A stretch of 64,000 bases of DNA from Pseudoxanthomonas sp. (lineage in GTDB: Bacteria > Pseudomonadota > Gammaproteobacteria > Xanthomonadales > Xanthomonadaceae), in assembly GCF_002863005.1 (NCBI RefSeq), contig NZ_PKDG01000008.1, forward strand, positions 124,001-188,000, written 5' to 3'. Below are positions 1 through 64,000 of this stretch, in pieces. The position numbers and the translations under genes are program-made. The notes beneath the pieces were generated by a model. That model was not told where the DNA came from. It worked only from the letters and a program-made list of their open reading frames with translations, and searched no databases. How positions within the stretch are numbered: the first letter of the stretch is position 1; the number at the start of each line of letters is the position of its first letter.

Positions 1-746
1 ACGTGGCGCGGCGTGTCCGCCGCGATGGCGGCCACTTCCGGATCGTCGATGCACAGCACGGCCAGGCCATAGAACGGCAGGCGCTGCAGGAACTCGGCGA
101 ACGCCGCCTTCACGCGCTCGAAGTCGTTGCCGTAGTTCTCCAGGTGATCGGCGTCGATGTTGGTGACGACGGAGATCAGCGGATTCAGGCGCAGGAAGCT
201 GCCGTCGCTTTCGTCGGCCTCGGCCACCAGCCACTGGCCGTCGCCGAGCTTGGCGTTGGCGCCGGCGGCGAGCAGCTGGCCACCGATGACGAACGTCGGG
301 TCCAGGCCGCCTTCGCTCAGCACGGCCGCGGCGAGGCTGGTGGTGGTGGTCTTGCCGTGCGTGCCCGCGACGGCGATGCCGCGGCGGAAGCGCATCAGTT
401 CCGCGAGCATGGCGGCACGCGGCACGATCGGGATACGCTGGCTGCGCGCCTCCATCAGCTCCGGGTTGTCGTGCTTGATGGCGCTGGACACCACCACGCA
501 GTCGGTGCCCAGCACGTTGGACGCGTTGTGGCCGCGCATGACGCGCGCGCCCAGCGACGCCAGCCGACGGGTCGCGGCGTTGTCGGCGTTGTCCGAACCC
601 GAGACTTCGTAGCCCAGCGTGCACAGCACTTCGGCGATGCCGCTCATGCCGGAGCCGCCGATGCCGACGAAGTGCACCCGGCGGAACTCCTTGGCCAGGT
701 TGCCGGTGTGTTGCAGGCGGCGCTCGCGTGCAGCAGCCATCATCAT
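1..746 (-). CDS. murC: UDP-N-acetylmuramate--L-alanine ligase, 3' part outside window
   Basis: MurC adds L-alanine to UDP-MurNAc in the cytoplasm, the first peptide step of peptidoglycan precursor synthesis. The visible N-terminal 248 codons show the Rossmann motif GIGGSGMSG and the ATP-binding loop [10 protein letters not shown], both typical of Mur ligases. The C-terminal half lies beyond the left edge. Three ATG codons stand in a row; the outermost (744-746) forms an ATGA overlap with the murG stop and is taken as the start. It continues the dcw operon after murG, as in other gammaproteobacteria. Confidence 0.95.
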
Positions 747-1840
747 GCCTGCGTCCTCATTTCAATGGCTTCCTCGAGAATGATGTCGGCGATGCGGTCG
801 GCCGCATCGGTCCTGGCCAGTGCGCGCGCGGCTTGCGCCATCGCCATGCGCTTGCCGGGCTCGGCGATGAGCGGGCGCAGCGCCGCCGTCAGGGTTTCGG
901 CCAAGGTGTCGTCCTGCTTCAGCAGCACGGCCGCACCACGCTCGACCAGGTATTCGGCATTGCGGGTCTGGTGGTCGTCGACAGCCTGCGCGAACGGAAC
1001 CAGCACGCTGCCCACGCCGACCGCGCACAGCTCGGCGAGCGTGGAAGCGCCGGAGCGGCAGACCACCAGATCGGCCCACGCATACGCCGCCGCCATGTCG
1101 GTGATGAAGGCTTCGACGCTGGCCGCCACGCTTGCATCCGCATAGGCCTTTGCAGCTTCATCGCGCAGCTTTTCGCCGCACTGGTGGCGCACTTCGAGGC
1201 TGCCCGGCGGCAACGCCGCGATCGCCTTCGGTACCGCCAGGTTCAAGGCACGCGCGCCCTGGCTTCCACCCAGCACCAGCACGCGCAGCGGACCGCCGCG
1301 GCCGGCCAGGCGTTCGGATGGCGTGGGCAATGCCGCGATTTCGTCGCGCACTGGATTGCCGACGACTTCCTCGCGCGCCGGGAAGGCGCCGGGAAAGCCC
1401 GTCATCACGCGGCGAGCGACCTTCACCAGCATGCGGTTGGTGAATCCGGCCGCGCGGTTCTGTTCGTGCACCATCAGGGGCACGCCCATCAGGCGCGCGG
1501 CGACGCCCCCGGGACCTGCCGCGAAGCCGCCGAAACTCACCACGGCGCGCGGCACCCGGCGACGCAATACGAAACCGGCGGCGCGGATCGCGCGCAGGAT
1601 GCGGACCGGCGCGCCGAGCAGCGCGAGCTTGCCCTTGCCCCGCAACCCGCTGATGGCCAGCGTATCCAGCGGAATATCGTGCTGCGGCACCAGGCGCGTT
1701 TCCATCGCGCCATCGGCGCCCAGCCAGACCACCGGCACGCCGCGCGCGCGCAGCACCTTCGCCACGGCCAGCGCGGGGAAGATGTGGCCGCCGGTTCCGC
1801 CGGCCATGATCATCACGGGGGCATGCATCGGCGCGTTCAT
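743..1840 (-). CDS. murG: UDP-GlcNAc:lipid I N-acetylglucosaminyltransferase
   Basis: MurG is a peripheral inner-membrane GT28 glycosyltransferase that converts lipid I to lipid II. The protein has 365 residues, close to the family norm. The N-terminal glycine-rich motif GGTGGH is at residues 14-19 and the C-terminal UDP-GlcNAc-binding segment contains [12 protein letters not shown] and [13 protein letters not shown]. The start [12 protein letters not shown] overlaps the ftsW stop (ATGA), which fixes it; an open frame continuing upstream lies inside ftsW and is not coding. Part of the dcw operon. Confidence 0.97.
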
Positions 1841-3150
1841 GCCAGCCTCTCGAACGTCGGCTCGACGCGCGCGTGCAGGCGGCTGGTGCCGCGCAGGGTC
1901 TGCGACAGCGAGACGCCGGCAGCGGTCGCCAGTGCGGGGCTGGCGGGACGCGGCTCGGCCGGCGCCCGCGGCGCCTCGCCGGCGCCCTGCGCGGCCTCGC
2001 CACGCAAGGCGACCTGGCGCTGCGTGCGTTCCAGTTCGTACGACACGCGCAGCAGCAGGCCCATCGCCACGCAGGTCATCAGGATGCTGGACCCGCCCGA
2101 CGAGATCAGCGGCAGGGTCAGGCCCTTGGTCGGCAACAGGCCCAGGTTCACGCCCATCGAGACGAAGCTCTGCATGCCGATCCACAGCGCCACGCCGAAG
2201 GCGACGTACCCGGCGAAGTGGCGACGCATTTCGACGCAGCGCAGGCCGATCACGAAGGCGCGGCCGACCAGCAGCGCATAGAGCGCGATCACCAGGCACA
2301 CGCCGACGAAGCCGAGCTCCTCGCCGATCACCGAGAAGATGAAGTCTGTATGCACTTCCGGCAGGTAGTTGAGCTTCAGCACCGAACCGCCCAGGCCGAT
2401 GCCGCTCCATTCGCCGCGCCCGATCGCCATCAGGGCATTGGTCAGCTGGTACCCGCTGCCGAACGGATCGTCCCAGGGATTGGTGAACGAGGTGATGCGG
2501 CGCAGGCGGTACGGCGCCGCCACCGCCAGCATCGCCAGCATCATGACCAGGCCGATGCCGGGCAGCACGATGCGAAGGATGTTCACGCCGCCGAGCACCA
2601 GCATGCCGGCGGTGATCGCCAGCAGCAGCGTGGATGAGCCGAAGTCGGGCTGCAGCAGCAACAGGGCGACCAGGGTCAGCGCCACGCCGAACGGCTTGAG
2701 CATGGCTTTCCAGGTCGCGCTGACGTCGTCGCGGAAACGTACCAGGTAGCTGGCCAGCCAGACGATGAAGAACACCTTCACCACCTCGACCACCTGGAAG
2801 TTCGACACCCCCAGGTTGATCCAGCGGTGCGCGCCCTTCACGCTCACGCCCAGGCCCGGCACGAACACCAGCAGCAACAGCACCACGCAGCCCAGCAGCA
2901 ACACCTGGTTGCGCGCCTCGATGCTTTTCAGTTCGGTGCGCGTCACCCACCACGCCAGGCCCGCGCCCGCCACCAGGAACATGCCGTGGCGGATCAGGTA
3001 GTAGAACGGATTGCCGTGCTGGTAGATCGACGCGGACGCGACCATCACCACGCCCAGCGACGCCAGCGCCAGCATGGCGCCGAGCAGCCAGGGGTCGAAA
3101 CGGCCCCCGATGGCTTCCAGTCGCGTGGCCTGGCGCGGCGCGTCGTTCAT
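1837..3150 (-). CDS. ftsW: SEDS-family septal peptidoglycan polymerase FtsW
   Basis: FtsW is the multi-pass membrane glycosyltransferase of the divisome that works with FtsI. The 437-residue protein has about ten hydrophobic segments and SEDS signatures: [24 protein letters not shown] and [10 protein letters not shown]. The start codon touches the mraY stop (TGATG). The last roughly 60 residues form an Ala/Pro/Arg-rich cytoplasmic tail after the final membrane segment, somewhat longer than in E. coli; whether it has a role cannot be seen. It sits between mraY and murG, the standard dcw position. Confidence 0.97.
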
Positions 3151-4235
3151 CAGCGCACCTTCAACGTGGCCAGGCCGACGAGAACCAGCACGACGGAGAT
3201 GATCCAGAAGCGCACGATCACGCGCGGCTCCGGCCAGCCTTTCAGTTCGAAATGGTGGTGGATCGGCGCCATGCGGAACACGCGCTTGCCGGTCAGCTTG
3301 AACGACGCCACCTGGATCATCACCGACAGCGTCTCGATGACGAAGATGCCACCCATGATCACCAGCACCAGCTCCTGCCGCACGATCACCGCGATGGTGC
3401 CCAGCACGGCCCCCAGCGCCAGCGCGCCGATGTCGCCCATGAAGACCATGGCGGGATAGGTGTTGAACCACAGGAAGCCGAGCCCGGCCCCGGCGATGGC
3501 GGCGCAGATGATGGTCAGCTCGCCCGCCCCCGGCACCGGCGGAATCTGCAGGTAACTGGAGAACACCGCATTGCCGGACGCATAGGCGAACACGCCCAGC
3601 GCGCACGCCACCAGCACCGTCGGCATGATCGCCAGGCCATCGAGGCCGTCGGTCAGGTTGACCGCATTGGAGAAACCGACGATCCAGAAATAGGCGATGG
3701 CCACGAAGCCGATGCCCGCCAGCGGCAGCGCGATCGACTTGAAGAACGGCACGTAGAAGGTCGTCGCCGCCGGCACGTCGGCGTACAGGTACAGGTACAG
3801 GCCCGCGGCCAGGCCGAAGATCGACTGCAGCAGGTACTTCCAGCGCGACTTCAGGCCGTTGGGGTCGCGCTTGACGATCTTGATCCAGTCGTCGTACCAG
3901 CCGATGGCGCCGAAGGTCAGCATCACCAGCAGTACCACCCACACGTACTTGTTGCGCAGGTCGCCCCACAGCAGCACCGACAGCAGCACGGTCATCAGGA
4001 TCAGCGCACCGCCCATCGTCGGCGTGCCGGCCTTGGAGAAGTGCGACTGCGGACCGTCCGTGCGGATCGGCTGCCCGCCCTTCAGCTGGCCCAGCTTGCG
4101 GATCACCGCCGGGCCCAGCCACAGTGACAGCGCCAACGACGTCAGTGCAGCCAGGATGCCGCGGAACGTCAGGTAGCCGAACAGGCCGAAAAAGTTTTCC
4201 AGGCTCTGCAGCCAGCGAGCCAGTTCAAGCAGCAT
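3150..4235 (-). CDS. mraY: Phospho-N-acetylmuramoyl-pentapeptide transferase MraY
   Basis: MraY transfers phospho-MurNAc-pentapeptide to undecaprenyl phosphate in the inner membrane, making lipid I. At 361 residues it matches the family. Visible hallmarks are the aspartate pair in GWYDDWIKI, the loop [13 protein letters not shown], the [10 protein letters not shown] segment and the histidine motif [11 protein letters not shown], spread among about ten membrane spans. The start lies 11 bases inside the 3' end of murF, so the two are probably translationally coupled. Confidence 0.98.
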
Positions 4236-5604
4236 GCGGTGTGTCCTCCCCGGTGGACAACAAGGCGGCGACGATCCGGTCCATCGCGCTGCCGCGCGAC
4301 CCTTTCACCAGGCAGCGCACGCCCGTTCGCAGATCGGCGCGCAAGGCGGCCGCGAGCGAGGCGTGGTCCTGGAAGGCCTGCGCGCCCTCGCCGAATGCGG
4401 CGGCCGCGGCCGCGCTGAGGGGTCCCAGCGCATAGAGACGACGGAGGCCGGCAGCCTTGGCACGACGACCGGCGTCGGCGTGCAGCGCTTCGGCGTCGTC
4501 GCCCAGTTCGCGCATGTCGCCCAGCACCAGCCAGCCCTCACCGCCGGCCTGCGCGCTCGCCGCCGCCAGGGTGTCGATGGCGGCCACCAGCGAACCGGGA
4601 TTGGCGTTGTAGCTGTCGTCGATCACCACTGCGCCGTTCGGCAAGGTGCGCGCGACCTGCCGGCCCGCCACGGGCTGCGCAGCGGACAGGCCCTCGGCGA
4701 TGATCGCCAGCGATACGCCGCAGGCCATCGCGATGCCGGCGGCGGCCAGTGCGTTGAGCACATTGTGGCGACCGGGCAGGTGCAGTTGCACCGCGACGTC
4801 GCCGTGCGGCGCCACCAGCACGAAGTCGGAACCATCATCGGTCGCGCGGATGTCGCGCGCGGTCAGGTCGGCGGTCGCTTCCAGGCCGAAGCGCAGGATG
4901 CGGCGGTCCGGCACCCGGCTGGCGAAGTACTCGGCGAACGCATCGTCGGCATTGATCACTGCCGTGCCGTCGGCCGGCAGCGCCTCGTAGATGGCGCCCT
5001 TGGTCTCGGCCACGCCCATCAGCGAGCCGAGCCGTTCCAGGTGTGCGGCGGCGATGTTGTTCACCAGCGCCACTTCGGGCGTGACGATGTCGGTCAGATA
5101 GGCGATGTCGCCCGGCTTGCCCGCGCCCATCTCGTACACCGAGAAGTCGGCATCGTCCGGCGCGTCGATCACGGCCATCGGCAGGCCGATCTCGTTGTTG
5201 CGGTTGCCCGGATTGAAGTAGGTGACGCCGGCGCGCTGCAGGATCGACACCACCAGCGTCTTCACCGACGTCTTGCCGTTGCTGCCGGTGATCGCCACCG
5301 TCTTCTCCACGCGGTCGCGCTGCAGGCCGGCCGCGATCCGCGCCAGCGCCAGCAACGTATCCGGCACGACCACCTGCGGCACCTCGACCTTCACTTCATG
5401 GTCCACGAGTACCGCGGCGGCGCCCCGCATGGCCGCGTCGTAGGCGAAATCGTGGCCGTCGAAGCGCTCACCGCGCAGCGCCACATACAGGCTGCCCGGC
5501 ACCAGCGTGCGGGTATCGTGGGTCAGCGAACCGATCACCAGATCGTCGCCCAGCAATTCGCCGCCCGCCCAGTGCGCCAGCAGGGACAAGGGAAGCCGCT
5601 TCAT
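4225..5604 (-). CDS. murF: UDP-MurNAc-tripeptide--D-Ala-D-Ala ligase MurF
   Basis: MurF attaches D-Ala-D-Ala to UDP-MurNAc-tripeptide in the cytoplasm, completing the soluble precursor. The 459-residue protein shows the N-terminal substrate domain ([20 protein letters not shown]), the P-loop [13 protein letters not shown] near residue 112 and the central [10 protein letters not shown] segment. The start is set by an ATGA overlap with the murE stop. It is longer than E. coli MurF by only a few residues. Confidence 0.97.
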
Positions 5605-7085
5605 CGACGGTCCTCCAGCGCCTGGCGCGCCACGGCGGTGTCGTCGAACGGATGCTTCACGCCATGGATTTCCTGGTAGGGCTCGTGGCCCTTTCCGGCC
5701 ACCAGCACGATGTCGTCGGGTCCGGCCAGCGCGACCGCGCGTGCGATCGCCTGCGCGCGGTCGCGCTGCACGAGCACCGCGCCCGGGGTCGCGAAGCCGG
5801 CCATGATGTCGGCGACGATGCGGTCGCCGTCTTCGGTACGCGGGTTGTCGTCGGTGACCAGCACCACGTCGGCCAGGCGCTCGGCGATGGCGGCCATCTG
5901 CGGGCGCTTGCCGGTGTCGCGGTCGCCCCCGCAGCCGAACACGCAGAACAACCTCCCCTGCACGTGGTCGCGCAGGCTGGCCAGCGCCTGTTCCAGCGCG
6001 TCGGGCGTGTGCGCGTAGTCGATGACGACCAGCGGGCGACGCTGGCCTGCCGCGTCGCTGTCGCCGCCGAGCCGGTTCATGCGACCGTGGATCGGCGCCA
6101 GCCGCGACAGCGTGCGTGCGATGTCGGCGGGGGTATCGCCCAGTGCGTGCAGCGCGCCGACCACGGCCAGCAGGTTGTCCACGTTGAAGCGCCCCAGCAG
6201 CCGCGACTGCACCGCCTGCACGTCGTCGCCGACCATCAGGTCGAATGCGATGCCGTTGCCATCCAGCCGCAGCGCGTCTGCCCGCACGCTCGCGTCCGCC
6301 TGGCCGCGCGAGCTGACGCCGATGCGCTGCACGCCATGCGGCAGGCGCGCGAACAGGTCGCGGCCGTAGGCGTCGTCGAGGTTGATGACGCCGGCTTTCA
6401 GGCCTTCGCGCGAGAACAGCCGTGCCTTGGCCGCCCCGTAGCGCTCCATGTCGCCGTGGTAGTCCAAGTGGTCGCGCGTCAGGTTGGTGAATACGCCGAC
6501 ATCGAAATGCACCGCGTCCACGCGCCCCTGGTCGAGCGCGTGCGAGCTGACCTCCATCGCCACCGCCTTCGCGCCGGCATCGCGGAACTGCGCGAGCAGC
6601 GCATGCATCTGCAACACCAGCGGCGTGGTGAAACCGGTGGGCACCACTTCGCCGTACATGCCGGCGCCGAGGGTGCCGACGGTCGCGCAACGCACGCCCC
6701 GCAGGTGCCAGGCCTGCGCCAGCAGCTGTACGGTAGACGTCTTTCCGTTGGTGCCGGTGACGCCGACCATCTTCATGTCGTGCGACGGCGCGGCGTGGAA
6801 ACGGTCGGCCATGGTGCCCATGCGCATGCGCAACCCGGGAACGGCGATCGCGTCGCGCGGCGCTTCCAGGCCATCGGGTACGGGCGGTTCGAACAGGATC
6901 GCGCTCGCGCCGTTGTCCTGCGCCTGCGCGGCGAAGTTCAGGCCATGCGCGCCGAAGCCGGCAATGGCGACGAACGCGTCGCCGGGCTGCACGCTGCGGC
7001 TGTCCAGGGTCAGGCCACGCACCACGATGTCGCGCGGCACATCCACGTCGGGCAGCAGTTCGGCGAGCGCCATCATCCGCCTCAT
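5601..7085 (-). CDS. murE: UDP-MurNAc-dipeptide--meso-diaminopimelate ligase MurE
   Basis: MurE adds the third stem-peptide residue. The motif DDNPRTE near the C terminus contains the DNPR signature of enzymes that use meso-diaminopimelate rather than lysine, as expected for a Gram-negative cell. The P-loop is [13 protein letters not shown]. The start [11 protein letters not shown] at 7085 forms an ATGA overlap with the ftsI stop; a second in-frame ATG is at 7076. The product is 494 residues. Confidence 0.97.
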
Positions 7086-8929
7086 CGCGTGGCCCCCGTG
7101 GCCGGCGCCGCTGCATGCGGGGTATCGAAAGCGGAGGGATCCATCGTGTCGACGGCATCGTCGGGGACCGGCGCCGGTGCCGGTGCGGGCACGCCGCCGT
7201 CCTGCTTGCCCGCGTTCTTCGCCTGCGCGGCGAGCCACGCCTCGATGTCGTCCGGCGGCACGTCCATCAGGCGCAGCGTCCCGTCCATCACGTCATGGAA
7301 GACCGGCGCGGCCACCAGGCCACCGTAGTAGCCGCCTTCCTGGGAGTCGTTGATCACCACGACGGCGGCGAAGCGCGGATTGCTGGCCGGCACCAGACCG
7401 GCGAAGAACGACGCGTAGCGCCCCTTCGCGTACCCGCCACCGGACGCGATGCGCGCGGTGCCGGTCTTTCCGGCCACGCGATAACCGAGCACGCCCGCGC
7501 GCTTGGCGCCGCCCTGCGTCACCACGGTTTCCATCATGCCGACGACCTCGTGCGCGATCGCCGGGTCCAGCACCTGCGGCGCCTCGCTGCGCTGGCCCTT
7601 CACGAACGTAGGCGTCACCAGCCTGCCGCCGTTGCCCAATGCCGAGTAGGCACGCGCGATCTGCAGGGGCGTCACCGCCAGGCCATAGCCGTAGGACATG
7701 GTCGCCTTCTGCAAGCCATTCCAGCGGTCCGGCGGCGCCAGCATGCCGGCGGACTCGCCCGGGAAACCGCTGCCCGGCTTCTGGCCATAGCCGAAGCTGT
7801 GGATGCTCTCGTAGAAGTAGGCGTTGGGCAGCTTCTCCGCGATCTTGATCGAGCCGATGTTCGAGCTCTTGGTGATCACGCCGGTGACGGTCAGCACACC
7901 GTTGTTCCGCGGCACGTCGCGGATGGTGTACCGGCTGTTCAACGCCATGTAACCGGGGTTGGTGTTGACGAGCGTCGACGGCGTGACCACCCCGGCCTTC
8001 AGCGCGGTCGATACGGTCAGCGGCTTCATCGTCGAGCCGGGCTCGATCATGTCCGTCAGCGCGCGGTTACGGCGCGCATCCGGCTTCACCCGCTCGATCG
8101 CGTTCGGGTTGTAGGTCGGCAGGTTGACCATCGCGAGCACTTCGCCGGTGGCGACGTCCATGATCACGATCGAGCCGCTGCTGGCCTGGTGCTCGAGCAG
8201 CGCATTGCGCAGTTCGCGGTGGGCCAGGTACTGGATGCGGCGGTCGATGCTGAGCGTCAGGTCCTTGCCCGGCTGCGCGGAGCGGATCAGGTCCACGTTC
8301 TCGACGATGCGGCCGCGGTTGTCGCGGATCACCTTCTGCGCACCCGGCGTACCGCTGAGCCACTCGTCGAAGGCCAGCTCCAGGCCTTCCTGCCCGCGGT
8401 CGTCGATGTTGGTGAAGCCCAGCACGTGGGCCATCGCCGGACCCTGCGGATAGAAACGGCGGAACTCGCGCTGCGAGAACACGCCGGGAATCTTGTGCGC
8501 CAGGATCTTCTGCGCCTCGTCCGGATTGATCCGGCGCTTGAGGTACAGGAACTCCTTGTCGGCCTTCTGCGACAGGCGGTTGGTCAGGTGGTCGAGCGGC
8601 ACGCCCAGCGCCTGCGCGAGTTCCGGCAGGCGGTCGGGCGCCTTCAGCAGTTCCTGCGGGTTGCCCCATACCGATTCCACCGGCGAGGACACCGCCACCG
8701 GCTCGCCGTTGCGGTCGGTGATCATGCCGCGCGAGGTCGGGATCGGAATCTCGCGCAGGAAACGCGCATCGCCCTGGCGCTGGTAGAAATCGTGGTTGAT
8801 CAGCTGCACGTACGCCGCGCGCCCGACCAGGCTGATCGAACACAGGCCCATGGCGCCGAGCACCAGTGCCAGGCGGCCGCGCAGGTTGAAGCGCGCGCGG
8901 TTGCGGTTCTTGGCCGGCGCGGCGTTCAT
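7082..8929 (-). CDS. ftsI: Septal peptidoglycan transpeptidase FtsI (PBP3)
   Basis: FtsI is the class B penicillin-binding protein of the divisome: one N-terminal membrane anchor (about residues 18-40), then a periplasmic pedestal and transpeptidase domain. All three active-site motifs are present: STMK at 299-302 with the acylated serine first, SSN at 355-357, and KTG at 488-490. The 615-residue product ends in a Pro/Ala-rich tail ([11 protein letters not shown]). It overlaps ftsL and murE by ATGA junctions. Confidence 0.97.
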
Positions 8930-9189
8930 GGACGCACCACCACGATATCCGCCGCTTCCGGCGACTTCATGCCCAGGCGCACGCGGGCGATCTGGTCGAT
9001 CCGGGTCGCTTCGGCGACCGTGGCCTGCTCAAGCTGCAGGCGACCGAATTCGACGTTCAGTTCGTCGCGTGCGCGCTCCAGCCGCGTCACTTCATCGAAC
9101 AGCACGCGGTGGCGATGGCGTGCATACACCACGCCGATCGCCGAGGCGATATTCGCCAGCACCAGCACGGCGATCAGGAAGCGGCTCAT
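8926..9189 (-). CDS. ftsL: Cell division protein FtsL
   Basis: FtsL is a small bitopic membrane protein that joins FtsB and FtsQ in the divisome. The 87-residue product has one N-terminal hydrophobic helix ([20 protein letters not shown]) followed by a heptad-like coiled-coil region rich in Leu, Glu and Arg (about residues 30-60), the usual FtsL layout. Identification leans on position between rsmH and ftsI as well as topology, because FtsL sequences diverge fast. The ATGA overlap with rsmH sets the start. Confidence 0.93.
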
Positions 9190-10154
9190 GCGGCCACCTC
9201 CAGCTTCTCGGCCACGCGCAGCACGGCGCTGCGGGCACGCGGGTTCGAGGACACTTCGTCGGGCTCGCCCTTCTGCCCGCCGCCGATGGCGCGCAGGGTC
9301 GGCGTGAAGTCCAGCGCCACCGGCAGGCGGCGGTTGGCCGGCGGCGCCTTGGCGTGCCGGTTTATGAACTGCTTGACGATGCGGTCTTCCAGCGAATGGA
9401 AGCTGATGACAGCCAGCCGGCCGCCGACTTTCAGGCGCATGAGGGCCGCATCGAGACCCGCTTCCAAATCCGCCAGCTCGCGGTTGATGTGGATGCGGAT
9501 CGCCTGGAAGCTGCGGGTGGCGGGATGGATCTTCTCCCCGCGCGGCATCACGGAGGCGATGACGCCTGCCAGGTCGGCGGTGCGCATGAAGGGCTGCGTG
9601 GCGCGACGGGCGACGATGGCGCGCGCGATGCGGCGACTCTGCTTCTCTTCGCCGTAGGTCCACAGCACGTCGGCGATGTCGCGCTCGTCGGCGCGCGCGA
9701 TCCACTCGGCCGCGCTTTCGCCCGATTCGGGATCCATGCGCATGTCGAGCGGACCGTCCTTGCCGAAGCTGAAGCCGCGCTCGGCCACGTCGAGTTGCGG
9801 CGAGGACACGCCCAGGTCCAGCAGCACGCCGGCCAGGCCGGCCGCGGTTTCATTCCATGCTGCCAGGGACGCGAAGCTGCCGCGGAAGATCGACACGCGC
9901 GCATCGCCCGCGAACATCCGTTCGGCATGGGCGATCGCTTCGGGATCCTTGTCCATCACCAGCAGCCGGCCTCCCGGGCCGAGGTGTTGCAGCACGCCGC
10001 GCGCGTGGCCTCCACGCCCGAAGGTGCCGTCCAGATATGTTCCGTCCTCCTTCACCTGCAGCCCTTCCATGACCTGCGTGTACAACACCGGCAAGTGCAG
10101 CGCGGGGAGGTGATCGGCCGGCGCGGACTGCCGCTTGCCGTCACCCTTGCTCAC
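9186..10154 (-). CDS. rsmH: 16S rRNA (cytosine(1402)-N(4))-methyltransferase RsmH
   Basis: RsmH (formerly MraW) methylates C1402 of 16S rRNA. The 322-residue protein carries the SAM-binding motif [14 protein letters not shown], the MDKDPEAIA segment, and the family stretch [18 protein letters not shown]. The C-terminal part holds [13 protein letters not shown], another RsmH signature. It begins four bases inside the 3' end of mraZ, the standard order at the head of the dcw cluster. Confidence 0.98.
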
Positions 10155-10597
10155 AAGCGCAGCTCGAGCATGTGTGCGCTCAGATCGTCGTCGGTGAGGG
10201 ACTGACGGATCTGCGCGTGGTGCGCCTGTTCGCTCCAGAGTTCGAACTTCTCGCCCATGCCGAGCAGCACGGCCTTTTTCTCGATTCCCACCGCGCTGCG
10301 ATGGCTGGCCGGGATGCTGATGCGGCCGTTGCCGTCCAGCTCGACCGGCGACGCGGCGCCGATCAGCTTCAACTGCAGGCTGCGGTGCGCCTTCTGGGTG
10401 CTGGGCAGCTTGCTGACCTCATCACGGACGCGCTGCCATACCTTCTCGGGGTACAGGTAGAGGCTGCCGCCCTCGAAGGGGTTGTAGGTGATCACCAGAC
10501 GATTGCCGCACTCGCGCGCGACGAGGTCACGGTACGCGGTGGGCACCGCGAGCCGTCCCTTGTCGTCCACTGTGATGGCGGTCTCACCCTGAAACAC
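10151..10597 (-). CDS. mraZ: Transcriptional regulator MraZ
   Basis: MraZ is a ring-forming AbrB-fold DNA-binding protein that represses the dcw promoter in bacteria where it has been studied. The 148-residue product has the two expected repeats, beginning [16 protein letters not shown] and [14 protein letters not shown]. The start is a GTG read as FQGETAITV onward; a purine-rich AGGGG stretch lies just upstream. An open frame extends further upstream through the promoter and repeat region, but homologues begin at this FQGE, so the longer version is rejected. Confidence 0.94.
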
Positions 10598-10636
10598 TGC
10601 CCCTGCCTTCCCGACACGCGAATGAGCGATCAATTG

Positions 10637-10708
10637 AACCACGAAAAACCACTGAAAACCCGGTTTTCCCTCTGTTGCCCACCTTAGCAGCGCACACAGG
10701 GTTGTCAA
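10637..10708 (-). promoter_or_regulatory. dcw promoter and MraZ-box-like repeats
   Basis: On the minus strand a TTGACA hexamer (10703-10708) is followed by a five-fold array with a 10-base period: TGGGC, AGGGA, GGGTT, TGGTT and TGGTT (10637-10681). MraZ is known to bind TGGGN direct repeats spaced by five bases in front of its own gene. Only the first unit matches that consensus fully and the others are degenerate, so autoregulation is an inference. The -10 element is weak (TAAGGT about 16 bases after TTGACA). Confidence 0.6.
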
Positions 10709-10917
10709 CAGGAAACGACCGCCTAAATCACTTGGCGGATCAATGGCTTGCAGCAAACTTCAGAGACTTGTTCAAGCCTTATCCACAAGTTGCTGTTTCG
10801 TCTCAAATTTTGAGATTGAGGGACGATTCAGTGAGGTGACCGTCGTTTCACATCCCGTCTCGTCCGCGCCGGCGCTCCCGGGTGGAACTGCGCAAACCGG
10901 AGGCCCAGAATCGGCCC

Positions 10918-11688
10918 ATGTGCCTCGTCGCCCTCGCCTGGAAGGTCCACCCGCGCTGGCGGCTGCTGCTGGCAGGCAACCGCGACGAGTTCCACGCCCG
11001 ACCCACGGCCGCGCTGGCGCACTGGGAGGCATCGCCCCACGTGATGGCAGGCCGGGACCTGCAGTCGGGCGGCACCTGGGCCGGGGCGGACGCCGGCGGG
11101 CGGGTGGCGGTGGTCACCAACGTGCGCGATCCGGCCATCCGGATTCCGGGGGCTCCGTCTAGGGGTCAGCTGGCGGCCGGTTTCCTGCAGTCGCCCGACG
11201 GTGCGACGCACCGCGCCACCGGCGTGCTGGTGGCCGCCGAAGCCTTTGCCCCGTTCAACCTGCTGCTCGCGGACGCCGCCGATTGCGACTACGTGAGCAA
11301 CTACCCCACGCCGCGCCGGATCACGCTCGCACCGGGTCTGCACGGCTTGTCCAATGGCGACCTCGACGAGGCTTGGCCAAAGACGATGGCGCTCAAGGAG
11401 CGACTCGCCGCATGGGTGTCGGCGGAGAGGGATGAAGTCGATACGCTTTGGAGCGCGCTGGCGGACGAAACCCCCGCGCCCGACGACCGCCTTCCCGAGA
11501 CCGGCGTAGGCATCGACGTCGAACGCAGGCTGTCGCCGGCCTTCATCCGTGGCGAACGCTATGGCACCCGCGCCAGTACCCTGATCGCCATCGATCATGC
11601 GGGGCATGGGTGGATCAGCGAGCGGAGGTTCGGGCCGGAGGGGGTATTCGAGGGGGAGACGACGTTGCGGATCGGGGCCGACGCCTAA
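10918..11688 (+). CDS. NRDE family protein (TANGO2-like)
   Basis: The protein begins MCLVALAWK and continues to AGNRDEFHARPT, which contains the NRDE tetrad that names the family. Related Ntn-type hydrolases use a cysteine at position 2, which is present, so this start is preferred over an in-frame GTG at 10882. The product has 256 residues. Eukaryotic TANGO2 is linked to Golgi and heme handling, but the bacterial role is not established. It stands alone, divergent from mraZ, with rnpB convergent downstream. Confidence 0.85.
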   Translation: MCLVALAWKVHPRWRLLLAGNRDEFHARPTAALAHWEASPHVMAGRDLQSGGTWAGADAGGRVAVVTNVRDPAIRIPGAPSRGQLAAGFLQSPDGATHRATGVLVAAEAFAPFNLLLADAADCDYVSNYPTPRRITLAPGLHGLSNGDLDEAWPKTMALKERLAAWVSAERDEVDTLWSALADETPAPDDRLPETGVGIDVERRLSPAFIRGERYGTRASTLIAIDHAGHGWISERRFGPEGVFEGETTLRIGADA

Positions 11689-11716
11689 CCCGGCACCGTC
11701 GCAGATGACGGTTTGC

Positions 11717-11741
11717 GGTCGCGACTCACGTCGCTCCTACA
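11717..11741 (-). repeat. REP element, single copy
   Basis: This 25-base palindromic sequence reads, on the minus strand, tgtaggagcgacgtgagtcg followed by cgacc. The arms GCGAC and GTCGC form a small hairpin next to a GTAG tetranucleotide, the layout of REPs mobilised by RAYT transposases. The same sequence occurs six more times in the window as three inverted pairs. This copy is unpaired and lies between the convergent NRDE gene and rnpB. Confidence 0.85.
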
Positions 11742-11769
11742 GAGCGCCACCGGAGCTTCGCTTCACCAG

Positions 11770-11887
11770 CCCCCTGAGTCAGGGGGCGATCCGCACCGCA
11801 GGTGCGGATGGGGGTATGGCAGCAAGGCTCGGGGCCCAACGTTTGCGAACGCAAACTTTGGGGGCTTTCCTGCGCTTGCGCAGGAAA
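11770..11887. repeat. Cluster of four hairpins
   Basis: Four inverted repeats stand in 118 bases. They are at 11770-11786 (6-bp stem), 11789-11809 (9-bp stem ATCCGCACC, loop gca), 11841-11856 (7-bp GTTTGCG stem, extendable outward with a mismatch) and 11866-11887 (10-bp TTTCCTGCGC stem, two-base loop). The last sits about eight bases beyond the predicted 3' end of rnpB. None has a long T tract. They may act in rnpB processing or as convergent terminators; that is inference. Confidence 0.6.
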
Positions 11888-11894
11888 ACCAGCG

Positions 11895-12246
11895 GCGGAG
11901 CCGGCCGATAAGCCGGGTTCTGTCGTGGACAGTCATTCCTCTAGGCGCAACGTCACCGTTACGCTCAAGCAACCTACCCGGAGACACTGCGGGCCGCAGC
12001 ATAGCCTCCCTATTTGGTCTTGCTCCCGGTGGGGTTTGCCGTGCCGGTCCGTTGCCGGACTCGCGGTGCGCTCTTACCGCACCATTTCACCCTTGCCTGA
12101 TCTCCGAAGAGCCATCGGCGGTATCTTTCTGTTGCACTTTCCGTCGGCTCGCGCCGCCCAGGCGTTACCTGGCACCGTGCCCTGTGGAGCCCGGACTTTC
12201 CTCGGCATTGTTTCCAATGACGCGACTGTCTGGCCGACTCCGCCGC
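11895..12246 (-). ncRNA. rnpB: RNase P RNA (bacterial class A)
   Basis: This is the catalytic RNA of RNase P, which matures tRNA 5' ends. On the minus strand it contains the universally conserved GAGGAAAGTCCGGGCTCC near the 5' end, AACAGAAAGATACCGCC, GGTAAGAGCGCACCG, and a 3' part with GAGGAATGACTGTCCACGAC ending ACCCGGCTTATCGGCCGGCT. The pairing of the 5' and 3' ends (P1-P4 elements) is consistent with type A. The termini are estimated from family alignment by eye and may be off by several bases. Confidence 0.95.
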
Positions 12247-12273
12247 GCGTATTGTCGCACAACGGCCATGTCG

Positions 12274-13503
12274 CTAACCCGACAGCCAGGCGGATGCGGC
12301 ACCGCCGAGACCCAGCAACAGCACCATCAACCATGGCGGCAACTTCGCCCACATCAGCATCACCACGCCCACGGCAATCCACGCCACGTCGCGCCAGTCA
12401 CGCACGGCCGTGGTCCATAGCGGGTCATAGAGTGCTGCCAGCAACAGTCCCAGCACCACCGCATTGACTCCGGCCACCGCGGCCTGCACGCCTCGCTGAC
12501 GGCGTACGCGCGACCAGAAGGGCAACACACCCACGATCAGCAGGAAGGAAGGCAGGAAAATCGCAAGCAGGCACACCATCGCGCCCAGCCAGCCACCCGG
12601 CCCGGCGGACATGGCAGTCCCCAGGAAAGCGGAGAACGCGAACAAAGGCCCAGGCAGCGCCTGGGCGAAGCCGTAACCGGCAAGGAATTCATCCGTGCCG
12701 ATCCAGCCAGGCGCCACTACTTCCGCCTGCAGCAAGGGCAGCACCACGTGGCCGCCACCGAAAACCAGCGCACCCGTGCGGTAGAACGGATCGAATACCT
12801 GCACGGCTGGCGCCATGGAATACCGCGCCACCCACGGCAGCAGCAACAGCAGGATCAAGAAGGCCACCAGCATCGCCACGCCGGTACGCGCGGACAGCAG
12901 CACCGTCATGCCACCGGCTTCGGCCGCATCGGGCGCACGTCGCAACACCAGACCCGTCATGGCACCCGCCGCGATCAACAGCCACTGCACCCATGCGTGT
13001 GGCCAACACACCACGACCAGCGTCGTTGCCACCGCCATCAGCACGCGCGGTGCATCGATGCAGAACAAACGCCCCATCGCCCATACGGCCTGCGCCACCA
13101 CGGCAACCGCGACCCACTTCAAACCGTGCAGCGATTCGGCGGGCAAGGCGCTGCCCCAATGCACGAGTCCAAGCGCGAACAGCACCATCAACACCGCGGA
13201 CGGCAAGGTGAACCCGCACCACGCCGCGACGGCGCCGCGGATGCCTGCCTGCGACAAGCCAATGGCCATGCCCACCTGGCTGCTGGCCGGACCGGGCAGG
13301 AACTGGCAGAGCGCGACCAGCTCCGCGTACGCACTGTCCGTCAGCCACTGGCGTCGCGCTACGAACTCATCGCGAAAATAGCCGAGATGGGCGATGGGGC
13401 CGCCGAATGAAACCAGCCCAAGCCGAAGGAATACGCGGAATACCCGCCAGGCCCTGGCGTGCTGTCGCGGCTCCCCCGCAGTCATCCCTCGCATGAGCAT
13501 CAT
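12274..13503 (-). CDS. chrA: Chromate transporter, ChrA (CHR) family
   Basis: The 409-residue membrane protein has two homologous halves, as in long-chain ChrA proteins. Each half has its signature: LVSFGGPIAHLGYF and CQFLPGPASSQVGMAIG in the first, and ALVFGGGHVVLPLL and FAQALPGPLFAFSAFLG in the second. The family exports chromate, though some members may carry other anions. It ends 28 bases before the 5' end of rnpB on the same strand and appears to be a single gene. An internal ATG a few codons in is a possible alternative start. Confidence 0.9.
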   Translation of the reverse strand: MMLMRGMTAGEPRQHARAWRVFRVFLRLGLVSFGGPIAHLGYFRDEFVARRQWLTDSAYAELVALCQFLPGPASSQVGMAIGLSQAGIRGAVAAWCGFTLPSAVLMVLFALGLVHWGSALPAESLHGLKWVAVAVVAQAVWAMGRLFCIDAPRVLMAVATTLVVVCWPHAWVQWLLIAAGAMTGLVLRRAPDAAEAGGMTVLLSARTGVAMLVAFLILLLLLPWVARYSMAPAVQVFDPFYRTGALVFGGGHVVLPLLQAEVVAPGWIGTDEFLAGYGFAQALPGPLFAFSAFLGTAMSAGPGGWLGAMVCLLAIFLPSFLLIVGVLPFWSRVRRQRGVQAAVAGVNAVVLGLLLAALYDPLWTTAVRDWRDVAWIAVGVVMLMWAKLPPWLMVLLLGLGGAASAWLSG

Positions 13504-13544
13504 CCCTCACCCATTTCCCGCGCCTTCCTCGACACCGGCATGAT

Positions 13545-15326
13545 TCACGCGAGCGCCGCTGCCCCATCGAGGACATCCATGGGAAGCGGCCCGGACGCCA
13601 GGATGAAGTCGTTGTAGGCGCGCGTGTCGAACCGCGTGCCCAGGCGCTGCCGGGCCTTCTCGCGCGTCGCCAGAATCTGCTGCTTGCCGACCATGAAGCT
13701 GCAGGCCTGCCCCGGGTAGACGCAATAGCGGTCGATCTCGCGCTCGGCGGCATCGCGATGTTCGCCGGCGTTGGCCACCATCCAGTCGATGGCCTGCTGG
13801 CGGGTCCAGCGCGCGTGGTGGATGCCGGTGTCGACGACGACACGGCAGGCACGGAACAACTGGCCCTGCAGGTAGCCGATTCGCCCGAACGGATCGCCTT
13901 CGAATGCACCGATCTCATCCGCCAGTTGTTCGGCATACAGGGCCCAGCCCTCGGTCCACGCCGAAAAGCGCACCGTGCGCCGGAACAGCGACAGTCCACC
14001 CGCCTCGCGCAGCACACTGTCCTGGAAATGGTGACCGGGTATGCCTTCGTGATGCAGCAGCGTCGGGATGCGCCACAGCGCGTTCTCCGCGACCGAGCGC
14101 AGGTTGAGGAAGATGGTCGAGGGCTGGGCGGGATCGCTGCTGGCGCTGTAGAACGCGCCTGGCGCGCCGTCCTGGATCGCGGGCGAGATGCGCTGCACTT
14201 CGACCGGTCGATCCGGAATCACGCGGAACCCCCGTGGCAGCAGGCCCCTGATCCGATCCAGGTGTGCGCTGGCGTAGTCGATGATCGCCCGGCGTCCCGC
14301 GTCCGTGTCCGGCTTGAGGAAGCGCGCATCGCGATCGAGGGCGGCCATGCGCTCACCCACCGATCCACCGGTCAGACCCTCGGCGCGCAGCAGCTGATCG
14401 ATCTCGGCCGACAGTTCCTCCACCCACGTCAGGCCGAGTCGATGCAGCTCGCCTGGCGCGTAGCGGGCGGTGGTGTTGGAACGCAGCGCCGAGGCGTAGT
14501 AAGCCTCGCCGTCCGGCTTGGCCCACACGCCTGCACGATCATCGGCGCGGGGCATCAAGGCTGCGAGCGCCTCGCTCTGGCGTTGCAGGGCAGGCACGAT
14601 ACGCCCGACCAGGATCGCCGAGGCGCGACGGTCCAGATCGGCGATCCCGGCGTCGCGCGCACGCGCGAGTGCCGACGTCGTCAATGGATTGCCGCTGGGC
14701 GCGGCATCGCGCAAGGTCGCGAGCTGCTTCAGGGTCTTGGCCAGAATGAAATGCGGGGGGATGACACCCAGGCCCGCGTCGTGGCGGATCTGTTCGGTTT
14801 CCTGGTCCAGGGCCACGGCGAACTGGCCCAGCCTGTCCAGATAGCGGTCGGCATCCGCCGCGTCCTTCATGGGCGAGCGTCCACCGATGCCGTCCGGCAG
14901 CCAGAAGTAGGCACCGTTCATCTGGCTGACGACATAAGGGCTGGGCCGCAGGTTGATGTCGGAAAAACCGTAGCGCCCGTACTGGTCCGCCATGGCCTCG
15001 TAGACGAAGCGGGCCGTGTCGTAGTCCAGCGCGGCGGCGGCCGAAAGTGCGGCACGGTCGATCCTGCCCAGTTCGTCCAGGCGCCGCGCCGTCGCCTGCC
15101 GATGACGCGCGCGAGCGGCCAGCGAATAGTCGGCCAGGCGGTCCGGTCCACCCTCCTCTGCCTTGAGGGCCTGGGCATGGCGTTGCAGCAGGTCCGCCAG
15201 GCGGACGTCCTCGGTGGGCGCATTCCCCGTTGTGTCGACGACAGGCTTCGAACCGGCCATGCGCGCGGCCAGGGGCCACGTCAGGCCGAGCGCCACGGCG
15301 CCGACCAGCAATTCACGACGACGCAT
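13545..15326 (-). CDS. DUF885 family protein, Tat-exported (copy 1)
   Basis: The DUF885 family is made of putative zinc metallopeptidases of unknown substrate. The motif HEGIPGHHFQ (about residues 426-435) is the expected metal-binding segment. The N terminus MRRRELLVGAVALGLTW looks like a twin-arginine signal, implying periplasmic export after folding. The ATG at 15326 is preferred because GGAGG lies eight bases upstream; a TTG at 15341 is in frame. The product is 593 residues. A second DUF885 gene follows upstream in the same orientation. Confidence 0.85.
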   Translation of the reverse strand: MRRRELLVGAVALGLTWPLAARMAGSKPVVDTTGNAPTEDVRLADLLQRHAQALKAEEGGPDRLADYSLAARARHRQATARRLDELGRIDRAALSAAAALDYDTARFVYEAMADQYGRYGFSDINLRPSPYVVSQMNGAYFWLPDGIGGRSPMKDAADADRYLDRLGQFAVALDQETEQIRHDAGLGVIPPHFILAKTLKQLATLRDAAPSGNPLTTSALARARDAGIADLDRRASAILVGRIVPALQRQSEALAALMPRADDRAGVWAKPDGEAYYASALRSNTTARYAPGELHRLGLTWVEELSAEIDQLLRAEGLTGGSVGERMAALDRDARFLKPDTDAGRRAIIDYASAHLDRIRGLLPRGFRVIPDRPVEVQRISPAIQDGAPGAFYSASSDPAQPSTIFLNLRSVAENALWRIPTLLHHEGIPGHHFQDSVLREAGGLSLFRRTVRFSAWTEGWALYAEQLADEIGAFEGDPFGRIGYLQGQLFRACRVVVDTGIHHARWTRQQAIDWMVANAGEHRDAAEREIDRYCVYPGQACSFMVGKQQILATREKARQRLGTRFDTRAYNDFILASGPLPMDVLDGAAALA

Positions 15327-15429
15327 CAGGTGCACCTCCAAAGCAAGGCGTCCCGAGCCTCGAGTGCCGGGAGGCCGGAACGCAGAACGAGACCATGCAA
15401 TCTCTCCGAACAGGACGCATACCCACGGC

Positions 15430-17235
15430 CTACCGCGTGGCCCCGCTCGACATCAGCCAGCGGTCGATCTTGGCTTCCAGCACGTCCAGCGGCAGGGCAC
15501 CGGTGTCCAGCACCTGGTCGTGGAAACGCCGGATGTCGAAATCCGCACCCAGGCGTTCGGTCGCACGCCGCCGGAGTTCCTGCAACTTCAGTTCACCCAC
15601 CTTGTAGGCGCAGGCCTGGCCCGGATTGGTGATGTAGCGATCGATCTCCACCGCCACGTCGCGCGGGGCCATGGAGGTGTTGGCCAGCATGTAGTCGATC
15701 GCGCGTTGACGGTCCCAGTGCATGGCATGGAGACCGGTGTCGACCACCAGGCGCACGGCGCGCAGCATTTCCATGTCCAGATGGCCGAACCATTGGTAGG
15801 GGTCGGTGAACATGCCCAGTTCCTGCCCCAGGGATTCGGCATACAGGCCCCAGCCCTCGGTGTAGGCGGTGGCGGGCACCTGCCCGAAACGCAGCAGGTC
15901 CGGCAGGCTCTCGTCCTCTTGGACCAGCGAGATCTGGTAGTGGTGGCCGGGCACGCCCTCGTGTAGTTCCAGCGTCTCCAGAGTCGGGATGGGACGCGTG
16001 TTCAACATGGCCATGTTGAAGAACAGGACGCCGGGCTCCGACGCGTCCGGCGGACCGGCGCGGTAGTAGCCCGTGCCCCGCTGGTCGCCCAGCGCCGGCA
16101 GCGGACGCAGCTCGAATGCGGCACGCGGACGACGCGAGAACAGGTCTGGCATCCGCTCCCAGACCTTTGTTTCGATGCGCTCGAAGTGGTCGATGAGGTC
16201 CTTCGGCTCCGAATAGTAGAACTGCGGCCCGGTGCGGACGTGTTCGAAGAAGGCCGGGAGGTCGCCGTCGAAGCCGGTCGCCTGGCGCGCCTGTTCCATG
16301 GCGGTGCGGATCCTGGCCACTTCCGCCACACCCAACTGGTGGATCTGCTGCGCGCTCATCTTCGTGGTGGTGTGCTGGACCAGCAGGGACGCATAGACCC
16401 GCTCGCCGTCCTTCATCGCCCACAGGCCGACGCCCTCGGTGGCGCCCGGCAGATAGCGTTCGCGCAGGAACGTGCGCCAGCGCGCGTAGGCCGGTGCGGC
16501 GCGACCTTCGATGGCCTGGCGATACGCGGCCTCCAGGCGGGTGCGGTCCGCGGTCCCGATGGCGTCAGGGAACCGCGTCACCGGGGAGTAGAAGGGATTC
16601 TCCTCGACCGGCAGCTTCAGGAAGGCTTCGACCTGCGCCAGGATGTTGTTCACCACCACCTTGGGCTGGTGGTAGCCCCGGGCCATTCCCTGCTCCAGGC
16701 GATCGACCGTGCTGTCCATGTACCCGACGAAGCCTTCCAGCTGGGCCAGCCCCCGTTCGTAGTCTTCGACCGTCTTGAAGCGGACGCCCGACAGATAGTC
16801 GGGGAACTCGACGTGCAGGCCGAAGGAGGCGTTCAGCGGCACCAGGTTGCGGATCGCATGGATGCCGCTGTCGATGTCGCCGAGCGCCTGCTCGGCCTGG
16901 TAGCGGAACGCGTCGTAGGCGATCTGGTCCTTCTCGGCCAGTGAGGCGCGGTCTATGCCGGCCAGGACCGACAGTTCGGCACGCTTGTTCGTCGCCAGCC
17001 GCAGGGCGAAGGCCTCGCTCTGGGGGTCGACGAAAACGGCCCCGGTCGGGGGCAGGCCGCGCTCGGCGAGACGCAGGGGATGCAGCGCGTCATCGGCCTT
17101 CTGGCTCTCCGCCACCAGCTGGCGGAACCGCTCACGGGCGTCCGGCGGGGTCGACGCGATCGCCGCGGGCGATGCCGCCACCATGACCAGCGTCGCGACG
17201 GCGGCCTTGAGCCGTTCACGCATTCTCATCTTCAT
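15430..17235 (-). CDS. DUF885 family protein with Sec signal (copy 2)
   Basis: A second DUF885 metallopeptidase-like protein of 601 residues, with LELHEGVPGHHYQISL as the metal-binding segment. The N terminus (KAAVATLVMVAASPAAIAST) is an ordinary Sec-type signal peptide, unlike copy 1. The first ATG overlaps the rsmI stop (ATGA); the in-frame ATG at 17229 has better spacing to AAGGA and is a real alternative. The two copies are diverged paralogues rather than a recent duplication. Substrate unknown. Confidence 0.83.
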   Translation of the reverse strand: MKMRMRERLKAAVATLVMVAASPAAIASTPPDARERFRQLVAESQKADDALHPLRLAERGLPPTGAVFVDPQSEAFALRLATNKRAELSVLAGIDRASLAEKDQIAYDAFRYQAEQALGDIDSGIHAIRNLVPLNASFGLHVEFPDYLSGVRFKTVEDYERGLAQLEGFVGYMDSTVDRLEQGMARGYHQPKVVVNNILAQVEAFLKLPVEENPFYSPVTRFPDAIGTADRTRLEAAYRQAIEGRAAPAYARWRTFLRERYLPGATEGVGLWAMKDGERVYASLLVQHTTTKMSAQQIHQLGVAEVARIRTAMEQARQATGFDGDLPAFFEHVRTGPQFYYSEPKDLIDHFERIETKVWERMPDLFSRRPRAAFELRPLPALGDQRGTGYYRAGPPDASEPGVLFFNMAMLNTRPIPTLETLELHEGVPGHHYQISLVQEDESLPDLLRFGQVPATAYTEGWGLYAESLGQELGMFTDPYQWFGHLDMEMLRAVRLVVDTGLHAMHWDRQRAIDYMLANTSMAPRDVAVEIDRYITNPGQACAYKVGELKLQELRRRATERLGADFDIRRFHDQVLDTGALPLDVLEAKIDRWLMSSGATR

Positions 17236-18071
17236 TCCTTTTTCTTCGAGACCAGGCCGCCATACAACTCCTTCCTCGGCGCGCCGGTGATCTCGGCAGC
17301 GAGCTTGGCGGCTGCCGACGGCGGCAGGTGGGCGTTGAGCAGCGCGTAGACGCGACGACCCTCTGCGAGTTGCGCCGTCTCGTCGTCCGGCGCGCCCTGC
17401 ACCATGACGACAAACTCGCCCTTGCGCTGGTTGTCGTCGGCGTCGACGCGTGCCTGCAGCTCGGCCAGGGTGCCGTCGAGGACGGTTTCGAACAGCTTGG
17501 TCAGTTCGCGCGCCAGTACCGCGGGACGGTAGTCGCCGAACGCGGCGCGCATGTCTGCCAGCGACTCCGCGATGCGGTGCGAGGACTCGTAGAACACCAG
17601 CGTGCGGGCTTCCCCTGCCAGGCGCTGCAGCTGCTCGCGTCGCGCGGACGCCTTGGCCGGCAGGAAGCCTTCGAACGTGAAGCGGTCGCTCGGCAATCCG
17701 GCCACGCTCAAGGCGGCGATGGCCGCGCAGGCGCCCGGCAGCGGACTGACCTTGATGCCGGCCGCGCGCGCGGCGCGCACCAGACGGAACCCGGGGTCGC
17801 TGACCAGCGGCGTGCCGGCGTCGCTCACCAGCGCGAGGGAGTCGCCGGCCAGCAGGCGTTCGACCACGCGCAGGGCCAGTGCGTCCTCATTGTGTTCATG
17901 CAGGGCCACCAGCGGCGTGGACACGCCGAAGTGCGACATCAGCTGGCCGCTGCGGCGTGTGTCCTCGGCGCAGATCGCCGCCACGTTTCGCAGCGTCTCC
18001 AGTGCCCGGGGCGTCAGGTCGCCGAGGTTGCCGATCGGGGTGGCGACGATGAACAGGGTTCCGGCAGGCAT
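17232..18071 (-). CDS. rsmI: 16S rRNA (cytidine(1402)-2'-O)-methyltransferase RsmI
   Basis: RsmI methylates the ribose of C1402, the same nucleotide whose base is methylated by RsmH, also in this window. The 279-residue protein opens with FIVATPIGNLGDLTPRA and has the tetrapyrrole-methylase-fold segments SDAGTPLVSDPGFRLV and ELTKLFE. The ATG at 18071 is used because homologues start at this MPAGTL; the long upstream frame runs antisense through lpoA. It is divergent from lpoA across a 63-base gap, the conserved order in proteobacteria. Confidence 0.96.
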   Translation of the reverse strand: MPAGTLFIVATPIGNLGDLTPRALETLRNVAAICAEDTRRSGQLMSHFGVSTPLVALHEHNEDALALRVVERLLAGDSLALVSDAGTPLVSDPGFRLVRAARAAGIKVSPLPGACAAIAALSVAGLPSDRFTFEGFLPAKASARREQLQRLAGEARTLVFYESSHRIAESLADMRAAFGDYRPAVLARELTKLFETVLDGTLAELQARVDADDNQRKGEFVVMVQGAPDDETAQLAEGRRVYALLNAHLPPSAAAKLAAEITGAPRKELYGGLVSKKKE

Positions 18072-18134
18072 TCCAGTGGGGCTCGGTGGCTGGGGGTAGA
18101 ATCGTAGCCCGGTTCCCCTGCCTGAACATCGACG

Positions 18135-19553
18135 ATGCCCTTGGACCTGCCTGTCGCACGCACGCTTTCCGCACGCCTCCGTCCCGCCCGGGCCCTGGCG
18201 GCATTGCTGCTGGTCGCCCTGCTCGCCAGTTGCGCGACCACGCCGGGCACGAGCCCCGTCACATCGTCCGCACGCTTCGCCCCCGCGTTCGCCAATGCCG
18301 CCACGCTGGCCCGCCAGGACAGTGCCCTCACCGGTCAGGCGCGCAGCGACAACGCACGCGAAATCGACCGCCTGCTCGCCACGCTCGACGACGCCACCCT
18401 CACCCGCGACGCCGCGGCCCTGCCGGTGGGCGACCCGCTGTACAACTTCGCCGGCCGCGCGCTGCAGCGCCGCGGACTGCCGCTGCCGCGCCCGTTCGAT
18501 CGTGGCGCCCAGTGGCGCTTCGACGCCGGCAACCGTCCGCCCGCCGAGGCGGACGGATACCGCCCGCCGGTGAAGCTGGCCGTGCTGTTGCCGCTGTCCG
18601 GCAACCTCGCCACGGCTGCTGCGCCCGTCCGCGATGGCCTGCTGGCCGGCTATTACGGTGAGCGTCGCCGTCGCCCCGACATCCAGTTCTACGACACCAC
18701 CGGCACCGCCGCGGGCGCGACCGCGGCGTATGCGCGCGCGACCGCCGAGGGCGCTGACTTCGTGGTCGGCCCGCTGGGTCGGGACGAAGTAAGCGCGCTG
18801 TTCCAGCAGCCCCAGCTCGCCACCCCGCTGCTGGTGCTCAACCGCGGCACCGTGAGCGTGCCGGACGGCAATGCCGGCTTCTCGCTGGCGCCCGAAGACG
18901 ACGGGATCGCGGCCGCCGAATACCTGTTCGCACGCGAGCGCCGCGCGGCGCTGGTCATCGAGGGCAGCGACGACAATGGCCGTCGCGCATCGCAGGCCTT
19001 CGCCACGCGCTTCGCCGAGCGCGGCGGCAAGGTCACCCGCGTGGTGCGCGTGCAGGACGTACCGGGCGATCTGTCGGCCGCGCTGGCCACCGCGTCGCAG
19101 GAAGGCGCCGATGCCGTGTTCCTGGCCGTGCGCGGCAGCACGGCCCGCGCGCTGACGCCGCAACTGGCCCTGGCCGGCCTGGGCGGCAAGACGCGCGTGG
19201 GGACGTCGCAGCTCACCTCGGGGACGGGCAAGCCGGAAGAAGACATGGCGCTCGATGGCATCGCCTTCCCGACCGAAGCCTGGACCTCGCGCGGCGTGCC
19301 GGCCCTGCCTGCCGCCAGCGTCACCGGAGAGCGCGTCCCGACCGCACGCGGTCCTGCCGCGCGCCTGTTCGCGTTCGGCTACGACGCCTGGCTGCTGACG
19401 GCCTACCTGGAAAAGCTGGCGACCGGCGCGAATGCCGAGATCCGCGGCGCCACCGGACGCCTGCAACTGGACGGGTTCGGCAACGTGGTGCGTACGCCGT
19501 CATGGTCGACCTTCACCGGCGGACGCGCCGCACCGATCGCGGATGGCGGTTGA
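18135..19553 (+). CDS. lpoA: Penicillin-binding protein activator LpoA-like lipoprotein
   Basis: LpoA is an outer-membrane lipoprotein that stimulates PBP1A. The 472-residue protein has a signal peptide ending in the lipobox LLASC, so the mature N terminus would be a lipidated cysteine near residue 33. The C-terminal half (from [24 protein letters not shown]) is a periplasmic-binding-protein-like fold as in the E. coli LpoA C domain; the N-terminal TPR part is shorter than in E. coli. A TAGAAT hexamer at 18097-18102 is a possible -10. yraN overlaps its end. Confidence 0.88.
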
Positions 19554-19932
19554 TCGCCGCGCGCGCGGGCAGGCCGTCGAGGCCGCGGCCCGCGCGCTGC
19601 TGCGGCGTGCCGGCCTGACCGATATTGCCGCCAATGCGGCGTACCGCGGCGGCGAACTGGACCTGGTGATGCACGACGCCACCCGACCGGGCATGCCGTC
19701 GGTGGTGTTCGTGGAAGTGCGCTATCGCCAATCGCAGGCGTTTGGTGGCGGCAGCGCCTCGGTCGATATCGGCAAGCGCCGCCGCCTGGTGCACGCCGCG
19801 CACCGCTTCCTGCAGGACCACCCCGCGCTCGCCGACGCACCCTGCCGCTTCGACGTGATCGATGCGCAGGGCGATCCGGCGTCACCGCACCTCGAATGGA
19901 TCCGCGATGCGTTCCGCGCGGACGAGATCTGA
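19543..19932 (+). CDS. yraN: UPF0102 (YraN) family protein
   Basis: YraN proteins are small nuclease-fold proteins of uncertain function. The 129-residue product shows the family pattern [17 protein letters not shown], then [12 protein letters not shown], then [17 protein letters not shown] and KRRRLVHAA. The start ATG overlaps the lpoA stop by 11 bases, so the pair is probably co-translated; lpoA-yraN is a common arrangement. GELDLV-(X)n-FVEVR corresponds to the predicted metal-binding residues. Confidence 0.92.
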
Positions 19933-19944
19933 CCGCCCGGCACC

Positions 19945-21402
19945 ATGGACCCTCGCCTCCCTCCCGCAGTGCACGATGCTCTTGCCGCCCGGCTTGGCGA
20001 TGGCTGGTTGACCGGCGAGGCCTGTCGCCCCTTCGGCGGCGATGACTCGCGACGTTGGGCCATGCCGGCGGCCGTGGCGTTGCCGCGTACGCAGGAAGAT
20101 GTCGTCGCGATCGTGCGCGCCTGCCGCGAACATCGCGTGCCGATCGTCGCGCGCGGCGCGGGCACGGGCACGACTGGCGCAGCCGTACCGACACAAGGTG
20201 GCGTGGTGGTGTCGTTCGCACGCATGAACCGCGTGGTCGAAGTGCGCGCAGCCGACCGTTGCGTGGTGGTGCAGCCGGGCGTCCTCAACGGCGACCTTCA
20301 GCACGCGCTCGCGCCGCACGGCCTGTTCTGGCCGCCGGACCCCTCCAGTGCCGAGACCTGCAGCGTCGGCGGCAACCTCGCCACGAATGCCGGCGGACCG
20401 CGCGCAGTGAAGTACGGCACTGCGCGCGACAACGTGCTGGGGCTGGTCGCGGTCACTGGCACGGGCGAACTGATCCGCTGCGGCGGCGCTTACACCAAGG
20501 ACGCCACCGGCTACGACCTGACCCACCTGATCGTCGGCAGCGAAGGCACGCTCGCGCTGATCGTCGAAGCGACGCTCAAGCTCGCGCCGCGACCGCACGC
20601 GCAAGCCGGCCTGCGCGTGCTCTATCGCGACGCGGCCACAGCCGCTGCTGCCGTGTCCCGCATCATGGCGCGGCCGACGACGCCCACGATGCTGGAGTTC
20701 ATGGATGGCAGCGCCATCGCATTGATCCGCCGCAACGGCAGCGATGTACCGGAAGCCGGCGCCATGTTGCTGGTCGAAGCCGACGGCGACGACGACACGC
20801 TGCCCTATGCGCTGCAGGCACTGGCTGACGCGGCGGAGGGCGACGGCATGATCGCGCTGGACGTGGCACAGGACGGTACTGCACGCGACCGGCTGTGGGC
20901 CGCACGCCGTGCGCTTTCGCCGGCACTGCGCACGATCAAGCCCGGCAAGATCAACGAAGACGTGGTGGTACCGGTATCGCGCATCCCCGATCTGGTGGCC
21001 GCCATGGAGACGCTGGCGTCGGACGTGGACCTGCCCATCGTCGTGTTCGGCCATGCCGGCAACGGCAACCTGCACGTCAACATCATGTACGACGACGGCG
21101 ATGCCGCCGAGACGGCGCGTGCGCACGCCGCATTGCCGAAGGTCTTCGCTCAGGTGCTGGCGCTGGGCGGCACGCTGTCGGGCGAACACGGCATCGGCCT
21201 GAGCAAGCGCGATTTCATGGCGGAGGCGTTCAACGCGGCGACGCTCAATGCGATGCGGGCGATCAAGCTCGCGCTGGATACCGACGGGATCCTCAATCCG
21301 GGCAAGGTGCTGCCGCCACCCTCATCCCTTTGTAGGAGCGACGTAAGTCGCGACCGCACGTCGTCAGCGTTCGTCGACCATCAAGGAACGGGCAACGGAT
21401 AG
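19945..21402 (+). CDS. FAD-binding oxidase, GlcD/D-lactate dehydrogenase type
   Basis: The protein has an N-terminal FAD-binding PCMH domain (RGAGTGTTGAAVPTQGG, VGGNLATNAGGPRAVKYG, IVGSEGTLALI) and a C-terminal FAD oxidase domain containing VFGHAGNGNLHVN and LSGEHGIGLSKRDF. These fit 2-hydroxyacid dehydrogenases of the GlcD, Dld and D-2-hydroxyglutarate groups; the exact substrate cannot be told. The domain ends at GILNPGKVLP. The last roughly 25 residues are encoded by a REP element (21331-21355) and flanking bases, so the tail is probably acquired and non-functional. Confidence 0.85.
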   Translation: MDPRLPPAVHDALAARLGDGWLTGEACRPFGGDDSRRWAMPAAVALPRTQEDVVAIVRACREHRVPIVARGAGTGTTGAAVPTQGGVVVSFARMNRVVEVRAADRCVVVQPGVLNGDLQHALAPHGLFWPPDPSSAETCSVGGNLATNAGGPRAVKYGTARDNVLGLVAVTGTGELIRCGGAYTKDATGYDLTHLIVGSEGTLALIVEATLKLAPRPHAQAGLRVLYRDAATAAAAVSRIMARPTTPTMLEFMDGSAIALIRRNGSDVPEAGAMLLVEADGDDDTLPYALQALADAAEGDGMIALDVAQDGTARDRLWAARRALSPALRTIKPGKINEDVVVPVSRIPDLVAAMETLASDVDLPIVVFGHAGNGNLHVNIMYDDGDAAETARAHAALPKVFAQVLALGGTLSGEHGIGLSKRDFMAEAFNAATLNAMRAIKLALDTDGILNPGKVLPPPSSLCRSDVSRDRTSSAFVDHQGTGNG

Positions 21403-21468
21403 CCAGCGTGCTGCCGGCGGTTTGCGGGGCACGCAGGGGTCGCGGTCGCGACTTACGTCGCTCCTACA
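21331..21468. repeat. REPIN: inverted pair of REP elements
   Basis: Two REP copies face each other at 21331-21355 (plus orientation, tgtaggagcgacgtaagtcg) and 21444-21468 (complement), 88 bases apart. The first lies inside the end of the FAD oxidase coding sequence; the second is six bases beyond the end of thiL. The pair thus fills the junction of two convergent genes and could fold into a long hairpin when transcribed from either side. Confidence 0.85.
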
Positions 21469-21474
21469 AGGGCA

Positions 21475-22428
21475 TCAGGACTCGGAAAAGTGATCGTAGC
21501 CGCGACGCGGCGGCGTCCATGGCTCGCCATCGGCGCGCACGGGATGCACGCCCTCGCCCGCCCCCATGCGGCCGATCCGGGTGATCCGCAGATCGAGCCG
21601 GGATGCCAGCGCCGCGATGCCGGCACGCGCGTCGGCAGGCGCCGTGAAACAGAGTTCGTAGTCGTCGCCACCACTCGCCTGCATCGGCAAGCGCGTGACC
21701 GCGTCGAACGTCGCGCACAAGGCATCGGACGCCGGCAGCGCATCGATCTCGACCCGCGCGCCCAGTCCGCTACGCACAGCGACATGACCGAGATCGGCCA
21801 GCAATCCGTCAGAAACATCCACGCATGCGCTTGCAAGTCCGACGAGCGCGCGACCTGCTTCCATGCGCGGCGTTGGCCGGTCCAGGCGCACCCGCAGTGC
21901 ATCGACAGGCGTGCGTTCCAGCAGCGCCAGCGCGCCGGCCGCATCGCCCAGCGTGCCGGTCACCCAGATGTCGTCGCCGACACGTGCGCCATCTCGCCGC
22001 AGCGCGCGTCCGGGTTCGACGAACCCCATCGCGGTGACCGACACCGACAGCGGACCGCGCGTCGTATCGCCGCCCACCAGCACGATGCCGTGGTGGGCCG
22101 CCAGCGCGGCGAAGCCATCGAGGAAGCCGTCGATCCACGCCGGGTCGGACTGCGGCAACGACAGCGACAGCGTGCACCACGCGGGGTCGGCACCCATCGA
22201 AGCGAGATCGGAGAGGTTCACCGCCAGCGCCTTCCAGCCGATATCGGCCGCCCGCGTGCCACGGGGAAAATGGATGCCGTCGTTCAACGTGTCGGCGGTG
22301 ACCACCAGTTGTCGGCCGGGTGGCGGCGCGAGCAGGGCCGCGTCGTCACCGATGCCCAGCACGACATCGGCGCGCGTGCCTGCGCGGGCACGGATGCGGG
22401 CGATCAGATCGAATTCGCCGGCGCCCAT
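21475..22428 (-). CDS. thiL: Thiamine-monophosphate kinase ThiL
   Basis: ThiL phosphorylates thiamine monophosphate to the active diphosphate. The 317-residue protein opens with the typical GEFDLIARI and has VLGIGDDAALL, TADTLNDGIHFP, NLSDLASMGADP, LVGGDTTRG and DVSDGLLADLGH, all nucleotide- or substrate-binding segments of the PurM/ThiL fold. It is the last gene of a minus-strand group nusB-(HhH)-thiL. Confidence 0.97.
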   Translation of the reverse strand: MGAGEFDLIARIRARAGTRADVVLGIGDDAALLAPPPGRQLVVTADTLNDGIHFPRGTRAADIGWKALAVNLSDLASMGADPAWCTLSLSLPQSDPAWIDGFLDGFAALAAHHGIVLVGGDTTRGPLSVSVTAMGFVEPGRALRRDGARVGDDIWVTGTLGDAAGALALLERTPVDALRVRLDRPTPRMEAGRALVGLASACVDVSDGLLADLGHVAVRSGLGARVEIDALPASDALCATFDAVTRLPMQASGGDDYELCFTAPADARAGIAALASRLDLRITRIGRMGAGEGVHPVRADGEPWTPPRRGYDHFSES

Positions 22429-22435
22429 GACGGCG

Positions 22436-22687
22436 TCAGTCGCGCGACCGCGCGAAATCGACCGCGGACTGGATGGCCGCGCGCGCCTGCGGGCTGTTCT
22501 TCCAGCAGGTGGATCCCGTCAGGCCTGCGGCACTGACGACGATCTCCGAGGGTTCGGTGGCGGCCAGTTGCCGCAGCGAAGCGATTCCCATCTGCTCGAG
22601 CCGTTGCACCACGGTGGGCCCGACGCCCTTCAGCGCGAGCAAAGCGTCACGTTCTTCTGCAGGGAACCGGGCGTTGCCGCCGTGCAC
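22436..22687 (-). CDS. Small helix-hairpin-helix protein
   Basis: An 83-residue protein between nusB and thiL. Residues about 12-45 (ERDALLALKGVGPTVVQRLEQMGI) read as a helix-hairpin-helix with the GVG turn used for non-specific DNA or RNA contact. The rest has a conserved-looking AGLTGSTCWKNSPQARAAI. The start is GTG, one base after the nusB stop, so coupling is likely. The function is unknown to me; nucleic-acid binding is inferred from the motif. Confidence 0.8.
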   Translation of the reverse strand: MHGGNARFPAEERDALLALKGVGPTVVQRLEQMGIASLRQLAATEPSEIVVSAAGLTGSTCWKNSPQARAAIQSAVDFARSRD

Positions 22688-22688
22688 G

Positions 22689-23156
22689 TCAGCGGCGCGC
22701 CTGCGCCTCGGCGGACCGCCATTCGATGGCGGCGTGGTCGAGGACGCCGTTGATGTAGGTGTGCCCGTGCTCGGAACCGAAGCGCTTGGCGGTTTCGATG
22801 GCTTCGTTCAGTACCACGCGATACGGCACGTCGAGGCGGTGGATCAGTTCGTAGGCAGCGATGCGCAGTACGGCGCGCTCGATGGGGTCCACTTCTTCGA
22901 CGGCACGATCGAGGAAGGGCAGCAGCGCTTCGTCCAGCGACGCACGGTGCCGCACGACGCCGCGCACCAGGTCCTCGAAGTACTCGAGGTCGGCGATCTC
23001 GTGCGCCTGCTCGTGCGCGAACTGCGCGATGACCTGGCCGACTTCGCCGCCCGACATCTGCCATGCGTAGACGGCCTGCAGGGCGCGGCGGCGTGCGCGT
23101 GCGCGCGTGACCGGATCGACGCCGTCCTTGCGCTGGGGATGATGTTGTCGGCTCAC
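22689..23156 (-). CDS. nusB: Transcription antitermination factor NusB
   Basis: NusB binds boxA RNA with NusE/S10 in rRNA antitermination. The 155-residue all-helical protein contains RARRRALQAVYAWQMSG at its N terminus and IERAVLRIAAYELIHRLDVPYRVVLNEAIETAKRFG, the family signature. The start is a GTG with AGGAG about six bases upstream; homologues begin here. It follows ribH, the usual ribH-nusB order. Confidence 0.97.
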   Translation of the reverse strand: MSRQHHPQRKDGVDPVTRARARRRALQAVYAWQMSGGEVGQVIAQFAHEQAHEIADLEYFEDLVRGVVRHRASLDEALLPFLDRAVEEVDPIERAVLRIAAYELIHRLDVPYRVVLNEAIETAKRFGSEHGHTYINGVLDHAAIEWRSAEAQARR

Positions 23157-23179
23157 GTGGGCTCCTGCGATGTCCTGGG

Positions 23180-23647
23180 TTACGGCAACTGTTCCAGCAA
23201 CTGCGCCATCTCGATGGCGGCCAGTGCGGCTTCTTCGCCCTTGTTGCCATGGCTGCCACCGGCACGCGCTTCGGCATCCTCGATGCGCTCGACCGCCAGC
23301 ACGCCGTTGAGCACCGGCACGCCGGTGTCCAGCTGTACGCGCATCAGGCCTTCGGCACAACGATCGGCGACGTGTTCGTAGTGGCGCGTGTCGCCACGGA
23401 TCACGCAGCCCAGCGCAATGAGGGCGGCATGGTCGCCCGAGGCGGCCAGCCGCGCGGCGGCAAGCGGGATCTCCCACGCACCGGGCACCCGTACCACGTC
23501 GATCATGTCCTCGCCCACGCCGTTGCCGGCCAGGCTCTGGCGCGCGCCGGCCACCAGCACATCGGTGATGCGCGGGTTCCAGCGGCTGGCGATGATCGCG
23601 AAGCGGGCGCCGTCGGGCGCGCGCAGATCGCCTTCGTAATGGGACAT
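23180..23647 (-). CDS. ribH: 6,7-dimethyl-8-ribityllumazine synthase RibH
   Basis: RibH condenses the RibBX product 3,4-dihydroxy-2-butanone 4-phosphate with the ribitylamino-pyrimidine to make lumazine. The 155-residue protein has [14 protein letters not shown] at the N terminus, [27 protein letters not shown] (with the catalytic histidine region) and [22 protein letters not shown]. These are standard RibH landmarks. Located between ribBX and nusB in a riboflavin group. Confidence 0.97.
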
Positions 23648-23711
23648 GGCGGGTTCCTTGGGGGTGGGGAAGTCTACCAGCCGGGGCGGGCGGCCGGTCT
23701 GCCGAGGCCGG

Positions 23712-24806
23712 TCAGGGCTGGACGTACTCGACCACGTCGAGCCCGAACCCGGCCAGGCCGACCTGGCGGCGCGGGGTGCCCAGCACGCGCAGCCGGCCCA
23801 GGCCGAGGTCGGCCAGGATCTGCGCACCGGCGCCGTTGCGACGCCACTGCCCCACATCCTTGGCGTTTGCACGCACCTCGGGTTGTTTGCGCAGGCGGGC
23901 CAGCAGCGCCTCGGCGTTGCGGGGCTCGGAGAGCACCACCATCACGCCCTGCCCTTCCGCCGCGATCGCGCGCAGCGCATCGGTCGCGTGCACGCCGAAA
24001 TCGTCGCGGCGCCAGTGCAGCAGATCGCTCAACGGGTTCTCCACCTGCACGCGTACCAGCGTGGGCGAGTCCTTGCTTGGCGTACCACGGACCAGGGCGA
24101 AATGCAGGTCATGGGCGATGCGGTCGCGATAGGTCACCAGCCGGAACGGACCGAACTCGGTCTCGATGTCGCGCGCGTCGATGCGCTCCACGGTGTGCTC
24201 GGTGGCCAGGCGATAGGCGATCAGGTCGGCGATCGATCCCATCTTCAGGCCGTGCTCGCGCGCGAACACTTCCAACTGCGGACGTCGCGCCATGGTGCCG
24301 TCCGGGTTCAGCACTTCGACCAGCACACCGGCCGGCTCCAGGCCCGCGAGCAGCGGCAGGTCGCTGGCGGCTTCGGTATGGCCGGCGCGGGTGAGCACAC
24401 CGCCGGGCTGGGCGATCAGCGGGAAGATGTGGCCGGGTTGGCTGAGGTCGGTGGGTTTCGCATCGGGACGCACCGCGGTACGCACCGTGTGTGCGCGGTC
24501 GTAGGCGGAGATGCCGGTGGTGACGCCCTCGGCGGCCTCGATGCTGACGGTGAAGTTGGTATGGAACTGCGCCGTGTTCGTCTGCACCATCGGCGCCAGG
24601 CCCAGTTGCGTGCAGCGTTCGCGGGTCAGCGACAGGCAGACCAGGCCGCGCGCGTGGGTGACCATGAAGTTGATGTCGGACGGCTTGACCAGCTCGGCCG
24701 CCATGATCAGGTCGCCTTCGTTCTCGCGGTCCTCGTCGTCGACGATGACGACCATGCGGCCGTTGCGGATTTCTTCCAGCAATTCGGGAATCGGGGCGAA
24801 GTTCAT
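23712..24806 (-). CDS. ribB: RibB with degenerate GTP cyclohydrolase II domain (RibBX)
   Basis: Residues 1-200 are a clear 3,4-dihydroxy-2-butanone 4-phosphate synthase: [43 protein letters not shown] and [10 protein letters not shown]. Residues about 205-364 resemble the RibA (GTP cyclohydrolase II) domain but contain no cysteine at all, so the three zinc-binding cysteines are missing and this half cannot be an active cyclohydrolase. Such RibBX proteins are known in gammaproteobacteria, with a separate ribA elsewhere. The start overlaps the ribE stop. Confidence 0.94.
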
Positions 24807-25405
24807 GCGCCGCTCCTCTCGCCCAGCAGGCGCTCGACGTAGCGCGCGACCAGGTCGATTTCCAGGTTCATCGCATCGCCGACGGCGGCCTGCGAGAACG
24901 CGGTGTGCGCCACCGTGTGCGGGATCAGCGCGACCTCGAATCCTTCGCCGTCCACTTCGTTGACCGTCAGGCTCACGCCATCGACGCAGATCGAGCCCTT
25001 CTTCGCGATGTACTTCAACAGCGGCGCCGGGGCGGCGAATCGCCAGCGCTGCGCGCGCGCATCCTCGTGCACGGACAGCACGCGGCCGACGCCGTCGACA
25101 TGGCCGCTGACCAGGTGGCCGCCGAGGCGGTCGGTGGGGCGCATCGCCCGCTCCAGGTTCACCAGCGCGCCTGCGGCCAGGCCGCCGAGCGTCGTCAGCG
25201 AGAGGGTTTCGGTGGAGGCGTCGGCCTGGAAGCTGGCGGCGTCGAACGCGATCACGGTCAGGCATACACCGTTGACCGCGATGCTCTCGCCCGGCCGCAC
25301 CGCGTCGAACGGCAGCGTCCCCACGGCCACGGTCAGTCGGACGTCGCCGCCCACGGGTTCAAGCGCTGCGATGCGGCCGACGCCTTCGATGATGCCGGTG
25401 AACAT
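24803..25405 (-). CDS. ribE: Riboflavin synthase alpha subunit
   Basis: Riboflavin synthase dismutates two lumazines to riboflavin. The 200-residue protein shows the internal duplication of the family: MFTGIIEGVGRI then SIAVNGVCLTV in the first barrel, and GGHLVSGHVDGVGRV then SICVDGVSLTVNEV in the second. Some nomenclatures call it ribC. The ATG at 25405 matches homologues. It is the first gene behind the FMN riboswitch, separated by about 150 bases of leader, and heads ribE-ribBX-ribH-nusB. Confidence 0.97.
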   Translation of the reverse strand: MFTGIIEGVGRIAALEPVGGDVRLTVAVGTLPFDAVRPGESIAVNGVCLTVIAFDAASFQADASTETLSLTTLGGLAAGALVNLERAMRPTDRLGGHLVSGHVDGVGRVLSVHEDARAQRWRFAAPAPLLKYIAKKGSICVDGVSLTVNEVDGEGFEVALIPHTVAHTAFSQAAVGDAMNLEIDLVARYVERLLGERSGA

Positions 25406-25552
25406 CAGCAGGCCTCCTGCAGGAGGACGGGGAAAGCGGTGGGAAGCGTGGAAGGCATGCAACGTCTCTCGCGAAAGCAAAGCGGAGACGCCTCCGGGCG
25501 CGAAGGCAGGCGCACGACGCCGCGCTTCCGCGCGGTTCGGCGATGCCGTCTT

Positions 25553-25737
25553 CTTTCATCCGGACTATGACCGTCGGCTCCGGCATCTGACCGGATCTGC
25601 TGACCCTTCGGCGGCTTTGGCGAGTCCGCACGGGAACGTGCGGACTCTTGCGGGGTAATCGCATGCCGCCCAAGGCGCTCGCGGGCTCGTCGCTGGGCGA
25701 CCTACCGCCGGTGGGGAATCGCACCCCGCCCTGAAGA
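25553..25737 (-). promoter_or_regulatory. FMN riboswitch (RFN element)
   Basis: On the minus strand the region has the conserved RFN blocks in order: TTCAGGGCGGGGTGCGATTC, CCCACCGGCGGTA, GAGCCCGCGAGCG, a variable hairpin, then GGTCAGCAGATCCGGT, GCCGGAGCCGACGGTCATAG and TCCGGATGAAAGA. Such elements sense FMN and shut down riboflavin genes. The target is ribE and the genes behind it, not ribD, which is upstream of this element. A TAGAAT at 25773-25778 is a possible -10 for the leader. Whether control is by termination or start-site masking was not resolved. Confidence 0.95.
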
Positions 25738-25825
25738 CGTCGTTGGTGGTATGCCGGCGGACCGGCCCGCGCATTCTACACGCCGCACCCGGCACCCGCC
25801 GGCGAACGGAGTGTTCCGCGGGATG

Positions 25826-26587
25826 TCAGGCCGGCTTGCGGCGCAGGTGCAGGATCAGCGGCCAGCGCATGGTGCGCACCCGCTGCGGATCGCCCCAGAC
25901 CTCGGCCAGGGCGGGCGTGTGCGCGTAGACCGGATCCTCGCCCGTGGCCGCGCGATAACTGCCGGTGGCGGACAGGCTGCCGAAATACCCCAGCAGCGTG
26001 GGCAGGTTCCATTCCGCGGTCAGCCACAGGCGGGGCGTCGGGACGAACTCGAACGGCCACACGTAGTCGCCGTAGCCCAGGTCCACGTCGGCGCGTTCCG
26101 GCGGCCAGTACGGGTCGATGTCGTCGCGGACCTTCTCGGCGACCTCGGCCAGGTCGTCTTCGAAAATGATGTCCTGGTAGGTCCAGGCCGCCAGCACGCC
26201 GCCGGGACGCAGCACGCGCTCGCAGGCGGCGAAGAAGCGGTAGCGGTCGAACCAGTGCAGCGCCTGCGCCACGGCGACCAGGTCCACGCTGGCGTCCGGC
26301 AACGCGGTCGTCTCCGCCGGTTCGACGGCGAGGCTGACGTTGCCGCCCGCCTGCCCGTGCGCCCAATGGCGCTCGATCTGTGCCGCGCTGGGGTCGGTGG
26401 CGTGCACGTGGGCGAAACGCGCGGCGAGCCCGCGCGTGGCCTGTCCACTGCCGGCCCCGGGCTCCCACACACGGGCGCTGGCGGGCACGGCGTCGGCGAT
26501 CACGTCGTACAACGCATCGGGATACGTGGGGCGGGAAGCGACGTAAACGTCGGCGACCCCGGAAAAATGGTCCTTGAAGGCCACCAT
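25826..26587 (-). CDS. Class I SAM-dependent methyltransferase
   Basis: A 253-residue methyltransferase with the SAM-binding motif VWEPGAGSGQATRGLA (about residues 40-56), an acidic residue at the end of the next strand (VHATDPS), and ASVDLVAVAQALHWFD followed by LRPGGVLAAWTY. It belongs to the methyltransferase-11/25 type often annotated as acting on small molecules; the substrate is unknown. It lies nine bases after ribD on the same strand and ends before the FMN riboswitch, so it probably shares ribD transcription. Confidence 0.85.
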   Translation of the reverse strand: MVAFKDHFSGVADVYVASRPTYPDALYDVIADAVPASARVWEPGAGSGQATRGLAARFAHVHATDPSAAQIERHWAHGQAGGNVSLAVEPAETTALPDASVDLVAVAQALHWFDRYRFFAACERVLRPGGVLAAWTYQDIIFEDDLAEVAEKVRDDIDPYWPPERADVDLGYGDYVWPFEFVPTPRLWLTAEWNLPTLLGYFGSLSATGSYRAATGEDPVYAHTPALAEVWGDPQRVRTMRWPLILHLRRKPA

Positions 26588-26595
26588 GGCGAGCG

Positions 26596-27693
26596 TCAGC
26601 GGGCAGGTTGCAGCAGGAGGCGGTGATCTTCGCCAATCATGCGGCTGTCCACAATCTCCAGCGTCAACCGCTCCGCCATCGCCTGGATGCCCAGGCCGCC
26701 GAACAGCGGCCGTGCCTGGTCGCCGAGCAGCATCGGTGCCACATACAACAGGACCTCGTCGGCCAGCCCCGCCGCCACGAACGCGCCTGCCAGCGTGGCC
26801 CCCGCTTCGGCATGCACTTCGTTGATGCCCCGGCCAGCCAGCAGTTCCAGCACGGCCTTCAGATCGAAATTGCTGCCGGTGGCCGGGGCGACCACGCGCT
26901 GGACATCGACATCGCGCGGCGGCTTGGCCTCGGCCGTGTGGACATAGAGCGTCGGTGCCTCGCCCTGGCGCACGTTGCCGCGCGCGACGGTGGCCAGGCC
27001 AGGGTCGAGCACCACCCGCAGCGGCGGCTCGAAGGCCGTGTCGTCACCGAAGCGCACGGTGAGCGACGGGTCGTCGGCCAGCACCGTGCCTGCCCCGGTG
27101 AGGATGGCGCCGGCGCGCGCCCGCCAGCGCATCACGTCGCGCCGCGATGCCTCGCCACTGATCCATTTGGAATCGCCGTTCGCCATCGCGGTACGACCGT
27201 CCAGGCTGGTAGCCAGCTTCACCCGCATCCACGGCCGGCCGCGCTCCACGCGCGACAGGAAGCCACGGTTCAGGCGTCGCGCCTGCGCTTCCATCAATCC
27301 GGCCTGCACCTCGATGCCCGCCGCGCGCAGGCGATCGAAACCCGCGCCATCCACCTGGGGAAACGGATCGCGCATCGCCGCGACCACGCGCGTCACCCCG
27401 GCGGCGACCAGCGCCTCCGCACATGGCCCGGTGCGGCCGGTATGCGCGCAGGGCTCCAGCGTGACGTACGCCGTCGCCCCCTTCGCCTGCTCTCCTGCCG
27501 CCTGCAGCGCGCACACCTCCGCATGCGGACCGCCGGCCTTCTGGTGCCAGCCTTCTCCGACGACCTGTGCACCCTGCGCGATCACGCAGCCCACCATCGG
27601 GTTCGGCCGCGTGGTGTAGGCACCGCGCTCGGCCAACCGCAGCGCCCGCGCCATGCACTGGTGGTCGAACGCGGAAAAGGCGGTATCGGTCAT
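26596..27693 (-). CDS. ribD: Bifunctional pyrimidine deaminase/reductase RibD
   Basis: RibD carries out the second and third steps of riboflavin synthesis. The N-terminal deaminase domain has PHAEVCAL and TLEPCAHTGRTGPCAEAL, which supply the zinc-binding His and two Cys and the catalytic Glu. The C-terminal reductase domain has VKLATSLDGRTAMANGDSKW and INEVHAEAGATLAGAF. The product is 365 residues. It is separated from ribE by a methyltransferase gene and has no riboswitch of its own in the window. Confidence 0.97.
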   Translation of the reverse strand: MTDTAFSAFDHQCMARALRLAERGAYTTRPNPMVGCVIAQGAQVVGEGWHQKAGGPHAEVCALQAAGEQAKGATAYVTLEPCAHTGRTGPCAEALVAAGVTRVVAAMRDPFPQVDGAGFDRLRAAGIEVQAGLMEAQARRLNRGFLSRVERGRPWMRVKLATSLDGRTAMANGDSKWISGEASRRDVMRWRARAGAILTGAGTVLADDPSLTVRFGDDTAFEPPLRVVLDPGLATVARGNVRQGEAPTLYVHTAEAKPPRDVDVQRVVAPATGSNFDLKAVLELLAGRGINEVHAEAGATLAGAFVAAGLADEVLLYVAPMLLGDQARPLFGGLGIQAMAERLTLEIVDSRMIGEDHRLLLQPAR

Positions 27694-27699
27694 GCGTCG

Positions 27700-28203
27700 T
27701 CACGCTGCATCGGAAGGGGCGACAGTATGCGCCACGCGCTCGGCCGGCCGGATCGACATCACGACGACCGGGGTGCCGTGCAGCGACGTGCGCTCTTCCA
27801 CTTGCCACCCGAGCGAGGCATAGAAGCTCTCGTGCCACAGGGTGAACAGGCGAAGCAACGCCACACCCTCACGCGCGGCATGCGCGACCGCTGCCTCGAC
27901 CAGCACGCGTCCGCCGCCGCGGCCCCGCGCTTCGGGCGATACGAACAGGCTGCCCAACCACGGACTGCCACGATCCTGCAGCGCAGGCGCGTCCTCGACC
28001 AGCAGGCTGACCGACCCCAGCAGCTCCTTTCCGTCCATCAGCAGCAGCGTGGTCGGTACCGACGCGCGCGTCGCATGATCCGCCAACTCAGCCGTGGCGG
28101 CATCCAGCGTCCAGTCGTCGTATAGCCCGCCCCATTCCTGATGGTGCCAGCGCGCGAGCGTTTCGATGCACGCGGTGTGCCGCCCGATCGCCTCGATGCG
28201 CAC
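27700..28203 (-). CDS. GNAT family N-acetyltransferase
   Basis: The 167-residue protein has the acetyl-CoA-binding pattern of GNAT enzymes: WLGSLFVSPEARGRGGGRVLVEAAVAHA (motif A, with R/Q-x-x-G-x-G/A as RGRGGG) and LFTLWHESFYASLGW (motif B). The substrate is unknown. The start is GTG at 28203, two bases after the nrdR stop, so it is probably translated from the nrdR-GNAT-ribD transcript. Confidence 0.88.
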   Translation of the reverse strand: MRIEAIGRHTACIETLARWHHQEWGGLYDDWTLDAATAELADHATRASVPTTLLLMDGKELLGSVSLLVEDAPALQDRGSPWLGSLFVSPEARGRGGGRVLVEAAVAHAAREGVALLRLFTLWHESFYASLGWQVEERTSLHGTPVVVMSIRPAERVAHTVAPSDAA

Positions 28204-28205
28204 GC

Positions 28206-28739
28206 TCAGCGCTTCTTGTTCTTGTCCGCGTGCTTGTCGAACGGCACCACGTCGCCGCTCAACAGGGACAGTTGGCCGGCGGCGGGAAGATCGCGTTCCA
28301 GCTTCTCGATCTCGTCGCGGAAATCGGCCACATCCTCGAAGCTGCGGTACACCGAGGCGAAGCGCACATACCCGACATGGTCGAGCTTGCGCAGCTCGCC
28401 CATGACGAACTCGCCGATCTTGCGCGAGGCGATTTCGCGCTCACCGCTCATGCGGATGGCATGGATCACCGCCCGCACGGCGGCCTCGATCTGTTCTTCG
28501 GATACCGGCCGCTTCTGCAGCGCACGGTCGAAACCGGCGCGCAGCTTGCGCGCATCGAAGGTGTCGCGACGGCCATCGCCCTTGATGACCGCCGGCAGCT
28601 TGATCTCGATGTTCTCCAGCGTCGAGAACCGCTCCCCGCACGCCTCGCACTCCCGACGACGACGGATCGTCGCGCCGTCTTCGGAAACGCGCGAATCGAT
28701 CACTCGAGTATCGGTGTGCTGGCAGAAGGGGCAGTGCAT
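28206..28739 (-). CDS. nrdR: Transcriptional repressor NrdR
   Basis: NrdR is a nucleotide-responsive repressor of ribonucleotide reductase genes. The zinc ribbon is complete (MHCPFCQH...CEACGERF), followed by the ATP-cone domain ([23 protein letters not shown]). The product is 177 residues, close to the norm, with a short Lys-rich tail. It is next to glyA and in front of ribD, an order also common in proteobacteria. Confidence 0.97.
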
Positions 28740-28748
28740 CTTCGTCGG

Positions 28749-30017
28749 TCAGCCGTAGACCGGGTACTTCCGGCACTGCGCGGTGACGTTGTCACGCACC
28801 TTGGCAAGCACCGCTTCGTCGCTCGGCGCGTCGAGCACGTCGCAGATCCAGTTGGCCAGATCGATGCAGTCCTGTTCGCCATAGCCACGCGTGGTCACGG
28901 CCGGGGTGCCGATGCGCAGGCCCGAGGTCACGAAGGGCTTGCGCGGATCGTTCGGCACGGAGTTCTTGTTGACCGTGATGTGCGCCTTGCCCAGGGCTTC
29001 TTCCGCGTCCTTGCCGCTGACGTCCTTGCCGATCATGTCGACCAGCATCAGGTGGTTCTCGGTGCCGCCGGAGACGATCTTGTAGCCGCGCGCGATGATC
29101 GTCTTCGCCATCGCCTGGGCGTTCTTCACGACCTGCGCCTGGTAGCTCTTGAACTCCGGCTCCAGCGCCTCCTTGAAGGCCACGGCCTTGGCCGCGATGA
29201 CGTGCATCAGCGGACCACCCTGGATGCCCGGGAAGACGATGCTCTGCAGCTTCTTCTCGATCTCCTCGCCCGCCGGCCCCAAACCAGCACGACTGGCCAC
29301 GATGATGCCGCCGCGCGGGCCGCGCAGCGTCTTGTGGGTGGTCGAGGTCACCACGTGCGCATGCGGCAGCGGATTCGGATAGACGCCGGCGGCGACCAGG
29401 CCCGCCACGTGCGCCATGTCGACGAAGAGGTAGGCGCCGACCTTGTCGGCGATGGCGCGGAAACGTGCCCAGTCCACCACCTGCGAATAGGCGGAGAAGC
29501 CGGCCACGACCATCTTCGGCTTGTGCTCCAGCGCCAGCTTCTCGACTTCGTCGTAGTCGATCAGGCCTTGGTCGTTCACGCCGTACTGGACGGCGTTGAA
29601 GATCTTGCCCGAGGCGTTGACCTTGGCGCCGTGGGTCAGGTGGCCGCCGTGGGCCAGGCTCATGCCCAGGATGGTGTCGCCCGGCTGCAGCAGGGCGAAG
29701 TACACGGCCTGGTTGGCCTGCGAGCCGGAATGCGGCTGCACGTTGGCGTAGTCGGCGCCGAACAGCTGCTTCACGCGGTCGATCGCCAGTTGCTCGGCGA
29801 TGTCGACGTACTCGCAGCCGCCGTAGTAGCGCTTGTGCGGGTAACCCTCGGCGTACTTGTTGGTCAGCACGCTGCCCTGGGCCTCTAACACGCGGGGGCT
29901 GGCGTAGTTCTCGCTGGCGATCAGCTCGACGTGATCCTCCTGCCGGCGCGCCTCATGGGCGATGGCCTGGGCCAGTTCGGGATCGTAGGTTTCGATGCGG
30001 GCGTCGCGCGGGAACAT
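28749..30017 (-). CDS. glyA: Serine hydroxymethyltransferase
   Basis: GlyA interconverts serine and glycine while charging tetrahydrofolate with a one-carbon unit; it is PLP dependent. The 422-residue protein carries [37 protein letters not shown], and the PLP-lysine segment [15 protein letters not shown]. The start [12 protein letters not shown] has GGAG six bases upstream; an upstream in-frame extension through the terminator region is rejected. Confidence 0.98.
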
Positions 30018-30092
30018 CGGGTCTCCGGGGCAGGTCGGGCGGGAGGACCGATTGTAGCCCGCCCCGCCCCTGGCCACCCTGCCCCGGAAAAG

Positions 30093-30118
30093 GAAAAGCG
30101 CGCCGGAGCGCGCTTTTC
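30093..30118. terminator. Bidirectional-looking intrinsic terminator
   Basis: A perfect 11-bp stem GAAAAGCGCGC with a four-base loop, flanked by A tracts on one side and T tracts on the other. It stands just beyond the end of the RcnB-like gene and would stop its minus-strand transcript before glyA. Confidence 0.85.
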
Positions 30119-30138
30119 GGGGCATCGTGCCCGCTGGC

Positions 30139-30630
30139 TCAGTGGTGCAGCAGCAGGTCGGCGATGATGCCGGTGGCGATGGCGACCATCAGCAGGTTGC
30201 CGCGGTCGTCGCGCACCCAGTGGTAACCGCGGGGAGGATGGCGCACGTGGTAGCGGTTGTAGTCGTTCACCACGTAGACCGGGCCGCGGTAGTAGTCCCG
30301 GTAACGCTGGCCCTTGGCCCAGCGGTGGTAGCTGGGCGGTGCCGGGCGATAGACGACGCGAGGCGGCGCGTAATAGCGCCGGTCGTCGTAGCGACGGCCA
30401 TCGTGGTAGCCGTGACGGTAGGCCTGGCGCTGGTCGCGGTAGTCGCGGCGGTCGTCCCGGCGATCCTCACGCCAGTCGCGGCGATCGTCCCGACGGTCGT
30501 CGCGGCGATCATGGTGGCTGGAGCGGTCCCGGTCGCGACCGCGATCGTGGTCGCGTGCAAGCACGGGGGCGGTGACGGCGAAGGCGAGGATGGCGCAGGC
30601 CATGCTCTGGAAAAGACGCTTGGTATTCAT
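30139..30630 (-). CDS. RcnB-like secreted protein
   Basis: A 163-residue exported protein: signal peptide [25 protein letters not shown], then a low-complexity Asp/Arg repeat region (about residues 26-70), then a C-terminal domain ending [23 protein letters not shown] that matches the RcnB family. Periplasmic RcnB of E. coli tunes nickel and cobalt export, but many relatives have no tested role. The ATG at 30630 has GAGGG seven bases upstream. The Arg/Asp repeat is encoded by repetitive DNA and may vary in length between strains. Confidence 0.8.
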
Positions 30631-30768
30631 GGAAAGCCCTCTGTGTGGCACGTGGCTCCCATCATGCGGATCACATCTGAACCGATTCCCGCTGGAAAAC
30701 GGTTACGGCCACGTCAACGCCATGTTGGCGAAACGTATTCAGCCAGCGGTCGGGCGGGCCGGAGCGGC

Positions 30769-30774
30769 TATAAT
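30769..30774 (+). promoter_or_regulatory. Candidate -10 box for ettA
   Basis: A perfect TATAAT lies 73 bases before the ettA start in the divergent region between the RcnB-like gene and ettA. No good -35 hexamer is visible at 16-18 bases upstream. Confidence 0.5.
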
Positions 30775-30846
30775 CGCCGCCTTCCCCTTTGCCTCCCCGC
30801 CCGCCGTCGCCCGGCCGGGCGCCGGGGCCTGCGTACCGGAGCCAGC

Positions 30847-32514
30847 ATGTCCTCGCAATACATCTACACCATGAACCGGGTCAGCAAGGTGGTCCCGCCG
30901 AAGCGGCAGATCATCAAGGACATCTCGCTGTCGTTCTATCCGGGCGCGAAGATCGGTCTGCTGGGTCTCAACGGCGCGGGCAAGTCCACGGTGCTGAAGA
31001 TCATGGCCGGCGTGGACAAGGATTTCGAAGGCGAAGCCCGCCCGCAGCCGGGTATCAAGGTCGGCTACCTGGCGCAGGAGCCGGAGCTGAACCCCGAACA
31101 CACCGTCCGCCAGGCCGTCGAGGAAGGCGTGGGCGACGTGCTGCAGGCCCAGGCGGCGCTGGAAGCGGTCTACGCCGCGTATGCCGAGGAAGGTGCAGAC
31201 TTCGACGCCCTCGCCAAGGAGCAGGAGCGCCTGGAAGCCATCCTCGCCGCCGGTGACGCCCACACGCTGGAGAACCAGCTGGACGTAGCCGCCGACGCGC
31301 TGCGCCTGCCGCCGTGGGATGCGATCGTCGGCAAGCTGTCCGGCGGTGAGAAGCGTCGCGTCGCCCTTTGCCGCCTGCTGCTGCAGAAGCCGGACATGCT
31401 GCTGCTCGACGAACCGACCAACCATCTGGACGCCGAGTCCGTCGAATGGCTGGAACAGTTCCTCGCCCGCTACACCGGCACCGTGGTGGCGGTCACCCAC
31501 GACCGCTATTTCCTCGACAACGCCGCCGAGTGGATCCTCGAACTGGACCGCGGCCGCGGCATTCCGTGGAAGGGCAACTACACCGACTGGCTGGTCCAGA
31601 AGGACGAGCGCCTGAAGCAGGAAGACAACCAGGAAAAGGCCCGTCAGAAGGCCATCCAGAAGGAACTGGAGTGGTCGCGCCAGAACGCCAAGGGCGGCCG
31701 TTCCAAGGGCAAGGCCCGTCTGGCCCGCCTGGAAGAGCTGCAGTCGGTCGACTACCAGCGCCGCAACGAGACCAACGAGATCTTCATCCCGCCGGGCGAG
31801 CGCCTGGGCAACTCGGTGATCGAGTTCAAGAACGTGTCCAAGAAGTTCGGCGACCGCCTGCTGATCGACAACCTGAGCTTCCTGGTGCCCGGCGGCGCGA
31901 TCGTCGGCATCATCGGCCCGAACGGCGCCGGCAAGTCGACACTGTTCAAGATGATCACCGGGCAGGAGAAGCCGGATTCCGGCGAGATCATCAAGGGCCC
32001 GACCGTGCAGCTGGCCTACGTTGACCAGAGCCGCGACAAGCTGGAAGGCAACCACAATGTCTTCCAGGAAATCTCGGGCGGCCTGGACATCCTCAACATC
32101 AACGGCGTGGAGATCCAGTCGCGCGCGTACATCGGCCGCTTCAACTTCAAGGGCCAGGACCAGCAGAAGATGGTGGGCTCGCTGTCCGGCGGTGAACGCG
32201 GCCGCCTGCACATGGCCAAGACGCTGCTGCAGGGCGGCAACGTGCTGCTGCTCGACGAACCCTCCAACGACCTGGACATCGAAACCCTGCGTGCGCTGGA
32301 AGACGCGCTGCTGGAATTCCCCGGCAATACCTTCGTCATTTCGCACGACCGCTGGTTCCTGGACCGCATCGCCACGCACATCCTCGCCTTCGAAGGCGAT
32401 TCGCACGTGGAGTTCTTTCAGGGCAATTACCGCGAGTACGAGGAAGACAAGAAGCGTCGCCTGGGCGAGGAAGGCGCGCGTCCGCACCGCCTGCGGTTCA
32501 AGGCGCTGAAGTAA
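30847..32514 (+). CDS. ettA: Energy-dependent translational throttle protein EttA (ABC-F)
   Basis: EttA is a cytosolic ABC-F ATPase that binds the ribosomal E site and gates entry into elongation by energy status. The 555-residue protein has two nucleotide-binding domains with Walker A GLNGAGKST and GPNGAGKST, signatures KLSGGEKRR and SLSGGERGR, and Walker B LLLDEPTNHLD and LLLDEPSNDLD. The linker includes the Arg/Lys-rich QNAKGGRSKGKARLARLEEL typical of EttA. The start MSSQYIYTMNRVSK matches homologues. A strong terminator follows directly. Confidence 0.97.
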   Translation: MSSQYIYTMNRVSKVVPPKRQIIKDISLSFYPGAKIGLLGLNGAGKSTVLKIMAGVDKDFEGEARPQPGIKVGYLAQEPELNPEHTVRQAVEEGVGDVLQAQAALEAVYAAYAEEGADFDALAKEQERLEAILAAGDAHTLENQLDVAADALRLPPWDAIVGKLSGGEKRRVALCRLLLQKPDMLLLDEPTNHLDAESVEWLEQFLARYTGTVVAVTHDRYFLDNAAEWILELDRGRGIPWKGNYTDWLVQKDERLKQEDNQEKARQKAIQKELEWSRQNAKGGRSKGKARLARLEELQSVDYQRRNETNEIFIPPGERLGNSVIEFKNVSKKFGDRLLIDNLSFLVPGGAIVGIIGPNGAGKSTLFKMITGQEKPDSGEIIKGPTVQLAYVDQSRDKLEGNHNVFQEISGGLDILNINGVEIQSRAYIGRFNFKGQDQQKMVGSLSGGERGRLHMAKTLLQGGNVLLLDEPSNDLDIETLRALEDALLEFPGNTFVISHDRWFLDRIATHILAFEGDSHVEFFQGNYREYEEDKKRRLGEEGARPHRLRFKALK

Positions 32515-32531
32515 GGCGTCGCGTCCGAGAC

Positions 32532-32565
32532 GTAAAAAAGCCCGCCGATCGGCGGGCTTTTTTAC
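32532..32565 (+). terminator. Intrinsic terminator of ettA
   Basis: A perfect 15-bp inverted repeat, GTAAAAAAGCCCGCC with loop gatc, giving a GC-rich stem and a run of six T. It stands 17 bases after the ettA stop. The chromosome to its right changes to an AT-richer composition, so it also marks the left limit of the accessory insert. Confidence 0.95.
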
Positions 32566-32774
32566 TCCTAGCATGCAACAAAGGTCGACCACATCCCCGT
32601 CGCAATGTTCGCCGCAACCTACGCCAATTCAAAGCGTAGACATCTTCTCGGCAGTCTTGCCTGTCGGCAACACACGCGCGAAATCCTTTCAACCCAACCA
32701 TCGTAAGTAACAGGAGGACAAGAAATACCACCCAGTCTACAACCGCGCCCAGAGACCCAGAATTGTCATCACTC

Positions 32775-32810
32775 AGCAAGAATGCCCGCCAGTTGGCGGG
32801 CATTCTTGCT
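32775..32810. terminator. Perfect 16-bp hairpin beyond the lan locus
   Basis: The stem AGCAAGAATGCCCGCC has a four-base loop and no mismatch. It lies about 65 bases beyond the candidate precursor gene on the minus strand and could end that transcript, although no long T tract follows on either strand. Its GCCCGCC core resembles that of the ettA terminator 210 bases to the left. The remaining 32566-32876 sequence holds nothing else I can support as a gene. Confidence 0.55.
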
Positions 32811-32876
32811 CTTCTATGTCTTGCGGAGTCAGGCGCCTCAACAACACAACAAAGATCTACTCTTCCACAGCAACTC

Positions 32877-33065
32877 TTAAAGGTACGGGGTTAACTTCGT
32901 TGCCAACTTGAGTGTCAATTCGATAGTAGGAGTAGCACAAATAGGCGTGCTCGCCTGCATAGGAACATCACCCAGAACAACTGCCTGCTTTGTAATCTCC
33001 GTGAGAGCAACACTCAGTGATTCGGGTGCTACGCGCGTCGCCTCTAGAAACATTTTCTCCAGCAT
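32877..33065 (-). CDS. Candidate LanB substrate (RiPP precursor peptide)
   Basis: A 62-residue peptide gene downstream of, and on the same strand as, lanB. The ATG has AAGGAG eight bases upstream, one of the best ribosome binding sites in the insert. The first half (MLEKMFLEATRVAPESLSVA then LTEITKQAVVLGD) is acidic and helical, as leaders are. The second half, from about residue 36, is rich in Thr (ASTPICATPTIELTLKLATK then LTPYL) and has a single Cys at 43. It could be the substrate dehydrated by LanB. No homologue is recognised, so the role is inferred from context. Confidence 0.6.
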   Translation of the reverse strand: MLEKMFLEATRVAPESLSVALTEITKQAVVLGDVPMQASTPICATPTIELTLKLATKLTPYL

Positions 33066-33235
33066 GACCACCGCTCCTTGTCCAGTTGAATAGTAACAAA
33101 CACACAGACATCAACCCGTCTGCCAATCCACACTAGCAAGACAAGCACCACAAAGCAAAGTAAATGCAGATACCCCAACCAGGAAAAGGCGGCAAAAATG
33201 TTGCACGCACTACAAATGATGGACTCGAAGTGCAA
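33044..33235 (-). CDS. Doubtful small hydrophobic ORF between lanB and precursor
   Basis: An open frame of 63 codons fills the lanB-precursor gap and overlaps the precursor start by 22 bases in another frame. It encodes one hydrophobic stretch (LHLLCFVVLVLLVWI) suited to a membrane helix and five cysteines. The only usable start is TTG with no visible ribosome binding site. It could be a small membrane or immunity protein, or simply open leader sequence; the second is more likely. Confidence 0.2.
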   Translation of the reverse strand: MHFESIICSACNIFAAFSWLGYLHLLCFVVLVLLVWIGRRVDVCVFVTIQLDKERWSCWRKCF

Positions 33236-33246
33236 AATGAGCCTAG

Positions 33247-36200
33247 CTACAGTAACGGCAAACCACGCGCTAAACGAGACCTAATAGCCCTCTCAGCGTA
33301 GCGATAGAGCATCATTTCATTCTCGCGGGCATAGCTAGGAAAAAGCCTGTTGCAATCCATATGTATGAGGCTTGCAACAATGCCGGGAATTTTCTTGGAA
33401 TCACTCTTCCGCTGCAACAGCTCGAATCTCTTGGCGCAATCATCAATTACGTCTTTATCAATAATGCTGACCATGTCGATGCTTCCAGCGCTCTCAATGA
33501 AATTCTCCTGCTTGCGGTAGCCTGCGCTTACGGCGCTCTTCGATTTGACTTCAACTTGAAGGCTGCTCAGCAGAGCATCGCCTTGCGCCCTGCAGAACGA
33601 TATCGCGTCCTCTAGACGACCAAAGCACAATTTCAGCCTTAAGAAAAGAAGTCTCAACGCGAAAATCCAACGCTCATCCTCTTGCCCATCTGCAAGCGAA
33701 CCAGATTGCAAGAACAGCATGGATAGCATGCTGCTCTCGTGAAATATTGCGTGACAAGCCTCCATTCCCTGCAAGCCACCGTATCTCTCGTACTCAGGGA
33801 CATAGCATGTGACGCGCGCATCATCAATAACGCCCCGACGCACCCACAAGTTAACTAACGCTATCAACCATCCCGAGAACGCGTCCTTCACTCGGAGTCG
33901 CAAGTGACTTCTTCCCTCACGAGAATAGCGGACGAAGAACCATGTAGCACTACCGTGATCCTTGAACCGCGCCTTGACAGCCGGCATCCACTCCTCGACT
34001 AAGAAACCATCAATCTCACTAATCCCGATATCTAGCTCCATAGAAATCCAGTCGCCCAACAGCTCGGCAGTCGAGCATCCGTCCGCCGACACGGTCGCCC
34101 CCTCGATAGGCGAGCCCCCAGCAATCCATTCCCTTCCAGGATGCCGAATAGAAACCGGAATAACAACCTCATTTGCGTAATGCCGGTCACGCCCACCTTC
34201 GGAGGGAAGCCAGAGCGATTCTGTGACACGATCAGCTTTCGATTGCCACACGTAAATCCCGAATGCGAGAGCAGAGGCGCTATCGTCCAGATCGAAGTCC
34301 AGGACATTGTCCGCTTCGGCTACAGAAACGAGCCTAGGAAAGCCTCGCCTCTCCCTTAGTTCGAGAACTGCCGCATGGAGCTGACAGAAGGCCTTGTCTC
34401 CGTTAAGCATATCTCGCTCCCAAGACTCAATCCGCCAAGACCTCAGGCCAAGTATCAAAGATCCAAATCTTATTCTTGGAATGTAGCTAAGAGAATTGGC
34501 TACGGGATTACCGAAGAACTTCAGACTAAACTCACCCGCCTGACTCGATATGAGGTGAAGCATTCTATAGATTGGCGAACTGTACCCGCCGGAGTAGTGG
34601 GCAGTTGACAGCCTCGGCAAGATCGCAGCTTCCAACTTTTTGCTGAATAGCGATATTCTTCCAAATTCGCTTGATACGAGGAGATCGTCAAGCTCGAGGT
34701 GCCCTTCCGCTCTTCCGCTCGGCAGGTAGGAACCACAAACTATTTCGTGCAACCGGATAGATTCTCTCGAAGCAATGTTCAAAAGTATGGGGTCGCTACC
34801 AAACATTACTTCGGCTGTAAGCTGGCCTGCGAGCTCAGCCTCGCGGCGATCCATTGATTCACAAACCGTCTTTATGGAAACAGACCCCTCCGTGAATCGT
34901 CCAAGGATTCGCGCCGAGGAAGGACCGAACAATCCAGCGAAATGGCACCTAACATCGGGCCCGGAATCGAGTACATTGAGTATCAATGAATAGGTATCTC
35001 CGATGGCGAGCTCTGGAGTTCTCGCATTACGTCCGATGCTATGAACATCCGCTTCCGTCAGCTCAACCTCCTCGTTACCAGGAGTAGAAGAAGAGATTAT
35101 TCTGAGCAACATTTCGTCGAGACTTGTCCATGTAACCTTCTCTGACTGCTCCGCCTTTACCACACCAAGCCCCTCGATGAGTGGACTCTTACGATTACGC
35201 TTGGGACCGACCTGCACGCCTGCATCCGGATCACATACTCTCAAGATCGGAACCCAACGCCCAGCACCGAACTTCTCCTCAATGGCCAACGCAAGAGATT
35301 TTGCTTCAAGATTCTCATGCCACATTAGAGGGAGCAGCTTGCGTAGATCTTGGGTCACTTCTGCTGCCACACTTCGGCCGACCTGGAGCCCTGAACTGGC
35401 GCGAAGGAGCTCCACATACAGAAGATTTTTTTCTTTCTGAGCAAGTCCTGCATCAGAAGCCCTCTCATGAGCTACCTCATACACCCGCTCATACAGAGAA
35501 CGAAAGTTAGCTATCGAGGTTGTTCTTCTTGTGATCGACTCCAACTCCCCAACACAAGATCGCACCTCCCTTAACGAAGGAAAACGCTCGATACAACTCA
35601 AAAGACTTCTCAGCGCACCACCTGAAATGGACGGTCGAAGCTCTGTTGTTAAAATTTGATCGCGTATACAGCCTCTTGCAAACTCGTAAGCGGCATCGGA
35701 TGTGAACTCACCAGACGCCAGAAGGCTCGATACCAACTCCGAAACTGGGACGAAGTGGACCGAGATATTTGAACTCTGCAAGAGCCTCGTTGCACTTTTC
35801 GTCAAACTCCGTGTCGACAGCGCAAAGTTTTCAGTGCTTCGATCTACATACGTGTAACGGTAGACTCCTCTCAGAAGGACGATAGTTGGATTCAACCTAA
35901 CGAGGGTCATACCCAACTCGCTATCACTTGCTGCGAGAATCGTCGTCTCGCAGAACCCCGATATTTTCTCCAGCACGCGACCATCGATTCTTGTGTAGAC
36001 CGAATCATCTATTAGCGGATGCAGGTTACTGCACTCTCCGGCAACTGACGCAGTTGCTATTCCAGCCATTAGGCCGAATGGAGTAGATCGCCTAACTGCA
36101 CGCGCGAGATACTTGTATACCGAGAAAGCTAGACTGACGCGCTCCGCCAGAACGGTTGAAGGGTCTCGCAGTCTGCCCAATCGACTATTCAACCCCTCGG

Positions 36201-36426
36201 CAGCGTGAAGCATCGCTAGACTTATTCGCGGATCATCGAGAGCTGCTAGCGCTTTATCTATGAGCGCTGTCGCGGGGCATAATTCCTGAAGTTCCAGTCC
36301 CGCATGTTCAGTCGGACTTAGATCGTAAGCGAACGCCAGGGGCGTTCGCACAACTGCAGTTTTAAAATACTCAATATCCCACGACCCGAGAGCAGCTTTA
36401 CCATTGACTCTTGTCCATTCGTCCAT
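33247..36426 (-). CDS. Class I lantibiotic dehydratase (LanB)
   Basis: LanB enzymes use glutamyl-tRNA to activate Ser/Thr of a precursor peptide and then eliminate glutamate, making dehydroamino acids. The 1,059-residue protein has both domains. The N-terminal glutamylation domain has AVVRTPL near residue 27 and the hallmark RRSTPFGLMAGIA (RSTPFG from residue 113). The C-terminal elimination (SpaB_C-type) domain has WFFVRY (829-834), HLRLR (841-845), YVPEYERYGG (875-884) and SLIHMDCNRL with the conserved His near 1022. Codon use is far more AT-rich than its neighbours, indicating horizontal transfer. No lanC, transporter or protease is adjacent. Confidence 0.92.
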   Translation of the reverse strand: MDEWTRVNGKAALGSWDIEYFKTAVVRTPLAFAYDLSPTEHAGLELQELCPATALIDKALAALDDPRISLAMLHAAEGLNSRLGRLRDPSTVLAERVSLAFSVYKYLARAVRRSTPFGLMAGIATASVAGECSNLHPLIDDSVYTRIDGRVLEKISGFCETTILAASDSELGMTLVRLNPTIVLLRGVYRYTYVDRSTENFALSTRSLTKSATRLLQSSNISVHFVPVSELVSSLLASGEFTSDAAYEFARGCIRDQILTTELRPSISGGALRSLLSCIERFPSLREVRSCVGELESITRRTTSIANFRSLYERVYEVAHERASDAGLAQKEKNLLYVELLRASSGLQVGRSVAAEVTQDLRKLLPLMWHENLEAKSLALAIEEKFGAGRWVPILRVCDPDAGVQVGPKRNRKSPLIEGLGVVKAEQSEKVTWTSLDEMLLRIISSSTPGNEEVELTEADVHSIGRNARTPELAIGDTYSLILNVLDSGPDVRCHFAGLFGPSSARILGRFTEGSVSIKTVCESMDRREAELAGQLTAEVMFGSDPILLNIASRESIRLHEIVCGSYLPSGRAEGHLELDDLLVSSEFGRISLFSKKLEAAILPRLSTAHYSGGYSSPIYRMLHLISSQAGEFSLKFFGNPVANSLSYIPRIRFGSLILGLRSWRIESWERDMLNGDKAFCQLHAAVLELRERRGFPRLVSVAEADNVLDFDLDDSASALAFGIYVWQSKADRVTESLWLPSEGGRDRHYANEVVIPVSIRHPGREWIAGGSPIEGATVSADGCSTAELLGDWISMELDIGISEIDGFLVEEWMPAVKARFKDHGSATWFFVRYSREGRSHLRLRVKDAFSGWLIALVNLWVRRGVIDDARVTCYVPEYERYGGLQGMEACHAIFHESSMLSMLFLQSGSLADGQEDERWIFALRLLFLRLKLCFGRLEDAISFCRAQGDALLSSLQVEVKSKSAVSAGYRKQENFIESAGSIDMVSIIDKDVIDDCAKRFELLQRKSDSKKIPGIVASLIHMDCNRLFPSYARENEMMLYRYAERAIRSRLARGLPLL

Positions 36427-36674
36427 GCGCTCTTCTTCACCATGCTCGCTTTGTGAAATTTAGGGTTTCATCGAAACTGCTATTACAGATTACATTCTCC
36501 GCCTTCGGAAAATTACACTTCAATAGCGTACTGCGTATAGCCCGACGTGATCTCCATGACGCAGGCGGCAAGAATTTCAAGTAACAGGTATCGCTCCCGG
36601 CGGCTCCGATGGCAGTTTTTCGCGGAGCAGAGATTGCTGCGGCCGTAAGCTCCCCCGTCAAGCAGGCATTTCAA
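36427..36674. other. Upstream region of lanB, no gene seen
   Basis: About 250 bases between the start of lanB and the IS3 left end. It must hold the lanB promoter unless that is in the IS. I see no convincing -35/-10 pair. One TTG-initiated frame of 74 codons (36437-36661) has no ribosome binding site and is not called. Confidence 0.4.
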
Positions 36675-37485
36675 AAGTAGAACTTTCGGCGTGTCGGATG
36701 CGGTGCTCGGCGGGCGTCAGCCCACCAAGTGAGTCGTGGGGTCTTTCTTCGTTGTAGTCGATCATCCACCATTGCGCCGCCTCGCGGACGTCGTCCAGGC
36801 GGGCGAACAGGTGTCGGTCAAGCACCTCTTCCCGGAACGTGCGATTGAAGCGCTCGATGTACGCGTTCTGGTTCGGCTTGCCGGGCTGGATGTACTGGAT
36901 GGCCACGCCGCAGCCCTTGGTCCAAGCGGTGAATGCCTCGCCCAGAAACTCCGGGCCGTTGTCCGTGCGAACGACCTGCGGCAAGCCGTGGTCGCGCTTG
37001 AGCTGTTCGAACACGCGCACCAGACGATCGGAATTGATCGAGGTGTCGATCTCGATGTGCAGGACCTCCCGGTTGAAGTCGTCGACCACGTTGAAGGTCC
37101 GGAACCGCCGCCCGCAGGCCAGCGCGTCGCTCATGAAGTCGACCGACCAGACGCTATCGGGCAACCGGGGCACGTAAAGCGGTACCCGTTCACGCTTGGG
37201 CAGGCGCCGCTTGGCGGCCCGTCGCAGGTTGAGCTTCATCGCCTTGTATACCCGATAGATCCGCTTGGGGTTCCAGTCCGGCCGCGCCTTGCGCAGCTGG
37301 TCGCAGTACTTCCAGAAGCCGCGGCTGGGATGTTCCTCAACCCGCCCGACCAACGCCGCGATCAGCTCTGCATCACGCACCGTCCAGTCCAGCGGCGGCG
37401 TATACCAGGCCGCCCGCGACAGCCCCACGCAATGACAGGACCGGCTCAGTGGCCGCGCATGCACTTCGGTCAGGAATCGCACCAC
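36658..37485 (-). CDS. IS3-family transposase OrfB (DDE integrase)
   Basis: OrfB supplies the catalytic core for transposition. The DDE triad is visible as VDFMSD, RTDNGPEF and YIERFNRTFREEV, with the spacing of the rve integrase domain, and an HTH_21-type segment (ALVGRVEEHPSRGFWKYCDQ) precedes it. The GTG start at 37485 is nominal, because in IS3 elements OrfB is normally made by frameshifting from OrfA. The last few residues (FEMPA) are encoded outside the inverted repeat. Confidence 0.9.
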   Translation of the reverse strand: MVRFLTEVHARPLSRSCHCVGLSRAAWYTPPLDWTVRDAELIAALVGRVEEHPSRGFWKYCDQLRKARPDWNPKRIYRVYKAMKLNLRRAAKRRLPKRERVPLYVPRLPDSVWSVDFMSDALACGRRFRTFNVVDDFNREVLHIEIDTSINSDRLVRVFEQLKRDHGLPQVVRTDNGPEFLGEAFTAWTKGCGVAIQYIQPGKPNQNAYIERFNRTFREEVLDRHLFARLDDVREAAQWWMIDYNEERPHDSLGGLTPAEHRIRHAESSTFEMPA

Positions 37486-37812
37486 CTCGCGCTTCTGCGC
37501 CGGTCCTACAGTTTTTTGCGATCAGGTCCTTCATGGCCGCGTTGTCCAAGGCCAACTCGGCATACATCCGCTTGAGCTTGGCGTTCTCCGCCTCCAAGTC
37601 CTTCACCCGGCGCAGCTCGGAGGCTTCCAGACCCCCGTACTTGCTCTTCCACTGGTAGTACGTGGCCACGCTGATGCCGGCCTGGCGACACAGATCCTTC
37701 ACCGGAAGCCCGGCGTCGGCCTGCTTGAGGATCGAAACGATCTGTGTCTCGGTGAAACGGGACTTCTTCATGGAACCTCCTGGCGGGAAAACCTTGCCAG
37801 AAAGTTCTACTT
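36675..37812 (-). mobile_element. IS3-family insertion sequence (IS407-like group)
   Basis: An element of about 1.14 kb bounded by the 13-base inverted repeat AAGTAGAACTTTC (36675-36687) and its complement (37800-37812). It encodes an OrfA with a helix-turn-helix and coiled coil and an OrfB with the DDE integrase fold. GC content is high, unlike the lan DNA beside it, so it is a separate arrival. No target-site duplication is evident. The left end departs from the right end just outside the repeat, so the exact boundary is uncertain by a few bases. Confidence 0.88.
37373..37771 (-). CDS. IS3-family transposase OrfA, frame extended
   Basis: OrfA starts MKKSRFTETQIVSILKQADA and contains an HTH (VKDLCRQAGISVATYYQWKS) and a leucine-rich coiled coil (VKDLEAENAKLKRMYAEL), as in IS407-group elements. 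At the usual frameshift region the minus strand reads GCAAAAAACTGTAGG. With six A the frame runs on for 40-odd residues past where relatives of this group would stop at TAG; with seven A it would end K-K-L-stop. Either this copy has lost one A or its frameshifting differs. A good ribosome site (GGAGG) precedes the start. Confidence 0.8.
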   Translation of the reverse strand: MKKSRFTETQIVSILKQADAGLPVKDLCRQAGISVATYYQWKSKYGGLEASELRRVKDLEAENAKLKRMYAELALDNAAMKDLIAKNCRTGAEARGGAIPDRSACAATEPVLSLRGAVAGGLVYAAAGLDGA

Positions 37813-38070
37813 AGCGGGTGTCTGTCAGATGGGGAAGATTACGCTTCCAGCGGCAGGCACAACAGGGCAGAAGCTGCGAGCTGGGCGTTGAGCCAATTCT
37901 TTACTGCGAAAGAGCGCTCATCACTGCCCTGGAGCGACGCCGCCACCTTCTCTTGCCACTACTCCCCCCCGCGAGTATCCAGCCTCCATGGCCGACTCAA
38001 CGAGATCGCCGTCTAGTAACACTTGCCTACTTAGCAGAAGCACCGCAACAGTTGAGACCATTTGCAACAA
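37813..38070. other. Right flank of insert, no gene seen
   Basis: About 260 bases between the IS right end and the truncated DUF3667 gene. The sequence is less GC-rich than the core genome, and no frame has start signals or recognisable content. It probably belongs to the accessory insert, since it replaces the missing 3' part of the DUF3667 gene. Confidence 0.4.
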
Positions 38071-38322
38071 TCACGGCTTCATCTGCTTCGCACGCCGCCC
38101 TTCGAGATAGGCTCGCATCAGGTGCCCGGGCCTGAGCATCAGCTCCTTGAGCGAATACAGCATGCCGCGATCCATGTGGAGCACGCTGTGCTCCAGCTCA
38201 TGGCCGAGGAAATGCCAGTCGATGCGATGCACGGGCGTGGGTTGGCCGCAGGCGGGACAGAACTTCTGCTGGGGATCGGCGACGGCTCGGCCGCAGTTGA
38301 TGCAGATGCTCGCGTCGCCCAT
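38071..38322 (-). pseudogene. DUF3667-type zinc-ribbon membrane protein, truncated
   Basis: The 83 residues begin with a zinc ribbon (CINCGRAVADPQQKFCPACGQ) and continue with HELEHSVLHMDRGMLYSLKE and LMLRPGHLMRAYLEGRRA, the N-terminal part of DUF3667 proteins. Complete members continue for 150 residues or more through several membrane helices. Here the frame stops five residues after GRRA, where composition changes to that of the insert. The gene was most likely cut by arrival of the accessory DNA. The remaining product would be a soluble fragment of doubtful use. Confidence 0.75.
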
Positions 38323-38517
38323 GCCGCTCCCCTCCCCGTGGTCGGCGGATTCTAGGGAAGCGAGGTGCGAACGTCCAACGCGCGTGCGCAGCGCGCCCCA
38401 CCGAGGGGAAAACCTGCACCGCGAAGGTGCCTGCTAAAGCGGCTGCGAGACGCGCCGATAGCGCCTCAATGACGGCCATGCGCGAACGCACGGCCACCCC
38501 GCCACGCAAGGAAACCC

Positions 38518-39603
38518 ATGAACGCACGCGCCGCCGACCCCACCGACGACGCCGGCATCGACGACCACATCCAGTCCGTATCGGGACTGTCGGACTCGCT
38601 GCTCAAGCAACTGCGGCAATCGCTGCAGAAGATCGACGAGATCAACCGCATCACCCGCATCATCTCGATGAACGCCCGCATCGAAGCCGTGCGCATCGGC
38701 ACGGCAGGCCGCAGCTTCGGCGTGATCGCCGAAGAAATGGATACCCTCGCGCGCCGGGTCAGCGACACCGCGCAGGACATCGACCGCATGGCCGTCCGCA
38801 CCAGCCATGACCTGCGGGAGCGGCTGGACCGGCTGCAGACCGACGTGCGCCGCACGCGCCTGACCGACCTCGCCCTGGCCAACATCGACCTGATCGACCG
38901 CAACCTCTACGAACGCAGCTGCGACGTGCGCTGGTGGGCCACCGACGCGGCCGTGGTCGCGGCGGCGCAGGATCCGCAACCGGCCGCGCTCGCCCATGCC
39001 AGCCAGCGGCTGGGGCAGATCCTGGACTCGTACACGGTCTACTTCGACCTGGTGCTCGCCGACCTGCAGGGCAACATCATCGCCAACGGACGGCCGCGCC
39101 AGTACCGCTCGACAGGCCAGTCGGCCGCACAGCAGGCATGGTTCCAGTCCGCCATGGCCACGCACAGCGGAGAGCAATTCGGCTTCCAGTCCATGCATGC
39201 CAGCCCCCTGGCCGGCGGAGAGCGCGTTCTGGTGTACGCCTGCACCGTGCGCGAAGGCGGCCGCGTGGCGGGAAGACCGCTGGGCGTGCTGGGCATCGTG
39301 TTCCGCTGGGATGCGCTGGCGCAGACTATCGGGGAACGCACCCCGTTGTCGGACGCCGAATGGCGCCGCAGTCGCGTCTGCATCGTCGACGGACAAGGCC
39401 ATGTGCTGGCCGACTCCGCGCGCGGAGATGCCGCGTCGCCGCGGCTGGACTTCCCGGGGCGGGCGACCCTGTTCGCACAGGCCCGGGCTGCGACCGATCT
39501 GGTCATCGAGGGGCGCGCCTGCTGTCTGGCGCAGGCGGCCTCCCCCGGGTACGAAACCTACCGCACGGGGTGGCACTGCGTGATCCAGCAGGGCGTCGCT
39601 TGA
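38518..39603 (+). CDS. MCP-like cytoplasmic protein with C-terminal sensor domain
   Basis: Residues about 42-90 (INRITRIISMNARIEAVRIG, then GRSFGVIAEEMDTLARRVSD) match the hairpin tip of methyl-accepting chemotaxis proteins that contacts CheA and CheW. The remaining 250 residues look like a Cache/PAS-type sensor (VYFDLVLADLQGNIIANGRP, LGVLGIVFRWDALAQTI, VCIVDGQGHVLAD). The order is reversed from ordinary MCPs, and there is no signal peptide or membrane helix. AAGGA lies six bases before the ATG. The ligand and any chemotaxis role are unknown. Confidence 0.75.
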   Translation: MNARAADPTDDAGIDDHIQSVSGLSDSLLKQLRQSLQKIDEINRITRIISMNARIEAVRIGTAGRSFGVIAEEMDTLARRVSDTAQDIDRMAVRTSHDLRERLDRLQTDVRRTRLTDLALANIDLIDRNLYERSCDVRWWATDAAVVAAAQDPQPAALAHASQRLGQILDSYTVYFDLVLADLQGNIIANGRPRQYRSTGQSAAQQAWFQSAMATHSGEQFGFQSMHASPLAGGERVLVYACTVREGGRVAGRPLGVLGIVFRWDALAQTIGERTPLSDAEWRRSRVCIVDGQGHVLADSARGDAASPRLDFPGRATLFAQARAATDLVIEGRACCLAQAASPGYETYRTGWHCVIQQGVA

Positions 39604-39615
39604 AGACCCGCGCTC

Positions 39616-39939
39616 TCAGGCGAGCCATACCTCGCCATCGCGCACCTGCACCGCGACGGCGTGCAGCGTGTCGCCCCGGCATGGCCCTGCGACACAGGCA
39701 CCGGCCACGAGCTCGAACGACGCACCGTGGGCCGCACAGACCAGATGACCTTCCTTGCTCTTGAGGAACTGCCCGGGCGCCCAATCGAGGCGCCTGCCCG
39801 CGTGGGGACAGACATTCAGCCAGGCGCGCACCTCTCCGCCCGACCGATAGAGGATCAACGACTCGGCATCGTCGCCGATCGTGGCCTCAACCTCGGCGAA
39901 AGCCCCGTCGGCGATGTCATTCAGTGCACTCAGTCGCAT
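39616..39939 (-). CDS. Rieske [2Fe-2S] ferredoxin-like protein
   Basis: A 107-residue single-domain Rieske protein. The cluster ligands are in NVCPHAGRRLDW (Cys and His) and CAAHGASFELVAGACVAGP (Cys and His), the CxH...CxxH pattern. Its likely role is electron transfer to an oxygenase or as a NirD-like partner, but no partner is nearby. The ATG at 39939 matches where homologues start; an in-frame GTG is at 39960. Confidence 0.85.
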   Translation of the reverse strand: MRLSALNDIADGAFAEVEATIGDDAESLILYRSGGEVRAWLNVCPHAGRRLDWAPGQFLKSKEGHLVCAAHGASFELVAGACVAGPCRGDTLHAVAVQVRDGEVWLA

Positions 39940-40029
39940 GGCGCTTAACGAAGTCCTCACACGGTCATCTAACCGTCATCCGATACTGCGTGCACCGGCT
40001 CCTGCCGCATTCTGTCACGACGCACCGCC

Positions 40030-40305
40030 ATGTACGCACGCCATTTCCAGTTCAATTCCTTCCGCCACATCTTCGCGCCGCGCAAGCCGCGCCATCCGCT
40101 GCTGCGGGTGGGACTGGGCCTGGTGGGCGTGGCGCTGCTGGGCGTGCTGGTGTTCTTCAGCGTGTTCGTCGGGGCGGCCATGATCGCGGCCGGCCTGGTC
40201 TACAAGCTGGTTCGCCAGCGCGGCAAGCCGCAGGCCCGCGATGCGCGCGTGGTGGACGCGGAATACCACGTGGTGCGCAAGCCGGTGCTTCCGCTGTCGC
40301 GTTGA
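40030..40305 (+). CDS. Small membrane protein, unknown function
   Basis: A 91-residue protein with two adjacent hydrophobic stretches (LLRVGLGLVGVALLGVLVFF and SVFVGAAMIAAGLVYKLV) that may form a helical hairpin or one long helix. The N terminus is aromatic- and basic-rich (MYARHFQFNSFRHIFAPRK). High-GC codon use agrees with a genuine core gene. I do not recognise a family. Confidence 0.65.
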   Translation: MYARHFQFNSFRHIFAPRKPRHPLLRVGLGLVGVALLGVLVFFSVFVGAAMIAAGLVYKLVRQRGKPQARDARVVDAEYHVVRKPVLPLSR

Positions 40306-40369
40306 TCGCACCGCGGGAACCCGGTTCCCGCCTACACTTTGCGGCCGTTCCACCTGCTGCCCGGCCGCC

Positions 40370-41077
40370 ATGACCGACCTCGTTCCCGCTCCGCCCGTGC
40401 CACGCGTTCCCGTACGCGGCGGCGGCACGTTCCCTGTCCGGCGCATCTTCTGCGTCGGCCGCAACTTCGCCGACCATGCGCGCGAGATGGGCGCGGCCGC
40501 GCCCGCCTCGAAGGCCGAGCGCGGCACGCCGGTGTTCTTCCACAAGCCAGCGGATGCCATCGTCACCGGCAACGCGGACGTACCCTACCCGCCGGGCACG
40601 AACGACCTGCACCATGAGGTCGAACTGGTCGCCGCGCTGGGCGCCGACGCACCCGCGGGCACGCTGTCGCGCGAAACGGCGCAGGACCTGGTCATCGCCT
40701 ACGGCGTCGGCCTGGACCTGACCCGTCGCGACCTGCAGGGCGCCGCCAAGGCCAAAGGCCTGCCGTGGGATACGGGCAAGGGCTTCGATCATTCGGCCCC
40801 CATCAGCGAACTGGTCGCCGCCGCGGATGTCGGCGCGCTCGATGCCCGTACCCTGACCCTTAGCGTGAACGGTGCGGCGCGACAGCACGGCGCACTGCAA
40901 GACCTGATCTGGGACGTGCCCGACATCCTGCACGAGCTGTCGAAGCTCTATGCGCTGAAGGCCGGCGACCTGGTCTTCATGGGCACGCCGGCAGGCGTGG
41001 CCGCACTGGTGCCCGGCGACACCTTCGTGGCCTCGCTCGATGGCGTGGTGGAATTGCGCGGGCGCATCGCCGGCTGA
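40370..41077 (+). CDS. Fumarylacetoacetate hydrolase family protein
   Basis: The 235-residue protein has the FAH fold signatures [15 protein letters not shown] near the N terminus, [13 protein letters not shown], the metal-binding segment [13 protein letters not shown] (E-x-E) and [20 protein letters not shown]. The family includes acylpyruvases and oxaloacetate decarboxylase/tautomerases such as YcgM/FAHD1; the size and the KGFDHSAPI segment fit that group. It appears to be monocistronic. The substrate is not assigned. Confidence 0.88.
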
Positions 41078-41084
41078 TCCTGCC

Positions 41085-41112
41085 TTGCACAGTCGACGCC
41101 CGGGGTTATAGT
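41085..41112 (+). promoter_or_regulatory. Sigma-70-type promoter of mscL
   Basis: TTGCAC (41085-41090), a 16-base spacer and TATAGT (41107-41112) stand 43 bases before the mscL start. This is the clearest housekeeping promoter by eye in this part of the window. Confidence 0.65.
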
Positions 41113-41154
41113 CCATCGCAGTGGCGTGTCGGCGCCGTTCCAGGAGATGACGCA

Positions 41155-41559
41155 ATGGGCATGATCAGCGAGTTCAAGGAATTCATCGCGCGCGGCAACG
41201 TGGTCGACCTGGCCGTCGGCGTGGTGATCGGCGCGGCCTTCGGCAAGATCGTCACCACCCTGGTCGACAAGATCATCATGCCGCCCATCGGCTACCTGAT
41301 CGGTGGCGTCGACTTCTCGAAGTGGGCGTGGACGCTGAAGGAAGCCACCGTCGACGCCGCGGGCAAGGAAGTGCCCGCGATCGTGGTCGGCATCGGCGAG
41401 TTCCTGAACACGGTCATCCAGTTCGTCATCGTCGCGTTCGCGATCTTCCTGCTGGTCAAGGCGGTCAACCGCCTGCACCGCAAGCCCGAGGCCGCGCCCG
41501 CAGCGCCGCCCGAGGACGTGCTGCTGCTGCGCGAGATCCGCGACGCGCTGAAGAAATAA
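41155..41559 (+). CDS. mscL: Large-conductance mechanosensitive channel MscL
   Basis: MscL opens under membrane tension to release solutes during hypo-osmotic shock; it is a homopentamer in the inner membrane. The 134-residue protein shows [27 protein letters not shown] (first helix and pore constriction, residues 7-33), [14 protein letters not shown], and the second helix [19 protein letters not shown], followed by the cytoplasmic helix ending [14 protein letters not shown] precedes the ATG. Confidence 0.98.
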
Positions 41560-41651
41560 CGAACGCGGCGTTCCGGATCGGCAACGCCGTCGACGGAAAC
41601 ACGGGGCCACGGGCTGCTAAGCTCGTGGCCTTCGTTTTTCCGGGACTTTCC

Positions 41652-43040
41652 ATGCGCCTTGCTCCGCTGCTGCTCGCCCTGGCCGTCACCGCTCCCGCTT
41701 TCGCCGCGTCGCGCGAAACCCGCATCCCCGACGCCGCCCTCGCCACCGCGGCGCAGCTGCGCGAACAGGCGCTCGCCGACCGCACCGGTTGGAACGTCGT
41801 CGAATCGCTGACGACGGAGGTGGGCCCGCGCCTGGCCGGCAGCGAGGCCGATGCGAAAGCCGTGGCGTGGGCACAGGCGAAGTTCAAGACGCTCGGCTTC
41901 GACAAGGTGTGGATCGAACCGGTGACGTTTCCGAAGTGGGTGCGTCGCAGCGAGCGGGCCGCCGTACTCGGTGGACACGCGCAACCGCTGACGGTCACCG
42001 CACTCGGTGGCAGCCCGAAGGGCACGGTGGAGGCGGAGATCGTCCGCTTCACCGACCTGGCTGCGCTGGAAGCGGCGCCCGCGGGATCCCTGGCCGGGAA
42101 GATCGCGTTCGTCGATTACCAGATGACCGCCGCGCGCGATGGCAGCGACTACCGCAACGGCGGCGCGATCCGCTCGAAGGGCCCGTCGGCCGCGATCCGC
42201 AAGGGCGCGATCGCGTTCCTGATGCGCTCGGCCGGCACGGATAACCATCGCGTCGCGCATACCGGCATCACCCGGTTCGACGAAGGCCTGACGCCGGTGC
42301 CGTCGGCATCGCTGACCATCCCGGATGCCGACCAGTTGGCGCGCCTGCTGCAACGCGGTCCGGTGCGCGTGTCGCTCGCGCTGGATTGCGGCTGGGACGG
42401 TGAGTACACCTCGCACAACGTGATCGGCGAGATCACCGGGCGCAGCCTGCCGAAGGAGGTCGTGGTGATTGGCGGCCACCTGGACTCGTGGGACCTCGGC
42501 ACCGGCGCGATCGACGATGGCGCCGGCATCGCCATCACGATGGCCGCCGGCCACCTGATCGGCCAGCTGAAGCAGGCGCCGAAGCGCACGATCCGCGTGA
42601 TCGCCTTCGCCAACGAGGAGCAGGGCCTGTACGGCGGCAAGGCGTATGCGGAGAAGCATCTGGGCGACATCACGCGCCACCAGATCGGTGCGGAGAGCGA
42701 TTTCGGCGCCGGTCGCATCTATGCGTTCAACACCGGCGCGCCGGACCACGCGCGCAAGGCCACCGAGCAGATCGCGCAGGCGCTGGCGCCGCTGGGCATC
42801 GAGTACGCGCCCGGCAAGGGCAGCGCGGGCCCGGACATCAGCCCGTTCGCGGCAAAGGGCATGGCGTGGGCGTGGCTGGCGCAGGACGGCAGCGACTATT
42901 TCGATCTGCACCACAACGCAGACGACACGCTCGACAAGATCGACCCGGCCGCGCTGGCGCAGAACGTGGCGGCTTACACGGTGTTCGCCTACCTGGCGGC
43001 GGACGCCGAGGGCGACTTCGGCAGCCAGCTCAAAGAGTGA
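41652..43040 (+). CDS. Secreted M28-family zinc aminopeptidase/carboxypeptidase
   Basis: A 462-residue exported peptidase: signal peptide MRLAPLLLALAVTAPAFAA, then a PA-domain insert (about residues 100-230) within an M28 catalytic domain. Zinc and catalytic residues are visible in VVIGGHLDSWDLGTGAIDDGAGIAI (His-x-Asp and Asp), IAFANEEQGLYGG (catalytic Glu pair), the later GAESDFG aspartate and DLHHNADDT (His). It resembles xanthomonad periplasmic glutamate-carboxypeptidase-like enzymes. A REPIN follows its stop. Confidence 0.9.
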   Translation: MRLAPLLLALAVTAPAFAASRETRIPDAALATAAQLREQALADRTGWNVVESLTTEVGPRLAGSEADAKAVAWAQAKFKTLGFDKVWIEPVTFPKWVRRSERAAVLGGHAQPLTVTALGGSPKGTVEAEIVRFTDLAALEAAPAGSLAGKIAFVDYQMTAARDGSDYRNGGAIRSKGPSAAIRKGAIAFLMRSAGTDNHRVAHTGITRFDEGLTPVPSASLTIPDADQLARLLQRGPVRVSLALDCGWDGEYTSHNVIGEITGRSLPKEVVVIGGHLDSWDLGTGAIDDGAGIAITMAAGHLIGQLKQAPKRTIRVIAFANEEQGLYGGKAYAEKHLGDITRHQIGAESDFGAGRIYAFNTGAPDHARKATEQIAQALAPLGIEYAPGKGSAGPDISPFAAKGMAWAWLAQDGSDYFDLHHNADDTLDKIDPAALAQNVAAYTVFAYLAADAEGDFGSQLKE

Positions 43041-43048
43041 AAACCGGT

Positions 43049-43122
43049 GTGGGAGCGACGTAAGTCGCGATAGGCAACAGATCGACAGCGATCTTCCCGT
43101 CGCGACTTACGTCGCTCCCACA
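43049..43122. repeat. REPIN: inverted pair, variant GTGGGAG type
   Basis: Two inverted REP copies at 43049-43070 and 43099-43122, 28 bases apart, between the convergent M28 peptidase and rRNA methyltransferase genes. Both carry gtgggagcgacgtaagtcgc in place of the GTAGGAG found elsewhere in the window, a matched change on both arms. It may serve as a convergent terminator. Confidence 0.85.
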
Positions 43123-43147
43123 TCCATCTCGCCTTGTATGGCCAAGC

Positions 43148-44014
43148 TTAACGCTGACGCTGCTTCCACTGCGCCAGGAACACCGTCGTCGCCGCGGCGA
43201 CATTGAGGCTTTCGACCGCGCCGCTGCCGGGAATCGACAGTCGCATGTCGCAGGCGTCGGCCAAGCGTGCATCCATGCCCTCACCCTCCGCTCCCATCAC
43301 GTAGACGAGGCGCTGCGGCAGCTTGGTGGCGAACAGGTCGTCGCCACCGCGCACGACGGTGGCGGCCAGCGAGAAACCTGCATTGCGCAGCTGGGCGGCG
43401 GCGTTGTCCGCCTGTCCCATGCGCACCAGAGGCACCTGCTCGGCGCCGCCCTCGGCCACGCGTGCGGCCGCGCCGGAGATCGCCAGCGTCGAATCACGCG
43501 GCAGCAGGATGCCGGCCACGCCGAAGTGCGCGGCCGAGCGCAGGATCGCGCCGAAGTTGTGCGGGTTGCCCACGCCATCGAGCCACAACGCGGCGACGGG
43601 CTTGCCTTCGGGCAATGCGCGAAGCCAGTCGGACATCGGCAGCGGCTCGACCTTGCGCACGTCGGCCACGATGCCTTCGTGGTGCGTACTGGCCGCGAGC
43701 CGGTCGAGATCGCCTTCTTCCACCACGCGGTAGCCGACCCGCTGCTTCACGCACCACGCCAGCAACGGCTTCAGGGCCTGGATGCGCGACTCGGTCAGGT
43801 AGACCTTGCGGATCGCGTCCGCGCGCCGCGCGAAGACCGCCTGCACCGCATTGAGGCCGTACAGGCGGAGTTCGTCGCGCGCGCTGCCCGCGGGGCGCTC
43901 TTCGCGCGGCGAGGGCGCTTGCGGCGGCCGCGGCGCCGCATCGCGCGGCGGCCGCCGCCGATCGGGCGGATTGCCCGGTGGCCGTGGCGGCCGGCTGTTC
44001 CAGGGATTACTCAC
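43148..44014 (-). CDS. TrmH/SpoU-family RNA 2'-O-methyltransferase (RlmB-like)
   Basis: A 288-residue SPOUT methyltransferase. After a basic, proline-rich N terminus it has the substrate-binding domain (LRLYGLNAVQAVFARRADAI) and the SPOUT knot motifs ALWLDGVGNPHNFGAILRSA, YVMGAEGEGMD and LSIPGSGAVESLNVAAATTV. RlmB of E. coli methylates G2251 of 23S rRNA; the extended N terminus makes exact equivalence uncertain. The start is taken as GTG at 44014, one base past the stop of the upstream symporter gene. Confidence 0.88.
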   Translation of the reverse strand: MSNPWNSRPPRPPGNPPDRRRPPRDAAPRPPQAPSPREERPAGSARDELRLYGLNAVQAVFARRADAIRKVYLTESRIQALKPLLAWCVKQRVGYRVVEEGDLDRLAASTHHEGIVADVRKVEPLPMSDWLRALPEGKPVAALWLDGVGNPHNFGAILRSAAHFGVAGILLPRDSTLAISGAAARVAEGGAEQVPLVRMGQADNAAAQLRNAGFSLAATVVRGGDDLFATKLPQRLVYVMGAEGEGMDARLADACDMRLSIPGSGAVESLNVAAATTVFLAQWKQRQR

Positions 44015-44015
44015 G

Positions 44016-45515
44016 TCAGGCCTTCGTCTTCCAGAAGTCGGCGTTGCGGATGCCCAGCGCATCCGGATCGAACGTCGGGTCAACGCCCAGCTTCTTCTGC
44101 CGCTCGTAGTCGCGCAGCGCGATCAGCGCCGGCTTCTGCAGGATCAGGATCGCGATGACGTTCAACCACGCCATCAGGCCGACGCCGATGTCGCCCAGCG
44201 TCCAGGCCATCGCGGCGTTGTGGTACGCACCGAAGATCACCATGCCCACGATGCCCACGCGCAGCAGCAAGGTTGCCAGCGGATGGGTCTTCTTGGTGCC
44301 GGCCAGGTAGGTCAGGTTGGTTTCGGCCATGTAGTAATAGGCCATGATCGTGGTGAAGGCGAAGAAGAACAGCGCCAGCGCCACGAACCCCGCACCCCAG
44401 CCCGGCAGCACCGATTCCACCGCGGCCTGGGTGAACTGCGCACCTTCCGAGGGTTGCAGGCCCGGAACGCCGGAGAAGATCTCGACCAGCGTGTCCTTGC
44501 CGTTCTCGGTGACGGTCTTGAACGTGTTGTACATGCCCGTCGACAGCAGCAGGAACGCCGTCGAGGTGCACACCAGCATGGTGTCGAAGTAGATCGCGAA
44601 GGCCTGCACGTAGCCCTGCTTGGCCGGGTGCGAGACCTCGGCGGCCGCGGCGGCGTGCGGGCCGGTGCCCTGGCCGGCTTCGTTGGCGTAGATGCCGCGC
44701 TTCACGCCCCAGGCGATCGCCTGGCCGATGATCGCGCCGAACGCCGCATGCGCGCCGAACGCGCTGGAGAAGATGTCGGCGAACATCGCCGGCACCTTGC
44801 CGGCGTTGGCGATCATCACGATGACCGCCATCAGGATGAACGCCAGCGCCATGAACGGCACGACGACTTCGGCGAACGTGGCGATGCGCTTGATGCCGCC
44901 GAAGATGATAAGCGCCAGCACCGCCGCCACGCCCACGCCCAGCCACAGCTTCAGCGCACCCGCACCACCGACGGCGTCGCAGCCACCGGCGCTGCACAGC
45001 ACGTTGGTGGCACTGTCGGCGATGGCATTGGCCTGCACGCCCGGCAGCAGGAAGCCGGTGGCGATGACGGTCGCCACGGCGAAGGCGACGGCGTACCACT
45101 TCAGGCCCATCGCCTTCTCGATGTAGTAGGCCGGACCGCCGCGATAGCGTCCCTCGCCATCCTTTTCCTTGTAGATCTGCGCCAGCGTGCATTCGATGTA
45201 CGACGTGGACGCGCCCAGGAAGCCCATCACCCACATCCAGAACACCGCACCGGGGCCGCCGTAGGCGATCGCGGTGGCGACGCCGGCGATGTTGCCGATT
45301 CCCATGCGGCCGGCCATCGAAATCGCCAGGGCCTGGAACGAAGACACGCCCGCATCGGATTTCTGCCCGGTGACGGTCAGGCGGCACATCTCGGCGAAAC
45401 CGCGGACCTGCATCACGCGGGTGCGTAGGGTGAACCACAGGCCGGCACCCAGGCACAGCGCGATCAGCGCGTTGCTCCAGATGATGCCGTTCAACCAGTT
45501 GAAAAAGGCTTCCAC
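44016..45515 (-). CDS. Sodium:alanine/glycine symporter, AGCS family
   Basis: A 499-residue membrane transporter. The family patterns SMAGRMGIGNIAGVATAI and VKRGIYANEAGQGTGPHAAAAA are present, with about eleven hydrophobic spans. AGCS proteins import alanine or glycine with Na+. The GTG at 45515 (VEAFFNWLNG) is chosen, because homologues begin with an N-terminal amphipathic helix of this type; the upstream extension is Arg-rich and unlikely. Confidence 0.92.
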   Translation of the reverse strand: MEAFFNWLNGIIWSNALIALCLGAGLWFTLRTRVMQVRGFAEMCRLTVTGQKSDAGVSSFQALAISMAGRMGIGNIAGVATAIAYGGPGAVFWMWVMGFLGASTSYIECTLAQIYKEKDGEGRYRGGPAYYIEKAMGLKWYAVAFAVATVIATGFLLPGVQANAIADSATNVLCSAGGCDAVGGAGALKLWLGVGVAAVLALIIFGGIKRIATFAEVVVPFMALAFILMAVIVMIANAGKVPAMFADIFSSAFGAHAAFGAIIGQAIAWGVKRGIYANEAGQGTGPHAAAAAEVSHPAKQGYVQAFAIYFDTMLVCTSTAFLLLSTGMYNTFKTVTENGKDTLVEIFSGVPGLQPSEGAQFTQAAVESVLPGWGAGFVALALFFFAFTTIMAYYYMAETNLTYLAGTKKTHPLATLLLRVGIVGMVIFGAYHNAAMAWTLGDIGVGLMAWLNVIAILILQKPALIALRDYERQKKLGVDPTFDPDALGIRNADFWKTKA

Positions 45516-45632
45516 GGGGATGCGTCTCCGTCGTTCGTGCGTGCGCTGGGATTCGGGAAGGCGGCGCAGGGCGCCGCCGGGTCCCTGCAAGATAACCGCA
45601 ACACGTGCCGCTGCGCAGTCCCCGCCGGCGCT

Positions 45633-46184
45633 TCAGCCCGGCCAGACCCGCCCGAACAGCCTCAGGTCGTGCAGTCCGTCCGCCTTCTGGATCGCGGCCC
45701 GCCGACAGCCTTCTTCGGCGAAGCCGTTCTTTTCCAGCACCCGCGCGGAGCCCGGGTTGGTATCCAGCACGTTGGCCTCGATGCGGCGCAGCGACAGCGC
45801 AGGCACCACCCAGCCCAGATAGGCCGACACCACGCGCGTCATGTGGCCCTGGCCCCAGTGCGCGCGTCCGAGCCAGTAGCCCAGTTCCGCGGCATGACCG
45901 CGCTCGCCCGCGTGCGGGCGCACACCGATACCGCCGCGGGCTTCGCCATCGATCTCGATCGCGAACACCGGATGCCGGAAGTCCACCACATGGCCGGCCA
46001 GGAAGGCCTCGCCATCGGCCCGCGTGTACGGATGGGGGAAACGCTCGCTCAGGCCACGCGGTACCTGCGGATCGTCGGCGTGGCGCAGCAGGGCATCGAG
46101 ATCGTCCGGCCGCCATGCACGCAGCAGGAAGCCGTCGCCCGCGATGTGCACGTCCGCATGCGGGCGCGCGCCGGTGTCAGCCAT
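45633..46184 (-). CDS. GNAT acetyltransferase, RimJ/RimL type
   Basis: A 183-residue N-acetyltransferase. GFLLRAWRPDDLDALLRHAD at the N terminus and ELGYWLGRAHWGQGHMTRVV with VLDTNPGSARVLEKNGF match RimJ/RimL-like proteins that acetylate protein N termini or small amines. The start overlaps the end of the RND transporter gene by eight bases, so it is likely read from that transcript. Substrate unknown. Confidence 0.88.
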   Translation of the reverse strand: MADTGARPHADVHIAGDGFLLRAWRPDDLDALLRHADDPQVPRGLSERFPHPYTRADGEAFLAGHVVDFRHPVFAIEIDGEARGGIGVRPHAGERGHAAELGYWLGRAHWGQGHMTRVVSAYLGWVVPALSLRRIEANVLDTNPGSARVLEKNGFAEEGCRRAAIQKADGLHDLRLFGRVWPG

Positions 46185-49100
46185 GGCCGCCGACGGAGGG
46201 TGTCTCGGCTTCCAGTTTGCTCAGCTCGTGCGCCACCGCTTCGGGCGAACGCGTGAACGGCGCCAGCAGCGCGTAGAACGCCGGCACCACGTACAGCGAG
46301 AGCAGCGTCGAGAACGTCACGCCGAAGATCACCACCACACCGATGGTGGCGCGGCTGGCCGAGCCCGGCCCGCCTGCCAGTACCAGCGGCACCGCGCCCA
46401 TGACGGTGGCGACGGACGTCATGAGGATCGGACGCAGGCGCACGCGTGCGGATTCGGCGATGGCCTGCGCCACGCTGGCGCCGTCGTCGCGCAGCTGGTT
46501 GGCGAATTCCACGATCAGGATGCCGTTCTTCGCCGCCAGGCCGATCAGCATGACGATGCCGATCTGGCTGAAGAGGTTCAGCGTGCCGCCGGTGACCCAC
46601 AGGCCGATCAGCGCGCCCAGCACCGCCAGCGGCACGGTCAGCATGATGATCAGCGGGTGGATGAAGCTCTCGAACTGCGCCGCCAGCACCAGGTAGACGA
46701 TCAGCAGCGCCAGCGTGAACGTCAGCAGGATGGCGCCGCCGGCTTCCTGGTACTCGCGCGATTCACCCTTCCAGTCGATCTGTGCGTAGTCCGGCAGCTC
46801 CTCCGCCACCGCCTGCCGTGTCCACTCCAGCGCTTCTCCCATCGTGTAGCCCGGCGCGAGGCCGGCGCTGATTGTGATCGCGCGCAGGCGGTTGAAGCGG
46901 TTGAACGTGCCCGGCTCGGCGATCTCGCTGAGCGTCACCAGGTTCGACAGAGGAACCAGTGCGCCATCGGTGCCGCGCACGTAGGTATTGGCCAGATCCT
47001 CGGTATTGGCGCGGTTCTCCCGACCGGCCTGCAGCATGACGTCGTATTCCTCGCCGTTGTCCACGTACGTGGTCACCTGGCGCGAACCCATCATCGTTTC
47101 CAGCGTGCGGCCGATCTCCTGCACCGGCACGCCCAGATCGGCGGCGCGGTCGCGGTCGATGTTCACGCGCATCTGCGGGCGCGTTTCCTTGTAATCAGAA
47201 TCCGGATCCTGGATGCCCGGGTTGGATTCCATCCGCTGCAGGATGCGGTCGCGCCACTGCGCCAGTTCGGCGTAGTCAGGGCCGCCCAGCACCAGCTGGT
47301 AGCGCTGGCCGCGACTGCCGACCAAGCCACCGGCGACGTTCGCGCGCGCCTGCACGCCCGGCAGCTTCGAAAGTTCCGCGCGCAGGCCGTTGACGACATC
47401 GTCCGTCGTCGCCTCGCGCTCGTGCCAGTCCTGCAGGAAGACGATGACCTGGCCGGTATGCATGTCCTCGCTGCCGCCGAATCCGCGCGGCACGCGCGAG
47501 TTGGCCCGCTCGATCGGCTTGTCGCCGCCGACCTGCCCCATCACGATGCGTTCGACCTGCTGCATCTGGTTGACCATGTAGTCGAAGCCGGCGCCTTCCG
47601 GCCCATCCACCATCACGAAGAAGCGGCCGCGGTCTTCTGCCGGCGCGAGCTCGCTGGGCACGCGCAGGCCCAGCACCACCACCGCCACGCCGCACAGCGC
47701 CATCGCCAGCAGCACCAGGCCGAGGATACGCTTGCCTCTCATCGCGACAAGCCGCTCCACGTGGCGACCGTAGCCATTGCTGACGCGGGTGAGCGTGCGG
47801 TTGGTCCACGCATTCAGGCCGCGCGGCTCGGTGTGGGGCCGAACCAGCTTGGACGACATCATCGGCGTGAGCGTCAGCGCGACGAAAGCGGAAATCGCCA
47901 CCGCCGCCGCCAGCGCCACCGACAGCTCGCGGAACAGGCGGCCGGTGTTCCCCTCCATGAAGCCCACCGGCAGGAACACGGCCACCAGCACCGCGGTGGT
48001 CGCGATGACCGCGAACGCAACCTGCGCCGTGCCGCGTCGTGCGGCGACCAGCGCAGGCTCGCCCAGGTCGGCGCGCCGCTGCACGTTCTCCAGCACCACG
48101 ATGGCGTCGTCCACCACCAGGCCGATGCAGAGCACCAGCGCGAGCAGGGTCAGCAGATTGATCGAGAAACCGAACGCATACAGCGCGATGAAGGCGGACA
48201 CCAGGCAGACCGGCACCGTCACCGCCGGAATCAACGCCGCGCGCAGGCTGCCGAGGAACAGCCAGATGACCAGGAACACCAGCACCATGGCTTCGCCCAG
48301 CGTCCAGTACACGCGCTCGATGGACGCTTCGATGAAGGTGGTGCTGTCGAAGGCGATGAAGATTTCCGTGCCTTCCGGCAGCGTCTGCTGGATCACCTCG
48401 GCTTCGGCACGGGCCGCGCGGGCCACGTCCAGCGCGTTGGCGGTGGACGTGCGCACGATGCCCAGGCCGACGTTCGGCACCGCATTGCTGCGCAGGTAGG
48501 ATCGGCGCTCCTCCGCACCCAGCTCGACCTTCGCCACATCACCGAGCCGGACGACATAACCGTCCGCGCCCTTGCGCAGGGGCAGCTGCGCAAACTGTTC
48601 GGGGCGCTGGTAGCCGCGCTCGACGCGCAGGGTGAAGTCGCGCGTCTGCGATTCGATGCGGCCGGCCGGCAGTTCGACGTTCTGCGCACGCAGCGCGGTT
48701 TCCACGTCACCGGTGGTGACGCCACGCGCGGCCATCGCTTCGCGATCGAGCCAGATGCGCATCGCATAGCGCTGGCCGCCGCCCAGTTGCACGCGGGCCA
48801 CGCCATCGAGCGCGGACAGGCGGTCCAGCACGTAGCGGTCGGCGTAGTCGGTCAGCTCCATCGTGTCCATCACGGTGGAACGCATGTTCAACCAGATGAT
48901 GACGTCGGCGTCGGCTTCCACCTTGGAGATCTGCGGCGGATCGGCCTCCTCCGGCAGGCGGTTCATCACCCGGCTGACGCGGTCTCGCACGTCGTTGGCG
49001 GCGGCTTCGATGTCGCGGCTGAGGTTGAACTCGATGGTGACGTCGGCACGGCCGTTGCGGCTGCTCGACTGGATGGTCTTGATGCCCTCGATGCCGGACA

Positions 49101-49311
49101 GGCCGTCCTCGAGGATCTGGGTGATGCGCGTCTCGACCACCGCGGCCGACGCACCCGGGTAGTTCACTTCCACCGACACGATCGGCGGATCGATGTTGGG
49201 CAGTTCGCGCAGGGTCAGGCGCAGGAACGACATCACGCCCAGCACGACCAGCAGCAGGCTGACCACCACTGCGAAGACGGGGCGCTTGATCGACAGATCG
49301 GAGAGCTTCAT
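46177..49311 (-). CDS. RND efflux transporter, HAE1-type inner-membrane pump
   Basis: A 1,044-residue pump with the RND layout: one membrane helix (KRPVFAVVVSLLLVVLGVMS), a large periplasmic porter loop, five helices, a second loop and more helices. The proton-relay aspartates stand in LCIGLVVDDAIVVLENVQRR, and the usual MSSKL and LIGLAAKNGILIVEFANQLR segments are present. It resembles drug-exporting MexK/VexF-like members more than metal pumps. The membrane-fusion partner is directly upstream; no outer-membrane channel gene is in the cluster. Confidence 0.93.
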   Translation of the reverse strand: MKLSDLSIKRPVFAVVVSLLLVVLGVMSFLRLTLRELPNIDPPIVSVEVNYPGASAAVVETRITQILEDGLSGIEGIKTIQSSSRNGRADVTIEFNLSRDIEAAANDVRDRVSRVMNRLPEEADPPQISKVEADADVIIWLNMRSTVMDTMELTDYADRYVLDRLSALDGVARVQLGGGQRYAMRIWLDREAMAARGVTTGDVETALRAQNVELPAGRIESQTRDFTLRVERGYQRPEQFAQLPLRKGADGYVVRLGDVAKVELGAEERRSYLRSNAVPNVGLGIVRTSTANALDVARAARAEAEVIQQTLPEGTEIFIAFDSTTFIEASIERVYWTLGEAMVLVFLVIWLFLGSLRAALIPAVTVPVCLVSAFIALYAFGFSINLLTLLALVLCIGLVVDDAIVVLENVQRRADLGEPALVAARRGTAQVAFAVIATTAVLVAVFLPVGFMEGNTGRLFRELSVALAAAVAISAFVALTLTPMMSSKLVRPHTEPRGLNAWTNRTLTRVSNGYGRHVERLVAMRGKRILGLVLLAMALCGVAVVVLGLRVPSELAPAEDRGRFFVMVDGPEGAGFDYMVNQMQQVERIVMGQVGGDKPIERANSRVPRGFGGSEDMHTGQVIVFLQDWHEREATTDDVVNGLRAELSKLPGVQARANVAGGLVGSRGQRYQLVLGGPDYAELAQWRDRILQRMESNPGIQDPDSDYKETRPQMRVNIDRDRAADLGVPVQEIGRTLETMMGSRQVTTYVDNGEEYDVMLQAGRENRANTEDLANTYVRGTDGALVPLSNLVTLSEIAEPGTFNRFNRLRAITISAGLAPGYTMGEALEWTRQAVAEELPDYAQIDWKGESREYQEAGGAILLTFTLALLIVYLVLAAQFESFIHPLIIMLTVPLAVLGALIGLWVTGGTLNLFSQIGIVMLIGLAAKNGILIVEFANQLRDDGASVAQAIAESARVRLRPILMTSVATVMGAVPLVLAGGPGSASRATIGVVVIFGVTFSTLLSLYVVPAFYALLAPFTRSPEAVAHELSKLEAETPSVGGHG

Positions 49312-49316
49312 GGCGC

Positions 49317-50417
49317 TCAGCCCTTGCCGTCGGCGGCGGGCGCGTCCTGCTTCGGCGGCGCGGCCGGCGTGGCATCGGCCACCTTCACGCCGGGGCGCAG
49401 CTTGCCGGTGCCGTCGATGACGATGCGGTCACCCGCGGCGACGCCTTTCAGGATCTCGACGCGACCGTCGCGGCGCACGCCAGCGGTGATCGGTGCCTGT
49501 TCGACGCTGCCATCCGCCTTGACGCGGTAGACGAACGAGTCGCGTCCCACCTGCACCACCGCGATCTCGGGAATCACCAGCGCCTGCCGCTCGGGACGGA
49601 ACAGGCGCACGTCGAGCAGCATGCCGGGACGCAGCCTGCGGTCCTCATTGGCGAAGACCGCGCGAACGGTGACGGCGCGGGTGGCCGGATCGATGCGCGC
49701 GTCGACGGTTTCGACCTGGCCCTCGAACGACACGCCGGGGTACGCCGTGGCCGTCGCCGTCACTGCATTGCCCGGTTCGACCGAGGCCAGCGCGGCTTCC
49801 GGCAACTGGAAGTCGACGTACATGCGCGAGAGGTCGTCGAGCGTGGCGATGGTGCTATTGGCCGTGATCAGCGAACCGGGGCTGACCTGGCGGATACCGA
49901 GGACGCCGGCAAACGGTGCGCGCACGCTGCGGTCGCTGATGTCGGCACGCGCCTGGCGCACGCGGGCGGCGGCGGCATCGCGCAGGGCCAGCTGGGTATC
50001 GAGTTGCGAGCGCGCGATCAGTTGCTGGTCGGCCAGCTCCTTCTGCCGGCGATACAGGCGGTCCGCTTCGGCGAAGGTCGCCTCGGACTGCACCAGCGCG
50101 GCCTGTGCCGCGTCGCCCTTCAGCGTGACCAGCGTCTGCCCGGCCTTGACCTGCTGGCCGCTCTCGAAATGCACGTCCTGCACGATCTCGCTGACCTTCG
50201 CGGTCAGGGTGACGGATTCGCGCGCTTTCGCCGTGCCGAGTGCCTGCAGGGTGTCGCTCCAGGCGCCCGATTGCACGACCTGGGTGGTGACCGGGATCGG
50301 ACGCTCGCCCGCATTGCCCTTGGCCTTCGCCTGTCCGTCCTCGCCACCACCGCACGCGGCAAGCAGCAGCAGGGGCAGCGCGACCAGCAGGGCGCGGGGA
50401 GCGGATCGGTTGAGCAT
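49317..50417 (-). CDS. RND periplasmic adaptor (membrane fusion) lipoprotein
   Basis: The adaptor bridges the pump to an outer-membrane channel. The 366-residue protein has a signal peptide with lipobox LLAAC, then biotinyl-lipoyl-like halves (FESGQQVKAGQTLVTLKGD and VRAPFAGVLGIRQVSPGS) flanking an alpha-hairpin, then beta-barrel segments (ALASVEPGNAVTATATAYPG). The ATG at 50417 is preferred because GGGAAG lies six bases upstream. It ends five bases before the pump gene, a clear operon. Confidence 0.92.
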   Translation of the reverse strand: MLNRSAPRALLVALPLLLLAACGGGEDGQAKAKGNAGERPIPVTTQVVQSGAWSDTLQALGTAKARESVTLTAKVSEIVQDVHFESGQQVKAGQTLVTLKGDAAQAALVQSEATFAEADRLYRRQKELADQQLIARSQLDTQLALRDAAAARVRQARADISDRSVRAPFAGVLGIRQVSPGSLITANSTIATLDDLSRMYVDFQLPEAALASVEPGNAVTATATAYPGVSFEGQVETVDARIDPATRAVTVRAVFANEDRRLRPGMLLDVRLFRPERQALVIPEIAVVQVGRDSFVYRVKADGSVEQAPITAGVRRDGRVEILKGVAAGDRIVIDGTGKLRPGVKVADATPAAPPKQDAPAADGKG

Positions 50418-50582
50418 GGAACTTCCCGTAATCATCGTTATCTACGCAAGTCTACCGGCCCTACGTGACGCGAGGCGCGACAGATGCGGTAGTCGGTGCG
50501 GGAAACGCGCCGAAGGGCGGGCGGTGCACACACCCGACCATGACCAATGACCCTTGCCGGCCACGGAGGGCCGACGGCCGGG

Positions 50583-52457
50583 CTACTCCAGACCCAGCGT
50601 CGCCAGCACCTGCAACGCGAGCGCCTCGGGGTCGTGCTCGCCTGCATGCAGATGTATGTCGGGGCGTTCGGGCGCTTCGTACGGGGAATCGATGCCGGTG
50701 AAGTTGGGAATCAGGCCGGCACGCGCCTTCCTGTACAGACCCTTCACATCGCGCGCTTCCGCCAGCGCCAGCGGCACATCGACGAACACCTCGACGAACT
50801 CCCCCTCGTCGAACCGCTCGCGCGCCATGCGCCGTTCCGCGCGGAACGGCGAAATGAAGCTGACCAGCACGATCAGCCCGGCGTCGGTCATCAGCTTCGC
50901 CACCTCCGACACGCGACGGATGTTCTCCACGCGGTCCTCGTCGGTGAAGCCGAGGTCGCGGTTCAGGCCGTGGCGCACGTTGTCGCCGTCGAGCAGGAAG
51001 CTGTGGTAACCCAGCGCATGCAGGCGCTTGTCCACCAGGTTGGCGATGGTCGACTTGCCCGCGCCGGACAGGCCGGTGAACCAGAGCACCTTCGGCACCT
51101 GGCCTTTCTGGCGCGCACGCGCGGCCTTGTCCACGTCGACGTGCTGCCAGTGCACGTTGCCGGCGCGGCGCAGGGCGAAGTCCAGCGTGCCGGCACCGGC
51201 CGTCGCATTGTCGTAGCGGTCGATCAGGATGAAGCCGCCGAGTGCGCGGTTGCGCGCGTAGGCCTCGAAGGCGATCGGTTCGTCGAGGCTGAGATTGCAG
51301 TAGCCCACCTCGTTGAGCTCCAGCCGTTTCGCGGCCAGGTGCTCCTGGGTGTTCACGTCGATGCGGTGCTTGATCTCAGTGACCGTGGCCGACACGGTGC
51401 GCGCACCGATCTTCAGCAGGTAGGGCCGGCCCGGCAGCAGCGGCGCATCCGACATCCACAGCAGGTGGGCGGCGAACTGGTCCGCCACTTCGGGCGGGTC
51501 GCCGGCGGCGGCGATCACGTCGCCGCGGCTGATGTCGATCTCGTCGGCCAGGGTCAGCGTGACGGCCTGCCCGGCCGATGCCGACGCGACCTCGCCGTTG
51601 GCATCCAGCACCTGGGCAACGCGCGTACGGCGCGACGATGGCAGCACGACCACCTCGTCGCCGGGCTTCACCTGCCCTGCGGCGATCGTGCCGGCATAGC
51701 CGCGGAAGTTCTGGTGCGGGCGATTGACCCACTGCACCGGCAGGCGCAGGCCGTCGCCGCTTTCCTGTGCCTCCACCTGCACCTGCTCCAGGTGCTCCAG
51801 CAGTGCGGGACCGGCGTACCAGGGCGTGCGCGCCGAACGCGACGACAGGTTGTCGCCTTCCAGCGCCGACAGCGGGATGCAGGTGACCTCCGTGATGCCC
51901 AGGCGCTGCGCCAGCGCGCGGTAGTCGGCGGCGATGCGCGCGAACACCGCTTCGTCGAAGCCCACCAGGTCCATCTTGTTCACCGCCAGCACCACGTGGC
52001 GGATGCCGAGCAGCGAGACGATGTAGCTGTGCCGATGGGTCTGGGTCAGCAGGCCCTTGCGCGCATCCACCAGCACCACGGCCAGGTCCGCGGTGGACGC
52101 GCCGGTGGCCATGTTGCGGGTGTACTGCTCGTGGCCCGGGCAGTCGGCGACGATGAACTTGCGCTGGTCGGTGTCGAAGTAGCGGTAGGCCACGTCGATG
52201 GTGATGCCCTGCTCGCGCTCGGCGGCCAGGCCGTCCAGCAGCAGCGCGTAGTCGATGCGCTCGCCCTGGGTGCCGTGCTTGCGGCTGTCCTTCTCCAGTG
52301 CGGCCAATTGGTCGTCGAACAGCCGCTTGCTGTCGTACAGCAGGCGGCCGATCAAGGTGCTCTTGCCGTCGTCCACGCTGCCGCAGGTGATGAAGCGGAG
52401 CAGCGGCTTGGACTCGTGCTGCTTGAGGTAGCCGGCAATGTCGGTAGGGGCATTCAT
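50583..52457 (-). CDS. cysNC: Fused sulfate adenylyltransferase subunit 1/APS kinase CysNC
   Basis: The 624-residue protein joins CysN, a GTPase that drives ATP sulfurylase, to CysC, which phosphorylates APS to PAPS. The CysN part (to about residue 430) has G motifs [30 protein letters not shown] and NKMDLV. The CysC part has the P-loop [16 protein letters not shown] and [15 protein letters not shown]. Start and cysD stop share one base (TGATG). The fusion is common in xanthomonads. Downstream is the efflux adaptor on the same strand, but unrelated. Confidence 0.96.
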
Positions 52458-53368
52458 CAGAAATAGCCCTCCAGCTTCTTCTTCTCCATCGACGCGCCCG
52501 GATCGTGGTCGATCACCCGGCCCTGGCGCTCGGAGCTGGTGGTGACGAGCATCTCGGCGATGATCTTCTCCAGCGAGTCGGCCTCGGACTCGATCGCGCC
52601 GGTCAGCGGATAGCAGCCCAGCGTGCGGAAGCGCACCCGCCGCTGCTGCGGCACTTCGCCCTCGTGCAGCGGCAGGCGGTCGTCGTCGACCATCAGCAGC
52701 GCGCCGTCGCGTTCGACGACCGATCGCTCGGCTGCGAAGTACAGCGGCACGACCGGGATGTTCTCGCGATAAATGTAGAGCCAGATGTCCAGCTCGGTCC
52801 AGTTCGACAGCGGGAACACGCGCACGCTCTCGCCGGTGTTGATGCGGGCGTTGTAGAGGTTCCACAGCTCCGGTCGCTGGTTCTTCGGGTCCCAGCGGTG
52901 CTTGTCGTTGCGGAACGAGAACACGCGTTCCTTGGCGCGCGACTTCTCCTCGTCGCGGCGCGCACCGCCGATGGCCGCGTCGAAGCGGTAGTGGTCCAGC
53001 GCCTGTTTCAGGCCCTGGGTCTTCATCACGTCGGTGTGGACGGTGGCGCCGTGGGTGATCGGGCCGATGTCGCGGGCGATGCCATCCGGATTGATGTGCA
53101 CGCGCAGGTCCACGCCGGTCTCGGCGGCGCGCAGGTCGCGGAAGGCGATCATCTCGCGGAACTTCCAGCGCGTGTCCACGTGCAGCAGCGGGATCGGCGG
53201 CCGGGCCGGGGCGAACGCCTTCAGCAGCAGGTGCAGCAGCACCGAGCTGTCCTTGCCCACCGAATACAGCAGCACCGGATTGCGGAACTCGGCGGCGACC
53301 TCCCTGAGGATGTGGATGCTTTCCGCTTCCAGGCGGTCGAGGTGGGACAGGTGGTGTACGGCGGTCAT
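52457..53368 (-). CDS. cysD: Sulfate adenylyltransferase subunit 2 CysD
   Basis: CysD is the catalytic ATP sulfurylase subunit that makes APS from sulfate and ATP. The 303-residue protein carries the PP-loop [27 protein letters not shown], and [20 protein letters not shown], and ends KKKLEGYF as in other CysD proteins. It is divergent from cysJ over a 202-base gap that should contain regulated promoters for both. Confidence 0.97.
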
Positions 53369-53472
53369 CGAGGGGTGCGGCAGGGCTGGAATCCGGACGC
53401 GCTAGCCTAGCAGGGCTTCGCGTGATCGCCGGGAGGGCCGCCAGTATTCGGCCGCGGGCTCATGCCGGCGAA

Positions 53473-53499
53473 ATAAGCGGGGGACATAAGCCCATAACC
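53473..53499. promoter_or_regulatory. AT-rich repeats in cysD-cysJ control region
   Basis: Within an otherwise GC-rich 202-base divergent gap, ATAAGC occurs at 53473-53478 and 53486-53491 and ATAACC at 53494-53499. They are possible contacts for CysB, whose gene is also in this window. CysB sites have a loose consensus, so this assignment is tentative. TAACAT at 53532-53537 is a possible -10 for cysJ. Confidence 0.35.
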
Positions 53500-53570
53500 A
53501 GGCGTCCTTTCTGCCCGGGGGAACGGGTTCCTAACATCGACCGTCCCAGTCGCGCCCGTGGGCCACGCCG

Positions 53571-55436
53571 ATGTCCGCCACCCAGCCAGTCCTCGCCCCC
53601 ATCCCCCTCGCGGAGGAGCGGCGGGCGCTGCTGGCCCAGGCGGTAGCCGGCCTGGATGGCGCGAGCCTGTGGTGGATCTCCGGCTACACCGCTGGATTGG
53701 CGCAGGCCCAACTGGCGCCGCAGGCCTCGCCGACCACGTTGCCGAAAGCGATCGCCCCGGCCACCGGTGCGCAGGCCGCGCAGCGCCTGACCATCGTCTA
53801 TGGCAGTCAGACCGGCAACGCCCGCCGTGCCGCCGAGGCGTTGTCCCAACAGGCCGAAGCCGCCGGACTGTCGGTCCGCCTGCTGCGCGCCGACGCTTAC
53901 CCGCAGCGCGAACTGGCCAGCGAGCGCCTTCTCTATGTCGTCATCAGCACGCAGGGCGAAGGCGACCCGCCGGACGACAGCATCGGCCTGGTCGAATTCC
54001 TGCGCGGCAAGCGTGCGCCCAAGCTGCCGGAACTGAAGTACGCCGTGCTCGGCCTGGGCGATTCCAGCTATGCCGACTTCTGCGGCATCGCGTCGCGGCT
54101 GGATGCGCGCCTGGCCGAACTCGGCGGCAGCCGGCTGTTCGCCGCGGGCCTGGCCGACCTCGACATCGACACCGTCGCCACGCCGTGGCGCGAGCAGGCC
54201 CTGGCCCACGCCCGCGACCTGCTGAAGGCACCGGCGACGGCCACCACCCCGTTGGCGACCGTCACCCCGCTGCGCCCGGGTCACGCCGCCGCGTGGTCGC
54301 ACGAGCACCCGTTCCCGGCCGAGCTGCTGCTCAACCAGCGCATCAGCGGCCGTGATTTCAAGGGACCGCGCTTCGGCCAGCACGGCGCTGCCCACAAGGA
54401 CGTGCGCCATATCGAACTGTCGCTGGACGGCAGCGGTCTGCAGTATGAGCCCGGCGATGCGCTGGGCATTCGCCATCGCAATCCTTCCGCACTCGTCGAT
54501 GCGGTGCTCGATGCGCTGCACCTGGATGGCAGCGCCGCTGTCAGCGAAGGCAGCGACACACTGCCGCTGCGTGAGTGGCTGGCCGCGCGCCGCGAACTGA
54601 CCCGGCTGTCGCGCCCGTTCCTGGCCACGCATGCGGCGCATGCCCAGGCGGACGAGCTCAACGCGCTGCTCGCACCCGCACAGAACGCCGCGCTGGCGCA
54701 GCTGTCCAACACGCACCAGCTGATCGACGTGCTGCGTCGCTGGCCCGCCGACTGGAGCGCGCAGGAGCTGGTCGCTGCGCTGCGCCCGCTCGCGCCGCGC
54801 CTGTACTCGATCGCCTCCAGCCGCAAGCGCGTCGGCGAGGAAGCGCACTTGACCGTCGACGTGCTGGGCTACGAAGCCTTCGGCCACGCGCATGGTGGCG
54901 CGGCCAGCGGTTTCCTGGCGGCGCTGGACGAAGGCGACCAGGTACCGGTGTACATCGAGGGCAACGAGCGCTTCCGCGTGCCGGCCGACGGCAGCCGCGA
55001 CATCCTGATGATCGGTCCGGGCACCGGCGTGGCGCCGTTCCGTGGCTTCGTGCAGGAGCGTGCGGAGACCGGTGCGCGCGGCCGCAACTGGCTGTTCTTC
55101 GGCGCCCCGCACTTCAACCACGGCTTCTTCTACCAGAGCGAGTGGCAGGACGCGCTGCGCAGCGGCGAACTGCACCGCCTGGACCTGGCGTTCTCGCGCG
55201 ACCAGGCGCGCAAGATCTATGTGCAGGACCGCCTGCGCGAGCGCGGCCGCGAGGTCTACGACTGGCTGCAGAACGGCGCGCACCTGTACGTCTGCGGCGC
55301 CATAGGCATGGGCAAGGACGTGCATGCCGCGCTGCAGGCCATCGTGGCCGAGCACGGCGGGCTGGATGAGGATTCGGCGCGCGAGTACCTGGTGAACCTG
55401 CAGACGGAGGGGCGCTACGGGCGCGACGTGTACTGA
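53571..55436 (+). CDS. cysJ: Sulfite reductase flavoprotein alpha subunit CysJ
   Basis: CysJ passes electrons from NADPH through FAD and FMN to CysI. The 621-residue protein has an FMN-binding flavodoxin domain (IVYGSQTGNARRAAEAL, STQGEGDPPDDS, GLGDSSYADFC), then the FAD domain (PRLYSIASSRKRVGEE) and the NADPH domain (IGPGTGVAPFRGFVQER, FFGAPHFNHGFFYQSEW), and ends GRYGRDVY as E. coli CysJ does. It heads the plus-strand cysJIH group. Confidence 0.97.
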   Translation: MSATQPVLAPIPLAEERRALLAQAVAGLDGASLWWISGYTAGLAQAQLAPQASPTTLPKAIAPATGAQAAQRLTIVYGSQTGNARRAAEALSQQAEAAGLSVRLLRADAYPQRELASERLLYVVISTQGEGDPPDDSIGLVEFLRGKRAPKLPELKYAVLGLGDSSYADFCGIASRLDARLAELGGSRLFAAGLADLDIDTVATPWREQALAHARDLLKAPATATTPLATVTPLRPGHAAAWSHEHPFPAELLLNQRISGRDFKGPRFGQHGAAHKDVRHIELSLDGSGLQYEPGDALGIRHRNPSALVDAVLDALHLDGSAAVSEGSDTLPLREWLAARRELTRLSRPFLATHAAHAQADELNALLAPAQNAALAQLSNTHQLIDVLRRWPADWSAQELVAALRPLAPRLYSIASSRKRVGEEAHLTVDVLGYEAFGHAHGGAASGFLAALDEGDQVPVYIEGNERFRVPADGSRDILMIGPGTGVAPFRGFVQERAETGARGRNWLFFGAPHFNHGFFYQSEWQDALRSGELHRLDLAFSRDQARKIYVQDRLRERGREVYDWLQNGAHLYVCGAIGMGKDVHAALQAIVAEHGGLDEDSAREYLVNLQTEGRYGRDVY

Positions 55437-55448
55437 CGACCCCGCCCT

Positions 55449-55509
55449 TGTAGGAGCGACGTGAGTCGCGACCTGCAACCTTCCGGTCGCGACTCACGTC
55501 GCTCCTACA
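55449..55509. repeat. REPIN between cysJ and cysI
   Basis: Inverted REP copies at 55449-55473 and 55485-55509, only 11 bases apart, both of the GTAGGAG...gtgag type. They fill almost all of the cysJ-cysI gap and would fold into one hairpin in the operon mRNA. The second copy ends 12 bases before the cysI ATG. Confidence 0.9.
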
Positions 55510-55521
55510 GTGAAACCGCCC

Positions 55522-57225
55522 ATGAGCAACCATTCCGTCGAAGACATCAAATCCGAGAGCCACCGCCTCCGCGGCAGCCTGCTCGACAGCCTGGCCGACC
55601 CGGTCACAGGCGCGCTGCGCGAATCGGACCAGACCCTGATCAAGTACCACGGCAGCTACCAGCAGGACGACCGCGACCTGCGCGACGAGCGGCGCCGGCA
55701 GAAGCTGGAGCCGGCCTACCAGTTCATGATCCGCACGCGCACGCCCGGCGGCGTGGTCACGCCGGAGCAGTGGCTGAAGCTGGACGCGATCGCCACGCAG
55801 TACGCCAACCACTCGCTGCGCATCACCACGCGGCAGGCGTTCCAGTACCACGGCGTCATCAAGCGCGAACTGAAAGCCACGATGCAGGCCATCAACGCCG
55901 CGTTGATCGACACGCTGGCCGCCTGCGGCGACGTCAACCGCAACGTGCTGGTCGCGGCCAATCCGCTGGAATCGCGCGCGCATGCCGAGGTGCAGGCCTG
56001 GGCGACGAAGCTGTCCGAGCACCTGCTGCCGAATACCCGCGCCTATTACGAGATCTGGCTGGACGAGGAACGCGTGGCCGGCAGCGGCGAGGAAGAGGAG
56101 CCCATCTACGGCGCCACCTACCTGCCGCGCAAGTTCAAGATCGGCTTCGCGGTGCCGCCCGTCAACGACGTGGACGTGTTCGCCAACGACCTCGGCTTCG
56201 TCGCCATCCTCGAGGACGGCGTGCTGGCCGGTTTCAACCTGGTGATCGGCGGCGGCATGGGTGCGACCCATGGCGATGCGGAGACCTATCCGCGCGTCGG
56301 CAACGTGGTCGGCTTCATCACGCCCGACCAGTTGCTCGATGTCGCCACGGCCGTCGTCACCACCCAGCGCGACCTCGGCAACCGCGAGCTGCGCAAGCGC
56401 GCGCGCTTCAAGTACACCATCGACGACCATGGTCTGGACAAGGTAGTCGGCGAGATCGAACGCCGCAGTGGCGTGGCCCTGCAGCCCGTGCGCGCCTTCC
56501 GCTTCGACCACAACGGCGACCGCTACGGCTGGGTGGAAGGCGAGGACGGGCGCTGGCACCTGACGCTGCACCTGTTCGCCGGCCGCATCGCCGACACCGC
56601 GCATGCGACCCACCTGACCGGCCTGCGCGAGATCGCCAACGTGCATCGGGGCGAGTTCCGGATGACGCCGAACCAGAACCTGGTCATCGCCGGCGTCCCC
56701 GCGGGCGAGCGCGAACGCATCGACGCACTGGCCAGGACGCACGGACTCGACGCCGGCCAGCGCCTGGGCACGGCCCTGCAGCGCGCGGCCGTGGCCTGCG
56801 TGTCGCTTCCCACGTGCGGCCTGGCGATGGCCGAAGCCGAACGCTACCTGCCCGGCTTCACCGACCGCCTGCAGCCGCTGCTGGAAAAGCACGGCCTGCG
56901 CGATGCGCCGATCCTGCTGCGCATCTCCGGGTGCCCGAACGGCTGCTCGCGTCCCTATCTCGCCGAGATCGCCCTCGTCGGCAAGGCGCCGGGCCGCTAC
57001 AACCTGATGCTCGGCGGCGACGCGCGCGGCCAGCGCCTCAACACGCTGTACCGCGAGAACATCGACGAAGCCGCGATCCTCGACACCCTCGACGGCCTGT
57101 TCGCGCGCTACGCCGGCGAACGCGCCGACGGCGAAGGCTTCGGCGACTTCCTCCACCGCAGCGGCGTGGTCGCCCTGCCGTCGTACCCCACCCACCGACA
57201 GATCGCACTGGAACTGCACGCATGA
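55522..57225 (+). CDS. cysI: Sulfite reductase hemoprotein beta subunit CysI
   Basis: CysI reduces sulfite to sulfide with siroheme coupled to a [4Fe-4S] cluster. The four cluster cysteines appear as CVSLPTC and CPNGCSRP. The protein has 567 residues and the two-fold ferredoxin-like repeats of the family, with [12 protein letters not shown] near residue 110. The ATG at 55522 ([18 protein letters not shown]) matches homologues; a GTG at 55510 is in frame. No clear Shine-Dalgarno sequence stands between the REPIN and the ATG. The siroheme maker CysG is encoded later in the window. Confidence 0.96.
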
Positions 57226-57935
57226 GCGCCCCCGCCCTTTCCCTGGACACCGACCAGATCGCCGAGCACAACGCATGGCTGGAAACGCAGACGGCCGAAC
57301 AGCGCGTCGCCTGGGCACTCAAGCACGGCCCGGCGGAAGCGGCGATGTCCTCGAGCTTCGGTGCGCAGGCCGCGGTGCTGCTGCACATGGTGTCGCAGCA
57401 GAAGCCGGACGTGCCGGTGATCCTGATCGACACCGGCTACCTGTTCCCGGAGACCTACCGCTTCGCCGACGAACTGGTCGAGCGCCTGAAACTCAACCTG
57501 CAGGTCTTCCGTCCGCTGGTCAGCCGCGCCTGGATGGAAGCCCGCCATGGCCGCCTGTGGGAACAGGGCCTGGTCGGCATCGAGCAGTACAACAGCCTGC
57601 GCAAGGTGGAACCGATGAAGCGCGCGCTGAAGGACCTGGGCGTGGGCACCTGGTTCACCGGCCTGCGCCGCACGCAGTCGACCAGCCGTGCGAACGCGCC
57701 GGCGCTGCAACAGCGCGAGGCCCGCTGGAAGATCAACCCCATCGTCGACTGGACCGACCGCGATGTCTGGCAGTACATGAAGCAGCACGACCTGCCCTAC
57801 CACCCGCTGTGGGAACAGGGCTACGTCTCGATCGGCGACTTCCACACCACGCGCCGCTGGGAACCCGGCATGCGCGAGGAAGACACCCGCTTCAACGGCC
57901 TGAAGCGCGAGTGCGGCATCCACGTCGAGGTCTGA
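57222..57935 (+). CDS. cysH: Phosphoadenylyl-sulfate reductase CysH
   Basis: CysH reduces PAPS to sulfite with thioredoxin. The 237-residue protein has the PP-loop [50 protein letters not shown] and the C-terminal KRECGIHV with the catalytic cysteine. It lacks the extra paired cysteines of [4Fe-4S] APS reductases, which agrees with PAPS use and the presence of APS kinase (CysNC). The start overlaps the cysI stop (ATGA). Confidence 0.97.
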
Positions 57936-58063
57936 TGGCGACGCCGATGGCCTGACGCTTTCGCGCCGGGCCAGCCCGGTTTCATCGCCGGATCGCCGGG
58001 TCCGTCGCGGCCCCCCTTCCCTCTGCGGATGACCCCGTTATCCTCCACGGCACTCCCAACGCC

Positions 58064-59338
58064 GTGGTGTCCGACGTGTTCTCCAGCCTGCTCCTGATCG
58101 TCCGCATCCTCATCGCCTGGTTCGGCGCCGTGCTCATGGCGGGCTTCATCTGGAACGGCATCTTCGAGCGGACGGTGTTGTCGGGAGCGGCGGAGTGGCT
58201 CTTCAATCTCGCCTCGACGCTGGTGATGCTGTCGGTGCTGATCGGCCTGATCAGCCACTTGCGCCGCATCTGGCTGATCACCGGGCGACTGGACAGCACC
58301 ACCCTGGCGAGCCGACAGCGTCGACAGATCGAAGTGCCGCTGGACACCGCCGCCACCTTCGCCCTGATCGAAGGCGCACTGCGCGAACTGCCCCGCGCCG
58401 AAGACGCCGAAAGCGCGCCCGACAGCCTGCAGGTGCGGGTCAAGGTGCGCCGCGCGGACAGTTTCGACGGCCCGAGCCAGCCATCGCGCTTCAACATCAT
58501 GGCGCGCTTCGCGGTGAAGCGCGACCTGGTGCAGGCCACGGTCACGCCCGGCAACGGCACCAGCAGCATCACCCTGATGGTGGGTCCGGATGCGAGCGCA
58601 TGGCTCGACCTGTTCGTGCTCGACGACGGCGTCAACGTAGAGAACGTCGAGGCCGTCACGCGCGCCATCACCCGCCGCGTCGCCGACCAGCGCCGGCAGG
58701 AGCAGGCCGATGTCGTGAAGACCGTCAGCGAGAAGGAACTGACCGTGGCGCGCCTGAACCTGCTCAATGCGCAGGTCGAACCGCACTTCCTCTACAACAC
58801 GCTGGCCAGCGCGCAGGTGCTGACCCGCACCGACCCGCCACGCGCCGACATCATGCTCGGCCACCTGATCCAGTACCTGCGCAGCTCGCTGCCGCGCACC
58901 GACGATGCGCTGTCGACGCTGGGCGAGGAACTGGAGCGGACGCTGGCCTACCTCGAGATCCTGAAGATCCGCATGGGCAGCCGCCTGTCGATGCAGGTCG
59001 AGGTACCCGACGCACTGAAGTCCGTGCCCATGCCATCGATGATGCTGCAGACGCTGGTCGAGAACGCCATCAAGCATGGCCTGGAGCCCAAGACCGGCGG
59101 CGGCACCATCTGGATCCTCGCGCGCCGGCATGACGACCACGCCACGCTCACCGTCGCCGACGATGGCCAGGGCTTCGGCGGCCAGAGCGCCGGCACCGGC
59201 ATCGGCCTGAAGAACCTGCGCGAACGCCTGCGCCTGACCTTCGGCAACGATGCCTCGTTCGCCATCGTGTCCAACTTCCCCAGTGGCGTCGCCGCCACGC
59301 TGACGCTGCCGCTGGACGGCAAGGCAGGTGCCGCATGA
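58064..59338 (+). CDS. LytS-type sensor histidine kinase
   Basis: A 424-residue kinase of the His_kinase (PF06580) type. Two N-terminal membrane helices (LLLIVRILIAWFGAVLMAGF and LFNLASTLVMLSVLIGLI) are followed by a roughly 150-residue uncharacterised cytoplasmic region. The phospho-acceptor box is QVEPHFLYNTLASAQ, and the ATP-binding lid has LVENAIKHGLEPK and GIGLKNLRERL. The start is GTG at 58064 or the next codon. It overlaps its regulator by four bases. The stimulus is unknown. Confidence 0.87.
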   Translation: MVSDVFSSLLLIVRILIAWFGAVLMAGFIWNGIFERTVLSGAAEWLFNLASTLVMLSVLIGLISHLRRIWLITGRLDSTTLASRQRRQIEVPLDTAATFALIEGALRELPRAEDAESAPDSLQVRVKVRRADSFDGPSQPSRFNIMARFAVKRDLVQATVTPGNGTSSITLMVGPDASAWLDLFVLDDGVNVENVEAVTRAITRRVADQRRQEQADVVKTVSEKELTVARLNLLNAQVEPHFLYNTLASAQVLTRTDPPRADIMLGHLIQYLRSSLPRTDDALSTLGEELERTLAYLEILKIRMGSRLSMQVEVPDALKSVPMPSMMLQTLVENAIKHGLEPKTGGGTIWILARRHDDHATLTVADDGQGFGGQSAGTGIGLKNLRERLRLTFGNDASFAIVSNFPSGVAATLTLPLDGKAGAA

Positions 59339-60105
59339 ATTTCCGGGGCGTGATCGCCGAAGACGAGGAGCTGCTGCGCACCGCGCTGTCCTCGCTGTTG
59401 AAGGAGGCCTGGCCGCAGCTGGAGATCGTGGCCGAATGCGAAGACGGCGCCAGCGCGCTGGAATCGATCGCCGAGCTGCAGCCGGACGTGGCCTTCCTCG
59501 ATATCCGCATGCCCGGTCTGACCGGCATCGAAGTCGCACGCGGTCTGGCCGATGCGAGCCCGCGCACGCAGGTCGTGTTCGTCACGGCGTACGATCAGTA
59601 CGCGATCGACGCGTTCGAACAGGGCGCCATCGACTACCTGCTGAAGCCGATCACGCGCGAGCGCTTGCTGGCCACCGTGCAGCGCATCCAGGCGCGTGCA
59701 GCGGCGGGGCATCCGGATGGCGCCACGCTGGACGCGCTTCTGCGCCACCTGTCGGCACGCCAAGTCGTTTCGTCCAAGCCGCCGCTGGTGTGGATCACCG
59801 CCAGCGCAGGCAAGGACACCAGGCTGATCATGGTCGACGACGTGGCCTACTTCCAGGCAGACAACAAATACACCACGGTGATGACGGCCGACGGCGAATC
59901 GCTGCTGCGCACGCCGCTGCGCGAACTGCTCGATTCGCTGGATACCACCACGTTCAAGCAGATCCACCGCTCCACCATCGTCAACATGAAGGCGGTCGCG
60001 TCGGTCAGCCGCGACGAAACCGGTCGCGGCCGATTGAAACTGAAGACGCGTCCGGAAGTGCTGACGGTCAGCCAGCCCTTCATGACCCTGTTCCGCAACA
60101 TGTAG
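59335..60105 (+). CDS. LytTR-family response regulator
   Basis: A 256-residue regulator with a receiver domain (VIAEDEELLRTALSS, phospho-acceptor Asp in VAFLDIRMPGLTG, conserved Lys in DYLLKPITRER) and a C-terminal LytTR DNA-binding domain (VDDVAYFQADNKYTTVMTAD, FKQIHRSTIVNMKAV). It pairs with the kinase directly upstream (ATGA overlap). Such pairs, including AlgR-like ones, control envelope or virulence genes; the targets here are not evident. Confidence 0.93.
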   Translation: MNFRGVIAEDEELLRTALSSLLKEAWPQLEIVAECEDGASALESIAELQPDVAFLDIRMPGLTGIEVARGLADASPRTQVVFVTAYDQYAIDAFEQGAIDYLLKPITRERLLATVQRIQARAAAGHPDGATLDALLRHLSARQVVSSKPPLVWITASAGKDTRLIMVDDVAYFQADNKYTTVMTADGESLLRTPLRELLDSLDTTTFKQIHRSTIVNMKAVASVSRDETGRGRLKLKTRPEVLTVSQPFMTLFRNM

Positions 60106-60218
60106 CACCGCTCTAAACCCGCCCGCCCTCCGCGGCATCCAACGTGGCAACGCCGGCACGACGCAGCATGCGTCGTGGAGGGCATGCCTTTGCCCATCGA
60201 AACATCCGAGGAAACGCC

Positions 60219-60587
60219 ATGCGCATCATCACGTCCCTGGTGTCCTGCCTGCTGGCTTTGGCAGGATGCGATGAAAAGCCCAGCGTCACCACCATCCACC
60301 ACAGCAGCGCGAACGGTGTCGATACGCTTTTCAGCAAGACCACGCTGAAGGAAGGCGTGGCGACGTTCGAATGCTTCGCCAGCGAAAGCGGCCAGTGCCA
60401 CTACCTCGTCTACACGGAGACGTGCCCGACGCCCGCGCCGGGCGAGGACCCCGGGGCCTGCGACCGCAGCACGCTGGAGGACTTCGCGCTGGCGCCCGGC
60501 AAGGCGCATGAGATCCGCGGCCTGCCCCAGGATTTCAGGCAATGCGTCTCGAAGAACGCCGATGCCGATCCGGCGTGCGGAGGCTGA
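60219..60587 (+). CDS. Small lipoprotein, unknown function
   Basis: A 122-residue protein with a signal peptide and lipobox (MRIITSLVSCLLALAGC), so probably lipid-anchored. The mature part has six more cysteines (FECF, GQCHYL, ETCP, GACDR, QCVS, PACGG) that could form disulfides in the periplasm. GAGGAA lies seven bases before the ATG; longer upstream starts lack a ribosome site. I do not recognise the family. Confidence 0.75.
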   Translation: MRIITSLVSCLLALAGCDEKPSVTTIHHSSANGVDTLFSKTTLKEGVATFECFASESGQCHYLVYTETCPTPAPGEDPGACDRSTLEDFALAPGKAHEIRGLPQDFRQCVSKNADADPACGG

Positions 60588-60593
60588 CGCCGC

Positions 60594-60977
60594 TCAGCGT
60601 ACGGGGTTGACCATGGAACGACGTTCCAACACGCAGGCAAGCCCGAAGCCGATGACGTAGGCGACCACGTCCAGCCAGTCCGGCGTGCTGCCGAGCACGA
60701 TGCGCAGCACTGGCGACGTCACCTGCCAGCCCGCTTGCTGGCTGACGTACTGCCCCGCTTCGACGGCCAGCCCGACGGAGAGCGCAATCAACGGACGCAC
60801 CGGTGGACGCAGCCACACGACGCAGGCGAGCACGCAATGCACCCAGACGACGGCAAGCACGTCGCCAGCGAAGCTGCGCACCCATCCCAGTCCCGCGCCG
60901 GCGGTCGCCAGCAACACGAGCAGCACGAACAGGCCCACCGCCCACGATGCCGCCGTGCGGTCGAACCGCCACCTCAT
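60594..60977 (-). CDS. DUF2809 family membrane protein
   Basis: A 127-residue protein with four hydrophobic segments and the pattern [31 protein letters not shown] and [20 protein letters not shown], which matches the DUF2809 family of small membrane proteins. The function is unknown. The ATG at 60977 overlaps the stop of the next gene upstream (ATGA), so the two are translated together. Confidence 0.8.
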
Positions 60978-61321
60978 GCGCTGCCGCAATGCGCACCCTC
61001 GAGGCTCTTGCTGCCGCAGGCCAGGCATTTGCGGTACTTCTGCCGATGCCGGTTGTAGCGCACCCGCGACATCATGCCGCCGCACGCGCAGCGCAGCTCA
61101 TGGCCCAGCGTCCACCGGTAAAGGCGCCAGCTGGAGTGGAGCGCCCAGGCCGTCCCCAGCAGGATCGCCAGCAGGAACGAAAGCGAGGCCAGCCTCTGCG
61201 GCGTGATGTCGCCGAGTGCGCGCCCGCTGCGCGTCACCACTTCGGCCGTGGCGAAGCCGCCCACCGCCAGCACCACGGCGGGGGCGTACATGCGGGCAAC
61301 CATCCGGGAAATTCGGTTCAT
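60974..61321 (-). CDS. Small membrane protein with C-terminal zinc ribbon
   Basis: A 115-residue protein with two hydrophobic segments ([38 protein letters not shown]) followed by a cysteine pair module CACGG...KCLACGS that could bind zinc. The start [12 protein letters not shown] at 61321 is the best placed ATG. It is paired with the DUF2809 gene. The function is unknown. Confidence 0.68.
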
Positions 61322-61399
61322 CGGACGCAGGAGAGGGGCGACGACGCGCAGCCTCGCCCGCGCCGGCATGCCGCGTCAATCACGCGGCCTGGACCGGCC

Positions 61400-62383
61400 T
61401 CAGCTGGTGATCGTCTGCGTCAGCGACTGCCAGGTCGGCGGTTCCGGCCAGTCCGGATCCTGGTTGCCGTCGATCACCCGGCGCAGGTCGCGGCGATCGA
61501 TCTGCGGCGCCAGCGCCCGCACCAGGTCCAGCGCGTAATCGCGCAGCACGCGCTCGCGCGGCAGCACGGCCCACGCGATGCACTCCTTCACTTCCACCGG
61601 TGCGGGCCAGGCGCGCAGGTCGGTGTCGGCCGCGTTCACCGCCATCTCCGCCAGCAGGCCGACGCCGAGCCCGGCCCGCACGTAGGTCTTGATGAGGTCG
61701 GCGTCCAGCGCGGTCAGGGCGATGTCGGGTTCCAGTCCCACCTTGGCGAATGCGCGCTGCAACGACGATCCGGGCCGCGTCGACGACTCGTAGCTGATCA
61801 GCGGCTGGTCGGCCAGGTCGGCCATGCCGGGCACGCGACCGAGTTGCTCCAGCGCATGCCCGCGCGGCACCAGCACCAGGCGACGCCAGCGGTAAAGCGG
61901 CACGGCGATGCCCGCCTGCGGCGCGTCGCCCGCCGTACTGACCACGGCCATGTCGGCGTCGCCCTGCGTCAGCAGGTCCAGCGCCTGGCTTTCCGGCGCC
62001 TGCTGCAGGTGCACGCTGACCTGCGGGAAATCCCGCTTGATCTGCGCGATGGCCGGCGGCAACACGAAACGCGCCTGTGTATGCGTGGTCACCAGCACCA
62101 GCTGCCCCTGGCTTTCACGGCGCTGGTTGGCGGCGTAGGTACGGATGTTGTTGGCCTCGGCCAGCACCAGGCGCGCGCGGTCGATCACTTCCTGGCCGGC
62201 CGGGGTCACGCTTTCCAGGCTGCGCCCCTTGCGGACGAACAGCAGGAAGCCCAGCTCGTCCTCCAGTTGCTTCAACTGCTTGGACAGGCCCGGCTGGGTG
62301 GCATGCACGCGCGCCGCCGCCAGCGTGATGTTGAGGTCGGCATCGGCGATCGCCACCAGGTAGCGGAGTTGGGTCAGCGTCAT
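61400..62383 (-). CDS. cysB: LysR-type regulator of sulfur assimilation CysB
   Basis: CysB activates cysteine biosynthesis genes in response to N-acetylserine. The 327-residue protein begins [20 protein letters not shown] and has the winged helix-turn-helix [20 protein letters not shown]. The effector domain shows [14 protein letters not shown] and [14 protein letters not shown], which are CysB landmarks. Position beside cysG and downstream of cysJIH supports the name. It is divergent from cysG. Confidence 0.93.
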
Positions 62384-62386
62384 CGG

Positions 62387-62482
62387 CGTGGGGCGTGGGG
62401 CGTGGGGCCCACCGGAAGGGCCTTGGACTGTAGAGGATTTGCCGGGACCGTAGCCGCCACTGCTTATAACTGCAAGGCATAT
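62387..62482. promoter_or_regulatory. cysB-cysG intergenic control region
   Basis: Two elements stand out in the 129-base divergent gap. A heptamer CGTGGGG is repeated three times in tandem at 62387-62407, directly upstream of the cysB start. At 62466-62482 there is a dyad ATA-N11-TAT inside TTATAACTGCAAGGCATAT, the T-N11-A layout of LysR-type binding sites. CysB binding and autoregulation are plausible inferences. Confidence 0.45.
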
Positions 62483-62512
62483 GGTGTTGGTGGGATGTCA
62501 TTTCCGACCGCC

Positions 62513-64000
62513 ATGAGCGGGCAGTACGTTCAGCAGCCCAGCCGACTTCCGCCAACGCCCGTGAGCGCTCCACTGTTTCCGCTGTTTGCCGACCTGCAGG
62601 GCCGCCATGTGCTGGTCGTGGGGGGCGGTGCGGTGGCGGAGCGGAAGACCGAGGCCCTGCTGCACGCTGGTGCCCGTCCCCGCGTCGGTGCGCCCGACCT
62701 GACCCCGCGCCTGCACGCTTGGCACGAGGCAGGCCGTATCGAATGGGTGGAAGGCCGTTTCGACGCGCAGTGGCTGGCGAGCGCCTGGCTGGTGGTCGCC
62801 GCCACCGACGACGGTACGGTCAACCGTACGGTCGCCACCGCCGCCGAAGCCCGCCACGTATTCGCCAATGTCGTGGACGACGGCGAACTGTCCACGTTCC
62901 ACGTGCCCGCCATCGTTGAACGCGGTCCCTTGCAGATTGCGATTTCCAGTGGCGGTGGCGCACCGATGCTGGCACGGCACCTGCGCCGCCAGCTGGAAAC
63001 ACTGCTCGACGATTCGTGGGCGTCATTGGCCGAGCTGTTCACGCGCCAGCGCCAGCGCATCCGCCAGCGTTTCCCGCAGCCGGCCGAACGGCGCCGCTTC
63101 TTCGAAAGACTGCTGGCGGGGCCGTTGCCGCGCCTGTTCCGCCAACACCTGCACGCGCAGGCCGAACACCATTTCCAGGCGATGCTCGACGAGCATGCTC
63201 CGTCCACGCCTGGCGGCTCGGTCGCCGTGGTGGGTGCCGGCCCCGGCGATGCAGGCCTGCTGACGCTCAATGCGCTGCGCGCGATGAACGAAGCGGACGT
63301 GATCCTGCACGACCGCCTGGTCAGCGAAGACGTGCTGCGCCTCGGCCGCCGCGACGCCACCTACATCGAAGTCGGCAAGTCGGCCACCGGCCACAGCACG
63401 CGGCAGGACGATATCCACGCCCTGATGCTGGAGCACGCGCGGGCAGGAAGGCGCGTCGTGCGGCTGAAGGGCGGCGACCCGTTCGTCTTCGGCCGCGGCG
63501 GCGAAGAGCTGGAATACCTGCGCGCGCACGGCATTCCCTACGAAGTGGTGCCCGGCATCACCGCCGCGGTGGCGTGCGCGGCCTACGCCGGCATTCCGTT
63601 GACCCATCGGGACCATGCGCAGTCGGTCAAGCTGGTGACGGCGCACTGCAAGGCATCGTTCGACACGCTCGACTGGCCGGCGCTCGCGCTGGAGCGGCAG
63701 ACGCTGGCCGTCTACATGGGCGTGGCCGGGCTGGAAGGACTGCGCGACCGGCTCGTCGCCCACGGGCGTGCGGCTTCCACACCGTTCGTCCTGGTCGAGA
63801 ACGGCTCCCGCCGCGACCAGCGCGTGGTGGCCGGCACACTGGCCGATCTGCCCGAGATCGCGCGTTCCCACCACGTACGGTCACCCGCCCTGCTGATTTT
63901 GGGCGAAGTCGCGGCGCTCGCCGGCACCCTGCACTGGTTCGGCGCGCCGCCCTTGGGCGCCCCGGACTCCACACATTCCCGCAACCTTCCGGCGCCCACA
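62513..64000 (+). CDS. cysG: Siroheme synthase CysG, 3' end outside window
   Basis: CysG makes siroheme, the cofactor of CysI. The N-terminal domain (dehydrogenase/ferrochelatase) has [34 protein letters not shown] and [17 protein letters not shown]. The C-terminal uroporphyrinogen III methyltransferase domain has [46 protein letters not shown] and [23 protein letters not shown]. All expected domains are inside; 496 codons are visible without a stop, so only a short tail is missing. The ATG at 62513 is used; GTG at 62561 is in frame. Confidence 0.95.

Follow-up and report, generated by a model that had tools for sequence, protein, structure and literature searches.

What does a full-length class I lanthipeptide dehydratase (LanB) do in a genome in which no LanC cyclase is found? 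The question is raised by a locus of Pseudoxanthomonas sp. lying within the 64,000-nucleotide stretch of DNA analyzed here (the window), in which lanB stands next to a small open reading frame (Table 1). An earlier note, made from the sequence, described a full-length LanB with glutamylation and elimination hallmarks beside a 62-residue Thr-rich peptide gene with a strong ribosome site, found the insert free of genes for LanC, LanT, or a protease, and left two options, namely, an orphan LanB producing a dehydrated, mostly uncyclized peptide or dependence on enzymes encoded elsewhere in the genome.

Table 1. Coordinates of the features at the lanB locus, numbered from the first nucleotide of the window
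Feature	Position	Strand	Remarks
Terminator-like hairpin	32535..32570		After ettA, near the left island border
Foreign island	32571..36643		About 4 kb; about 51% GC versus 66 to 73% around it; boundaries approximate
Perfect 17-nt inverted repeat	32775..32810		Lies downstream of the peptide ORF; resembles a terminator on the + strand
62-aa Thr-rich ORF, candidate substrate	32877..33065	-	Stop included; ATG start; coding signals
Shine-Dalgarno sequence AAGGAG of the peptide ORF	33074..33079	-	8 nt before the ATG
lanB, class I lanthipeptide dehydratase	33247..36426	-	1,059 aa; ATG start; glutamylation and elimination domains
IS3-family element, complete	36644..37844	-	Ends uncertain by about 2 nt; adjoins the lanB side of the island
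DUF3667 gene remnant, resident	37844..38322	-	Has lost its 3' part; carries one in-frame stop and two frame-breaking indels

The island and its genomic setting

The island carrying lanB and the peptide ORF has ettA on one side and the broken DUF3667 gene on the other, its left edge being placed solely by the loss of similarity to relatives. The ettA side was found in all 38 genomes of the genus, the present one included, and of the other 37 congeners, 14 have a match to the MCP-like gene of the opposite flank within 2.3 kb of it and one more has a short partial match. The island is absent from all 11 congeneric loci compared (of the 37), where the left flank is followed on the right by resident DNA. 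At its right end, the insert interrupts the DUF3667 gene, leaving a damaged remnant of about 0.5 kb. If the decay of this remnant began when the island arrived, an order of events that is assumed here, the open 3.2-kb frame of lanB would point to selection.

The long ORFs beside the insert are part of the IS3 element, which shares 83% identity with copies carried by five Pseudomonas plasmids and is the only high-identity copy in its own genome. That the element accounts for the absent genes is one reading. It shows no clear target duplication, but a short sequence flanking it toward lanB is similar to the interrupted gene (GCCGCAGCA versus GCCGCTGCG), so that it may just have landed at the island border.

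As previously described, no LanC, LanT, or protease gene was seen among the ORFs of the insert, which has no ORF of exporter or protease size besides lanB and the IS genes. The lanC-like genes that the earlier note had proposed looking for elsewhere in the genome were not found either: LANC_like (PF05147, E ≤ 0.001) gave no match in the 63 contigs, which are 99.97% complete and contain a single LanB gene. The search itself works, since LanC was detected by it in 8 of the 18 other genomes or bins described below. As no LANC_like domain was found, the option of a cyclase elsewhere in the genome is unsupported; an orphan, catalytically equipped LanB in a foreign island is supported. The genome contains two C39-peptidase genes, both on other contigs. 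On contig C32, a C39-peptidase ABC gene is accompanied, by reading of the genes, by an HlyD-type adaptor and two GG-leader peptides in a microcin-like cluster, which showed no sign of a link to LanB.

Conserved and divergent features of LanB

The profile matches of the lanB product place it beyond chance, with E values of 2.9e-73 for Lant_dehydr_N and 1.1e-35 for Lant_dehydr_C in Pfam and of 8e-33 for TIGR03891 in NCBIfam. PF04738 spans residues 65 to 718 (profile positions 2 to 645 of 649) and PF14028 residues 793 to 1047 (1 to 254 of 255); both half-reaction domains are thus present in a single chain at nearly full profile length, and the elimination domain is complete. Together with the motifs RSTPFG (residues 113 to 118), YVPEYERYGG, and HMDCNRL, all present in the translation, these matches bear out the description of a full-length LanB with both hallmarks. 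The two-domain architecture and the active-site residues are those of NisB-type class I dehydratases (structures 4wd9, 5ehk, and 9g04).

In an alignment to NisB (4wd9) and 83 other LanB-type proteins, 12 of the 13 NisB-equivalent residues examined are kept, namely, those corresponding to Y80, R83, R87, T89, D121, R464, R784, R786, E823, R826, and H961, as well as R27, which was taken as the equivalent of NisB R14. In the numbering of LanB itself, these are R27, Y106, R109, R113, T115, D148, R510, R843, R845, E878, R881, and H1022. The sole exception is the D299 equivalent, which is Glu339. For R464, R786, E823, and R826, the roles of the NisB positions are presumed by us. In NisB, the exchanges Y80F and H961A abolish dehydration and mutants of R83, R87, and R14 are impaired, whereas T89A and R784A affect it only slightly (PMC4341554). 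The five motifs YxxR, RxTPFG, GRF, RYG, and HxxxNR from Table 5 of Marsh et al. 2010 (PMC3091789) are all present. Unlike common LanBs, however, the protein lacks three motifs of that compilation that are frequently conserved: it reads IEEKFG at FxxxYG and GVQ at GxG, and of PxxxRxxNV only N550 is kept at its column. Since these motifs occur in only 82, 92, and 50%, respectively, of the 66 LanBs of the same compilation, they are not family defining. RFL, found there in 51% of LanBs, reads RML here, and the D843 position is not kept.

The divergence extends beyond these motifs. LanB keeps 72 (73%) of the 98 columns that are conserved in at least 90% of the 83 other LanBs, 26 being changed; when the others were scored in the same way, five reached 65 to 74% and the remaining 78 at least 84.7%. 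In the elimination domain, the family residues G, S, K, Y, E, and D at positions 790, 791, 797, 799, 892, and 898 are replaced by L, G, E, D, H, and S, respectively. Identity to 25 other aligned LanBs is 21 to 26%, the nearest relative in the tree set being a Geothrix protein (26%), and in a quick tree search, in which placement is unsure on so long a branch, the end branch of LanB measures 4.97 compared to a median of 0.43. Judged by its sequence, LanB is a divergent enzyme that is not visibly decaying, and its divergence appears to spare the chemistry, which is likely that of LanB dehydration.

No close relative of LanB was detected by exact peptides in genome contigs or viral contigs; a profile scan of the viral contigs gave seven distant relatives. 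A plasmid search returned 40 records, the best-ranked 26% identical, and a phage search one match (43% coverage, 24% identity). Among 99 other relatives no close one was found, 369 genomes of the class yielded the protein itself and one 26% relative, and in 398 genomes of the phylum the protein itself was the sole match. Within the family, 7 of 395 genomes have a PF04738 match (the present one included), 6 of them above the cutoff, and one (G400) carries LanB with LanC and, by reading of its genes, an exporter. The 37 other congeneric genomes gave no match. From the profile scan of genome contigs the best 80 of 463 relatives were kept, and nearer kin may exist.

LanB loci without LanC in other genomes

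The comparison of LanB homologue neighborhoods that the earlier note had proposed was carried out on these best 80 of 463 relatives. After exclusion of 7 with split LanB frames, 73 full-length frames were left, of which 57 lie in loci with at least 6 kb on both sides and entered the LanC-proximity count; LanC and two-component labels were assigned with profiles built for this analysis. Within this sample, LanC is located within 10 kb of LanB in 42 of the 57 full-length loci and absent from 15. LanB without a nearby LanC is therefore the minority situation, but not rare. Table 1 of Marsh et al. 2010 (PMC3091789) had already listed LanB homologues without LanA or LanC nearby, and the earlier claim of a near-constant presence of LanC at class I loci was thus overstated. 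In having no closely associated LanC, the present gene resembles the "LanB only" genes of Haliangium ochraceum and Pedobacter sp. BAL39 in that table, in which such entries appear without a substrate, a genome-wide LanC search, or island structure (PMC3091789). The LanB-only island is real, intact, and new in detail, while an isolated LanB group had already been noted in print. A large lanthipeptide survey was, by its description of the search, baited with LanC (PMC7268733); LanC-baited mining misses LanB-only systems by design and may partly account for the impression that LanC is always present.

The genome-wide LanC search comprised 18 genomes or bins with LanC-less loci, i.e., those of the 15 loci and 3 others. 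Ten of them have no LANC_like match and eight have at least one. Five of the ten LanC-free cases are isolates (Runella sp. MFBS21, Runella zeae DSM 19591, Spirosoma oryzae, Dyadobacter sp. CY345, and Geothrix fermentans DSM 14018); the other five are bins, where absence carries less weight. On the tree, the LanC label changes at least six times over the 57 rows. A LytTR two-component system accompanies 13 of the 15 LanC-less compared to 7 of the 42 LanC-bearing loci (Fisher p 2.4e-6). A link between missing LanC and LytTR is nevertheless not claimed, because six independent tree pairs split evenly, with two for, two against, and two ties. The present locus shares with the LytS/LytTR loci of Runella, Spirosoma, Dyadobacter, and Geothrix a full-length LanB without LanC nearby, several of those genomes having yielded no LanC at all; unlike these loci with a LytS-type kinase and LytTR, it shows no two-component gene in its insert, and its LanB falls outside their group on the tree, where its placement is unsure.

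Dehydroamino acids are also formed without a LanC cyclase by the LanB-like dehydratases of goadsporin and thiopeptide systems, in which the half-reactions reside on separate proteins alongside azoline enzymes. A structure search gave a weak match to the goadsporin protein 9jhq (E 0.0019). Unlike these systems, the present one has a single full-length chain, and no azoline enzyme was seen in the insert. PEARLs, as presented in PMC11002830, have a glutamylation-like domain only and occur in clusters without a cyclase; LanB resembles them as a LanB-superfamily enzyme without a cyclase and differs in possessing both domains. Titles and abstract openings from searches of an open-access library, whose silence weighs little because most subscription papers fall outside it, show no study of a full-length LanB acting naturally without a cyclase.

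Candidate substrate and most probable function

The 62-residue ORF follows lanB on the same strand after a gap of 181 nt. Its product has 9 Thr, 3 Ser, and 1 Cys and a calculated average mass of 6,688.9 Da when unmodified and, as noted earlier, the ORF is Thr rich and preceded by a strong ribosome site (Table 1). It is the longest Shine-Dalgarno-led ORF within positions 32571 to 33246, and such an ORF of at least 62 codons arose in only 41 of 3,000 dinucleotide shuffles of this region. The codon log-odds relative to lanB usage are +5.6 in the peptide frame, compared to -6.2 and -2.8 in the two remaining frames of the same strand and -1.2, +1.8, and -0.7 in those of the opposite strand. On account of this rarity and codon fit, the ORF is probably a gene, although some doubt is left.

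Its Ser/Thr content is ordinary: 120 of 1,030 LanB 29-mers equal its last 29 residues in this respect. Unlike in class I clusters, LanC, LanT, and LanP are missing from the locus, and the candidate precursor has neither a double-glycine leader nor the FNLD motif. Precursors beside several related LanBs have a leader of the type LxLx(K/R/D)ET...GG, whereas the 62-residue peptide shows no LxLxKET features. A profile of 29 precursor ORFs of related LanBs, some entries of which are the same peptide from two starts, did not match the peptide even at an E value of 1000. No homologue of the peptide was found in its own genome, at the loci compared, or in 72,556 plasmid records; a DNA-level search of 296 further genomes of the family gave none either, its sole match being a stretch of about 28 bp from the palindrome in a single genome. 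Upstream of lanB and of the peptide ORF, no promoter-like site was detected on their own strand. The pairing is favored by adjacency, strand, ribosome site, and codon use, while sequence-family evidence is silent; the ORF is a candidate for the LanB substrate, which is a fair guess.

The explanation we prefer, though tentatively and with somewhat less than an even chance of being right, is a working dehydratase whose product is a dehydrated, uncyclized peptide, most likely derived from the 62-residue ORF. LanB would glutamylate Ser and Thr residues of a peptide using Glu-tRNA and then eliminate glutamate to give dehydroalanine and dehydrobutyrine. The likeliest substrate, the 62-residue peptide, would be dehydrated at some of the residues Ser39, Thr40, Thr45, Thr47, Thr51, Thr56, and Thr59. 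Since no LanC was found in the genome, the product should stay linear or nearly so, the single Cys closing at most one ring without enzyme help. NisB dehydrates its own peptide when NisC is absent. The near-complete domains, the 12 kept residues, and a frame still open beside the decayed DUF3667 gene argue for a working LanB, and the recurrence of LanB without LanC elsewhere and the coding appearance of the peptide ORF argue for the explanation as a whole. Against it stand the peptide without homologue or leader features and with ordinary Ser/Thr content, the lack of an exporter or protease nearby, the lost motifs and D843, the changed elimination-domain positions, and the missing promoter-like site. 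It is possible, but doubtful, that the locus goes further and forms a self-contained two-gene RiPP unit, i.e., LanB and a Thr-rich peptide lacking a known leader on a small mobile island, making a cyclase-free dehydropeptide with several dehydrobutyrine or dehydroalanine residues and at most one ring. If so, this unit would be one example of a wider branch of LanC-independent full-length class I dehydratases spread over several phyla. The locus and the LanC-less LanB genomes offer a clean test of whether a full-length LanB works in nature without a cyclase, and the same loci bear on what dehydrated linear peptides are for.

The island might instead be one piece of what was a larger class I cluster, in which case lanB would have moved or been left without precursor, cyclase, and exporter and would now be idle or drifting, and the ORF would be incidental. 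The IS3 element directly at one island edge, albeit without clear target duplication, is in line with this reading, as are the 42 LanC-bearing loci among the 57 with enough flank (best 80 of 463 relatives) and the related LanBs of Rheinheimera (Pseudomonadota; loci L044 and L046), which occur with LanC, two GG-leader precursors and, judged from the translations, a C39 exporter with an HlyD-type adaptor. However, an open frame of 1,059 codons that retains 12 of the 13 active-site residues tested, next to a decayed gene, and the good coding signals of the peptide ORF, are not what a drifting fragment would suggest, and we consider it unlikely, though the most serious of the alternatives.

We regard it as more unlikely still that LanB acts in trans, either on a host protein or on a peptide whose gene lies in another part of the genome. 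The lack of a recognizable leader in the 62-residue ORF would fit, as would the separate C39-peptidase ABC gene of contig C32 and the adaptor and GG-leader peptides, two in number, that accompany it, but nothing ties these peptides to LanB, and RiPP enzymes usually have their substrate encoded nearby. Finally, the very long branch (4.97 versus 0.43) and the six exchanges at conserved elimination-domain positions might reflect a repurposed enzyme that forms a stable glutamyl ester or, like PEARLs, adds amino acids instead of dehydrating. This is very improbable: PEARLs, as described in PMC11002830, carry the glutamylation-like domain only, whereas the elimination domain is present here with the equivalents of R784, R786, E823, R826, and H961.

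Two-component genes beside LanB genes

In Bacteroidota and Holophagaceae, full-length LanB genes that lack LanC are often neighbored by a histidine kinase of the LytS type and a LytTR regulator, as seen in L031, L050, L096, L066, L029, L037, L048, and L056, among other loci of LanB relatives. Among the best 80 of 463 relatives, such neighbors were present at 13 of the 15 LanC-less loci versus 7 of the 42 that carry LanC; after correction for relatedness, the link between LanC absence and LytS/LytTR genes had no support across these 57 full-length LanB loci. A Pfam check covered three such loci (L031, L091, and L066). A signaling branch of LanBs is conceivable.

Peptide loci elsewhere

No LanC was found in the stretch around the Kofleriaceae LanB (L059), and the genome harbors two LanC-like genes, both away from this locus; all three precursors contain few cysteines. 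In the two Runella loci, the region listed below also encodes several EEAEELAGG peptides with three cysteines. Besides its C39 exporter, the microcin-like cluster in the genome under study appears to encode an HlyD-type adaptor together with a pair of double-glycine peptides.

Features at the island's right flank and at comparison loci
Feature	Locus	Position	Remark
MCP signaling domain ahead of dCache domain	Window	38518-39603	Domain search
LanB	L059	9863-13060	Kofleriaceae
LxLxRET...GG precursors (three)	L059	8730-8936, 13198-13425, 13433-13684	
LanC-less LanB near radical SAM gene	L066, L029	13.2-17.3 kb	Runella; radical SAM by Pfam in L066
Microcin-like cluster	L134 (own genome, contig C32)	6475-11518	C39 exporter

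Right flank of the island

The dCache domain usually precedes the MCP domain, an order reversed in the MCP-like ORF of the window; of 37 congeners, 14 have a match to this ORF close to ettA. The site between the DUF3667 and MCP-like genes differs from species to species: three congeners (L120, L121, and L122) carry approximately 1.3 kb that the window lacks, which in L120 appears, from its translation, to be a pncB-like ORF.
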